A stretch of 64,000 bases of DNA from the NCBI GenBank assembly GCA_946699065.1, contig CAMPDV010000109.1, forward strand, positions 248,001-312,000, written 5' to 3'. The position numbers and the translations under genes are program-made. This stretch comes from Loxodes magnus. Taxonomy: Eukaryota > Ciliophora > Karyorelictea > Loxodida > Loxodidae. Below the pieces are notes generated by a model that saw nothing but the letters and a program-made list of their open reading frames with translations, made no database searches and was not told the DNA's origin. Positions 1-64,000 of the stretch are shown here, piece by piece; the first letter of the stretch is position 1, and the number at the start of each line of letters is the position of its first letter.

Positions 1-1202
1 CATCAGGATTATAGTTTGAAGGTTTAGCAAATAGTAAAAATGAAGAGAAGAAGAAAATATAAAGTAGCATTAGAACTCTGAGAACTATAATAAGACAAAC
101 TATGAACACTAATAAAACAAGTAAGCTTTTACTTTAGTCTGAACTGAATACTAATAAATTCTTTCTGAAAGCTAAATTGAAACTTTGAAATTAAAAGTCG
201 CTAAAATAAAAGAAGTTAAACTAATTCATGAGAAAAGATCAGAAATAGAAAAACAGCAAATTATTAGGAAGATTCAAAGAGTGTAAAACTATGATTCTGA
301 TTAACGGGATAAATAGTAAAAGTAAGGTATGAATCATATTTTAATGCAAATACAAACAGAGGATTAAGATTTTGAAAGCTAGTACTATAAAAAACTTAAG
401 AATGATATAAAGTCAGATCCAGATAAGCATAGAAGATACTTGAGATAATAATAAATCTAATTAAATTTAGAGAATTCTAAAAAGGATAAGATATTCCAGA
501 AGTATATGGTGGATGTGCTAAAGGACTACGATTAATAATACTCCTCGTTGAGAGAAAAAAAGATAGCAGATACAGTTCAATTATCCTTAAATGCGTCCTA
601 GAGAATTTGTTAATGCTCTGAGAAAAATTTTCCTCTAAAATCAATAAGATAGAGCTAAAATGATCCTTAAAAACTATTTTAAAGTAATAAATGTACGAGA
701 GTGATATTTCCAAGAAAGCCAGACGTAGTTGAACCACCACGAGCGAAATCAGTCATAAGAAAGAAGCATTATAAACTCAAACTAAACTAGATATCATATG
801 ACTGCTGATAATTAAAATAAATTATATTCTATTATTTAAACTAAGTCTATAAATAAGCATCCTTCAGATAGATAAAGTTAGAAAATCTAAGGCATACGAT
901 TTTTCTGGTATTCTAAAACTTAAATTGAATAAACTAATCCCAAGCTAAAGCTAAAAGAAAGAAGTAATAGTAGAATATAAACTTTAAAAAGAGCATAATA
1001 CATTAAAATATCCATTAGATTAGCAACATTACGCTTACAGTTCTTCTTATCTTAAAAAAGCAATAAATTCAACTTTGTGTATTAGTACTACAAATATAGC
1101 TAGTATTAAAGAAATTATCTTGCACTATTTTAGCAAAATATCTTTATATTATTTCAATAATATATGAAAGAAAGTTAAGGAGTAACAAAGGATTCAGTTT
1201 GA
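1..1202 (+). CDS. Q-rich hypothetical protein, 5' end not seen
   Basis: From about 62 to 808 one frame is open under TAA/TAG=Q with a single in-frame TGA (140), far fewer than chance would give. It is rich in K, E and Q with a likely coiled coil around 182-290 and a basic, proline-containing stretch near 700-770. That frame meets TGA at 806-808. A second coding-like frame begins at an ATG at 798 and runs to TGA 1200-1202 (134 residues, basic). The 11-bp overlap suggests a single gene whose frames are joined by a short GT-AG intron somewhere between 685 and 800 rather than two genes, but I cannot choose the intron. No convincing start codon is visible, so the gene may begin before the window. 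I do not recognise a family. Confidence 0.5.
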
Positions 1203-2577
1203 ACTATTAAGTTAGTTCGAAGAGTTTACAAGCATAGCAAGATATTGAAGCATTATATTTGAAATAGAGTAACTTTTATATATGAACTTGTTCAAAAAAT
1301 GAATTAAGAAAGAAAATATAGTTAGGTTAAGAAGCTTAGACTAAGGAAAGTTAGATAATATTCAAACATACTTCCTTATGAATAAAGCATTCTTTCTCTT
1401 TTTTCTAAATCTTACTTGCTATACAACTCCTTTCTGATTTCAAGCTTTTTTTGTAAACTTCTAATATTTCAATTTTATAAAGCATAAGAAGAGATATGCT
1501 TAATAATTACGAAAATGCTTTTTATTAATAAGATTATAAATGGTTTAGTTAGCTAGTAATCATAAAAGGAAGAAATAAAAAGAGTGAATAATTATTTCTA
1601 TATAGAGTAAAAATTCCTATTATATCTTAGATTTAAGCATTAAGCAAAGTACTTTCAATAGCATTTTAATGCTAAATTTGTATATGATTGATAGAATGGA
1701 GTATAAACTGATAGAGAAGAGAGTATCATAAACATATTAAAGGAAAAATCATCTTCAATTTAGGAAAATAACAAGCAAACTCTATATTTCTATGAATCTG
1801 ATATATGCATTCAATTACATTAACTAGGAAAATATTTATCCCTTTCTAGTTATTTATATAAACATGTCTTTATTTATAAAATTACTAGAGGAACATTCAT
1901 TAAAAGTTTCCTTTAGTATTATAATTTTGTATAAGCCTAAATAAAGTTGCCTCTATTTAATTATATATTGATTATATTCATTTTTAGCATTCTTTAATTA
2001 AGGCTATTAAGTGAAATAATTATATTATATATAAAGAATTATTGATGATGCTTTAGAACTTCATTTAGCTTACTTTTATGCAAGTGTTTCATTCTCTTAG
2101 CTGTGTAGAAGCACTTGATCTTGTAAATTTTTGCTTTTTGAAAGATATAAGAAAGAAGATTAAGTTTCTAGGTTTATTATCTTAACTAATTAGAGTACTT
2201 ATCATATATATAGAATGAATCAGCTTAACTCTAGGATTGATTATTTATTTGATTTACCAATTCCGCTAATTTTTTAATTTTAAGTCTTCTAAAATTTAGG
2301 GAGAAGTAAATCCTAAGTATTTAGGACAGAATACACATTAATTAAGTTTAACACTTATACAGAGCTTTCAGTTGAACTTAAGGGAATTTCATCTCTGCTT
2401 TGAAACATCTGCTGTTAAACAAAATCTTTCTATTATAGTTAGGTCTAAAAAGTTTAAGTCATAAGGTATTTCTCATAGAGAGGTATGAAAGATTTATGAT
2501 GATGAGAAGAAATAGAAGTAGAAGTATATGGATAGAGATAAGGTTAATATATATATAAATGAATTTAATTATTCCGT
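1203..2577. other. Intergenic, AT-rich
   Basis: Very AT-rich sequence with TGA frequent in all frames. It lies between the end of the first gene and the stop of the convergent surface-protein gene. I see no gene, RNA or repeat family here. Confidence 0.4.
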
Positions 2578-5500
2578 TCAAACAGAAATAAGTACTAAAA
2601 CGAAACCTAACAACTAGAGTATTAAACCACTTGAGCTATTTGATCCCTCTTCATTGCTAGTATCTGCCGTAGTAGATAAGTGTTGAGCACTTATTGTAGA
2701 GTAAACGCCATCAGAGATCGAAGTTTTAGAATTAACAGCAATTGCAAATACTGAGTAAGCTTATGAAGAATCTAATCCAGTTATGTCAACAATAGTTGAA
2801 TTGTCTGTTAAAGTGGTTGCAAACTAAGTGACTGCTTGTTAGTTATCCCAATCTAGTCCATAAATAACCTAATCGTCAGAAAGATCTCCTCTAGTATCGT
2901 TCTGAATAACAACAGTAACGAAGAGAAAATCATCTTCAGTTCCACTATATTCCATAGTTAAACTGACACTTCCTTCACTTGCTTTTACGAAATCTAGGGT
3001 TGGAATTTAGTTCATATTTATAGAAAATTAAGAAGCTAAAGGAGTTTCTCCAAACCATTCTACAGCATATGGACTGCCAGATGTACTTAAGTATTACTAA
3101 AAATTATAGGCGCACTATTAGCAATTATCTGGGTTACTGTTCTCTATAATTGCTTGAGGATCTTGAGTTATTTTTCCTGAATTATCAGGCATTAATAAGA
3201 ATATAGCTTCGAACTAATTTGAAACTAATTATCTTTCAGGAGTAAATAAGGACCTCATTGTTGAGTTACCCGATGATGTAGATTGATAAACCCAGCTATC
3301 ACTTGATTTAATCATGGCGTCCTAATAACTTATTGAGTTAGCTAAAGCACCTTTTATTGATTTTAAAGAGTCTCCTTAAGGTTTGGATGTTCCACTCAAC
3401 TAAACTCCAAGTGGTGCCGCTTTAAATCCTTCTAGAGTGCTGAAAGAAACACTACCTATGCTAGAGTAATGTCCAGTAAGATCTCTGAATGTAGCGAATA
3501 TATGATATCCATTTTATGCATATAAGCCCTTTTCTACAACTAGCTCTACTGACTATGTCGTAGAATATGAATATAGAGAGCCTGCAACATATCCAGATGA
3601 TAAAAATTCTTTTTCTTTTTCTAAAGCTTCTTTTTCATAGTCAGACAGTTCTAAATCGCCTTAAGCAGTAGAGCTATTTGAATCACTAGATGCATCTAAA
3701 TTAACATCAGCATCGAAAAGAATTCTTCCTTGTGAAGAATATTCCACTATTTACTAAGGAGTAAGAGGATCTGCTTATCCTGATGGCTATACAACCCAGA
3801 ATATCTCTCCAACTCCATTTGTCTAAAATAAGACCTTTGAAACTCCATATCTACTTGGAATTAAACTAGCAGTATTAATTGAGATTTAAGGAACAGGAAG
3901 TGAACTTGAAGTTTTGATGTTTACAGTAATTATGTCTGAAGCTCCAACTTTATAAGCAGGAGCATTTTCTCCAGCTAGACCAAAGCTTATATCAAAAGTA
4001 CTGCCATAATCAAGATTCCAATTGTTCAAAGTAATGGTAAATTAATCTTCGTCTTACCATGGTACATAAGTTAGTTAGCTTTTACTGAATTATACAATTT
4101 CTGCACTATTGGCTGAATTAGGGTCTATATTCACCTAAAGCTCTAAGATGAGCTCTGATGCAGGTGGAGGATTTACACGAACGATAATTGGAATACTTGT
4201 ATAGTTTGTTAGCACATCAACTGAAGTTGAATCCAAAATTATTTCTCCTTCAAGTCCTGAGATAGAAGAGTCATGTACGACTACTTTGGCTGTTACTAAG
4301 TTAGCGTATTTCTATTCTGATTAGTCTAATCTGCTCCAGCTTATGTATTTAATAGAACCTGCTTCTTCGTTTGAAGCAGTAACTCTAAATTTAAGGGAGA
4401 AGGAACCTAAAGTCATAGAGTTTTCTAAATTATCCTTTCCAAATTAAACCCAATCAGAATTAGATGAAATCTTAACATATGCAATTTAAATTGGCTGCTG
4501 AATTGAGTCTATCATAGTCTCTCCTGTTACTATTTAATAATCTTCACTCTATTGTCCGCTGCAAGCTTAAATTGGATTTTACTAACTTATGACTGTAAAG
4601 TCTTAATCTGCCAGATAAAGCATTTTTAGCTTTGGACTGAATCCAAGCCAAGCAGAATTTAAGATTCCGTATGACCTAGAGTTATATGAATTTGTTGAAA
4701 GGACTCCAGTTCCTGCTCCATCAAAGACTCCTATGTTGAATTTTTGGGTATATTTGCTATATTTGATCCAAAGATTATCACTATAAGTAGTTGGGGTGCT
4801 GTCAGTAAAAGCGAAATCAATGCTCTAATCGGTTCTTTTAATAGCATCATCAGGATTGCTCATGTTCTTTACTGTGAAGATGTAATCATAGTAGTTAGTT
4901 GTCTCTGAAGTCTTAAAAGTCACTCCAGATTCATAAGAGAACTCTAAGGCATTACCAAGAGAATTCGTAGTGTAGTTAAAGATGCAGGTTGGTTTTGTTG
5001 TCAAGAACATAGAAGTATCATCAGTTTAGTCATTCATAGATGATACTTAGTACATATCGCATACCTTAGTAATATAATTGCTATTGAATGGTACTGTTAT
5101 AGTAGGATGGACGTTATAGTCATGTGGGAAATACAAGATGAATTTACTCACTAAGTTAGTCATAATTACATTTTGATTTATTCCATTTCCATTGTCATTA
5201 ATAGAGAATCTAAAGCTGTAATCGTCAGTACCTCTCAAAGCTCTATTGCTATCTCCTTCTGCAACATTTACCGAAATGAAATTAATCCAAGAGTTAGGCT
5301 CATCCTTAAAAGTAAAAGATAATGCATAGTAAAGCTCCATTTATTCACCGTAATAAACATCTGTTGAGCTAGAGTTCATGAAGAATACTTAGAATATTTA
5401 TGCTATAAGAGTTTGAGGATTGTAGATATCAACTAAATTTATTGTAACTTATGAACCTGCAGAAATAGTTTAGCCAAGTTAAACTCTCACTGTTTATCTT

Positions 5501-8500
5501 TTCACTGTGCATTTAGCACCAGCATGATATGTTCCTTATGAGTCAGTGCTGCTTACTAAGCAAGGCAAATAATAAATAAAGTCTTCATCATAATCTAATT
5601 CATTAACAAACCAAATTTCCGCGTCTCCTACATAATAATCGTACACAGCGTTAGGGAAACGAATCCATATTTCACCACTAAAATCAGCACTTAAACTATT
5701 CTCTGCTATAAAAGTATAAAGAGCCTTTTCTCCACTATTTGGGGGTTAAACTATCATGCTAGCTTTGGTTGATGTTCCAGAAATAGCAGTCTTCTTTAAC
5801 TAAGTATATTGAGAGCTGCTTATATCTGACGACATTGGCATTTACTAATCAACAGTTTAAACTAAAAAGAATGTCTAACCTTTGAAAGTAGATATTTAGG
5901 CTGTGTTTTACGTAGGATTTTTAACTGCTTGCACCAACCAAACATTATAAGTTATTGTAGGCTAGAGAGTTTCGAATGGATAAATAGTTAAAGTATATCC
6001 AGAAATAGAGCAATCACCTTTAAAGTTCATTTGACAATTTTTTTCAGTTTCAAAAAGACCTTAAATGACATAATCTGTTGGAATTGTAAGCTCAACTCTT
6101 GGCTAATAGCTTGTTTAGTAAATATATTCGTTATAAGGTAGTACGGTACTTATTTTAAACTAAATATTCAAATCAGAATAAGGCCAATCTGTCGCTCCTA
6201 TTTGTTATTTATTGTTTGGAACAGTTCTAACTTTTTGCATTGCCACATATCTGTTGATATTTTAATTAACAGTTATAGAAAATCCAGATGAGGATATTGA
6301 TCCACAGTTGTTAGTATTTTAATTTAAATTTTCACATTTATAGACTAACTTAGTATTATCCCATGTTCCATAAACATTTACTAAAGAAACAAGATAGAGT
6401 GATTACACTGAAGAACTACCATCAGGCACGGTTTTTACTACTAGAGTATCCTTGAAAATAATAGTTATTTAAGAACCCCCTGAATAATCTCCATCAGGAT
6501 AACAGTATTTTTATGTAACACCAATAAGATTATCACAGATTTCTGTTCCTATCATAATATAGCTTGGCTAGAAATCATTTGTCCATATTATCTTTATTTG
6601 TGAATTTTCCAATATGGAATACTCGGGATCTAATGTGAAGGTTATCATAAAGTCAGTGATTTATCTTTCAGTTACTGAAATTGTTGAAAGAGTTCCTGAA
6701 GCAAAGCCTAAAGCAAAAGGAGCGATCATTAAAGAATTATACGTTTTTCCAGCTTCTCCTTCTGAATCTTCATTACCACAAACCATATAAGTATAAAAAC
6801 CATCATCACTATAACGCCAACTTGTTTATTCACCGTTAGGAGCTTTTATACCAGTAACTTCAAAATCATTAGTCCATTAAGGCCAAACATCTTCATTTCC
6901 GTGGTATGTTAAAACAAAGAATTAATCCTTTCCACTCTGATCTGCAAATTCCCAAGTTGTAATGAAAGTCAAATTGCCTCCATTTTATGTAGTAACTTGA
7001 GTACTTGTATCCCATTAGAAATATTTAGGTATTTTAACTAAGCACCAACTATCTTAAGCGTTACCATATCGAGAACGTTAAGAAACTGTGAAAGATCCCG
7101 TTCCGCCATTAGGGAATTCTAAATCAGGTCCTTTATAATTCATATAAACTTTATCACCTTCTGTATAGTAATCTCTTCTATTGCTATAACTAGATTCTAA
7201 AATATAATAAGGACCCTACGATCCAGATGAAATCGTTAAAATTTATCTTTCGAATCCATTGCTATCTTATTAGTAAAAATTAGCTGAGCAAGAAAGGGCA
7301 GATACTTTGACAGCAGTTCTAGTTAATACTGGGAATGTTAAATAATAGATGTTTGGTTGCGTATTAGATCCAGCTTAATATTAAGTCTTAGATTCAAGAG
7401 TTATTGTATTTGAAGAAACTGACATTAAAACAGATGAAACAAAAGCGTTTTTACGTGTTCCAAATTAGCTTATATCAACAGGAAAATTTTAAGCATCTTC
7501 TGAAGATAACCCAAAATATCCATCATCTGTAAAGTATGAAGCAGCACTATTGCAAGTAATTTCTATAGTAACACCATCTCCGTATGAAATATCCCAACCA
7601 AATTAATATAAATCTAAATCATTATCAGTAGCTTTAGTAGGAAAACTGAATTTAAGTATCATGAAATCCCAAGTTGCTTCATGTTAATTGCCTCCAGGAA
7701 TCATTGAGAAGCATGATGGATAGCATCTGTCATCTCCATCATTACTATCAGAAGGTACAGTAAAATCGAAAAAGCCGCAATTAATTCTTGGGTAAGTTGC
7801 ATCATCTGGATCATATTAAGCTACACATATTTCATATTTGTGCATATCTGGTTGATAAGCTTTGTATTTAGGAGTTCTCCATTATAAAGAAGATGACTCT
7901 GGGTGCTAACTATTGCTTACAGAAGCAATATACCAACTATTCCAATTATTGTTATTATTGTTAAGATTTGAAATAATAATAAGTCCAGAACTATACTAAG
8001 ATTGGGTAGTATTTGAGTAACTTGATGAAGAAAGTTAATCTGCATTACTAGTTATAAGCTAGCCTGCTGATAACTAATGATAATCTTACTCGTCATTGAA
8101 AATAATATGTAAAGCGTCTGTTGCTGAGGTCTTTGTTGATGCATAATTATTTTATAGGGTTCCATCGCAAGAATTTCCAGTAGTGCAACTTAAACGAGTA
8201 GTTGTCGCTGTTCCTGCTGCGCTTGAAGTAAAAGATAAAGTAAATGTGCTGCTTCCCCATCTTGCCTTCTAAGAATCTGTCTGAATGTAGGTAGCTAAAT
8301 TTATTCCTGATTTCTAATCAATAATTGTTGTTGCACCTGAGTCAGAATAAGTAGTAATTTATTAGAAGCATTTGTTACCTGTCACTTTTACTTAGGTTCT
8401 GAACTTTATAGTTGGTGCATTAGTAGTTGTATCATAGTTTGATATTAGAATGTTAGAATCATCAATCCAACTACAGGAAGGATAGCTATCCTATTTTTGA

Positions 8501-9732
8501 AGTCCTTAAATGACATAGCACCACTAATTGGAATCCCTGTAAGAATCAGAGCTCTAAGGTCTTTATAAACCACTTAATTATACCTTCATTACACCTCCTC
8601 CGTAAACTGAATGCTAGGTAGTAAATTAAAAGTCAACAAAAAGTAAAATATTCGATGGCACTTTCTGATTTGCAAAGTAGGTCTAGTATTTTGCACTATT
8701 CGAAAAGTCGCATTTAATATCATCTATACTTCCTTATACGATTGAATGCGAAAAAATAATGGAAGTTTATCTCTCAAGAAAAGTTGCTGGACCCTAGTCA
8801 TATGTATATCTTAATGTATAAAGACTGAATATAAGGCTAGCACCAGTTGATACTGCAAATGGATTTTTAACATTGTTAAACCTAAGAGCAATCCACTTTT
8901 CATCTTCATTATTAGCAACACTTTTTCTTGGATCCATCTCTCCCATAAAACCATAAACTCTTATTGTTTATCCTTCAACAAGGCAGTCCAAAATATAATC
9001 TCCTAACTCATCTGTTGAAGTATCTTCACCATATACTCCTATTGCCTTATTTTAGTTCCATAAGGAGTAAGAAGACTAATAGATTGTTCCAACACCAAGG
9101 AATACAGATCTGCAGCCCTATTTAGTTTCGAATTTAGAAAGATCAAAAGCGCTTGGGAATGTTACCAAAATTTAGTCATGTGGTCTAAGAGGAACTTGAA
9201 TCTTAAATATAACTTCAACTTATGATAGAGTTTGTACGGTATTTGTGATTAAAGTCGTGTCAGGCTATCCGGTATTTGGATTTGCAGGAACCTTAAATTA
9301 AGCTTTAGTAGAGGTAAATTATTTTATTGATGGAGCAAAACCTACTGTGCCGAAATGAAAATTAACATCATTTAATTAATCATTATCTTTAACTGTCCAA
9401 AGCTTAAACAAGCCTGTTGTTGAAAGTTGAATGGGATTGGTCACACCTGTTACTGTTGCCTTGTAGCATTCATTTTAAACTTTTACTGCATCTCTTGTTA
9501 CTAATAAGCTTGAAAATTCTTCAGGGAATTAAATTTTAACTGAATTAGTTGGGTTATCCGTCCTGAAATAAAAGGTGTAAGTAACAGAAGTTTCTCCTCC
9601 GTTAGTCGTTTGAGGAACCACTGGATCAGGAAGCCAGAGGTCATTGCAATATGTAATTCTGCCAGGTTATGTTCTTAATGAAGCATAAGCAATGCTTAGT
9701 CATGCTAACGCCAATATCATGAGCGTTTTCAT
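2578..9732 (-). CDS. Giant secreted, GPI-anchor-type surface protein
   Basis: A single uninterrupted frame of 2,384 residues (7,155 bp, divisible by three) on the minus strand. It opens with a signal peptide (MKTLMILALAWLSIAYAS, whose W is TGA). The body is a series of beta-rich segments full of V/I/T/S/Y with regularly placed cysteines and recurring V-x-NP, 'C..V.G' and 'FP' patterns, which looks like tandem beta-sandwich repeats. The tail is a Ser/Thr/Asn/Gly spacer followed by a hydrophobic stretch (GLILQLLGFVLVLISV) that ends exactly at TGA (2578-2580). That arrangement is typical of a GPI-attachment signal. Role inferred: cell-surface coat or adhesion protein. No named domain is claimed. 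It has no predicted introns, unlike most neighbours. Confidence in the gene is high; the function is inference only. Confidence 0.85.
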
Positions 9733-10612
9733 TATAATTTTAAAGATGGCATCATCCTTTTAAACCGAATTAAATCACATTTAAATATAAACTTTTATTT
9801 AATTTACTGAACTTTTCATTAATTCATTCGTTTAATGAGCGAAACACTGACTTCATCAAATAGAAAGGCGATTTTATTTTATTAATCACTCTTTCTTTTA
9901 TTTAGTTTAAGGAAATAATAAAATCTAGTATAAAGTCAAAATGTTATTATGAAAGGTACTTATTATAATTCAATCTGCTTCTAGTTTATCTTCTAATTTC
10001 ATTTTTTTATTATAAATACTCCATCCCTGTTTATGTTGTCTTTGTAGAGACTAAAGTAGTTTGTTTCACTCTAAGATTGGATAAATATTTTTTTGAAAGA
10101 CTGTGTTTAGTTAAGGAAGCCTCTTAATTAAGTTTTATTATATAATCTCTTTAACTAAATATTTCTTGTTAAAAACGTTTCTGAAACTCATTTACGTATT
10201 TCTCTGTTCTTCTATTCTCTAGCAATATACAGCATTATTAATTATCTTCCTTCTTTATTATGCTCTTTTACATCTTCCAATTAATTAAAATACCAGCATT
10301 AGCTATGCTTTTTACAGAAATTACAATCTGTTGCATCAATCTTATTCAGGTAAAGCCTCTAAGCTCCACAATTTTAGTTGCTTAATCGCGAGGAATAATA
10401 AGCAGTTCTAGGAGTTAATAATAGCTTATTCCTCTAGTTACTCTACTCTTTTCCTATGAACCTTTATAATAAATCCTTAACTCTCCCTTATCAGCTTAAT
10501 ATTAAACTAGAAAGAAGAGTAAAATATAAATTAGGTATTATGCATGTTAGTCATTAATTCATTTAAGGATTTGCTAATTAAAATTCCTACTATTACCTTA
10601 CTTTTACGTCAA
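9733..10612. other. Intergenic between divergent genes
   Basis: AT-rich spacer upstream of the surface-protein gene (minus) and of the plus-strand region starting at 10613. It presumably holds promoter sequence, but I recognise no motif. Confidence 0.35.
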
Positions 10613-12045
10613 ATGGCCTTATTGTAAAGTTTATCCTTCATTGAATATTATAACCCTTTATTAACTAAGTTGAAATATTACAAGTCAGATGATAAGGAAA
10701 TTTTTCAAAACTGAATGAGAGAAATTGAGAGTTGACAGCAGAAGAAAAAGATAGATAGCTTATCTTAGTAAAGCTGAGAGGATAGAGGTAAAAAAGGGAT
10801 AGAAGTAAGCACTCTGGTATTAATTTAGTCAAGGCAGTAGTAAAGTTCTAACTAAATATAAGGAATTACTTTAAAGTAAACTAAGCAGCTTTGTACTTAC
10901 TATTAAAGCTTTTATTTTGAAAGGTAAGATAACAAAAGTATGCATAAAATAGAGAATAAGAATTGTAAATTTAATCAAGTTTTGGAAATTTCTCTAAGAT
11001 CTGTAAGAAATATTTATTCAGAGCTTTGAAGTTTAAAAAGGATAAGATGGTAGGATGAAAAGCCTATATATAGAAGAGAATGAAACTATGATAAATAGAA
11101 TTATATAAGAGGCTAGAAAGAACTAGTTAAAAATAGGGCTAAAATTAAATTAAAGTCTGTTATCGAGTCATCCCTTTAAAAAGCATTTCATCAGAATATT
11201 CAAACTAATTACTCTTTAGAAATAAATAGTAAGAAGGTATTGACTTTAAAGTATATGTAGATCCATTAATTCCATCAAGAAATCTCATTAGAAAACGTCT
11301 TATATCTTAAGGTTAACGGGTTTAGAAATAAAAAAATAGAATTTTAGAAGAATTCAAAGACTTTGCTAAAAGGAAATCAATGAATGTATTACAAAAAATG
11401 AATCAAGCTAAGATTGAAGAGTGGATCATCTGCAAATATTTTAGAAATGATCTTATGTAAAGAACTAAAAATAAAGCATGATTATTACTTCTTCCTAAGA
11501 TAGATAGTGAATTAGATTATCAATGATATAATAAGATATTAAAGCCGATAATAATATTTAGTAAGATTCGAAAGAAAGAATTAAGAGAAGATGATAATCT
11601 CCATACTAGCTAGAAATTATATAAGCAAGGATATAAAGTATTAGTTCAATACGAATGGATTATGTAATAATATAAAATTAGTCAATTGTAAGCCAGCTCT
11701 CCAGCACTGAGACAATCAGTTTATAAACCACGATAGGATAAAAAGCCTTGCTTAAACATAGCAAGCCATCCTTGCAAATTAAGAGAATTAAATATTATTT
11801 AACTAAGTAATTTATATTATTTGCAATAATTAATTATAATGTAAATTTTCCTTCTCAATCCTGGAAAGTCAACTAAAGTAATTTTTCAATAATTTAAAGA
11901 AGTTAGTAGACACTCGAATTTTAGTTTGAAGTTTTTAATGATGGCAAGAGTTAATTTATTCTTATTAAATTGGTAATTCTAGTACTAAATTCAATTAAAA
12001 ATAATCAGTTTTTAGACACTAATTTATCCAAAAATATTAAATTGA
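10613..12045 (+). CDS. Probable gene, reading frame not resolved
   Basis: Purine-rich sequence on the plus strand stands out from its AT-rich flanks. An ATG at 10613 opens a frame (MALLQSLSFIEYYNPLLTKL...) that can be read to TGA 11381-11383. From about 11200 to 11800 a different frame looks more coding-like (DFKVYVDPLIPSRNLIRK near 11240) and reaches TGA only at 12043-12045, well past the point (about 11805) where composition turns intergenic. One or more short introns must join them. A GT-AG candidate of 19 nt begins near 11002. Several in-frame TGAs would have to be Trp, about as many as chance predicts, so length alone is not evidence. No family recognised; a pseudogene cannot be excluded. 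Confidence 0.35.
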
Positions 12046-14558
12046 GATATCTAATAAAGAGATGGCCAAACATTACATTTTAATGGATTATAATTTAATC
12101 TAACTTAAATATATGCAAGTTATTTCTATCCTTACTTTTATAAAAATAGTCCATCTTTCATTTGAAAAACCATTAAAAGAGAATGTAACCATTTTTAATT
12201 CCCTTTATCATAGTTCAAAATACAAATATTTTCTGAGTCAATCATGCTAAAATATCTAATTGTGAGCCAAACAAAATAAAGTTTTCTCAAAAAATGTAGT
12301 TAATTATAAAATATACTAGTAATTCACTTTTAATCGCTTTATTTAGCTATTTTCATCACTGTTTATTATAGTTTAGAAATGAGGAAAGTTCTAATTACTA
12401 TGTTATTCTTAGCTGATCTTCCTTTATTAAGCTTATAGGATTTTTTATATGATGGTAACTTGTAAAAGTAATTGAATCTTTCTAATTTCATTTAGAGTTA
12501 TATATATCATAGAGTTCTGTCTGTCTTTTAAAGATCAAACAGCTTTTTCAGGATGTGTATAGGTAGGAAATTTAAAACGCAATGAGTATTAATAGTATTG
12601 AATTATAATATAATAAGAGATAAGTAGGAGATGCAAGAGCTAAAAGGAGTGAGATAAAAATAAATACTATCTTTTATAATTATTTGCATATTTTCTTATC
12701 TTTACATTAGAAATTACTCTTTAGTACTCTTATTAACCTTTGGCTTTAAATTATATCACTAAAGATTGGCTTGCAGAGTTTAACTCACTTATCCTGTTTA
12801 TTTTGCTTGTTAATATTTTAAATACCTCAACTAGCTCTAGAATTTACAATTAACTATAAATATCGAGGGAAGGTAGTATATCTAATTGTAAGGATTAAGT
12901 TAATTTGATACTCGAAAGAACTATTTAGGTGATTAGCACACTATGTTTGAACCTATTGATATGAACTATTTAAAGTTCTTTTTACTTTAGATTTTATTGC
13001 TTCTAATATGATTCGCACTACATTCTATTGTTATCTTAATATAAATTAAAGAAAAAATTTAAGTTGCTCATATAAGCATAATTAAAAGGAAATATTTATA
13101 TCATTTTTATATCTTTAGTCCTTTAAGATATTCCGTTATCTTTATTATCAATAAGTCGTATTCTACTTTATATTCTTTAGAATAGTAAATTACTTTACCT
13201 TTAAATAAGATCTTGGAAAAACTACCATTTGATGATTTAGGGCTAGAATTTTACTTAATTGAGTGCATATCGCCATATGTTTACTTCTATTCTCCAAAAA
13301 AGGCCTTTTTGATGTTAAAAAGCATTAAGTTTCGTTGTTTGTATTTCTTCTATTAATATTTATTCAAACTCCCTCTGAAAAAATTAGAATTACTTCTCTA
13401 GATAACTAAAAGTTTAGAATTAACAAGATAAATTTTTGACTTAATAGTATTCATTACACAAGCTTATACCATTAATGTATTAGTTCTCCTTTTCTTTATT
13501 CCTATAAACATATTATTAAGTAGCTATCTTTATTCCCATAAACCTAATGTATATTGACTCTCTCTCTATTTAATAAGACTTTATTAACTCTCTCATCTAT
13601 ACCAATCAAAATTTTTGACTCTAGTCTAGAATATAGTTAAGATATATAGTTTGTTAAGCTAAAGCTAATGATACCGAATAGTAGAGTACTTCTATAAGCT
13701 TAAATTACTTTTAAACATTTCTCTTTTGCTTTATGTTCTAGAGTTTCAAAAGCTTGTAACTAATAAAGAAGATATCCTAATTCAAAATACTACCTAGCTA
13801 CTTTTACATCTTATAAACTATTATTGCTCTGCTAGTTTTTTACTTTAATAAAGACTATTTTAAGCAATACAGAAATCAAAAATAAAGCAAGACAAAGGGA
13901 TATATTTAGGTTAGTGAGGCTTGTCAAGTACTAGTTCCATAATAAAGGGAATTTGTACAGACTAAAACAAATATTTGAGAGATACTTTTTGGTTAATTTT
14001 AGCTTTAGCCTTTAAAGTAAGAAAGAGACTATGCAAAAATACCTAACATATGACATTTAACTATTAAAGGATTATAAATCAATTAAGTCTAAGATATCTC
14101 CATAACTCGCTAAAAATAAGTTAGGCATATCAGTCATAAAGCTTGTTTATTATCTAAAATCTTGAGTTCAACTAATTTACGAGAGATAAATTCACTCTAG
14201 AAATAGTTTTTATGATACATTTGATATACTTTACTAGCATATGTACCTAGTTTAAGAAAACGTCTAAAAGTATTGATGGATTTATTTATAGTCTTTAAGA
14301 TATAATTAGAGTCTAAATAGCTCTAGTTTAATATATAGAAAAGGTAAATTATATGAATATCAAGTATAACTAAGAAGCAATCTATTATTATGCATTTATT
14401 ATATTTTAATGTATCTAAAGATATATTATATAGCTTCATAAATATTAAGAAGTATTAAAGCATTAATAATAAGTTACTCTCGTACAAGGGTAAAAATAGG
14501 AATCGAATTGATTAAGTAAATTAATAGGTATTATAGATTTATAAATAGCATGCTTTTG
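12046..14558. other. Intergenic, 2.5 kb AT-rich
   Basis: No open frame with coding-like composition, no RNA gene and no clear repeat was found. Short A/T runs and simple TA-rich stretches only. Confidence 0.35.
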
Positions 14559-15498
14559 TCATAAATGTTGTGATATTTCTGACTCTAATTTACTGCTTTC
14601 TTCATTCATCAAATTCTAATTACCAGATAGTATATTGGAACTCATTTGGTTGTCTTCATTGTTCTAAACTTGTAGTTAATACTCATTCTGATTATTTAGT
14701 TGTTCTTAATCTCTTTCTTACTCTTACTCTTATAATTACTGCTCAGCTTCTGCAACTAGTATTTTAAACTACTTATTACCATGATATACTATATATACTG
14801 CTATTGCTATTGTAATCACTATGCTTATTACTACAACTGCTCAATATCATGGCTTAGGATCAAATTTCCCTTTAACAGCATCTGAAACAGACCCTAGGTT
14901 TACTCCAATATAGCAAAACATTGCATATAGTGGTATCATTCCTAAACTTCCTAATAAGTATGTTCTTAAAGGCAAATGAGTTACAGCCATACCATAGTTA
15001 ACCAAAGTAAAAGGAACAATTAAAGAAATCCTTAAGCAGATCACTATCTTTAATCCTTTTGTCTCTAAAGCCTTATCTAGCGCTTTAAGCTTTTTGTACT
15101 TTCTAAAGCAACACTCTTGCACTTACTCCTTTAAAATATACCTTCCTAGCAAAAAAGCCAGCGTTCCGCCAATGGTATTACAAACATAAACTGCTATTAA
15201 AGACAAAATCCATCCAACTTTATATCATAAAGTTACCTCAAACACCAAATATGATATAAAATATATAAGCCATTCCAAAGGTTATTGGAATAACAGGGAC
15301 TAATAGGATTATAGCTATTATATAGATTATACAGAATATTAGTATTCCTAGTGCTTAATTCTCTTTTATCCAGTCAATAAAATTCTCTATAGTATGTGCT
15401 CAGGAATTTATTCTAATTAAGAAATACAAAAATAGTCCCAGTACCACTGCACAAAATAGCAAAGGCTTCATATACTTAAAAAATTTAGCTCTGTTCAT
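14559..15498 (-). CDS. VTT-domain (TMEM64/DedA-type) membrane protein
   Basis: Removing a 19-nt intron (15218-15236, GTAACTTTATGATATAAAG read on the minus strand) joins two frames into 306 residues ending at TGA 14559-14561. The protein has an N-terminal TM segment (about 11-28), a second hydrophobic segment (about 52-70), then the VTT/SNARE-associated core: a re-entrant helix ending F-G-V-W, the NTIGGTLAFLLGRY motif typical of the family, a charged linker, P-F-x-x-V-N-Y and two further TM segments including WYWAVVVISIVITIAIAVYI. A Q/E/N-rich cytosolic tail of about 70 residues follows. Family members (TMEM41/TMEM64/VMP1/DedA) are membrane scramblases or trafficking proteins of the ER and endomembranes. 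DPKPW just before the last TM segment favours the TMEM64 branch, but that is a guess. Two Trp residues are TGA. Confidence 0.85.
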
Positions 15499-16250
15499 TC
15501 TTTTATTTCTCTTAAATAGATAAATCTTATTTAATAATATGGAATTTAAGCTTTAGCTGTAACTTCTATATACCAAAGAATTAGTTTGAAGGTTTGCTCT
15601 AAAGAAAGGAAAGAGATATAACTTAAATAATCTGCTTTCATTTCCTTACTTCCTCTTTAAGATTCATAATCATAATTATCAGAAGTAAAAGAGTAAGGAT
15701 ACTTTAGCATCTATTATGGTTAGTAAACTAGCAGATAAATAAGCTTCCAGCTAGCAGAGTAGTTAAGCTTAAAAGCAGTAATTAGATATATAAGAATGCT
15801 ATAACTATTGGGAGACTTTAAGCTTCTTTAACAGTTCAAAATCAAAAATTCCTACTAGTTATAGTTGAATAGCTAGATTTTGATGAATATGGTTAAATTA
15901 GTTATTCATAATAACTTAAATTTAAGAAAGCTTGGATAGTCTAATAAAGCTTGAATAAAAGCAAAGGAATACAAATCCAAGTAGAAGCTGCTTTCTACTT
16001 ATAAAAGTGGGATTACAATATAAATAAAAGCCCTCAGTTTATTATTTAATAATACATTAATCTACTTTTAAACAAGCAGGAGCAAATATAAATCTAAGTG
16101 GTAATAATTAAAATATAATTAGTAAGGATTATTGGGTATAAGTATCAAGTTTCAGGATAAATAGATAATAAACTAAATTTATTTAAATAAATGAAGATTA
16201 ATTAGTAAAGAAAAGGTTTCGTTCTGGATTGTATAAGATAGGAGTCTTAA
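15499..16250. other. Intergenic, partly coding-like
   Basis: The spacer upstream of the minus-strand VTT gene and the plus-strand gene at 16251. The segment about 15700-16200 is somewhat purine-rich and could hold a 5' exon of the downstream gene, but no frame can be supported. Confidence 0.3.
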
Positions 16251-16982
16251 ATGCCAAAATATAACTCATTGAGTGATAAATACTTAACTGGATACTTTGA
16301 TAGTAAGAATAAAATCAAAAATTTGATGCTAACTGGAGTGATATCTAAGGAATCTTATTTGAAGATATGCCTAAATACTCCATAAAGTAGTAGAGCAAAT
16401 TCTAGGTTATAAAATAAGCGCTTGAAATGATTAAAAGATAAAAGGCCTCAGGTAAGCTTTTTTATTTAGACTCCAACAGCAAGAATAGGATAATAAGTAT
16501 TTCATAAAGGCTATGATAATTACAATGCTACTATGTAAAGTTCTAAGTTTAAAACATAATAGGAAGTGAAGTTTCCTGATTTTGGCTTATAAGAACAACA
16601 ATATCAAACTTTAAAGTAAGGCTCTGAAAATCTATCTTTCTCTCATATTATACAAGAACCTCAAAGACCTAGAAGTAGTTCAGCCTCAAAAAGAAATCAA
16701 GGCAAGCTTTTCTTTTATAAAAATCAATTTTAAGAGATGAATAGGACATATGCCAACAAAACTCCTGATATTAGGAAAAAAGAACAGAAATAGTATAATG
16801 GCAAAAGCACAAATCAATCTTACCTCAAATCAGAAGATTTAAAATAAATAATAGATAAATATTAAAAGAAAGTTTAAACATTTCAAGAGTTTGATGGATA
16901 GAGTCCAGACTTTCAAAAATAAAGCTAGAAATTCCAGAATTTTAGTTAATAATAAATAAGTAAGATCAAAACAAGTAACTGA
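16251..16982 (+). CDS. Small basic hypothetical protein
   Basis: A frame of 243 residues from ATG 16251 to TGA 16980-16982 with only one internal TGA. It contains an 18-nt GT-AG segment, GTAAGCTTTTTTATTTAG, starting near 16453. This is divisible by three, so it may be spliced or read through without changing the frame. It precedes a T-P-T-A-R-I motif. The protein is rich in K, S, Q, N and R with no TM segment; composition resembles microtubule- or cilium-associated small proteins, but I recognise no domain. A second frame upstream of the putative intron is also open, so the N-terminus is uncertain. Confidence 0.5.
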
Positions 16983-18207
16983 ATTACTAGATCAAAACAC
17001 TACTTTCTCTTAATTATTTTTCTCTAAGTAGTTCTTTTCCAAGTATTACATTTCTTTACCTTGATTTTAATACATTTGTAATTACTAGCAATAATAAAGC
17101 TTGCATATTGGGGACTATAATAACTAATAATAGCAATCAAGATATTTTATTAAAGCTTCATTATTCTAAACTATGATCTAATTTATTAAAGAAGGAGAGT
17201 GCTTGATTGCTTATCCTCTTAATATTTCACCTTTAATTTAAATATTTTTAATGGCTTTTTACTATCTTTAGAGTTATTAAGACTTATAGCCCTTTTCTTA
17301 TTTTTATCTCTTTAGTTTTGTAAAGGTAAGGATATGAATATCAATTGGGTTTTCCATAATAACTTTTCATTTATAAAATTTCTCTCAGAAGGCTTAAAGT
17401 TATCCTGCTATCTTATCTTTAATATAATGGAACTAAGATATTGATATACTCATCTTATTGGTATAGAAAATAAGGTTTCAAAGAAGTTAAAAGTAAATAT
17501 TTAAATTATAACTTTAAAGGTATAAATAGACATACATTCACAGCATTAGACCATTATCATTCAAATCTGAATAATTAATACTCTTGCTTGCTAAAACCTT
17601 AAAGGCTATCTTTCAAAGCTTTCGTTAAAGTTTAGTAGAAATACTTTAAGTATATTGTTCATATTGATTAGGATAGAAGATAAATTAATATGGAAGTAAG
17701 TTTTATCTCTTAAAGTCTCACTTAAGAAATATATGCATAGAGTACTTATCATCAGGAAAATACATTAAATAAAGGCATGATTAACTAATTTTGAAGGCCT
17801 TTTGCTAAATAGGGTGAAATAGCTTTAAGATATTATTTATATACTAAATAACTAAATTGTAGCACTTTACTATTATAAGTATAGGTATTAGCAGAATATG
17901 GAAAATAAGAGTTAATAATTAAACCATTTTTACCATCCTTTATTATAGCTTGTTAAGTAAAAGAAAGAGATTCAATATTAAGCCTTCTTTAGAATTGTTA
18001 AGATAAAACTAAAGCTTAGCTTAGTTTAATAATTCATAATATACTTAATTATTATTTACTTGGTACACTTGACAAATAAAAACTGGAAAGTAATTTGACG
18101 CAGAAATATTGATAGCAAAGTAAAGAAAGGAGATAAGTATATAGATATTAGTTAAGCTAGATAAATAGAATGTGAATATAATTTACAATTTATATACTAG
18201 AAATAAA
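16983..18207. other. Intergenic
   Basis: AT-rich spacer before the kinase gene. No supported gene, RNA or repeat. Confidence 0.35.
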
Positions 18208-20389
18208 ATGGAAGTAATTCAGGAAATTGACGAAAACTAGGAAAATTAGGTTTCTTCATTAGAATACAGTTCCAATTCTCCAATAGTACATGAATTTAGC
18301 CTTTATTCTAAAATTTGTCCATCAGTTAGTAATCAATGGTCAGATAACAGTCTAAAAGAGCATGCAGAATCAAAATTAGGTAATTTATAATTCAGCTCAA
18401 TCATGTAATGAGTTTTCTTTCTAAGATATTTTTAAAATAAAGAATTTGGATACAGGGGAATAAATAGATTTATAGGAAAAGAATTTGTGATAGTTAGAAG
18501 AAAGCTTTAAAAAAGTATGCTCTTTTACTGACAGAGATACATCTTCCTTATCTTGATGTGATAATTATTGCTTGTAAAGAAGAAACCTTCAAGATAAGTT
18601 ATGGACTGCTTGTGAAAGAGGAGACTGTAATAGTATAAGGAATATCCTGAATAGAAAAGTACATGGAGATCTTACTCCAGTTCTTGACTGTCAAGGTTTA
18701 GACGACTGAAATGCCCTGCATATTGCTGCTAATGCTGGATAGAACTAAATTATATTAGAATTTATAAGGTCAAAGGAAAATTTCTCAGTAGATGCTGTTA
18801 CTTCAGTTGGAAGAACAGCTTTACATATAGCTTCACTTAGAGGTTTTAAAGATGTAATAGAAACTTTATTAATTCTAGGTTCTAATATAAATGCATAAGA
18901 TAGTGACTTGAACACTCCACTACATCTTGCTTCAATGCATGGAAATAATGATGCAGTTTAGCATCTACTTAAAAAGAACGCAATCCCTACATTATAAAAT
19001 AAAGAAGGCAAATTGCCATGTGAAGTATCATAAAACTATGAAGTCTATCAGATATTAAAGAACTACAGCATGACTATCAAAAAGAATGACTATGGAAGAG
19101 TCGCTTTTCATAACAAAATACTGATACATAATTCTAGAACTGATCAAGTATAAAAAATGCTGCAAACTTTGTAGAAGCCATTCTAATAAACTCATGATTT
19201 AGGAAAAATCATAGAAGAAAAAAGAGAAATTAGAGCATAGTTAGAGAGAACAGTAAAGTATCGAAATTAGGTACTAAGGAAAATATAAATTACTGAAATT
19301 GATTAAAGTGAGATATAGAAGTCTTTTTTATAATAAGATACTGAAGAAAGTTAAGAAGTTTAAGAAACATCTTTAAAAAGGAACCCTTGGGATTTCACAT
19401 TGATAACAGAGTTGGGAAAGGGTTCTTTTGGAGCTGTTTATTTAGTTAAGAAGAATGACACAAATAAATTATATGCAATGAAGATTTTATAAAAGTCACT
19501 TGTGATGGGATAAAATCTGGTAAGATATGCTATGACTGAAAGGAATATTCTTAGTGTAAGTACTCATCCTTTCATCGTTAACTTAAATTATGCTTTTCAA
19601 ACGAGTGATAAGTTGTTTCTTATACTAGATTATGCCTCTGGAGGAGATTTAGGTTACCATTTATCTAAGGAAAAGAGATTCAATGAATATAGAGCAAGGT
19701 TCTATTTATGCGAAGTTTTACTTGCCATTGAATATTTGCATGCTAATGATATCATTTATAGAGATTTAAAGCCTGAAAATGTAGTAATTGAAACAGAAGG
19801 TCATGCACTTTTAACAGACTTCGGACTTAGCAAAGAAGGAATTTTTACAGATTAATAAACTAAAAGTTTTTGTGGAAGCATAGCTTACTTAGCTCCTGAA
19901 ATGCTGAAAAGATAAGGACACGGAAAAATGGTTGACTGGTATCTTCTAGGAGTTTTGTTATATGAAATGCTTACAGGGAGACCTCCATATTTCTCACATA
20001 ACAGGTAAGAGTTATTATTTACTCAGGGAAGAACTATTCCATAATATTGAAAAAGGAAAACTAAAAATACCAAGCTATTTTTCAATAAACGCAAAGAATT
20101 TACTAATAGCTGTAAGATATTCATTTAGTTACTTGAAAGAAATCCTGCAAAAAGATTAGGCTCATAGAATGGAGCTGAAGAAATTAAGAGCCATCCTTTC
20201 TTTGAGGGGATAGAATGGTAAACGATTTATAAAAAATAAATAAAACCGCCTTTTCATACTCCAAGAGTTCTAAAAATGAAGAAAGTTAATCCCAATAAAG
20301 TTTATGGAGAAACTGATAAAAAAAATGAGAACTTAATGGGATGGAGCTTCGCAATATAGATTGGAAAATCGTCAGTTATAGATAATTGA
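18208..20389 (+). CDS. Ankyrin-repeat AGC-family protein kinase
   Basis: 708 residues after removing introns of 16 nt (18380-18395), 22 nt (20005-20026) and 17 nt (20112-20128); the exon total is exactly 709 codons including TGA 20387-20389. The N-terminus is acidic. Ankyrin repeats span about 135-300 (DDWNALHIAA, with W162 coded [26 protein letters not shown]). A charged coiled linker follows. The kinase domain (about 390-650) has the glycine loop [11 protein letters not shown], the VAIK-type lysine in [17 protein letters not shown] (DFGLSKEG), the AGC T-loop TKSFCGS, the LAPE motif and K-R-L-G before the C-lobe end. The C-tail carries PPFHTP and a hydrophobic-motif-like MGWSFA with a phosphorylatable serine. 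All catalytic residues are present, so it should be an active Ser/Thr kinase, related to the S6K/PKA/PKC group. Ankyrin-AGC fusions are seen in other ciliates and protists; the partner is unknown. Confidence 0.93.
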
Positions 20390-21788
20390 AATAATGATGT
20401 ACCCAATCATAATTAATACTTTAGGTGCTTTTTTTATTATATTTTTCAGTTATTAAGGCTTAAGCCATATATGTTTGATGCTTAGTTTTCATAAACTACT
20501 TCAACATACATTTGAAGACTGATTTCATTAAGTTCTATACCAAATTAATAAAATTATAGTTGCATATAGCCAATTCAACAATCTAAGTCTCATTTCAAGA
20601 AAGTTATATAGTTATCAAATAAAATTAAAACTATCCTTACAGTTTGTAAAAGGCAATTGCTAGCTATAGTTCTTTAGATTTATTTCCTTTTTATATGAGA
20701 GTATAACTTTTAATTACACTTTAAAGGTAAGTAGCTTGATTTATTATTTTGGGTGAAGTTAATAAATATTTAAAATTAGATTTTGAGCTAATTAATTATT
20801 TCATCTTCAGATAAAATGCAAAATCTTGAAAAATTAAAACAGAAAGTAGTAATTTATATTATAGATAGCCTAATCTCTGTTTCTAACTCTTTGCTTCTTA
20901 TTTTTTTATAATCTAATGAAAACTTCTTATCTGCTTAATAATCTGCCAAATTGGAAATATTTCAGTACCTAGTATTTTATAATTATTTTAGCATTAATGA
21001 GTGAGTAACTATTAACTTAATACTGTACTGCGAACAGAAATGCTATTTAAATATATAAAGATAAATTAATAATTTTATAATCCTTTTCGATTGCATATTT
21101 TAAAATCTAAAGTTGCAACTATAAGATATATTTCTCTATAATTAACATGTACTATATGGATATTTAAATATATCTATGTCTATTCAGTTTTTTTATTCAA
21201 ATTTGTCTCAAATTGAAATATTTAATAGTAGTCATATTCTATATCTGTCATTCTCTATGGATTTCAAAATTAAATCGCTTTCTCAATTCTCTTTTTATTA
21301 TTTAACTCTTAAGAAAAATTGCTCCCTTTAAGTCTATATAACCATAAACTTCTTAATTAATCATAATAAAAATATCAGTCTAGCATTACCAATATTTAAA
21401 CATGATTTAAATATGTTTCTACTATTTTTCTATGTATCTTAGTGCTATTAAAGTGATACTATTTTTGTAAACGATTTCTTTATAATAATATTTAGCTAAT
21501 TTCTATATTATTCTTCATTACTCTTTACCTATATCTTTAAAGATCAAAATACTGAATAATCATTATATAGACATAAACTTAGAAATACAAGAAGTTGATA
21601 GTTTGAAGATGCTTTCTCTCTACTCTTTAATTTACTTCTTTTTTGAGATAAGCATTTGAATATAGTATAAACATATTGAAGTATCTTTATAGTACTAAAC
21701 ATTATTATTTAATCCATTTATTTATTAGCATATTAATGAGATATATAATACCGCTATTTGTTATATGAAAACTTATTTTTAATATTTT
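20390..21788. other. Convergent intergenic region
   Basis: AT-rich region between two genes that end towards each other. No feature seen. Confidence 0.4.
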
Positions 21789-24700
21789 TCATCTAAATTT
21801 GCTCTTTAGGGACAAAGGAGGAATGTTTTCTTCTGTTTTCTAAGTAGAAGTAGTTCTGCTACTCAAGCACTCTACTTGTTTGTATTTTTATGCACTTTCT
21901 CCTGAGTTTTCTATTGTTTCCTACGAGTCATGGATTTAGACTTCTACTTTCTCTTTTTACTAATCAACCTTTGGAGTTGCTGAACTCTCGCTAAACTGAA
22001 GACGATTATGATTTTTTTCATCAAAGTAGAAACTACTTTAATTTGTGTCTATTAGGTTTGCTTCACTTTCTCTTTCTGTTTTTTTTTACTATTTTAGCAA
22101 ATAGAAAAGCCCTTCCATCTGTTGTTTCATTACATCTATCTATATTTAGATTTTCTGTGTAATAGCTTACATTTTGCTTTTTTATTGTTTGATTTAAGCT
22201 TTCGTTGTATTCTATAAGTTTCTTGTCAAAACTATTTTCATTTAATTTATTCTCTGAAAAACTTTTTTCTATTTAAAGCTCTTTAAGTGAGCTACCCAAT
22301 AAACCTTTATCACCACTATTAATTTATCTTAGTGAAAGCTAATGAGTAAAAAACTTTCCTAATTATTAAGCGTTCATTGATTTATTTAAATGCTTTTCGG
22401 TGCTTTAACTTACATCCTAAGATAGATCTTTTCCAAAAAATCTGTTTTTATTCCTCATTAACGCTATTTTTGTCCAGTCTCTCTTTATTTGCTAACTTTT
22501 ACTTCTATCTGTTTTAGGTGGTATAGGAATATAATTCTAAAATTTATTATCTTTAGGATCATTTAATAACATTTATTCCATAGCTACTCTAAAGATTACA
22601 TTTGCCTTTTTAGTTTCTTTTTTGCTTTCTTCTTTCAATTTCTTTCTTTTAGTTGTTTTGCTTTCTATAATATCAAAGTCAAATCGTGATTTCTTTTCTT
22701 TATTATTCTACTAAAGGAACTACTATATCACAAAATCAGGCTCTGAATTAATTCTCTACTTCTTTTTCTTAGTTTCCTCTGGAACTTAACTCTCTTCATT
22801 TTTCTAATCTTAAACAAGTTTTTTTTCCTCATTTCGACTTGAATCAAAGGTATCATTTAATTACTCATCATTATCCATTTCAATTGAAAAGCATCTTTCT
22901 TGGTTATTAGAAAGCATTTTGAATTTTCTAGAAAAAAAAGTTCCTTTTTAAGCCTAATTAAACTAAAATGCTGATTAGCATTCAAGTGCATCATTATTCT
23001 CTATTATACTTTCCTATGTTTCTATATTCATATCTTCTGACTCATCTAATTTTAACTAAGTATCCATTTCAATATTTTCTTCTTACTCCTCTTCCTCAAA
23101 ATCTTTACTTTTAAGGTCTTTAAATTATTATCTTTAGTACTTTCTAAGAGAAGTTAGTTTTGTAAGGCTCTTTAAAGCTCTATTTTTACCCACTAAGTTC
23201 TATAATGCGAATTACTTTGACTGTTTTTCTGCATTTTTGAAGAAATAGAGCAATTCGTCTAATTCCTATTTAGCTATCTAATTCCTAAGTTTTCTTTTTT
23301 CAGCAATTTCGACCATTTCCATTTTAATATCTGGAAACCTATTCAGCACATCTAAGAAATCTTCTTTTTCAAGTGTAAGTAAATCTGCATCTGATTATTA
23401 GTCTATTTGTATAGTATTCGCTCTTGGAATTTGTAGAAAGATTTCTATTTCTCCAAAATAAGTTCCGTAGTTCAGAGATTTGTATATATACGACTCTTGG
23501 ACAAAGTTAATTCTTCCATTAGTCAAAAAATAGATCTAGCTTGGATAATCATGCTCTTGATAAACTGTTTCTCCTTCATTCATGTGAACAGGAATTAGCT
23601 AGATTGCTATATTATAGATAAATATTTCTGACTTGTTTTCAAAGAAATGTATCTACTTAAGAGCTCCTCTATGAAGTGAATTAGCTACTTCTACTCTTAA
23701 ATGAATCGGCAAGCTAATAAACATGCGCTTCTTCTCATTCCAACTAAAGCACTGTTTGTTACTTGTATATTCTAGTGCCTTTCTCAGTCTTTCTCTTAGT
23801 TCATATGGAATCTTTGCATCCTTTGCAAAGGTATTCATATAAATTGTCTTCTAATTTAAGTTCTACTATCTTGTGTCCATGTTAGCTAGAACAGTACTGA
23901 GAGAGCCTATTGTAAAGCTATAAAACCCAGCGCCACAGAGCATTCACAAAATGGAAATAATTCTTTCAATATTGTTTTAAGCTGAAATATCACCATAGCC
24001 AACCGTCATCAATGTAGTAAAGGCTCAGTAAATTGAAATTAAGTAAAGAGTTTCTTCTTTTTCATCTTAATATCCTTTCTTCGTTACTCAAGTATCAGGT
24101 CCAAATCCTTACATTTTAGCTTGGAAGAACCAAATGCAGCCAACTAAATGAACCAAAATAAGATAGCCAAACATAAAGCAAATAAGCCTAATAAGGCCAT
24201 GATTAATTTATAAATAGTCAGTTATCTTCTAAAATACAGCATTTTCATTAGCAAATTTCAATAGTTTAACTAGTCTCATTATCCTCAAAAGTCTATATAA
24301 TCTAGGCAGTCTTGCCAGCTTTACAAGGTTGTTGTAATTAGTTTATCTCCCTGATATTTAGTAAGTCAATTTCTCGAACACTTAGACAGGTAAACAAGCA
24401 AGAAAGTCAAAAAGGAATCAACTCTTAAGATACTTCATTGCTATCATTTTCCTTGATCTTTATAGATTTCCTTCATCATTATAGTAGCTTGAGATAAAAT
24501 TAACGCATAAATCTATGCAGAACAGAGAGTCTATTACGATATCAAAAATAAACCAATTCTAGCTATCTGATTCTATAAACCCTATTTTATAAGGCATAAG
24601 GGTAGCTGTATATAGTAGTAGAAATATTAGTACGAAATACCAAATTTATTTGAATTTGCAGTTAGGATGGAGTAAGCCAAAAGGAAGCGGAATTTCTTTC

Positions 24701-25092
24701 ACTATTTCTGCTTTTTACTTTTTAAGGAGTTGCATAATGTTTTTTTTATAGTTATGATTGATATCAATGAAATTACAAGTGGTGCCATATAATATATTTT
24801 CCTTCCTTATTGCACATAAGATATTGTAAGATTTAAGCAATACTCTAATCTTTCGTCATCTTTTTTTAAATCTACTTTCAAATAATTAGCTGCTAGTAAT
24901 ATTCGAATCTGTGGAGTTTTATCTCTTATGGGAAGGTATGAAGTTCTGAAATCAGGATTTTGAAGGCTCATTTTGAATAAGCTAATTAAGTTCATTAGAG
25001 AGTGGATTGTTTTCGCTCATAAGAGTAGTAGTTTGATTTAAGAGGAATTTCTTTTTATAATCTTCCTGATTTTGCATTTTAATTTCTTCCAT
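21789..25092 (-). CDS. Voltage-gated K+ channel with cyclic-nucleotide-binding domain (EAG/HCN/CNG superfamily)
   Basis: 1,095 residues from ATG 25092 (a second in-frame ATG is five codons later) to TGA 21789-21791, with one 16-nt intron (22155-22170, GTAAGCTATTACACAG on the minus strand) whose removal restores the frame. The channel module has S1 (IWYFVLIFLLLYTATLM), S2, S3, an S4 with regularly spaced Arg/Lys (LARLPRLYRLLRIMRLVKLL, about 257-281), S5, and the selectivity filter TVGYGD near residue 362, so it is K+ selective by family rule. S6, a C-linker and a CNBD (about 485-565, containing FGEIEIFLQIPRANTI) follow. The phosphate-binding cassette is only loosely conserved, so nucleotide binding is uncertain. 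The last ~500 residues are acidic, then K/S/E-rich and probably disordered. Ciliates have large families of such channels controlling swimming behaviour. Confidence 0.93.
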
Positions 25093-26298
25093 TTTAGTTA
25101 ATTAATTTACTTTAACACTTCCTATCATTCTTCTATCCCTCTTTTTGACATTTAAACTGGAAAGGTGTTAACTTTATATTTCATTCCTTTGTGCTATTTT
25201 TTCTTACTAGCTCCTATACTTTATGCATTATGTATTTAAGATTCTAAATTAAGACTCATATTAAGATTTATTGATTGGATGCAGTAGAAGGTAAGCTAGA
25301 AAGATCTTTAGGTAAATTGCTTACTTTACTAACTTTATTTTAACTTTTGAGAGGCTAAAAGTCATAAAATTAAACTTGTTATCGTGTTTCACAAACAGGG
25401 AACTGAATTGATTTGGTATTATATATTTACTAATCAATATTCAAAAAGATATCTTAGTACTCAAGTATATCCAAATTCATACTAATGAGTTAAGAATAAA
25501 TTACATAAATGAGATAGCTAAGTAGGATTAAGAGACTCAAGTAACACTTGAAGTTTTATTTAGATTTTATGATTTAACTTTAGTTCTTAATATCAAATAG
25601 TTGGGAAATGTAGTTACTTATTGATTCTTAATTCTAGAGAGTCTAGCAATCCAACACAACCAATTAAAATAAGCGCTATAAGATAAGTAAGTAAGATTTT
25701 GACGTTTCGAGAAAGGAGAATTATTAGTGGCTGGAAAACGAAGGAAAACTTTCTATTTGTTGAAATTTAATTAAATTGAAGTTAATAAACTAGATGAGGA
25801 ATAAATATCAAGCTAACTAAATAACAGTATAAACTTAGAAATCCACTTCTAAAGAAAGTTCAAGACTATATTATAAATAACACTTAAAAGACTTAAATAT
25901 AAAACTGATTATATAAAAAGGAGGAATTCAAAATCTTCTCTAGATATAAGTTAAACTAAACGGAAATTGTAAAATAAGTCTTTTAGTTTAACTTCTATTT
26001 TAAATACTTAACTATTAAATATCAGAGTTATTTATAGTATTTACAAACCCTTTAATTAGGCAAAATTATTATATTTAAGTTATTAATATAATTTGAGAAA
26101 GGATTCAAAGCATAATTTATCGAAATTGACTAACTCTATTTAAAATTAAAGATTCCTTTTTATATGTGTAATCGTATTACAAAAGCTTAATTGAAGTTCT
26201 TAAGTAAATCTTTAATATTCCTATTGCTTAATTATCCTTAATAAAATGCTTAAATTAATTTATTATTTTAGATGATATTTCTAAATTAAAGCAATAAT
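25093..26298. other. Intergenic
   Basis: AT-rich spacer upstream of the channel gene. I see no gene or repeat. Confidence 0.35.
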
Positions 26299-28963
26299 TC
26301 ATATGAGCGCTTACCTTAAGAAATAAGATACTATATTAGATATTTAATGCTTAAATTGTACAAATAGAGTAGTGTCTTACTACTTTATATTAAGAAGGTT
26401 TATTATATGGTAAATTAATGTAAGATATATTTAAATTAACAAATTGACTAATTAAATAAAATTACTTCTCTGGAATTTCAGCATTTGCTTAGCTTGATTC
26501 TTCTTATCATTTATATTTCTCTCTAGTTACTTTAAAAATTGCTTGTGATTCTTAAATTCGTAGTTACTGTTTAGAGTTTAAAGGGGCATATTTTTGAGAC
26601 TCTTTTATCCTGAATTCTACGCTACTATATTTCTAGTATTTGACTTTAAATTTATAAGCTTTTTCCTTTGAGGCTGCGGCGTTTGAGGTTTTTACACAGT
26701 AAGTGAGTTGCATAATGAAGGTTTTTCGTTAGATACAAATGTGTTATTTAGAGAGTTGATGTTGTTATATGAGAAATTTTGCATATTCGAGTTTTCATAA
26801 TGTAAGGCACATTCATTTTTACTAATATTGATTGGCTATCTTCCTTAAGAACTAAAGCTATTTTCTCTCCTTTTTTACAACGATTGGTCTCTTTACAACA
26901 TAATTCTTTGTGCATTCTGCTAATTTCAGTCTTTTTTAGGCCTAAGCTTTGTAAAAGTTTACTCATTTCTGTATAAAATATTACCCTATAATAAAGCCCT
27001 TTGTTTTTAAGTTATAAGCGTCTACTACTTGATTAATAGTTAATACCTTTGGCTCAACTTGCTTTACTTATTATTACTTCTACTACTATAGCTACTGTTA
27101 TTTTTGTTCTTGCTGTTATTAATATTGAGTGGTTTAAGGTTTAAACTTGAAACTATGCTAAATATTATACAAGCTGTGCAAATTGTCTATATCTAAATGT
27201 AGTTAGTTCTATATTAATTAGTATTGCTTTTCACTACTCTTACATATTGGATTCCTTAACTTTTACTAGAATTGAGGCTAAGAGCTCTCTTATTGCTTTA
27301 TCTCTCTCTAGTTAAAACTTTCATTTTACTTCTCGTTATTCTTTTACGAAAGTAAATAGGATCTTGTTTTATTAAGGGGAATTTCAGACTCACCTTCATG
27401 TTAGAATATATGCAGTTTCTAGGAAACTGGCTAAAATTACTGAGATTGCTTAGATAATACTTTATTATGCATTTTCTGCTTCTATATTAGTATCATTCTT
27501 TTCTATTCGTCTATCTTTATCTAAATTTAATCTCGCTTTGACTTGTTTACTTTTGAGCCTTAGAAATTCAAAAATATTTCCTTTGACTTTAACAGAAGTT
27601 AATTATAGAGTTCTTACTTTCCAGCATCACTTGCAGGAAATATTTGAGTAAAACCTCCTATGTGTCGTTGTTCGTATTTTTACCTTTACACTTAATAGTT
27701 CTTAATGTCTTCTTCTTTGTTCTCCTATCTCTACTACCTAGTTAGCATGCTTATCATTCTCTTTCTAATAATTTCCATCTAATGTTGGTGATACTTTTTC
27801 CTATTTTTATGAGATACATTAATAAGTGAAAGGGAGTCCTATATTACTGCCTTCTTTATCCTCTTATCTAGAGGAGTATCAATTGAAAAACTGGGAGAAT
27901 GATTTACTTCCAGTAGCCAGGGCTTATGCTTTTAGTCTATCAAAATATCAAATCCAAGAATTTCAAAACACATAGAATTAGTGATATCATCTGGTTAGCA
28001 TGATCTGTAGACATGGGATATAGAAGGTTAGGCTAGAATGATAGTTTTTACTACAATATCCTTTAATTTTTCGATTAGCAAATCACAATCAACTCCATAT
28101 TCTCTAAGGTATTTTCAAGTAGACTCAAGACTTCGCTTATGCCCTTTATCCTCATCATCAACTGATAAATTGAACAAAAATTTATGGCTAAACTTGTTTA
28201 TTGAGTAGTTAGTCAAGTGCATAAATTAATTATCCTGATTATTCTAGTTTGGCTCTAAATAATACTCAGTAGCTAGTCGACAAAGTCCTTCTTTATGTAA
28301 GAACAGCTTAAGTGGATCACAACCTATCATTAGAACATATATCCTCAGATCAAATTTATGTCCATCTATGAGTAATGGATTCTTAATATATTTTTAAGCC
28401 ACCATTATTTATTAAGGGTCAATAGGTTGAAGATCATCTATTTTGTTTATTATATAAATACCTCGGCCTTAGCATTAGTCAGGTGGTTTTAATATATAAT
28501 ACCTATTGTTCTTGTCTTTCTAAAGCTAATTTCTAAAATCAAAGTATTCAGTTGGTATTATCCAAGTTTTAGGTGCAAAGTTATATTCTTTGGGATACAA
28601 TTTACGCATTTTTTTAATATTCTTAGCTAGGCAATTTTTTCTATAAATTCTGTACATTTCTGGAAAGTGATTGACTTTTTGGTATGGCTTCATTCGTTGC
28701 AATTTTTCAGTGAGAATAGTAGTGTCTATCCATTATAAATCCCAATCCTCATCATCTTCTGAGTGGCTAATTTTCCATCTGAATGTCTATTTAGCGATTT
28801 ATTTAATAATCTCATACTAAGTATAGCGAATATTTATCACTATCTTTTTCCCCTTCTTTACTACTTTTTAATAATCTAATCCAAGCTACAAATCTTACGA
28901 AGAACTCTGCTACTCCACTATGATATCTAATTCTTTTTTACCTTCGCAATTATTACTTTCCAT
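26299..28963 (-). CDS. Tubulin polyglutamylase, TTLL6/11/13-like
   Basis: One 16-nt intron (26969-26984, GTAATATTTTATACAG) joins two frames to 882 residues ending at TGA 26299-26301. The TTL domain fills residues ~35-390: NIRYTQYE, KPYQKVNHFPEM, the ATP-grasp lysine motif ILKPPDQCQGRGIYI (about 156), DLRIYVLM, LATEYY, the QFMHLTNYSINK motif, CFEILGFDILID and KPWLLEVNHSPSFS. The CQGRGI form and the order of motifs resemble the long-chain-elongating polyglutamylases TTLL6/11/13 acting on axonemal tubulin. The remainder is Q/K/N-rich and probably a microtubule-binding tail. The recognisable sequence ends around 26460 (FQRSNFI, then TAA); the frame stays open for another ~50 codons of intergenic-looking sequence before TGA, so the true end is uncertain. 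The Trp in SLESTWKYL is TGA. Confidence 0.9.
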
Positions 28964-29507
28964 ATTTCTCACTTTTATCTTTTTCAAAATTTATCTTTAG
29001 CAACATAGAAAAAGATTGCTAGTTAATGGTAATAACATCTAGTAATTTAAGTAGTAAATAAGCTTATAATTAATTGCCATTCTTGTATTGGTAATTAATA
29101 CCCTTAAATCCTTTAGGTTATATAGTCAAACAATGTGCATCTTGAAATGCCAATATGCTAGTTTGCCAAGTTCAAATATATAGGATCTATCTTGAGATGA
29201 AAATACTCAACTGATAATAAAATGTTTGGATATAATAGCTGTAATAAGCACCATCATACTTTAAATGGCTACTAAGCATTTCTATAATCCATACTATATT
29301 AACTTAACTTTGTTCAGCATTACCAATATTATAAATCTTGCTTCAATATACTAAACCAAGAGACTCTTCACCAGAAGATAACTAGCACGAGAGTTAATTT
29401 AAGATACCTTATTATAAAGCTAAATCTTATTGTATATAAACATAAAAATAAAGCGACTTAATAAAATATCTTACAGATTAATTATACTAGTATACTTAAG
29501 TAATAAA
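28964..29507. other. Divergent intergenic region
   Basis: The spacer between the TTLL start (minus) and the membrane-protein start (plus). It probably contains both promoters; no motif recognised. Confidence 0.35.
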
Positions 29508-30536
29508 ATGGACTAAAGGCTAGCAAATCTTTATAATAGTTTACTATTTATAGTTTCATTACTATATTAAGCTCTATTAGGCTTGTTATTCCCTTCTCTA
29601 TCTTTACCATTTTGCTTATTTTTTGTTGCTACTGTCGTTTGATTAAAATAGCATATGGCTGGTATTAAGAGTGTATTAGTAATGCTAGAAATATATTAAA
29701 GTAGCTTGGCAAGTTTATAAAATGATGAGATTAGCTAGGGGTTCGAAAGTAATTAGTATAATATAGGAACTACATATCCTATCTTCCTTACTTTTAGTAT
29801 ATAAAGAGAAATAATGCTATAAAAATCTTCACTAAAATGGATTTCTCTACGAAGGAATAAATCAAAAAAATGTATGAAAGAAAGTAGTTCTTTTAAGCTT
29901 TACGAACTATAAAGGTAATAAATAAAAGTGACTAAACTAATAACTTATAAAAGCTAAGAAAAAGGAATAAACTAGGCATTATTTTCAAAGAAGTAGCAAA
30001 GCTATATTTAAAGGTATTAAACTCATAATTTTAATTTTATCTTATAAGTAATAAAGTTTTAAATAGCTTAAGAAAGCGAAAAATAAATTAAGCATAAAGC
30101 CTTTTATTATAAAACCTTTATAAGGAAGAAAAAAATAAGTTGATAAACTTATGAGAAAATGTTTCTGTTATATAAGTATTATAACTGACTGATTAAATCT
30201 GTTAATAGATACTTTATTGAAGATATTCGCTAATATTAGAAGGAAAATGACGAATATCTAGCAGTGTTTAATAATAAATTTGAGAGAATGGTTAAAGATA
30301 AAAACTGAGAGAAGAAATAGCAAATCTAGAAGCAAATATAAAACTTTGAAACAATCTAAATTCATACTTTGCTAGATTTTAGATTAATCTAACAGATCTT
30401 AGTTCTCATAGTATTGTTAAGATATAAAGAAAAAAGCATTACAATTTAAAAGGTAAGAATGATTTTATAATATTTTTTAGAGAAATATTAATTACCCATA
30501 TATTAATTTAAGGTACAATTTAAGTTTCTATTTTGA
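29508..30536 (+). CDS. Hypothetical multi-helix membrane protein
   Basis: A single frame from ATG 29508 to TGA 30534-30536 (342 residues; four internal TGAs as Trp). Residues about 8-46 form one or two strongly hydrophobic helices (LLFIVSLLYQALLGLLF, then FCLFFVATVVW). The middle is basic and Q/N-rich with a charged helical stretch (FERMVKDKNWEKKQQIQKQI). A second hydrophobic helix lies near the C-terminus (LIQQILVLIVLLRY). A GTAAG...TTTTTTAG segment at 30451-30478 could be a short intron trimming the C-terminus. The internal TGA count is only slightly below chance, so the support comes from the hydrophobic pattern and base composition. No family recognised. Confidence 0.45.
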
Positions 30537-31166
30537 GAGGCATTACAAACTTGCTTTTATTTAATCATTAAAACTTTCTTAATAGTTCAAAGTTACTTAT
30601 ATTAAAAATCTTACTTCATGATTTGAATCATAATAAACTAATTCAATAATCAAATTAAAAAGTTCTAGAAAGGTAAGGAAATAAGCAGCTTTCATATTAA
30701 CTTAATTTAATATCCTATAAAAAATATATCTCTCTCTTACCATAAATATTATCTTATTATTACAATATAATGCTACTACTTAGAAAATTATATCTCTATA
30801 CTTGATTTTTTTTAATCCTTTAAAATATTTACCTGCATATATAAACAGTATATGATATTACTAATTGTTTAAAGTTTTAACTCTATTTCAAGCGTTAAAA
30901 TAAGATTTCGTAACTAGATCTCAGACTATATATCAAACCTCTTCTATCCTGAATCAGCTCCATCTTCTATTTAACTACTTCTTTTTATAGCTATCCACCA
31001 AAGCTAGTTAAAGCTATCTTTAATTGAAATTATTTCTTACATATAGAACTAATTTAGACTTACTATAGTTAATCTGCATCTGTTAGTATGAAGTATTTTA
31101 AACTATAATGCATATATTTTTAACTATAATATTATTCCTTTAAATATATAAACTACTTGCTAATCC
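30537..31166. other. Convergent intergenic region
   Basis: Very AT-rich; no feature seen. Confidence 0.4.
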
Positions 31167-32396
31167 TCATTAAGAGCTAGAAATAATATTACTGTTAAAG
31201 TGCATCTTAGAATGCAGTTATAGTTGAAGCTCATACATTTTCTTTAATTATTGTACTAAACATTGACTTAAATCTAGTTAGTTATAAAGATATTGATATA
31301 CATACTTAAGAGGCTCTAATGCTTAACTATTCAACTTTGGAATAATAAATAAGAAGAGTTTTTAAATACTAAAATCATTCCACTTTATCCTTTTGCCATC
31401 TTTCCAAGTTCCTTCTCTCTATTCTCCTGTTTTTGAAGTGAAAATTCCTTTACCATTTTCTTTATCATCATTTCAGGGGCCTTCGTATTTTCTTCCATCA
31501 TTCCATTAAAAAACTCCATAGCCCTATTTTTTATCGTCGATAAATTCACCTTAATAACTATTTCCATTGGGCCAAGTGTAAGTACCTTTTTTATTCATTT
31601 TATTATTTTTTCATTCACCAGTATATTTTCTTCCATCAGGCCATTGGTAAGTACCAAATCCATCAATATTATTTTTTTTAAATGACCCTTCATACATAGA
31701 TCCGTCCTGCCATCAAAAAGTTCCTTATCCATGTTTTTCACCTTGAATATATTCTCCTTCATATCTTGCGCCATCAGGTCATGCCTCTTTGCCATATCCT
31801 TGTTGCTTATCGTCCTTTCATTATCCTACATATTTTGTTCCATCCATATGCAAATAAATCCCATAGCCATTAGCTTTACCATGTAACCATTGACCTTCAT
31901 AAGCATCTCCATCAGCATGAATCATTCTGCCTTTTCCATTTGCTTTTCCTTATTTCCAATAACCTTCATATTTACTTCCATCTTCTCATATTTAATTCCC
32001 TCTTCCATGTTTTATTCCATCCTTCGTCCATTAGCCAGTGTAAATAGCTCCATTATCTAATCAAGTAGGATCTTTTTAAATAACTTCAATTCCATCATTT
32101 AAATCTTAGTTATAAATAAAATCTCCTAACTACTATTCAACTATCAAAGTAGTTTTATTTCTAGAACTTAAATAAGACTTTCCTGATTTCTTACTCTTAA
32201 TATTTTCGCCTCTCAAAAGAAAAATCTACTAATCTAAATTCTACTTAATTAACTAGGTTCTTAAAGCACTTTGAATCATAACCAATGCTTTAATATTTTT
32301 AGGCTTCATGAGGTCAATTTTATAAAATCCTTTGTTCGAGTCTTCTTTTGTAAAAGCTTCCTCCCTTGTGGATAATATGCAAGCGCAATTACCCAT
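31167..32396 (-). CDS. MORN-repeat protein with N-myristoylation/palmitoylation signal
   Basis: Starts MGNCACILS: Gly2 and nearby cysteines form a dual acylation signal, so membrane attachment is expected. After ~110 mostly basic residues come about ten MORN repeats of 22-24 residues ([60 protein letters not shown] and so on, ending [14 protein letters not shown]). MORN repeats bind phosphatidic acid or phosphoinositides and scaffold proteins at cortex and cilia. Several repeat Trp residues are TGA, for example the first W of a WW pair. The recognisable protein ends at about 31383 (GKRIKWNDF), where related MORN proteins usually end. The first in-frame TGA is at 31167-31169, giving a 70-residue unrelated tail, and the first TAA after the repeats is only about eight bases beyond NDF. 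The end is therefore doubtful. Confidence 0.85.
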
Positions 32397-32995
32397 ATTA
32401 AATTCAATTTATTAACTTTGCTTTTTGTTTTAATTTTCTGCCTTTAAAGAGCCACTTTTATTATATATCTTTTTTGTTTAATTAGCATGATATTTAAATT
32501 GCTATCTTCAGTACTTTTCTTAGTGCTAGTATAGAGTAGATTAATCCAAGAAAAAGCATTAACTTTTGTTTGAGATCATATGGAAGAATAAACTATGAGT
32601 GCTAATATTAATTTCTTACTCTCTTGCCTCATTTAAAGCTGATTAACTATAAATGCAAGTTTAACCTTTCGATCATCTTTCTAATTTTTTATGCTTAGAC
32701 TAGTAAAATTAATTCTCACTAGCAGCAGCTATAAATATATCATTTTCTTAGCCCTGATATTTCAACCACTATAGAACTCTAGCTAATAGCGTTCCTCTAT
32801 ATCTAACAAAATGACATTATTCTATCCTTTGACATAGGAACTATGCAAAAAGATGTGAATTTAAACAATAAACTTATTTAGGTAAAGTAAAGGCTGAGAG
32901 TATAAGGAGTGAGAGTAATTAACTTTAACTTATTTAATTTCTATTAGTTACTTCTATGGCTACTATAAGTGCTTATTTACTTATATTAAATAAAT
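32397..32995. other. Divergent intergenic region
   Basis: The spacer between the MORN and PP2C starts; AT-rich, presumably both promoters. Nothing else seen. Confidence 0.35.
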
Positions 32996-34308
32996 ATGGA
33001 GAAAAAAATAGCAGGAAAAAAAACTTCTCCTATAACCAAGAAAATATCCTCGCCTTTGCAAACTAATTCCAATAAAAAAGGACACACTAGAAATAACTCT
33101 GGGAATTGGAATTAGCAAAATGGTTAAAAATAACAGTCACCTGTAAAAGTAGCGAGACCTTAGCATTAAAGAATTAAATCTGAACCTATGAATGAAATTA
33201 AGGGTATTTAAAACCCTCAACCTGTGTAAGAATAGGCCAAAGAAGAATAAAAAATTTCAATCAACAGAAGGCTAACAATGACTACAGATAAGAACGTAAT
33301 GATGAGAACTGGTAGCCCAAAACGAAATTCTCCTTTTTCTTAGCATACTAAAGTAAATGGTAATTCTCAATAGCAAGAGCAATAGTACATTGAAGACAGT
33401 GATAATGTAGTATAGGCAGTTGTTTTTAAATCAAACGTTGGGAAAATTCCTGGCACAAACAAAGTTAATTAAGATGCTTATATTTTAGCTAATTAGCTAA
33501 AGAAAATACCATATTTGCATTTTTATTCTGTATGTGATGGTCATGGGTAATGTGGAAGAGAAGTATCTTCATATATAAAAAGTAGACTTCCTAGTAAGGT
33601 TTTATTTTAGATTTGCTTGCTTAAGATATCAATATTGAGAGTGATGCTCCAAAAGCTTTGCGGACTAATATTAGTAAGGTTGCGTAAGAATTAACTCGTC
33701 AAAATTTTGATGTATAATTCTCTGGTAGTACACTTGTGTCTGTTCTTATTAATAAAAAGAAATTGTGATGCGCTAATGTTGGCGATTCTCGCGCCATATT
33801 AGTTAAAGGTGATTAAGCGATTGCGTTGAGTAGAGATCATAAGCCAGAATTGAAAGAAGAAGCTGAAAGAATAACGAGTAACAAAGGAAGAATAATGGCA
33901 TATAAAGGTATTTTTATGAATATTTAGATGAGTATGGTAAAGATGTTGGACCTTTAAGAGTCTGACTTTAAGAAGCAGATTTACCTGGATTAGCTATGAC
34001 TCGATCTGTTGGAGATACAATTGTAAAAGTAATAGGAGTGACAAGTGACCCTGAAATTCTAGAGTTTAATTTAACACCTGAAGATCAATATATTATAATA
34101 GCCAGTGATGGAGTTTGAGAGTTTATATCCAATGAAGAAGCAGTTAAAATTACAAAGCCATATGTAAGTGCAGGCTAATTGTAAAATGCATGTGATGCAC
34201 TAGCAAAAGAAAGTAATAGAAGGTGGACTGCAGTAAGATCATAATATACAGGAAGAAGAAGTAATCGATGACATCACTTGCATAATTATCAAACTTAATG
34301 TGTAGTGA
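32996..34308 (+). CDS. PP2C-type (PPM) Ser/Thr protein phosphatase
   Basis: 418 residues after removing three introns of 17 nt (33594-33610), 20 nt (33908-33927) and 19 nt (34233-34251); the total is exactly 419 codons. An S/N/K-rich N-terminal extension of ~130 residues precedes the catalytic domain. The metal-binding and core motifs are all present: SVCDGHG, SGSTLVSVL, ANVGDSRAIL, LSRDHKPELKEEAERI, LAMTRSVGD, IIIASDGVWEF (W = TGA) and the closing DDITCIII. It should be an active Mn/Mg-dependent phosphatase, in cytosol or nucleus. The gene ends GTG TAG TGA, so either the penultimate codon is Gln or it is a tandem stop. It lies divergently from the MORN gene. Confidence 0.95.
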
Positions 34309-34925
34309 CTTTAATTAGTAACTTTATATAATCTTGTTTTTTATAATAGCTACGAACTTTTCCTTTTGCTTTTAATTGATCAGTAACCAGTTTTAAGCTT
34401 CATAATTATAAGTATTTTAAAAGATAGTATATATATTCTAATAATTATTAGTCAAGTCCAAGAGTATTTTTATAACAGTGAAAAATAACTCCTTACCAAA
34501 TGAGTATACATATTCTGATTATTTAACAATTTTATACCAAAGACTTGATACCTTTTTAATAATATTTTAAAAAACCAGAAAAATAAATTCTAGTCAAATT
34601 AAATTAGCTTTTACTTATTTATGCACATAGTATAATGCTGCCTTTTTTGCTTGGCGAAATTATTCATTCTTATTCTATATTCTATATTCAATCTCTATTT
34701 CATGTTCTTATTTTGATTCGTTTGATATAATAGAAATTAAACAGCTTGATTATGAGATATCAAATCATTTAGGCCTCTTAATACTTAATACTATTGAATC
34801 TTTTTTAAGTGATTTGTTACTTCCATATTTGAAGGAATTTTGATGTAAAGTTGAAATATATGAATGTAACCTGTTTTTGAGACAAAATGATATAAAAATA
34901 TAAAAATTAAAAAATGAAGTATGAA
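34309..34925. other. Convergent intergenic region
   Basis: AT-rich spacer between the PP2C stop and the coiled-coil gene stop. Nothing seen. Confidence 0.4.
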
Positions 34926-36110
34926 TCACAAGTATGAAACATCGTTGGAGAACAGTGTTTCTGTTTTATTTTCTATTTCTGAAATAGCACTCATTTCAGA
35001 GTTATCGGTATCTGAATTATACAACTTTTGAAAGTTCAAAGGAGGAACGCATGTTGGACGAACTTATGGATTTTATTTTACTTTTTTTGGAAAGGCTGGA
35101 CTCATATCCGGATTATCTTCTACTCGCTAGCTGCTTTTAATTGATGAAGTTGAGCTTCTTCCTTTTACCTCCTATTCGTATATTTCTTCTACTGGAACGC
35201 CTTTACTTTTAAGAGCTTTAAGTAATTTAGATATTTCATATTCTCTCTTCTTGGAAGTCTTCAGCTCATTCTAGAGAGCTTTAGAGTATTCAGTTAATTG
35301 TTGGTTCTCTTAAATTAAATAATTCCAATTATCTTCATTTATTTTAGTCTGGTAAGTTATTTCTTACTTATTGAGTCTTTTTATTGTATTGCTAAGCTTC
35401 TCTAGCTGATTTTCTCTTTCCTCTAGAGACCTAGAAAGATTTAAATTTTCTCTCGATAGCAGTTCTATTTTCTTATCTACCAGTTTTCTGTCTTCTTTCT
35501 CTATTAGCAAAGCTTACTTTACCTTTTTTAGATCTTTCTACAGAACTTATACAGTACTGCTCTCATTAATTCCTTAAAAGTTTACTTAGATAAGAGCCTA
35601 TTTATAGGCTTAATGAATTTTCATTAAAATACCTCCAAAAATCTTATCTCTGTCTATTATTTTTTCGAATACTGTCTGAAAAACTTTTATCTTGTTTTAA
35701 GTCATCATATCACTTGCTTCAGTCTCGTTCAAGCCTTTAAGCATGTCAGTTAATTGAAGTTCAAGTTCCAAAGCATCAGGAGAAAAGAGAGTAGATTTAA
35801 CAGGTGTGCTACTCCTTGACGGAAGCTTCTAATAACTATTATTTTTGGTTGTTTTTACATTAGAATTCTTTTTATTGTTATTAACTCTCATGCTATGGTT
35901 TAAACGTTTAGAAGTAACTTTAGTAGTTTAAGCATTATTTTTAGGTGTTGGAGAGGAAAACCTTTCAGGTACCTTTTAATCAAGGGTAATATTAAGACTT
36001 GCTTTTTTCTTAGTTAGAATCTTCTTAATATTCTTTTTGACTTTTTAATTTGGAGATTAAGGTTAAATAGGGGCTGAGAAAGGTCTTTAATTGGAAGATT
36101 GCTTTTTCAT
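34926..36110 (-). CDS. Coiled-coil protein, TSNAXIP1-N-like
   Basis: An intronless frame of 394 residues from ATG 36110 to TGA 34926-34928. Residues 1-120 are basic, S/T/N/P-rich and probably disordered. Residues ~160-190 (IKVFQTVFEKIIDRDKIF, followed by GGILMKIHQAYKQAL) match the pattern of the N-terminal domain of translin-associated factor X-interacting protein 1, a family common in ciliated cells (fold assignment is my inference). A long coiled coil follows (about 205-310), then a Ser/Pro-rich tail ending in an acidic region. A role in cilia or the cortex is plausible. Confidence 0.8.
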
Positions 36111-37006
36111 TGTATATAATATGTTAAATTAAAGCTAATTCAAATCTTTCTATTTCATTTAATTTCATTCATCGAATTTTAATTATATCAACTTTCTTTA
36201 CAAACGCTCTTTAGATATCTAATTAAATATCTATTACTATGAGATTAGAACTAATAGTTTGCATTATGATATTAATATGCTAGGCCTATTGAGATTATTA
36301 TGATACTTTAGGCTAGATTTGGAGGATTACTATTTAGAGATTGCTTTAGGATTAGTAGAGTTCATGTGTGTTATAGAGTATGCATTATTCTGTCTATAGC
36401 ATGTGCAAAGATTCATCCTATAATTGAACATATCAAGTAAATAGCTATTTTATTAGGGTATACAGCTTAATTACTTTAATTAGAATATAAGGAAATATCT
36501 TAGTTATAGTAGTAGTAAGCATATCTATTTCATTTCATTCACTAAGATTATGAGTACATATTCATATTTACTAAACTAACTTAACTATGAATCAATACTA
36601 TTAATAGTAGGAGTAATTGAACAGTAAAAAGAAAATTAGAGTATCTTAAGCCATTTAACGAATGCTTCTATTCTTAACTCAAGGATTATATATATTTAAT
36701 TTTCTATTCCCAATTAAAAACAAAAGATCTTGACTTTGTTTTATAAAACGAATTGACAAACTAGCATATTTAAGTGAAATAATAATGAGCTATTAACTGA
36801 ATAAGTAGATAAAAAGCAAATGTAGCTAGATAAATTTCTTTTAATAAGAAGGTATCATAATCATAGCAATTTTATAAAGGTTAAATGATTTTTGCTTTAT
36901 TATTAAATTATTTTAACTAAAGAACATTGAGAACTAGGTTAAGCTTCTGAAAGACTAGTTGTTTTTGAGTATCAAAATAGGCAAATCAATTAAAGTATAT
37001 TTTAGA
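36111..37006. other. Intergenic
   Basis: AT-rich spacer upstream of the coiled-coil gene. No gene or repeat recognised. Confidence 0.35.
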
Positions 37007-37708
37007 TCATTCTGCTTTATTTTCACTTTTTTTACATTCAGTACAGAAAAATTCTTTATCTTCTTCAGATTAAACTTCAGTTAGTCCCATGCAATCCGTA
37101 TGAAATCATTGATCGCATTTATCGCATTATATATATTTTCTATCTGGGTTTTCAGGCTGGTTGCATATACACATTTTAGGCCAAGTTTCAAAGGGAGGAT
37201 CTAGTGTCTAAGATTTCCAATTAAACTTAGTTCTATAGTAAAATTCAAACCATTCTTATTCTAGGTCAGGTCTCTAATTGAATTCCTCTAATGTATATAC
37301 TTTGCATTTTTCTATTACATTATGCACACTTATATTTTCTATTATATCTGTCATATACACCTCATGGTCATTTTATCAAGGTTATACTATCATTCCACAT
37401 TGATGGATATGAAAGAACCACTAAACTTCAAATTCAGCCTTTTCAGGTTCATTAGGGTACTCAAAAATTTTCAATATTTTACACGGAGTTTCGGATAATT
37501 TTTTTCCTTCAATTGATTTATCTCAATTAAGATCCACCAGAACGAAATCTCCTATCTCAAAAAATAAGTCTTCTATCTATATTTTTTAGTAAACTCTTCT
37601 AATAGCTAAATCATTATTTAGTTAATTAGTCTTTTGCCTTTTCACTAGTTATGGTTCATCTTCCTTAACTTAACTAGTGATTATTTTCCTTTTTCTTCCT
37701 TTAGGCAT
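37007..37708 (-). CDS. BAH-PHD chromatin reader
   Basis: An intronless frame of 233 residues. A basic N-terminus (MPKGRKRK) resembling a nuclear signal is followed by a BAH domain (about 45-165: FEIGDFVLVDL, CKILKIFEYP, EVQWFFHIHQCG, EVYMTDIIENISVHNVIEKCKVY). A PHD finger (about 183-225) follows, with the Cys4-His-Cys3 pattern CICNQ...CDKC...FHTDCMG...FCTEC. PHD fingers of this kind read histone H3 tails, and BAH domains bind nucleosomes or modified histones. The compact BAH-PHD arrangement resembles plant EBS/SHL-type readers. Trp residues in LNWDKS and CDQWFH are TGA. The stop is taken as TGA 37007-37009 because the next codons are intergenic in composition. Confidence 0.88.
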
Positions 37709-38313
37709 TTATATTGATTAAGATTAATTATCGTTATTCCTTATTTTTACTTTCAAGCATATCAATCATAACTAACTGCTATATCTCAGTTTTATCTAAT
37801 TAGAATCTCACACCCATGCTACTTTAACTCCTTTAAGTTAAGAAATTAATGAGATAGAGGGAACTAATAAAAAAGACATTAATAATGCAATCTAAACCCA
37901 AAGACATCTGAGCTTTACTTGAATGAACTCCTTTAATAAAGAAGAACTGGAATTTGAAAAGGTAAACTATATAAATAGTAATTTGAAGCCAATAAATAAA
38001 GCAAATAGTGCTTAATAAGCAAAGGTAAAAAGAGTTAGTATGAAAGTTATTAGATATATAGGAAAATATTAAAAGAGAAATATCTAGTAAAGGTTAAGTT
38101 ATATTTCCTTATATTTTGTAAATACTTCTTTATAAAAAATCATTTAGATCAATGCTTCAGAGAAAAATTCTAATTAAAGATTATATTTATAATTATTGCC
38201 AAAATGAAACTAGAAATATCACTATATCGACGTTTTTATGAGAAATGAAAATATTATTTTAAAGTAGTTTTTAGAAAAAGGGATTGAAAAGCAATATTAG
38301 CAAATGATTAATA
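37709..38313. other. Divergent region upstream of retroelement 1
   Basis: The spacer between the BAH-PHD start and the first retroelement. An open frame starting at ATG 38238 runs into the element, but its composition does not prove a gene. Otherwise nothing seen. Confidence 0.3.
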
Positions 38314-38330
38314 ATTTAAAATTGAAGAAT
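38314..38330 (+). repeat. Target-site duplication of element 1, left copy
   Basis: 17 bp (ATTTAAAATTGAAGAAT) repeated exactly at 39212-39228. It directly abuts the A-run at the element's 5' end. Confidence 0.85.
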
Positions 38331-39211
38331 AATTAAAAAAATGAAGCCTGGCTTTTTACCAAATAAAATTAGAAAGGTAAAAATTAATAAGAATCTGAAG
38401 AGAAATAGTAGAAGCAATCAAAACCTAGGTAGAGAATGTCCACACCTCCGAAGTAATAAAAAATTCCAGTTGACTAAGATCTTTCAGAAATTAATCTTAG
38501 TAAGGATAGAAATAGCTTTGAATAACTTACAGAATTAGTAAAAATTTTGCTTAATGAGGTTAAAAAGCTTAAGGAGTAAAATCAAATATTGATAGAGAAT
38601 CGTGAAAACGTAGAAGATAGATTAATTAAATAAGAAAGAGGAATGGATGCCTATTGAAATATTTAAACTTACTGCTCTTAGTAAATATAGTAAATGAAAT
38701 TAGACTCATAATCATAATTAATTAAATAAACAGAACGTGCATAATAGTCAGAACCAATTGCGATAATGGGGCAAAATCAAATTTAAGAATAATTTTAAAA
38801 CAATTAGCAAGGTTGTCAAATGGAAATTGAAAAAAGACCAAAAATTTATCAGAATACAATGAAGAGTAGAAAGTGTTATTACTGCAAGAAAAAAGGACAC
38901 TAATACAAATAGTGTAGAAACTTCTATGTATTCAAGAATGAATTTAATTAGAGAGTTAAGAGACTGACAGAAAGAATTTATATTACTGAGAGAGGATCTA
39001 TTTATCAAATTAAAGAGACAAGCGCCAAAAGAGAAGATGTAAGGTAGATGGATGAAAGATGGAGAGAGATGAGAAATACAAGATTTAAGACAAGAAAAAA
39101 TAGAAATGAAACAATAAACTTTTCTTTTTATTCACCAGACTATTCTGGTTGGAAAGAGGGAAATTGGTGAAAATCCAAGAAGACCTCTAATCAATTTTAT
39201 CTATTATTATT
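38331..39211 (+). mobile_element. ORF1-only non-LTR-type retroelement, copy 1
   Basis: An 881-bp insertion between two exact 17-bp direct repeats. It begins AATTAAAAAAATG and ends with an (ATT)n tail of about four units, which merges with the right duplication. It encodes a coiled-coil/CCHC protein and nothing resembling reverse transcriptase or endonuclease. A target-site duplication of this length, a simple-repeat 3' tail and the absence of terminal repeats are hallmarks of target-primed reverse transcription. It is related to the copy at 40290-41257 in layout and protein. The overall arrangement is like the mammalian half-LINE HAL1 (ORF1 without ORF2), though no relation by descent is implied. 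Confidence 0.85.
38436..39170 (+). CDS. Gag/ORF1-like protein of element 1 (coiled coil plus CCHC knuckle)
   Basis: 244 residues from ATG 38436 to TGA 39168-39170. A coiled coil (about 25-75: FEQLTELVKILLNEVKKLKE...) is followed by a Q-rich spacer and a CCHC zinc knuckle, CYYCKKKGHQYKQC (C147, C150, H155, C160), then a basic tail with a TERGSIYQIKE motif. Copy 2 aligns as ERGMDAYWNI versus ERDLNASWNI, as QMEIE, and as GSIY(Q/K)IK. Trp74 is TGA here and TGG in copy 2. The family start probably lies at ATG 38341 (MKPGF, matching FKSGF in copy 2) but in another frame, so this copy seems to carry an early frameshift or indel and may be decayed. Expected role: RNA binding/nucleic-acid chaperone in an RNP. 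Confidence 0.8.
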
Positions 39212-39228
39212 ATTTAAAATTGAAGAAT
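39212..39228 (+). repeat. Target-site duplication of element 1, right copy
   Basis: An exact 17-bp copy of 38314-38330, immediately after the (ATT)n tail. Confidence 0.85.
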
Positions 39229-40273
39229 TAAGAATTTCAAAGCAAACAGCCAACAGATTGGAAATGTTCATAGATAATCCAGTTAAGACAATTTATTTAG
39301 CAAAGCGGTAATATTATAACAGTTTAAGAAGATAGTTGTCTAATGAATTAAAGTATATTATTTTCCAGCATATCTATAAACTTATAATTATAAATTATTT
39401 AAAATATTAAAGCATTAAATAAAGAAAATAGAAGCTAGAATGAAATGGATTTGATATTAAGGGAATGTCTCATATTAAATATCTGAATGCTTTATATTAT
39501 ATCTTCAAATGATGAAAAAACTCAATGTTATGATCTTTCTACTATATTCATACTAAGCCATATATATTACACTGATTATATAATTTTAAATATTTAATAT
39601 AAATTAGCAAAATGTAGTATTAAAGCTCCTAAGGATATATTTTTATATTAATCATATTATATACTTCATTACTGAAGATACTCAGATAGCTTATCTCTAA
39701 ATATATGCTCCACATTTAGTTTAAAGAGGAACTATTAAAACCTTAATTACATTTACTAAAGTTAAGATATCTTTAACAAGGATAATTGCTAAGGAAATAT
39801 TTGCATAAAGCTGAAAATATTTAAATGATGACAGCAAAGTTCCTATAAATATAGATTCTATACAATACAAGTACATATAAATCTAATAAATTATAAAGAC
39901 TAGCTATTTAATCATGAAGAGCGTTAAATGAAAAACAATAAAATCTAATGTATAATTATTACTAGAGTAGAATAAAACCTATTTAGAACTAGAATCAACT
40001 ACTCCTTTAAATTAATACACCTAAAGTTAATAACTAAGATATATTTTTAAATGAATAAGGAAATAGTGTAAGCATTATATTTATATTAGCTTCTTCCTTT
40101 TAGAATACTTACTTTTTGTAAGGAAATTTGACTAGCGTATTGAAGTAAAATTTTTAAGCTATTAATATAGATTTTAGTAAAGAAGGAATGCAATATCTGG
40201 TCTGGTTTGATTAGAAGTAGTAGCAAGGATAGTGTATTAATGTTGGAGGATTTAGCTATTAAACATCACATTC
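39229..40273. other. Spacer between retroelements
   Basis: AT-rich. The last ~130 bp (from about 40140) read as a coding-like frame (GMQYLVWFDQKQQQGQ near 40186) that continues up to the second element's insertion point; it may be a remnant of a disrupted gene. No other feature seen. Confidence 0.35.
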
Positions 40274-40289
40274 TATAGTAAGAGTTAGA
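40274..40289 (+). repeat. Target-site duplication of element 2, left copy
   Basis: 16 bp (TATAGTAAGAGTTAGA) repeated exactly at 41258-41273. Confidence 0.88.
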
Positions 40290-41257
40290 AAAAAAATGGT
40301 TGAAAGTTTCAAATCAGGCTTCTATATCAACTCTTCCTAAGCCAAAAAGGAAGGGAGGAAGCGAGAAACCAAGTCTTAATAATTTTAACAATCTTCTCTA
40401 TCACAACCTTAACCAACACTGAACTAACAACTTGGAATCTAGCAAAACGAACGAAAACCAACCTTGAAGAATATACACACGGAAACTCCAACCTCAAGCG
40501 AGAAACTGAGGAAACAGATGAAGTCTGTTCTCCACCAGGAGGTATCAGAGTTCAACCCTTCTGGTCAGATGAGCATGGAGTAGCTTATCAAAGTGGTACT
40601 GAACCTCCAGGAAGAGGTCAAGAGATTGAAGAAGGACAATGATATGCTGATGGCAAAGCTAGAGTTAGCAGAAGGAATTGAGTCAAGACTTATGTCTTAG
40701 GAAAGAGATCTTAACGCCTCTTGGAATATCTCACAAAGTCAGACTAACGAATCCTAAAATTAGCTTTAGAAACAGACTGAACTGGATAACAGACTCGGAA
40801 AAGTAGAAGAGAAATTGTAAACTTTTAAGAAAGAGTAAAGCGAAACTGGAGCTATACAAATGGAAATCGAAGCCTAGAAAGAGCAAACAAATCAAGGCAA
40901 ATAATTCAAAATAAAAAAGAAATGTTTCTGCTGTGCAAGCGTATGACATTTTTATCGGAAGTGTTAGAAATTCTAATAGAAATAAAGAAACTATTGGATA
41001 AAAGAACAACAAAAGAAGAAAAAAGAAGAAGCAAGAATGAAAAGAACGTATTGCAACCCGGATGGTTCAATATACAAGATTAAGATGGAATCAAGGCAAG
41101 TTAAAGGAGGGAAAACCTGGAAAAATCTGAGTTCCCAATCTCGCTAAAATTGGGCGACCCGAACTTTTATATTTAACAGCAGGGAGCATGAACTGCTGTC
41201 TTCCTGACGGGGTTGGAAATCCTAAAACGGAAAACTTAAAATTAATATTATTATTAT
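40290..41257 (+). mobile_element. ORF1-only non-LTR-type retroelement, copy 2
   Basis: A 968-bp insertion between exact 16-bp direct repeats. It begins with seven A bases running into ATG and ends in an (ATT)n tail after a short 3' region. It is clearly richer in G+C than its surroundings. A 7-bp-stem hairpin (ACAGCAG...CTGCTGT, 41176-41199) lies just before the stop and may be a reverse-transcriptase recognition structure. It encodes only the gag-like protein. The intact frame and exact duplications suggest a younger insertion than copy 1. The missing enzymes must come from an autonomous LINE elsewhere in the genome (inference). Confidence 0.9.
40296..41207 (+). CDS. Gag/ORF1-like protein of element 2
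   Basis: 303 residues from the ATG adjoining the 5' A-run to TGA 41205-41207. Residues 1-75 are basic and Q/S/P-rich. A coiled coil spans about 94-185 (MEQLIKVVLNLQEEVKRLKK and onward). The zinc knuckle CFCCASVWHFYRKC (C210, C213, H218, C223) has its Trp217 encoded by TGA. A basic tail carries YCNPDGSIYKIK. The layout (disordered basic region, coiled coil, CCHC knuckle) is that of LINE ORF1/gag nucleocapsid proteins that trimerise and coat RNA. It uses the host code fully (TAG/TAA as Gln, TGA as Trp), so the element is adapted to this lineage. Confidence 0.9.
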
Positions 41258-41273
41258 TATAGTAAGAGTTAGA
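41258..41273 (+). repeat. Target-site duplication of element 2, right copy
   Basis: An exact 16-bp copy of 40274-40289 directly after the ATT tail. Confidence 0.88.
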
Positions 41274-41385
41274 TTACAATTACTTTCATTGAATTTGTAA
41301 TAAGCTACATCGATTGTCTGAAGGTTGTGTATATGAAACTAGTTGCATATATATTTATCACAATATTAATATGATAACAAAAAAA

Positions 41386-41403
41386 TATTAGCCATGTATA
41401 TAT
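41386..41403 (+). repeat. Target-site duplication of the 309-bp insertion, left copy
   Basis: 18 bp (TATTAGCCATGTATATAT) repeated exactly at 41713-41730. Confidence 0.88.
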
Positions 41404-41712
41404 TAATTTATTTCAACTAAAAAGATTTTGGACCGGAAACTCCTTTCCGATTGCACGACCCGACGCTCTCTTTTTATGGAATAATGGGGATATCCTGTTG
41501 TGCTTCAGGCACAGCTGCTAGGGAGCTCCATCGCTATGAGCAGCCAGGTTTCAAGCCCCTACCAAGAGCGGATAATCTCAAAGACAGCGTTCCCTTCAGA
41601 AAATGACTCTGACCAGGGACTTTCTCAGCGACAGGAAAGGAACTTGTTCCTAGCCATAAAACCAGAAAGCATAGTCACGACGGTTATTCTCAGATCCCAC
41701 CATCTTTTCAAT
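41404..41712. mobile_element. 309-bp GC-rich, hairpin-rich insertion (SINE-like or truncated LINE)
   Basis: Inserted between exact 18-bp direct repeats. Roughly half G+C in a region of about a quarter. It contains several perfect hairpins: CGGAAA/TTTCCG (about 41434-41451), GTGC/GCAC around 41499-41512, GCTGCT/AGCAGC enclosing a GGAGCTCC palindrome (about 41515-41563), and AGGAA/TTCCT (about 41637-41650). It shares a CGACCCGA...TTTTAT motif with the 3' part of element 2. All frames are fairly open, but I recognise no protein. A GGTTTCAAGCC segment resembles a Pol III B box, but no A box is evident. Most likely a structured-RNA-derived SINE or a 3' LINE fragment mobilised by the same machinery. 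The orientation is unknown because neither end has an A or ATT tail. Confidence 0.75.
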
Positions 41713-41730
41713 TATTAGCCATGTATATAT
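41713..41730 (+). repeat. Target-site duplication of the 309-bp insertion, right copy
   Basis: An exact 18-bp copy of 41386-41403. Confidence 0.88.
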
Positions 41731-41938
41731 AAATCAGGCATTAACTAATTAAATTCAATAGAACAACTAAAGTTAATACAACTACAGTCTTCACTTATTT
41801 ATCAAAGTTGTTTAATTCACAAACTTTAATCTAAAATAGACAACATAAAGTTAGTATAAAAGAGATAGATTATAAGGAGACATTGATTAATAAAATATAA
41901 TTATGATTAAATTTCTTTAACCAACAATGAAATTTTTC

Positions 41939-43249
41939 TCAAATTTCGTTTGAAATTGGTTCGAAAGCTTTACTGACCTTCCATTTTTTATCTTATTCAT
42001 ATTTCCATTCAATTAAAATCAAACCAATGACTGAGAATATGAAATATAAGGAGAGAACATACTTATTTCCGATATATTCAAGCCAATAATGATGAATTAG
42101 AACAGCAGTCAATGCTGCAGCTACTCTAGCTTGGGCCTGCTTAATATACATTTTTTTGCCGTTCTTGAGACCAAAAACTTTGTTAATTTCTCTCGTTAAA
42201 AAAACGTCCTATCCAGCTCCAACTCCCAGTATCACACAAACAGTTAAAACAAATAAAAATTTCTACTAGAAATGTGTAAGTATTATCATGGAAGTCAACT
42301 ATAAACATACAAAAGTTCTAAAAACTAGTTTGAATTTATTCTGAGGATTTGACTATCAGAAGAACAGTCTACACAATAATCGACATAAAAAGCCTAATAG
42401 AGATACTATTAGAAGCTTGTGGCTATCAAGAATAAATAAACTTCCTATGTGGATAAAACAGTTGATAAAGAAAACTCCTATGCATGAATTTACAAAATAG
42501 ACATATAGTAGTAATAACCATTCCTTAGTTCACATAGCCTCTTAATAAGAAGGATATCTTCTCTAACTTGCTATTAGAAACTATCTAGAAGGACTTATCT
42601 TACTAAACTCTGATTCTTGGGGTGTTCTAAATAAGAAGGCAGCTAGAGATATTGCTAATATTATATAAGCCATGACTTGCAAAGCTAATGGAACATCTTT
42701 TACCTAATATTCTTCAAAAAGAGTTTCTATACATTTCCCTCTGACATCTATAATAGTTGGTAAATAGTTTTCAGAGTTTACTGTAAGAATAAAAATGGGG
42801 ATAAATATTATTGGACTTAAGTCATTTCCCATGTAATAAGGGCTTGCAAACTAAAACCTATTCCAAGGGTATCATGTATAGCAGCAGTAAAATGGAACAA
42901 ACCGAACTAGACCAGAACCTATCCCTAGTAGAGCAGCGAATAAATAAACAATTCCGATTCTGACTGTTAAAGACATTATATATAAGCACAGGGCAATTAA
43001 AATACCTCCTAAGAATGCAGTTATATTAGGAGGAAAACAATTGCTAATTTTAATGGCTACATAAATGCCTATTAATTCAAAAAACAATCCGATAGGATAT
43101 ATGCAAAAAGTAGAATCAGAAGTCAGGGATCTGTCGAAAGCTCGAAGATAACTAGCTATGTAAATTCCTAACGGACCAAAACATACTTAGGAGCCACTAA
43201 CAATACTGATAAGTCCGCTTCCTATTAATTGCTATTATTGTGCTTACAT
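41939..43249 (-). CDS. MFS-like multi-pass transporter
   Basis: An intronless frame of 436 residues from ATG 43249 to TGA 41939-41941. About twelve hydrophobic helices fall in two halves separated by a ~60-residue hydrophilic loop (about 200-260, RTPQESEFSKISPSR...). The first half shows SGSQVCFGPLGIY, FFELIGIYVAIK, LGGILIALCLY, GIGSGLVRFVPFYCCYTWYPW, a pattern like monocarboxylate/OxlT-type MFS carriers. The second half has INCFIHIGSL, FVLTVCVILGVGAGQDVFL and a last TM segment near 405-420. Substrate unknown. The last TGA-containing codons (NEI-TGA) are taken as the stop because the following sequence is intergenic in composition. The stop faces the retroelement cluster, 209 bp away. Confidence 0.85.
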
Positions 43250-43375
43250 TTTATATAAGGGAATTATTTAAATAAACATTAAAAAGTTTAATTTAAAAGG
43301 AATTTACACCAACAAATGTTTTAAATAGTAGTATAGTTAAGAAAAGCAAATCATTAATAAATTTAAAAACACTGC

Positions 43376-45158
43376 TCATATTACAAGATTGGCTAAAAAT
43401 AAGCGCTTCTTTGGTCTTTCCATTGTCTTCTACGCTATTTTCCTGTCTTCAAAATGATAATTCTGCGGGATTTCGAACATGTGGTCTATATTTGCATTAA
43501 GTCTTTGGAAGTTATTGAATGTTATGTTAGCTCTAATTGAATAAGTTAGTGGTATTTGAATCTTGACTGGAAACCCACCAGGATACAAAGAAAGAAAAGC
43601 CTAAATTAAATGTTACCTCTGAATTGATGAAATCTAGTAATTTATGCATGCTCTAGTTTGCAGCAGCCAATACATTGAAAACAGGTATGATATCTTTTAG
43701 CAGAATTGGAAAGTTATCGCAAATCCAAAAAACTGCTTATTAATTCTTGGAAAATTCCTCTACTTTCTCCTCTACTTATTCTTCTTCTAATAGATATTAT
43801 GTGTTTTCAATTTTAGTTTGGTTTGCATTCTTTTTTATGACTTTCAATTTTCCAGAAATTTTTAAATCATATTTCTTGCAATTGAAGCCTTTTATTTTTG
43901 AAGTAGTTTACTTTCCAAGTCAATTAGTTGATGGCTTGAAAGAATAGTTGTTGAGTTTGATATCTCCTTAGACAGGGTCTGCTTAAATTATGTCTCTTCC
44001 TATCGCTTTTATCTCTTCTTAGTCAAAAGGTTCAGTTGGATCAAATATTATTTATTTACTCCTATTGATTACTAGGAGTTCTCTATCCAAATAAATATTA
44101 TTGTACTGAGTGCAGCGTTATGGACATCTAAATAAAGTTGTAATATCTCTCCTTTTTGCTCTCAGATTTCTCCATCCTACTAGAGTTGTATCAAGCCTTA
44201 ATTGATGTCCGCTTTTTCATACTTTAAACGTATCAGAAGGTGCTATTTTACTTAGTAGTGGGATAACTGAACTATCAAATTCTCATTGCATTTCGAAATA
44301 AAAGTCAGGTAAGTTGAGTAAAGCATTAACCGCTATTTGAATATTATCTTTTCACTTTTTATATCTTCTAAGACTTAGATTTTGAAATAGAAGTTGAACT
44401 AATTATTGGTTTTTGCTTTGAATGGCCTCATCAAAACATTACCATCCTAGACTATCTTTAGCAGTAGCATCAGCACCTAATTAAAGTAATATGTCTACTA
44501 TTTCGATAAACTCGGGATATTACGAACATAACTTAATCGAAAGCATTAAAGGAGTATTTCCATGCATATCTTGCTCTTCTAACCTTGTTTTTGAAAACAA
44601 AGCTATTGCGTCTACATCCAATTCAAAGATAGCATAGTGTAGAGGAAACTTTCTAACTTTGACGGCCATTTGTTAATAGCTCTTTTTTTCAAGAAGCAAA
44701 GGCTTTTAAACTTTCTTCTATATCCTACCTTCTTAAATATATTCACTAGCAACTGATAATCCATCACATGACTCTAAAGAACTAAAATTAACTTTTTTCT
44801 TAATATTTTATATCAATTGTTGCTATTCATTTAACTGCTTTAGGGTTTTAAATTTCTCTATTTAGCTTTAGTTAACTAAATCCTGATGAACTACTTTCTC
44901 TGTTTTAGGACTATCTGATTTTAGCATTTCTTTAGTTTAAGCCTCATTGCAGCTGTTATTTAAAGCTGACGAAATCTTTTTTAATTACTTTATTTCCAAA
45001 TGATTTATACCTAAGCAAGGCTTTGATTCATGTCTACGATATTCTCGCATTTCTCTATTTCAATCCTCTACTTTTTTAGAGCCATGAACCTTGTCATGTG
45101 GTCTCTTATGATGCTTTCTTTTTTCCTTCTTTTACTAATCTACTTTGCTTAAAGTCAT
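43376..45158 (-). CDS. ANKRD13-like protein (ankyrin plus GPCR-chaperone domain)
   Basis: 588 residues after removing a 16-nt intron (43601-43616, GTAACATTTAATTTAG); the exon sum is exact. The basic/charged N-terminus contains a Q-rich coiled coil (about 85-125). Ankyrin repeats span about 185-270 (FPLHYAIFELDVDAI, DMHGNTPLMLSIK, LLQLGADATAKDSLG). The GPCR-chaperone region (about 290-580) has FEMQWEFDSSVIP, WKSGHQLRLDTTLVGW and the C-terminal GGFPVKIQIPLTYSIRANITF motif, which is diagnostic of ANKRD13 proteins. In animals these bind ubiquitinated receptors and act at endosomes. The intron interrupts just before the diagnostic motif. No ubiquitin-interacting motif was identified. Family confidence is high. 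Confidence 0.92.
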
Positions 45159-47847
45159 ACTCTATTTGTCAGTACTCTACATATCCAAAAAATATTGTAA
45201 TGCTAATAAAGAAAAATATTAATTTTATTATAAATTGAAATAATCTTATCACCTTAATCCTACCTATGCTATCACCAAAATCAATATACTACCATCATTT
45301 AAGCCGATATTCAAAAAGCAAAAGCTAGACTCAATTTAGTTATATCAATCGAGCTTTGCCTTGCTAGTATGAGAGAAGGACTATTATAAGAATTATTACT
45401 TAGATAAACACCTTCTACCATTAGTTTTCCTCTATTTAAGATAATATTACCAAATCATAATAAACTTTAAATACATTTAATCAGTTAATTCTACCTTTAC
45501 CATAGTCTCAGTTTTAATACTTTTGACTCTTTTAATCTTTTTATAAGAAACATGAGATTAAAAGAAATTTACGAATTCCTTAATTTTAACCATACTAAAC
45601 AATAGCCTTAACATTTTAGGTAGCTATATTATCATTATCTATTACTAATAGAATAAAGATTAGCAAGCTGATATATTAGTAATAAAGTTGTAATCTGATT
45701 TTCCTTTCTTTTAATATAATTTTGCTTACTTTCTTTATAATGTTTTGATAACACAAAGCTATTCAATTAAAACTGCTCTATTTTAGTATCATCTTCATGA
45801 CATTTATATTTATGCAGTGTTGAAAGCTCCTTTCATTACAGATTTTATAATTTCTCTGTTGCTTTATATAATTAAAGTTTTTAGCATATCTATCATTAAC
45901 TTGATATATCCCTATACCATATTAATGCTTTTCCTTAAGAAGTATACATAATAAAAAATCATAGTTGGGTATATAAAATAAAGCTGTTTAGTTGTCTAGT
46001 TAGTAAATTATTACCTTTCCTTACTAATTATCATATCTACTTCTTTAATTTCTGTTTAGATCTCCCCCTTATAAAAGTAGCATGTTAAGGACTGATTAAT
46101 CATTAACAAGCTAATATAATAGGAAAGAAAGCTTTCTTGCTAATAACTATATCATTTTATATTTCTTAGGTGCTATTTATAACTAGCAAAGTTAGTTCTT
46201 TATTACTTGGTTAGTAGTAAAACTTCTTTAATATAAGCATAAGCTCTTTCTAAGTTCCTTGATAATATATTGAATTAGAAGGAAAATTTAGCTCTATAAG
46301 ATATATTTTTAATAACCATTTCATACTAAAAAGAAAATTCCCAGGATTTATGAAATATCCAATCTATGATACCAATAGCCTGAAAGAATATCACTTAATT
46401 TTGGTAATTTCTATTACTAGTTGAAAAGCAATATTCCTTGAAGATTCTTTAATGTATCTATTTGACTTGTTTAAGCTTTTAAAATATTAATAACTATATA
46501 TAATGCACTAAAAATTGAAATTTGTACTTTTTAACAATGCTTTTGCTTAATGCTTATTTAAGCCATTAATCGTATATAAAGTCTAAGCATCTATATACTA
46601 TGCTTATTAATAAAAGCTAGATATTACTGTTTTTATATATGTATAGTATCTTCAATTGCAAGATATTTCTCTTTACTAATAATCAATATCACTTTAGCTA
46701 GTATTACCTGCCTTAAAAATCTTATAATTTCTCTCAATACAAGAAATAGCTCTTAGTAAGACTAGAAATGTTTCCTTTGCTATTGAATTTGATCTTTAAT
46801 AAATGGCATTCCAATAAGCAATATCTCATTAAGGTTATTGGTGTCTTTGACTATTCTAAGTACTTTTTATTCTTATGTTCTTAGTTAAATACTTTAGTGC
46901 ATTAGCTTGTAATGGAATTGCTACATTAGCTTAGTCTTATTAATTTACTTATATACTTATATATTTTCTAAAGGAAGCTCCTATAAATTAATTTGTATTA
47001 GTTAGAACTAAAGAGTCTTAGTAATAAGCTATACTACTGTATTATAGCAAGCTTACTAAGCAGTTTACTCTATTACTATTTGTCTATTTTTAGCATTTAT
47101 ACTTATAAACCTTAACTACTAAAATGCTTCTTAGACTAAACATTCTATAGAAATATAAGCATTAAAGATTTATTTTAGATCCTTCAAACTGCTGTATATA
47201 AGGTTAGAGAATAAAAGCTACTTATAAATATTATATACCATAAACAAATTAAAAAGCCTAGTAAAAAAGCATTTTAAGAGGTAAAAGTTAAGTAAAGTAT
47301 CTCACTTAGTATAACTATAATTCATAAGATGTAGCAAGTTTATTAAATAGGAATGACAGGAATAGATAAAGCTTATAAATATTAGACTAATATATTGTAT
47401 ACAATGTGTAGATTTCTCAATATACATAGGAGTACATTTATTAGTTAATTTTAACTACTTTTGAAGAAAATACTTAGTATATTAAATAGCTAAAATTTAG
47501 CTAGAGAAGAGAGATAGAAATCGGTATAGTAAATTATATTCGATGCTCTATATCTAAAGAGTCTGATAGCATAAGTAAACTAGATTACCAGATTTCTGCT
47601 TGAAGATAAGGAATGAGAAACTAGTAAGAGTAAATGTAATAGATTTAAAAATGAGTTTGTTAATTAATATTCTTTAATGCTTTTACTAAATAGCCTCTTA
47701 AAATAAGTTAGCAGTTAACAGGATTTGATAAGCTAAAAGAATTGAAAGGAAATAGGAAAATTAGTGATATATTTCAAAAAATAGGTTTTTCTTAACAAGC
47801 AACATATTTAAATTAAAGATGACAATATACAGTATTATTATATAAAA
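45159..47847. other. Largest gene-free stretch (2.7 kb)
   Basis: Divergent spacer between the ANKRD13-like and ubiquitin-like genes. Very AT-rich, with many TTAAT/CTTTA-type words. I see no supported ORF, structured RNA, tRNA or repeat array. Confidence 0.35.
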
Positions 47848-48852
47848 ATGGGATGCTAAAGCTCTAAAAATTACGTTAGCTTCAATATTACACTCTGTAC
47901 CGAATTCTTTACCTTACCTGAAGTAGAAGTGACGATTTAGGAAAATGTAACTGTAAAAAGTGTTGAGGAACAAGTTCTTCAATATGTATAGGATAAGTTC
48001 AATAAATCCCACTTCAAGGTCTAACTAATGTGGAAGGAAATTAAGTTAAAAAGTAATGCTTATTTATCAGACTATCATTTTCCCTTTAAGTGCTCACTAA
48101 ATTCGCAAGTAGAATATATGGGAGAACTACTAACCTTAAAAATGCTTATAAATGGGAATGAAACCAAAATTAAAATGCTACAAAACTGCAATATAGGATC
48201 GCTTTACACTACAGCTGAATCATTCATTAAATGTGACTTCAAAATTTACTATAAAGAAAACGAGTTAGAGCATATGTATACTTTATCCAACTATGGAATA
48301 ATAGATGACAGCGAACTTAAAGTAATTTCTGCTGATTAGTTCACGAGTAAACTAAGGTGGAATAGTAAACGCACTGGACTTATTCTAAAAGGAATTTGCT
48401 AAAATCCTAATTGCTAAGCTTTTTAATAGAAAGTCTTAAGTAACTTTGGTTATGGCATTTTTAACATCAGCAAGTTGAAACATCAATTAGATTGCCCAGT
48501 ATGTATGGAAAAGGCCAAATTTTTGGCTTTTGGATTCCATAACTGTAAATATTTGATTTCTGAAGATGTTTTAAATTGTGATGGAGTTTATAACTTTAAG
48601 GTAGTAAAAAATACCCAGTGGAATAAGGGAGATACGGATCAATAGAAAATTTTAGTTGAGCATCTAAAATTAAAATATTACTAAAGTTTTGATTAGGCTG
48701 AATTTTCAGCTCAGACAAGAACACAATCTCGTTGCACGAATGAAAGTTCTTGCAACTCTACTGCCAGCAAGCATATCAGTCATAATTAGTTCAATTATAC
48801 CTTCCTTGAGACTGATCGGTTAGGAAAGGAAAGTGTTGTATCTGGTAAATGA
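47848..48852 (+). CDS. Myristoylated ubiquitin-like/zinc-ribbon protein of protist type
   Basis: An intronless frame of 334 residues. The N-terminus MGCQSSK fits N-myristoylation plus palmitoylation. Residues ~90-168 form a ubiquitin-like fold candidate (VEYMGELLTLKMLINGN... ending YGIIDDSELKVIS). A conserved-looking zinc region follows (about 178-265): RTGLILKGICQNPNCQAF, GYGIFNISKL, DCPVCMEKAKFLAFGFHNCKY, which supplies two CxxxxC/CxxC pairs plus a late His-x-x-Cys. This combination of Ubl and GL.L.G.C.N..C..F domain is common in ciliates and other protists, where it is uncharacterised. The tail is S/T/Q-rich. The stop TGA 48850-48852 is followed by intergenic sequence. Possible role in membrane-linked ubiquitin signalling (inference). 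Confidence 0.85.
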
Positions 48853-49248
48853 GCAGGGAAACGACTTTTGCTTAATTGTTCTCTTATTGGTTTACAATTT
48901 TTTTCTCTCTTTTATTTTTAATAACCTCTTGAATAACTATATACTTATCTTTGAATCCGTCTTAAGTAGCTAATTCATCTTAACTATCATATTAAGAAAA
49001 ACTATCTAACAGACTCTGGTTAATAAGTATATTTTTACTTTTTTAGTACATATAAAAATGCTAAAATTCAGCTTAAATTAATGACTCAGATATTTAAGCT
49101 TGAAGTAATAGGTTTACCATACTAAAAGTTCTTAAATACAAGTATTAAATAACTAGAACATATAATATGACTTATAGTTTCGCCTAAATTCAATTGCTTA
49201 TTATAATACTTAAAAATGATAAGGTTAAGGAATAGAATGGAACAAATA
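48853..49248. other. Convergent intergenic region
   Basis: AT-rich; nothing seen. Confidence 0.4.
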
Positions 49249-50926
49249 TCATTATTCAAATAATTTTCCCTGCATATCTTGTTAATTATTCGAAGGAGTT
49301 TTCAGATCAGAGGTGCTATTCATAAGTGTATTGTAAACTCCTTAATGCTTCTATTCATAAAAAACTTACGTGTTTGTTACTTCGTTAAAATGAAGATTCT
49401 TGTAGGGATGAATAAAATTGAGTTGGATCTTATTACTAGAGATTAAATTTTTACTAGCTTTGCTTGTAGTTTTAAGAATGTCTATATGCATTTTATAGAC
49501 CTTGAACTGCTCTTTTCTCCTCCTAATCCAACTATGATTCAACTGCACCAGCTTTTAGATTGTCACCTATGAAATCTAACACTTAATCAGCAAGTCTTTT
49601 TCTATTCACCTATGCTTCTGGAGCCTGCAATGGAGGTCTTTCTTATCGTGCTACGCTAAGTAGATTTTTATAATCTTCGTTAGCTTCTTGCTTGACTTTT
49701 ATATATTCTTCTTATTCTTATCGTCTTAAGGAAAGTTCATCTCTTTTGATATCTTTCCAAATTCCAGGAGCTTCAGCACTAATTTAGAAAAGCCTATTTG
49801 TGAATGTCGAAACAGCTAGTTAGCTCTAGACATAATCTTCTCTTTATAATGATAGCTTTTTCATGTTAGCCTCAAACTCTCTTTTTCTCTTTTCCTAAAA
49901 ATCCTACATTTAGACTTTTCATAAATAGAGTTCGCGCTCGTTAATTTGAATTTATTCTCCTCTAGCTCTCCTCGCTCTATTCATTTCTACATACCTATAG
50001 AGCTGCTCCAATTCTTATTATAGAGTTACTTTAAGCATTTTATATTCCTCTTCCAGTCTTTCTTCTTATAATCTAATGAACTTCTTGGCAGATATCAGAC
50101 TTTATTACTCCTTTGATAGTACTTAATTGAAAATTTCAGTAGTTAGCTTTACTATTTGATCCATATCATAGTCCACTTTACATTGACTCATCTGAGTTCT
50201 AATATAATTGTGAATGGTAGATCCATCAAGCCATTCTAAATTAGGAAGTGAAGATATCACTAGAAATTAATAGGTAGGATCGTTTGTAACTTCTGAATTT
50301 TTATGAAGATCTAACTTTTTTAATGTGGGTAGCTTAGTTAGTGTCATGATCAATTCTTATAAGCCAGTAATTTAATTCTATTGAGCATATAAAATCACTA
50401 GCGGAATACTTAGCAGGCCTAAATAATTTATCTACACCAACTGGTTATTTTGCACATATAGTTCCTTTAAGTTTGTTTGAAATTCTAGATTTTCAAGGTA
50501 CTTTAAGTTATTTCCAGATAGGTCTAATACTTCAAGCTGAGCCTAATCATTAAGACCTTCTAATCTTGAAATTTAATTCATTGAAAGATTGAGACTTCTA
50601 AGTGTTTTCAAATTTGATAAGTTTTCAATACGAGTGATCATATTATTGGATAGATTAAGTACTTTAAGCTCTGCACATGTATTAATTCCTTCTATTTTTC
50701 TCAGTTAGTTAATACTTAGATCCAATACTATCAGTTTAGGAAACATATCTATATAGGGAGTTATTTATCTTAGTAAATTATTGGATACATCTATGCCCAA
50801 GCACTCCTAAGGATTCACTAAATTTTCAATCCCTTCTAGAGACCACAATTAGCATTAATTGCATGTTACTTTGACTCCAGAAGTTGTTCTTTGTATATCA
50901 ACTAAATTAGATTAGATTTTAGGCAT
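49249..50926 (-). CDS. Leucine-rich-repeat coiled-coil protein
   Basis: 552 residues after removing a 19-nt intron (49351-49369, GTAAGTTTTTTATGAATAG); without splicing, a TGA inside the intron would end the protein about 30 residues early. LRRs of the SDS22/LRRC type fill residues ~25-235 (LKVLNLSNNMITRIENLSNL, LRSLNLSMNQISRLEGL, LEVLDLSGNNLKYLENL), capped by FLVISSLPNLEWLDG, the usual LRR-cap motif. A long charged coiled coil (about 270-430) follows, then a Q/S-rich tail. The architecture matches axonemal or basal-body LRR proteins. No catalytic motif. The gene is compact and all-in-frame; function inferred from layout only. Confidence 0.9.
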
Positions 50927-52399
50927 TTGATTATAATGAAATAACTGATGATTTAAAGCTTTATTTAATCCTTTACAAGTATAATTAATCTCTCACCTTA
51001 GCCTTTCCTCTATTTACCTCCCTTTATATTTACCTTTCTAACCCACCCATTCAATAGATATTAGATTCCTAGTTTCAAACCTTCAAAACTAAGGAATATA
51101 AGTATCTAAAATAATAAATTAAAGTTATTAAAGAGCGATAAGAAAAGGCTTTTTGAAATAAAGCAAAGTATGGTACAGTTAGTACTCTTAATTCTACTAA
51201 GCATTTAATCAAATGTATTGAGACTTTTACTTATATAATATCCAATTTTAATAGAAATGAGAAGCTTAATAACTAGCATTATAACTAAACATCAGAATAA
51301 TATAAATTTAAAACCATTATAAGTAGAAATATACTAGAACTCTAGAAGGATTTCATAATCTTATAACAAAACTAATCCTTCTAGAATCAAAAGGAAGGTA
51401 TAATTATGAATGCTATATATCTATTATATTTCTTGACTAATATTATTTCAATCATTTGCTACAAGCTTATCAACATCCTTGAAGGATAGAACCACTTTTC
51501 CTTAACTTAGTTACCTATTGAACACTTTTATGAATATATTATAATGTATGCTTTCTAATAGTCATAAATATATAAGACTAAAAAAGAAATTTTTAAGATA
51601 TAAAATAGAAAATCTATCATTATTCTACTCTTTAAGCCTTTATCCATTAAGATAAGCTTAATATGCATTCGCTTATAAATATGTGAAGTAACTAAAATAA
51701 TTGGATGCCATTTAAATATTTCATTATCTACAATTATAACACTAGTATTCATCTTCTATAGACTAAAAGAGTTTTCTTATAGTTTAACTTGAAAGTGTAG
51801 ATAAAAAGGATCAGTTACTGAATAGTAATAATTCTTTAAAGCTCAGAGTGGAATAAGTAGATTAGCTAGTCTAAACTTGTAGCTAATACCTTTTACTGTC
51901 TATTTAATTAAATAAATAGCAATGTATGAAGATAAAGATAGAAGAAAGCATTATAAAAGCAATAGATTGCTTTGAGTATTTAGTTATCAAAGTCACATCT
52001 TTTAATTTTTGAAGGCTTCAATTAATGAAATGTAGAAAAGCAATTCAGTTGGTACAAATTTATCATTTGCAAATAGATAAAAGTAGCTTTGTTTGCTAAT
52101 GACCAAGCATATTTAAAAGAAAGATTAACAACAGAAGTAATTTAATTATAGTATAAAAGACTAAATATCATTAACATATTTTATATCAAATAGTTTAAGA
52201 GACTAAAGCTTAAAAAATATTTAACTAATTCTTAGAAGAGAGAAGGTAAAGGTTAATTAGGAATTAGTTTAATGCTTTTGGTTTTATGAAAGCTATAACA
52301 AAGTGGTAAAATGGTTTTCTTAGTTGATGTTCTGTATATGGGATAAAGGATTTTTGATAGTTGCATATTTGTTGCAACTTTTTGCTTTAACTTTAAAAA
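50927..52399. other. Divergent intergenic region
   Basis: A 1.5-kb AT-rich spacer between the LRR gene and the receptor-like gene. No gene or repeat recognised. Confidence 0.35.
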
Positions 52400-55300
52400 A
52401 TGACTCTTAAATCTAAAATTCGTAATTCACTCGTGTGTCCTTAAATTCTATCAATCTTGGCCTCAACTATTATTACTGTTTTTTTGCTTCTCTTTGGGAA
52501 TAAGAAGATATATAACTAATTTGTGGATGATTTTGAAGATCTATTATTGAATTATTTTGAGGATGGAAGTACAGTTTAGAGTCTAAATTTCCATCATGAA
52601 ATTTAGGTTCCAATAAGCTTAATTGTGATAATTACCGATTTTGTTAATTAATACTACTCAAGAAAAATTAAATATAACTACTAGCTGCATAATTTTACTT
52701 ACAATGGCATGGAATTCTGAGATAAATACCAGGAAACAGAGGAATAAAATGATAACGACTATTCTTTATGGTTTTAGGAGAAACTGGAGTAATACTGACT
52801 CTTGAGTTAGAGTAATAAGGAAGAATTCAAAGACAGTTTGACGCTTGAATTAGCTCTAAGGCCTTTATAGAATATAAAAAAGGATCTCTTTTTATTTGAA
52901 TATATTCTTTGATAGAATAAATTTATTAAATAATACCCTAAAGAGTAAGTCTCTATTCAGATTCAATCTGTTCTACTGTAACATTCTCCCTTGTGCATTT
53001 AACCACACAGTTAAACTAGAACTGGATTGAATTGGCTAAACAGTATAAAAAGACCTTGTTTTTGTATCTAATCCTTTTGACTACGAAAATGTAACATAAA
53101 TAGCAGTTTGTAAGCCAACATCTGATAGAAAGGAAAATATGCTAGTGACATGTATTCATTATAATTATGAAGCATTTAATATTTTGAAAAACATGCAATT
53201 AGAAGATCAAGTTGTTGACTATATGAAAGGGAATGATGCAACCATTTATATACTTTGACCTAATGGGGATATTTTTTTCCATTTTTGGACATATAATGGT
53301 ACTTAAGCTAAAGTATAGATATGAGAAATAGAATGTGATGAAGGAGAAGAATAAGAATACTATAAGCAGAATATTCTTCCCAAATTTGGCACAGGATTAT
53401 CTTATCAGACCTCATATTATTCTCATGGAGAAAAAAAGCTACTTTCAATCAAACCAATTTATGTCCATAATTCCACAATTTCTTAAGTCCATTATTTATC
53501 AATAGGAAGTACATTTAAGTATAGCACTCTTGAAAAATCAGCTAAAAGTGGCTAAGATCATATAATAGAAGCAATAATTGAATAAATAATCCTAGGAATA
53601 GTATACTGTGTGTCCCTTACTATTCTGAGTTATTTCGTTTCTCTATAAATAACTAACAAGATATTAGAACCTATTGATAAGCTTGTACTCTAAAGCTAGA
53701 AATTCATGTCAAGTGATTTAGTTTTTGAGGAGCAAGAAGATTTTGATAACTGTAGTCTTGAAATATAAAAATATTGATTGAACCTTAAGAGAATTAAGAG
53801 TATATTAAGTCTTAACATGAGCAAGCAAAATGAAACTTAATAGTTTATTAATGCAATCATGGCTATACAAAATTTCTAATAATTAGGAAACTAGATTGCC
53901 CTTATATTTTGCTACTATTGACTGGGACATTTAGAATACTAATAATAGAGATATCAAGAAGCTCTTATTTTCTTTAAGTAAGCTTATTCCTTAGAGTCAG
54001 AAAATGAAATGCTTCAGTATGAAAAGCAAGAAGATACTAATTTTGCTAAGAACTCAATTAATATACATCTTGATTAGAAGTACCGATTATCCTTTGCTAA
54101 AACCTAAATTTATTTATGCTTATACGAAAAGCATGACTGAGAAGAAGCAAATTACGCTATTTAAAATGCATTTCAATATGTTACAGAGAACTAATTCAAA
54201 GAGGAGCTTTAAATTTAGTAAGCTATAGTATTTCTACACACAAATAGGGAATTAGATGTATTTTAGATCCTAGAAGATATAAAAGAAGAAGAGTTTATGT
54301 AAGAACGGTAGCTTCTTATAGGAGAAGCGCTTCTTAAATAACGAAAATATAAATCAGCTGCTAAAATGTTTGTTGACAGTATAGAATGCTCAAAAAACTA
54401 CGAGCCTTAGTTAAGAAAGAGAGCTTTGATTCATCTTCAAACTATTTTTACTAAACACAAGATTGACGTGAATAACATTACACACATGCTAACTGAATTC
54501 GTTTTTCTGAACAAAGACATTATTATTCTGTTAGACTACTCTAAGAATATGAAGATAAAACTGACAAAATTATGTCTTAAAAACATCTAAAAGTTGTTAT
54601 AAAATGCTAATATAGACAGTGAAGATAGAGTAGCGTTTCACTTATATAATAAGAATCTAATAAGGATATTTAATTTGCTTTTAAAGAAAGAGCAAATGAT
54701 TCATATGCGTGAAATGATTAAATAGCTTTAAAACTAAAAAAATTTCCTACCTAAATATAAAGCTAAACTCTTTTAAGCGATTGAAGATTCTTTTAATACT
54801 TTTAGCAACTTAAATCAACAACTTAAGTTTAAAGAAATATAGCCAACTAGATTGGATTGCTTGCTTTTTAATAAACAGTAGAAATATCAGTAGGATTTTA
54901 ATTAAAAGCAAGTCAGAGGTTAGTAAGGAAAGCGAAAAAGATGGATAATTGCGATCACTCAAAGTATAGATAGTTCTAAAATAGATATATTCGAACTTAA
55001 AAAGAAGATGAGGAATATGGAAATCAATTTGATAATAATGGGAATCAATATGGATAAAGAATCAGGATTTAGTCAGTAATGCTAAACATTATGCTAAAAC
55101 ATGGGTTCTTATATTTAAGTAACAAATGATTTGAAAGGTTCCTTTAAAAAGATAAGTTTGATGCTTAGTTAGCCATTTAAATAACTGTAAACTTTTAAAT
55201 CTATAATCATAAAAGAGTCGTTAGTTATTATCCATCTTATTAAAAAATAAGTCTTGATTTTATATAAAATTATAAGCAAAATAGTAATAAAAGCAAATTA

Positions 55301-55409
55301 CTGCAATATAGTCAGTAATTATTTCTAAATCTTCATTTCTGAAGGATAAAGAAAAGCATAAGGATAAATAAGGAAAAAGTAAGTATAATAGTTCTATTTT
55401 CTATAGTGA
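52400..55409 (+). CDS. Two-TM receptor-like protein with TPRs and vWA-like domain
   Basis: 997 residues after removing a 16-nt intron (52945-52960, GTAAGTCTCTATTCAG) that restores the frame. TM1 (about 16-33, ILASTIITVFLLLFG) and TM2 (about 388-412, LGIVYCVSLTILSYFVSL) bracket a ~350-residue extracellular region resembling a Cache-type sensor. A short HAMP-like helix follows TM2 (ITNKILEPIDKLVL). TPR-like helical pairs run from ~470 to 650 (HLEYQQQRYQEALIFFKQAY). A von Willebrand A-like domain follows (about 697-900): DIIILLDYSKNMK carries a degenerate MIDAS (D-x-S), then KRKRWIIAITQS and MEINLIIMGINMD. There is no kinase or cyclase domain, so signalling must be by protein interaction. Coding composition fades near 55240; the first TGA is 55407-55409. 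Confidence 0.85.
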
Positions 55410-55678
55410 TATTTTTAAAGGTAAAGTATATTAAAAGAAGTAAAATTGTTGGTTTAAATACTTCATTAAAGCAAATGCTATTATAATAAGGTCTAAACTA
55501 TGTAGAAAGATACTTATGTTAAAGAAAAATCTTCAAAATTAATTATAAAGGATCCAGAGTATAAAAATGTGTGTAGTATATTAGCTTAAGCAGGGATAAG
55601 AATATTGTTTTGCTTTGTTTTAACTAATTTAAACTAAATTCCATTTATACTTAGGGATTTTTGTCAGTTTTTAATAAA
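55410..55678. promoter_or_regulatory. Upstream region of fumarase
   Basis: 269 bp between the receptor-like gene's stop and the fumarase ATG. It must hold the fumarase promoter if transcription is monocistronic; no motif identified. Confidence 0.3.
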
Positions 55679-57100
55679 ATGTTTTGTAGAAGAGTGCTTG
55701 TAAGAGCAGCTTCGGCGACTAGAAAAGAATATGATACCTTTGGGCCTATTGAAGTTCCAGCTGATAAGTATTGGGGAGCTTAAACTTAAAGATCACTACA
55801 AAATTTCAAAATTGGATAGCCTTTTGATAGAATGCCAGACTAAGTAATTAGAGCCTTTGGTATTTTGAAAAAAGCAGCTGCATAAGTCAACTTGAAATAC
55901 GGACTAGATAAGAAAGTTGGTGGAGCTGTTATACAGGCTTCTGATGAAGTATCTTAAGGAAAATTAATGGACCATTTCCCTCTAGTTGTTTGGCAAACTG
56001 GCTCAGGCACTCAATCTAACATGAATGTTAATGAAGTAATTGCCAATAGAGCAATAGAAATACTCGGAGGTAAATTTGGAAGTAAACTTGTTCATCCCAA
56101 TGATCACGTAAATATGGGATAATCTAGTAATGATAGTTATCCAACTGCAATGCATATTGCTGCTGTAATCGAGGCCAACGAAAGATTGATCCCAGCACTA
56201 AAAGGCTTACAAGGATCTTTAGATGCCAAAGCAAAAGAATACTGGGATATAATTAAAATAGGTAGAACACATACTTAAGACGCAACACCAATGAGACTTG
56301 GATAAGAATTTAGTGGATATGCTGCATAGTTAGAATATGGAATCAGAAGAGTAATCTAATCTTTGGAAGATGTCCATAATTTAGCTTAGGGAGGAACAGC
56401 AGTTGGAACAGGACTTAATGCTGCAATAGGCTTTGCAGAAGATTTCGCAGATCAAGTAGTTAAAGAAACTGGATATCCTTTCAAAACTGCTCCAAATAAA
56501 TTCGAAGCTCTTGCAACTCATGATGCTTTGGTACATTTCCACGGAGCTCTCAATACATTAGCAACTAGTTTAATGAAGATTGCTAATGATATAAGATTTT
56601 TGGGAAGTGGTCCAAGATGTGGCCTAGGTGAGCTTATGCTTCCAGAAAATGAACCAGGATCAAGCATCATGCCAGGAAAAGTTAATCCAACTTAGTGTGA
56701 AGCAATGACAATGGTATGTGCATAGGTTATAGGCAATCATGTTGCATGCACTATTGGAGGCTCAAATGGGCATTTTGAATTAAATGTGTTTAAGCCATAA
56801 ATAATTAAGAACGTTTTACACAGTTCTAGACTTCTAGCTGATGCTTGTGTCAGCTTCAAAGAAAACTGTGTAGACGGTATCGAAGCAAACAGAAAGAAAA
56901 TTGACTCTATTATGAAAGAGAGCTTAATGCTAGTAACAGCGTTGAACCCTCACGTAGGCTACGATAACGCAGCAAAAATAGCTAAAAACGCTCATAAGAA
57001 GGGAATAAATCTAAAAGAATCAGCTATTGAGTTAGGAATTCTAACAGAAAAGCAGTTTAATGACTGGGTAAAGCCAGAAGAAATGCTTGGACCAAAATGA
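55679..57100 (+). CDS. FH: Fumarate hydratase, class II, mitochondrial
   Basis: 473 residues, no introns, from ATG 55679 to TGA 57098-57100. It catalyses fumarate + water to malate in the citric-acid cycle. The first ~16 residues ([16 protein letters not shown]) are basic and lack acid residues, as in a mitochondrial presequence. Class II motifs are intact: [41 protein letters not shown], the signature loop [11 protein letters not shown] (about 327), and the C-terminal fumarase domain with [17 protein letters not shown]. Length and ends match the family, so this gene anchors both the genetic code (many TAA/TAG as Gln at conserved positions) and the use of TGA as stop. It is richer in G+C than its flanks. 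Confidence 0.98.
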
Positions 57101-57304
57101 GGAAAGAAGAACTAATAATTCATTTAGTTTAATCATAAGATAACTGTTATATATTAGCATTAATCAAATCACTTATTATGTATATGTTTTATAATTAAGT
57201 CTAAGCATTAAAGAGATATTTAGTAAGTTAGTGTATATTGTTTATAGTAATGGAAATAGAGGAAGAATGTTCAATTATTTACGAATAATATTTGTTAAAA
57301 TAAA

Positions 57305-58339
57305 ATGTGGAAAGGAATATTTAGAAATTATGTAATCCGAGGAGTTCCTAGATAAATTAAAAACACCAACCGTGTGCATTTAAGAGGAGAGCTTCTTCCA
57401 GCAAGATAAAAAGATATGCCCACGCTTATTGCTTTTCCTGAACTCTTAGATTCTCCAGACTCTCTTCAAAAACTATTCACTCCAAAAATACGAGAATTCA
57501 GAAATATTTGGCTTTTAAGTTATCGAAATACGCACAACTCTGATCATCATGAATCAATGACTGCAGAAGAATTAGCATAAGATGTTATTAGATTTATGAA
57601 CAAATATGGTATCACTACTGCAAGCTTATTAGGCCATGGATTTGGTGGTAAAGTTGCTGCAGTTACTGGAATTTTGAAATATCATAGAATTAGCAGTGTT
57701 ATTTGCTTAGATTACAGCCCTATGGACTATTCCAGACATGATGCTTTGTTGAAGATGAAAGAAGCTTATGTAAAAGCGGCTAATTTGAATTTGTCCAAGC
57801 TAGACTAAGCAGCAGTAGAAAAAGACATAAAAGGATGGAATTATGAGCCTCGTATTTTAAAGAATCTTCTTATTAATCTGACAGAAAATTAAGGAACTTT
57901 GTCGTGGAAATCCAATCTACAAGTAATCTCTAACTATTTGACAGCAAAAGACAAACAGGTTAATTTACTCAATTGGCCTATGGTTGGGTTATATCCAGGT
58001 AGAGCTTTATTTGTATATGGAGAAAGATCTTAGTATCTTCATTAGGGCTCAAACACCATTCCTATTTATAATATCTTTCCTCGAACTCTAGGCGATTACG
58101 GAAGATCAGTAGATCACTTAGATACCGGAAATCACTGGTTGATGGATGACTAAAATGTTCTTAAAACACTCTAAAGAAAACTGTTCGAGTTCTTAAAATG
58201 GTAAGATGGAGTTCATCCTCTTCTAAGGGATAGAAGTGAAATTGGAAAAGTAGAAGTGCCTGTCAGAAGTAGAGGCAATCTATTTGACGATGAATTACCC
58301 TTGCTTGTAGAATAGTAAGTTTATCATATATAGGGGTGA
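57305..58339 (+). CDS. ABHD11-like alpha/beta hydrolase without serine nucleophile
   Basis: 344 residues, no introns, 205 bp downstream of fumarase. The alpha/beta-hydrolase pattern is clear: PTLIAFPEL near the start, HESMTAEELAQDVIRF, the nucleophile-elbow region SLLGHGFGGKVAA (about 107-119), VICLDYSPMDYS and the late catalytic-type DTGNHWLMDD (His). The elbow, normally G-H-S-x-G-G in ABHD11, reads G-H-G-F-G-G: the nucleophile Ser is Gly112 (codon GGA, 57638-57640). Unless another residue substitutes, the protein should lack hydrolase activity. ABHD11 is mitochondrial and protects the 2-oxoglutarate dehydrogenase complex, partly by binding, which is interesting next to fumarase. The end is uncertain by a few codons: GAA TAG TAA ... 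GGG TGA (58337-58339). Confidence 0.88.
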
Positions 58340-59113
58340 CCCAAGTATTCCAAAAATAACGCCTAAACATATACATCATAACTGGGCTTTTAAGAATCAA
58401 TGAGAACTTAAAAATTTTTAATCTTAGTAGTTTATTAAATTTAAAAGCTTAACTATTATACAGCATACCATCCCTATTCAAATCTAATAGCCTGCTTAGA
58501 TTATTTTAGTAATCTAGTAATATAATATCTGCCAAGGGTTATTTTTGCTTATTCAAATATAAAGAGAAAAAAGCATTTAAGAAGAAATTGGAATCTAGAC
58601 AAAGAGCAGAAAATTAATAAGGCTTAATAGAATAAAAATCCTTCAGCTAATGAATATTAATTTAATTAGCCTCAAAGTAAATATTTCAATGCTATGTTCT
58701 CTTTTAAAGCTACACACTATTTATATTAGACTTAAGGAGATAAAACATAAAATTAAATATAAGTAATATAGTTATATAGCTGAACTTAAAATTAATATAG
58801 GTATTAAATTTGATTACTATAGCGAAAAGCATGCTAAAACAATAATTTTATCTAGTTTATTTAATTTGGATATAAGGGAATTAATTATATGGTGAAAGTA
58901 TGCAATTGAATATATTGAAGAATAGATAATCAAAAAAAGAAAGTAAAATATAGAAAGGAAAGAGGAATTCTTTCATTCAAATAAGATTATATTCTAATAT
59001 AGAGTGTAAAGCTAGTTTAGAATAGTTTAATAGCATACTAAACTTAATTGCTTTGATCTATATAATTAATTGGAACATTTATTGGTTAGTTAAAATTAAA
59101 TATAAGCAATACA
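58340..59113. other. Intergenic
   Basis: AT-rich spacer; nothing seen. Confidence 0.35.
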
Positions 59114-59710
59114 ATGCAAGTTGCTTAGTTATAAATACCTGAAAAATATTAAGTTGAAGTAAACTCTCAGTGGGAATATCTTAGGAAATAATCTGAGTAG
59201 AAAGAATCCTGGAATTAGGAGAAAGAAGAAGTTTATTCCAAGGATTTAAGCGAATGAAAGGCAGTTTGCTGTGTTATTAAGCTTAGCTCGAATAATTTGC
59301 TATAGGTTAAATAACTTCTAATTGATTAGAACAGATAGTGGAGAAAATAGATTTCTAGTTATGAGATAGTAGAGCAAATTGATTCAAATAACTCTATTGT
59401 CTGGGAAAAACAAAACGACTGTAATATTTATAGTGAGAGAGATTTTTTATATCTTCAGAATGTTAGCGAATTTGAAAATGGATTTAACATATTTCAAACA
59501 AGTGTGGAACATAGTGGAAAGCCTAAAGAGCAAGCTCTTATTAGAGGAAATATTTACTGAAGAAATTACAATGTTTAATATGTGGAAAATACCTGTTTAC
59601 TTACTTATAATGAATATGTACATCCTATGGGATAATTAATGAAAATGGTATCATATAAAACAATTCCCTTAGCCTTAGAAAACCTAAACAATCTAAAAGC
59701 ATTGCTATGA
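59114..59710 (+). CDS. START-domain-like lipid-binding protein
   Basis: 198 residues from ATG 59114 to TGA 59708-59710, most of which form one START-like domain: VNSQWEYLRK near the start, YEIVEQIDSNNSIVW, the characteristic RDFLYLQ strand (about 115), FNIFQTSVEHSGKP, then an aromatic strand IYWRNYNVQY (W = TGA) and NTCLLTYNEYVHPMG followed by a C-terminal helix. START domains carry phospholipids, sterols or ceramide between membranes. A 24-nt GT...AG segment (59294-59317) is divisible by three, so it may be an intron or be translated (VKQLLIDQ). No TM segment or targeting signal, hence probably cytosolic. Assignment is by pattern, not alignment. Confidence 0.75.
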
Positions 59711-60428
59711 TAATCATCTACTTTAATAATTATTTCATCATTTAACTTTATTTTCTACACTAAAGATAATCACTCTAGCATTAAATTTATTATCTTGTTA
59801 CAGTCTTTCTAAGATTCTCTAAATATTCATTAAGTCGAGATATTTTATCAAAATGGGTTAAAGATATTCCTGGTAATTATACCATTTTATTTATATAAAG
59901 ATATTTCATAAAGCTAGCTATAAATAGATCATACTTGATTAAACCATTCATTTGAAGCCTTTAATTTGAAAAGTATAAAATGCCTATCTAATCAGAAGGA
60001 AATATAAAAAGGTTTATATTAAAAATTAAAATACAAAGGGATAAGAAAATAAGATAGAATTTAGTTTTAACTTCGATATTTTCTTACGATTATTAACTAA
60101 ATTACTTGTTTCCCTCTGGAAATATACTTTAATTATTTTTTAATTTAAGTTCCTTATTTTTATATTGGTTGTCTCTTTTTAAATCTCACACTTTTATATT
60201 AAGTTTTGGAATCCAAAGTCAATTAATCTTAATAAATATAAGATTGTTAGGTCTGTATACGTTCTAAAGAGATGCTAGCACTATTAATTAGATTAAATGG
60301 TAACGAATTGTTCTTTTTTTTGATTGCTGACTCATAATTAGGTTGAAGGCTTTTAATTAACGTTTGCTTAGTTTATAGTTTCATATCTTTACTTTACTTT
60401 ACATCTCTTACTTTCTTGTGATTTTAAA
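59711..60428. other. Intergenic
   Basis: AT-rich spacer; no feature seen. Confidence 0.35.
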
Positions 60429-61352
60429 ATGCAAAACTAAAAAGGAAAACGAACTACTTCAGCTTAAGGTACTAGAGTTTTTAAAAGCTCATGTGAAAGA
60501 TTTAATTGGTAGAAAAATCCAAATAGTGTTTTAACAATAAAGGGATTAACTAAAAAATTAGATCCTAATGATACTTAAGGGAAATGAGATAAACTAATGA
60601 GAAAAACTTCTCCTTATTCAGTTATTAAGAGCGTCAATGTGAGAAGGTACGCTGAAAATGCTAAATCTATAAGAGCTATAATACCTGATAAGTTTCCAGA
60701 AGAGTAAAAGAGGACAGGAATAAAAATTATAAAATACTAGAATCAAAATAATGGGAAATAAAGAATCACGTAAAAGGTAATAAAGAACTTTAGAAATGCC
60801 ACTTCTAGAAATAATTTCCTTAATAACTCTATCAATGACTGTGAATCATTTAAGACCTAGAAAAAGATACTAAATTATACAAATATATAGTCTCAAATTT
60901 CAGAACTACCAGGAGCATAAACTCAATTTTATTATCCTTCAAAATCTGATAGAAGTTTTACTCCTGAAGCTTCAGGCAATTAACCTGATTTTTAGAAATT
61001 ATTAATTAAAAATTAGCTTTCAACATAGTAGAAAGAATTAATGGGGGTATTTATTTAATGTACAGATAATTGAGAAAAAATAATCGAGATCACCTATGCA
61101 AGTTATGCCTAAATCCAGTACAGAGTGAATAGGTTTTTCCTTATCAGGAACAGAAAAATAGCAAGAAAGAGTATCTTTTTAAATATTTAGGATCTTTCAG
61201 CAGACCGAGGAAAGTCTAGAAATTATGCAGCAGAGGCTAGATTATATAGAAGCCATCCAGACAAAGGACCACTTATATAGAAATACACGAAAGGTCACAC
61301 TAAGCCCATAAGAGATGTCTTTCAAAGCAATATAAGTTTGAAATGGGATTGA
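60429..61352 (+). CDS. Basic hypothetical protein
   Basis: 307 residues from ATG 60429 to TGA 61350-61352, with two internal TGAs read as Trp. The sequence is strongly basic and N/S/Q-rich with no TM segment. A fairly conserved-looking block lies at about 35-90 (NPNSVLTIKGLTKKLDP, then SPYSVIKSVNVRRY). The C-terminal part has a well-ordered composition (DLSADRGKSRNYAAEARLYR, KGPLIQKYTKGHTKPIRD). I do not recognise a domain. The coding strand is A/G-rich and ends cleanly in AT-rich sequence. No predicted introns. Confidence 0.6.
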
Positions 61353-62215
61353 ATAAATAAAACGCACTATTTATTTTACTATCTACTAATGATTCATAAA
61401 CAAGACTCAAACTGATTATCGAAAATAAATAATCAAGCATTTATAAATTTCTTATTAGTTTGAAATATTTATACAACAGCTTGAAGAGCTAAATATATGA
61501 GCTAATCATTGAAATGTCTAGTTTTATATACTTGTGCTTGCTTAGACTAAGAAAATAGTAAATATTATTTAATTAAGCATTAGATATCTGATTTTTATGC
61601 ATCTTCATGTATTATTTTATATTCAATAATGACCTAGAAATGCTCTGAAAGATACTCAATAAAGTTTATAAGATAACCGTAAAAAATCTAATCTTACTTA
61701 AAAAATCCAGTTCTTAATACTACTTTTTTCCTTTTCAAACTTAGATTAATAAATTTTAAATCTGGATTAATAGCAATTTGGATATTTTTAAATTAAAGAG
61801 AAAGTAAACTTTAATATCTATTTTTCTAACTAAGTATTAGTAAATAATAGAAAGAAAAATAAGAGTTAAAGATAAAAATGCCTATTAACTAGTCACTACC
61901 TCATTTTCTCTTGTATTATTAGATGCATTTCTTATTCTTTCTTTATATTCTTAACATCAACTAACTTATTCAAAGGGTTATTCCTATATTGCGATTATAT
62001 GCAAAACCTCATAGCTTAAGATTATAATTTTCATTAACTGAGTCTTGTTGGTATTTATATAGAAGATTATAAGTTTAAAAAGTGAGTAAAATATTATAGG
62101 ATCTATAGTTTAGGCAGTCATAAATTAAATAAGGAGTTATCTTATACAGTAGTCTCTTCTGTAACTTAAGAAAGGAGTGAGTAAGTTTTTTAATAATATA
62201 GTATAAATTAAAACT
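61353..62215. other. Convergent intergenic region
   Basis: AT-rich spacer between the stop of the 60.4-kb gene and that of the acyl-CoA synthetase. Nothing seen. Confidence 0.4.
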
Positions 62216-64000
62216 TCATTTATATAGTTTCTTTACTATGTTGTTATACTTCTGTCTAAGTTCGTATCTCCTTATTTTTAGTGTAGGAGTTATCAGATCA
62301 GAAGATGCAGTTCATGGCTGAGGTTCTAAATATATCTTTTTAACTTGTTCAAAGATATAAAGCTAAAGTTAGAAAATTACCTTATTGAATCTAGCTACAT
62401 TTGTTAAATCTCTCAATACTTCGTCTATAATTGTCTTATTCTGGCAAAGCTTTTCATAACTGCCTTGGATTTCTTTTTGTTGGGCAAATTTCTCTATTTA
62501 AGATTTATTTGGTACAATGACAGCAACTGGATAGTTTTAAAGGGATTCACCAGTGACCCATATATCTTGTACGTAGTGACTTTAAATATAAACTCCTTCG
62601 ATTTTTTCTGGACAAAGATAGTCTCCTTAAGATAACTTGAACATATTCTTTTTCCTATCAATTACCTTAAGAACTCCATTTGGAAGAATAACTCCAATAT
62701 CTCCAGTATGGAATCATCCTTCTTGATTTAGCACTTATCTTGTATGCTCTTCATTTTTGAAATACCCTTTAAAGATATGGGGACCTCTAATAAGTATTTC
62801 ACCAGCAGGAGTTAAATTACCATCTTGATCTTTAGTACTTTATGTATAATTCATCTCTGGCACGTCAATTAGTTTAATTTCAGTGCATCCAATTGGAGAT
62901 CCAACAACTCCTACCTCACTAGAAGTAGTATCATTTGGGCAAGTAAGAGTTGCCATACCAGCACATTCTGTACAACCATAACCCTCAAGAACAGGACAGC
63001 AGAAGCATACTTTAAGGAATTCAGATAATTCTTAGCTTGTTGGTGCTCCTCCAATACCAATTAATCTGACTCTTCCTCCTAAAGCCTACTTTACTGTATT
63101 AAATATCAATTTATCATATATTTTGTGAGTATACTAGCCTCTTGTTCTTAGATTATGAATTTTAGTTTGTAAAGCTTTCTATATCAACCATCTTTTAAAG
63201 TAGGATCTATTCTCCAGTTATTGTTAAATTTCTTCAGCCAGTTAGCTTAACAACTTTGGAACAGAGCAAAAGAAAGTAGGTCTAATTAGTTGCAAATCCT
63301 CTAAAAACTTATCCCTATTACCGTTAAATATTCCAATTCCTCCTCCATAAAGAAGAATAATTCAACAAATAGCTCTTTCGTATATATGAGGAAGAGGAAG
63401 ATACGAGTAGTGAATGTCATCTCCATTTATCTGCACCTTTTCAATCATAGCTGCTACTACTGCTATTAAATTCGAATGAGAAATCATTACACCTTTAGGT
63501 TCTCCGTAAGTTCCTGAAGTGTATGAAAAAGTGAATATATCTTCAGATTTAGGTGGTTAATGCTCTCTTACTTTAGCCTTTCCAGCAGCTATAATTTATT
63601 CAAAACTATAAGATTAGAGATGGTTTTACTCGCATTTGACTCTAATCTATTCGTCTATCTATTCAACGAGTATTAAATTCTTAAGCTAGCTTGTTAACTA
63701 TTTTTGCTTCAAAGGAAATATTTTATTAGCATATTCTTTTGAGCATAAGACTGAAGTAAGTCCAGTTTATGATAGAATCTATTGAACTACATTTGGACCT
63801 ATTGTTTCGTAAAATCCAACGCATATAAAATTATATTAGACAGATGCTATATCAGCAATGAGCCATTCTTCTTTATTCTAAAGATAAATTCCTAAGAACT
63901 AGTATTTTTAATTATCTACTTTCATCTCTTAAAGCAAGTTTAATTGCTTAAGGCCACTTCCAAAATAAGTAGCTAATTATCAAATTTCATTATAAGACTT
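62216..64000 (-). CDS. Long-chain acyl-CoA synthetase, 5' end outside the window
   Basis: The C-terminal ~588 residues of an AMP-forming long-chain acyl-CoA ligase, which activates fatty acids to acyl-CoA with ATP. Visible motifs: YNEIWQLATYFGSGL at the window edge, EWLIADIASV, the P-loop-like YTSGTYGEPKGVM (about 63500), EGYGCTECAGMATL, GEILIRGPHIFKGYF, EGWFHTGDIG (W = TGA at 62714-62716), IDRKKNMFKLSQGDYLCPEKIE and the closing P-T-L-K-I-RR. An 18-nt intron (62363-62380, GTAATTTTCTAACTTTAG) keeps frame whether or not it is spliced. The stop is TGA 62216-62218. Peroxisome, ER or mitochondrial outer membrane location cannot be told without the N-terminus. Confidence 0.95.

Follow-up and report, generated by a model that had tools for sequence, protein, structure and literature searches.

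Two diverged families of solo-ORF1 non-LTR retroelements in Loxodes magnus, probably mobilised by LINEs

Two short insertions in the genome of the ciliate Loxodes magnus encode related Gag-like proteins, which raises the question of whether they are remnants of longer retrotransposons, processed copies of a host gene or full-length members of families of their own. The insertions, of 881 bp (el1) and 968 bp (el2), lie in a stretch of 64,000 nucleotides that was analysed as a whole (the window). An earlier, sequence-only reading had described each as bounded by an exact direct repeat, of 17 bp for el1 and 16 bp for el2, and these target-site duplications (TSDs) were confirmed (Table 1). Inside the TSD-bounded units no reverse transcriptase (RT) or endonuclease was found, in agreement with that reading. 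We consider it likely, with a probability of roughly 0.8, that each is a full-length member of its own solo-ORF1 (gag-only) family of non-LTR elements, that the two families have diverged and that LINEs mobilise them.

Table 1. Features of el1 and el2 in the window (positions are those of the window).
Feature	Position	Strand	Basis or remark
el1 left TSD ATTTAAAATTGAAGAAT	38314-38330	+	17 bp, identical to 39212-39228
el1, copy of a solo-gag non-LTR retroelement, frameshifted in the window	38331-39211	+	881 bp
el1 gag ORF, A7-ATG to TGA (39168-39170)	38341-39170	+	broken by 1-nt deletion
el1 CCHC zinc knuckle (CYYCKKKGHQYKQC)	38874-38915	+	translation
two predicted 3' stem-loops in el1 RNA, then AATCAATTTTATC and (ATT)n	39135-39187	+	RNA folding
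el1 right TSD	39212-39228	+	exact 17-bp partner of 38314-38330
el2 left TSD TATAGTAAGAGTTAGA	40274-40289	+	16 bp, identical to 41258-41273
el2, copy of a solo-gag non-LTR retroelement, open under translation table 27	40290-41257	+	968 bp
el2 gag ORF, 303 aa, stop TGA 41205-41207	40296-41207	+	open with TGA = W
coiled-coil part of el2 Gag, predicted as one long helix (residues 94-198)	40575-40889	+	AlphaFold2
el2 CCHC zinc knuckle (CFCCASVWHFYRKC)	40923-40964	+	translation
el2 right TSD	41258-41273	+	exact 16-bp partner of 40274-40289

Both elements end in (ATT)n, as had been described, and in both an A7 run leads into an ATG (at 38341 and 40296). The predicted leader of the window copies is 10 nt long in el1 and 6 nt in el2; the predicted 3' UTR, tail included, measures 41 and 50 nt, respectively, and these stop-to-end distances fit the reported mean of the host 3' UTRs (53 bp, PMC11441545). 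The described start held for both elements with the qualification that in the window copy of el1 the A7-ATG and the gag ORF are in different frames, owing to a 1-nt deletion relative to copy L004. Such a deletion was found at three of the five independent el1 sites (the window copy, L006 and L008). An out-of-frame A7-ATG as a trait of the el1 family was rejected, since it is in frame in L002 and L004, where gag is open. No frameshift was present in the 21 el2 copies compared, which were chosen by protein score, and one of these copies carries a 9-nt insertion. Folding of the el1 3' region gave a z-score of −2.10 for 39135-39190 and of −0.89 for the last 100 nt, which weakly points to the predicted stem-loops.

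The proteins of el1 and el2 are homologues, 35% identical in an alignment of 206 columns (E 2e-20), and the CX2CX4HX4C knuckle is present in both. Its residues C210 and H218 are invariant and C213 and C223 nearly invariant in the A2 alignment. El2 Gag as modelled by AlphaFold2 has a single long helix with block means of pLDDT of 80–94 over residues 91-180 and lower values beyond; for the whole protein the mean pLDDT was 58.5 and the pTM 0.23, with low confidence outside the helix. The heptad score was reached by 16 of 300 shuffles for el2, by 30 of 300 for el1 and by none of 300 for a third element, el3 (see below); the heptad signal is weak for el2 and not significant for el1. Pfam gave no match at 0.01 for the Gag proteins P0002 and P0003; among 19 A2 members there was no match to zf-CCHC, and the matches obtained were weak and scattered (the best, to a leucine zipper in one member, had an E-value of 0.004). 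A search of the protein collection for homologues of P0002 returned 574 candidates, none at E 0.01, and profile comparison of Gag with the PDB gave nothing at 0.1. In viral contigs a pattern matched in 10 stretches, none of which was confirmed.

Open frames in these elements depend on the decoding of TGA. The MAC assembly of L. magnus comprises 706 Mbp, and the reported genetic code is number 27, in which UGA is either stop or W (PMC11441545); the frames were read accordingly, with TAR as Q and TGA as W or stop. The in-frame TGA at the motif DAYWNI is common to all five independent el1 sites, and TGA at codon 217 is common to 20 of the 21 el2 sites, the exception having TGA at codon 214. Because the internal TGAs of el1 and el2 are common to nearly all independent sites, we read them as W. 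The RT frame of LINE A, an RT-encoding element discussed below, has 7–9 in-frame TGAs in nearly all of its best RT matches, and the alternative that the internal TGAs are nonsense codons was rejected on the basis of these three sets of positions. The mean dN/dS was 0.40 for el2 (21 copies, 210 pairs; a figure lowered by the selection of these copies on protein score) and 0.45 for el1 (5 copies, 10 pairs), which suggests constraint on the source copies. Elsewhere in the window, a tubulin-tyrosine-ligase-like gene on the reverse strand (26700-29080) contains one in-frame TGA, presumably a W position, as the karyorelict code predicts.

The 705,730,643-bp assembly was searched with both elements. 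The best 40 of 570 el1 candidates, the window copy included, all span at least about positions 5-878 of 881, and the 39 others among them are 95–96% identical to it. The best 127 of 17648 candidates from the el2 protein search each cover at least 290 of 311 residues. Both rankings favour whole copies and that of el2 also intact ones, and the lengths of the el2 protein matches were therefore left out of the evidence on truncation. With up to three mismatches, a 29-mer near the 5' end of el2 matched 1210 times and one near the 3' end 1028 times, numbers that probably include allelic duplicates, as several loci have common flanks; the reversed-pattern controls gave no matches. The 3'/5' ratio of 0.85 does not show the 3' excess that 5' truncation would give. 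All 21 independent el2 copies fit both 29-mers within three mismatches, and the exact 29-mer with the A7-ATG start of el2 occurs 242 times. On the contigs listed, 18 of 55 exact 5' hits had an exact 3' partner and 18 of 96 exact 3' hits an exact 5' partner, a pairing that is too sensitive to divergence to argue either way. The earlier argument that a shared 5' start speaks against random truncation is borne out by the el2 end counts.

These counts bear directly on the possibility that el1 and el2 have no family life of their own and derive from one ordinary LINE by 5' truncation or internal deletion. It draws support from LINE A, which has the 5' start module of el2 as well as the hairpin and ATCAA(A/T)TTTAT motif of el1. 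Against it stand the about equal frequencies of the el2 ends, the difference, outside the knuckle, between Gag and ORF1 in those LINE copies that were read, and the existence of at least one further diverged solo-gag family. Taken over both elements we regard this explanation as improbable; for el2 it is largely refuted by the end counts.

The target sites were compared after 38 loci had been grouped by flank similarity into 26 independent sites (5 of el1, 21 of el2). In this sample, which is biased to good matches, the match begins at element position 1–7 at all 26 sites, and at least two ATT units were seen by eye at the 3' end of 24. An exact TSD of at least 14 bp was present at 13 of the 26 sites versus 0 of 650 mismatched left/right pairs, and one of at least 11 bp at 15 sites versus 6 of the 650 pairs. 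Many copies with the same A-run/ATG start and (ATT)n end and with different TSDs, which the sequence-only reading had named as support for its claim, are indeed present. Neither a continuation upstream nor an ORF2 at the 3' end, either of which it had associated with truncated LINEs, was seen at any of the 13 sites with a TSD of at least 14 bp. No sharing of adjoining sequence was seen among the 26 sites (flanks compared from 30 bp out), and the el1 and el2 insertions are internal, with TSDs, rather than additions to chromosome ends. Points against the solo-ORF1 reading include the 13 of 26 sites without an exact 14-bp TSD, the weakly predicted 3' stem-loops, the heptad score of el1 and the reading of el1 at only five independent sites, three of them frameshifted. 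Among these 13 sites, L013, L018 and L034 have repeats of 16–18 bp with one mismatch, and the remainder have short or doubtful repeats (e.g. L006, L030 and L035).

Processed pseudogenes, made by the LINE machinery that is plentiful in this genome from a host gene or from a gag gene that had become domesticated, would likewise have a short 3' UTR and an mRNA-like start just 5' of the ATG. Such an origin is very improbable given about 1000 matches per el2 end (allelic duplicates included), a tail of (ATT)n and not poly-A, and diverged families with a common 5' module and a dN/dS below 1 among copies. The third of the solo-gag elements, el3 (L012), has a 15-bp TSD (by eye) and a 5' module of the el2 type; its Gag is 31% identical to that of el2, and its knuckle keeps three of the four residues, the second C being Y. 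Another Gag-like element, with an ATT-rich end and related to a stretch in L035, is present in L040 and L056, and a degraded one in L036; these are tentatively taken as further solo-gag families.

LINEs with RT and endonuclease are abundant in the same genome, and the non-LTR elements reported for Loxodes are 5–6 kb long, with the domains Exo_endo_phos_2 and RVT_1 (endonuclease and RT; PMC11441545). The best-sampled LINE, LINE A, is about 5.5 kb long and encodes both enzymes. All four of its 5' ends that were read start with TATATTA6TGG and continue into a stretch that encodes VSFKKGFYTTS, the ATG being lost in one; most el2 copies start with VEGFKSGFYTTSS, and the module common to LINE A and el2 comprises the A-run, the ATG and FKxGFYTTSS. 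In the LINE A copy L060 the VSFKKGFYTTS stretch and the ORF1 ATG are in different frames (offset 110). At the 3' end, which was counted 4382 times, LINE A has a hairpin and ATAATCAAATTTATTTA, el1 a predicted hairpin and TAATCAATTTTATCTATTATTATT, and el3 the sequence ACTCAAATTTAAATTT; el2 has none of these end features. The hairpin and the ATCAA(A/T)TTTAT motif are common to LINE A and el1, and the tail unit is (TTTA)n in LINE A versus (ATT)n in el1 and el2. An autonomous LINE that ends like the elements had been named as support for the earlier reading; LINE A is similar to el1 in its 3' end and to el2 in its 5' end, and it differs in tail unit, ORF1 and TSDs.

The ORF1 of LINE A matched Gag at the knuckle only (hhalign probability 10%, E 0.003), with nothing significant in BLASTP, and in the three LINE copies of which ORF1 was read (L069-L071) the match to Gag was likewise confined to the knuckle. 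At 9 of 30 loci centred on the RT, which represent about 6 distinct insertions, the similarity of LINE A to L069 ends no more than 1.5 kb upstream of the RT. No adjoining TSD of at least 11 bp was found at nine LINE A sites (four complete, five truncated), a set in which three complete sites were compared on 12–24 bp of left flank, L060 is barely a test and the truncated copy L043, which is without the LINE 3' end, was left out. We regard it as rather unlikely that LINE A itself is the helper acting in trans: the common 5' module and the resemblance of the el1 and el3 3' ends to its own speak for this role, and the different tail unit and the TSD counts (0 of 9 sites versus 15 of 26 solo-gag sites) against it. 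LINE A is a relative or exchange partner of the solo-gag elements and possibly, but not clearly, their helper; a transfer of the 5' module between LINE and solo-gag elements is conceivable. Two other LINEs, L071 and L072 (LINE C), were rejected as helpers, as neither a Gag-like ORF1 nor a matching end was found in the one copy read of each.

Several observations were made at the LINE loci themselves. L072 (C910) is another kind of LINE and has a FADD-type RT, an (ATTA)n end, a CCHC-like motif near the C-terminus and, by eye, an endonuclease-like stretch; a similar C-terminal fragment was seen by eye in L036. L040 and L056 are LINE A copies with different truncation points that both start exactly where a diverged Gag-like element has its ATT-rich end, junctions that could reflect tail targeting or template switching. 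At most about 100 bp downstream of the LINE 3' end, L069 and L070 have similar protein starts, judged by eye (MASKKQQ and MSPKKQS), which may belong to another gag-like family or mark a preferred target.

If el1 and el2 are solo-ORF1 elements, each would be transcribed into an mRNA of about 0.9–1 kb, its leader very short and its 3' UTR short, and translated. Gag would coat element RNA, probably with a preference for its own, and an endonuclease/RT encoded by a LINE would recognise the 3' end of the element and its (ATT)n tail. Target-primed reverse transcription of the RNA at a staggered nick would then yield the TSDs, mostly of 14–17 bp. Mobilisation would thus occur in trans, through the RT of a LINE.

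Elements of this kind are known, and the statement of the sequence-only reading that no such family had been described in ciliates was wrong. Paramecium has seven solo ORF1 elements, A–G, which apparently contain only ORF1 and are likely mobilised in trans (Guerin et al. 2017, PMC5405496). Like el1 and el2 they consist of ORF1 with a zinc finger at its end, and some have a simple-repeat 3' end (PMC5405496). The likeness is one of description: three of the seven Paramecium elements end in (TAAA)n, and they were described from contigs of the germline (MIC) in a ciliate from which such DNA is eliminated (PMC5405496), whereas those of Loxodes have (ATT)n tails, about 1000 matches per end and a genome reported not to be extensively edited. 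Mammalian HAL1 is likewise non-autonomous, encodes only ORF1p and arose several times; it is, however, a derivative of L1 (PMC5753468), whereas the ORF1 of three Loxodes LINE copies differs from the solo Gag. Drosophila HeT-A is another abundant non-LTR element without its own RT but is telomeric (PMC5537684), in contrast to the internal, TSD-flanked insertions of el1 and el2. A description of solo-ORF1 elements in Loxodes was not found; the terms ORF1, gag, SINE and non-autonomous are absent from the main text of PMC11441545. As far as these searches go, el1 and el2 are of a known kind that is new in this lineage, notable for number and diversity.

Transposons are reported not to be extensively cut from the somatic genome of Loxodes, and its elements therefore have to coexist with expression in the working nucleus. 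About one million interspersed repeats are reported, mostly unclassified (PMC11441545). Solo-gag families may account for part of these repeats, and their numbers make cis versus trans action of ORF1 testable by sequence evolution alone. One may go further and see in them an old, self-sustaining guild, with families about 31–35% identical in Gag, Gag under selection, a 5' module swapped with a LINE and a borrowed RT. We put this at somewhat less than even odds; if true, Gag would act in cis as the heritable identity of the element, and RT would be a common good.

A smaller insertion lies nearby in the window, at 41386-41730. It is about 309 bp long and is bounded by exact 18-bp repeats, TATTAGCCATGTATATAT (41386-41403 and 41713-41730). 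By eye it contains a B-box-like GGTTTCAAGCCCC, and similar sequences of 318–329 bp with 80–89% identity occur in the flanks of L002 and L027; from these features it looks like a SINE.
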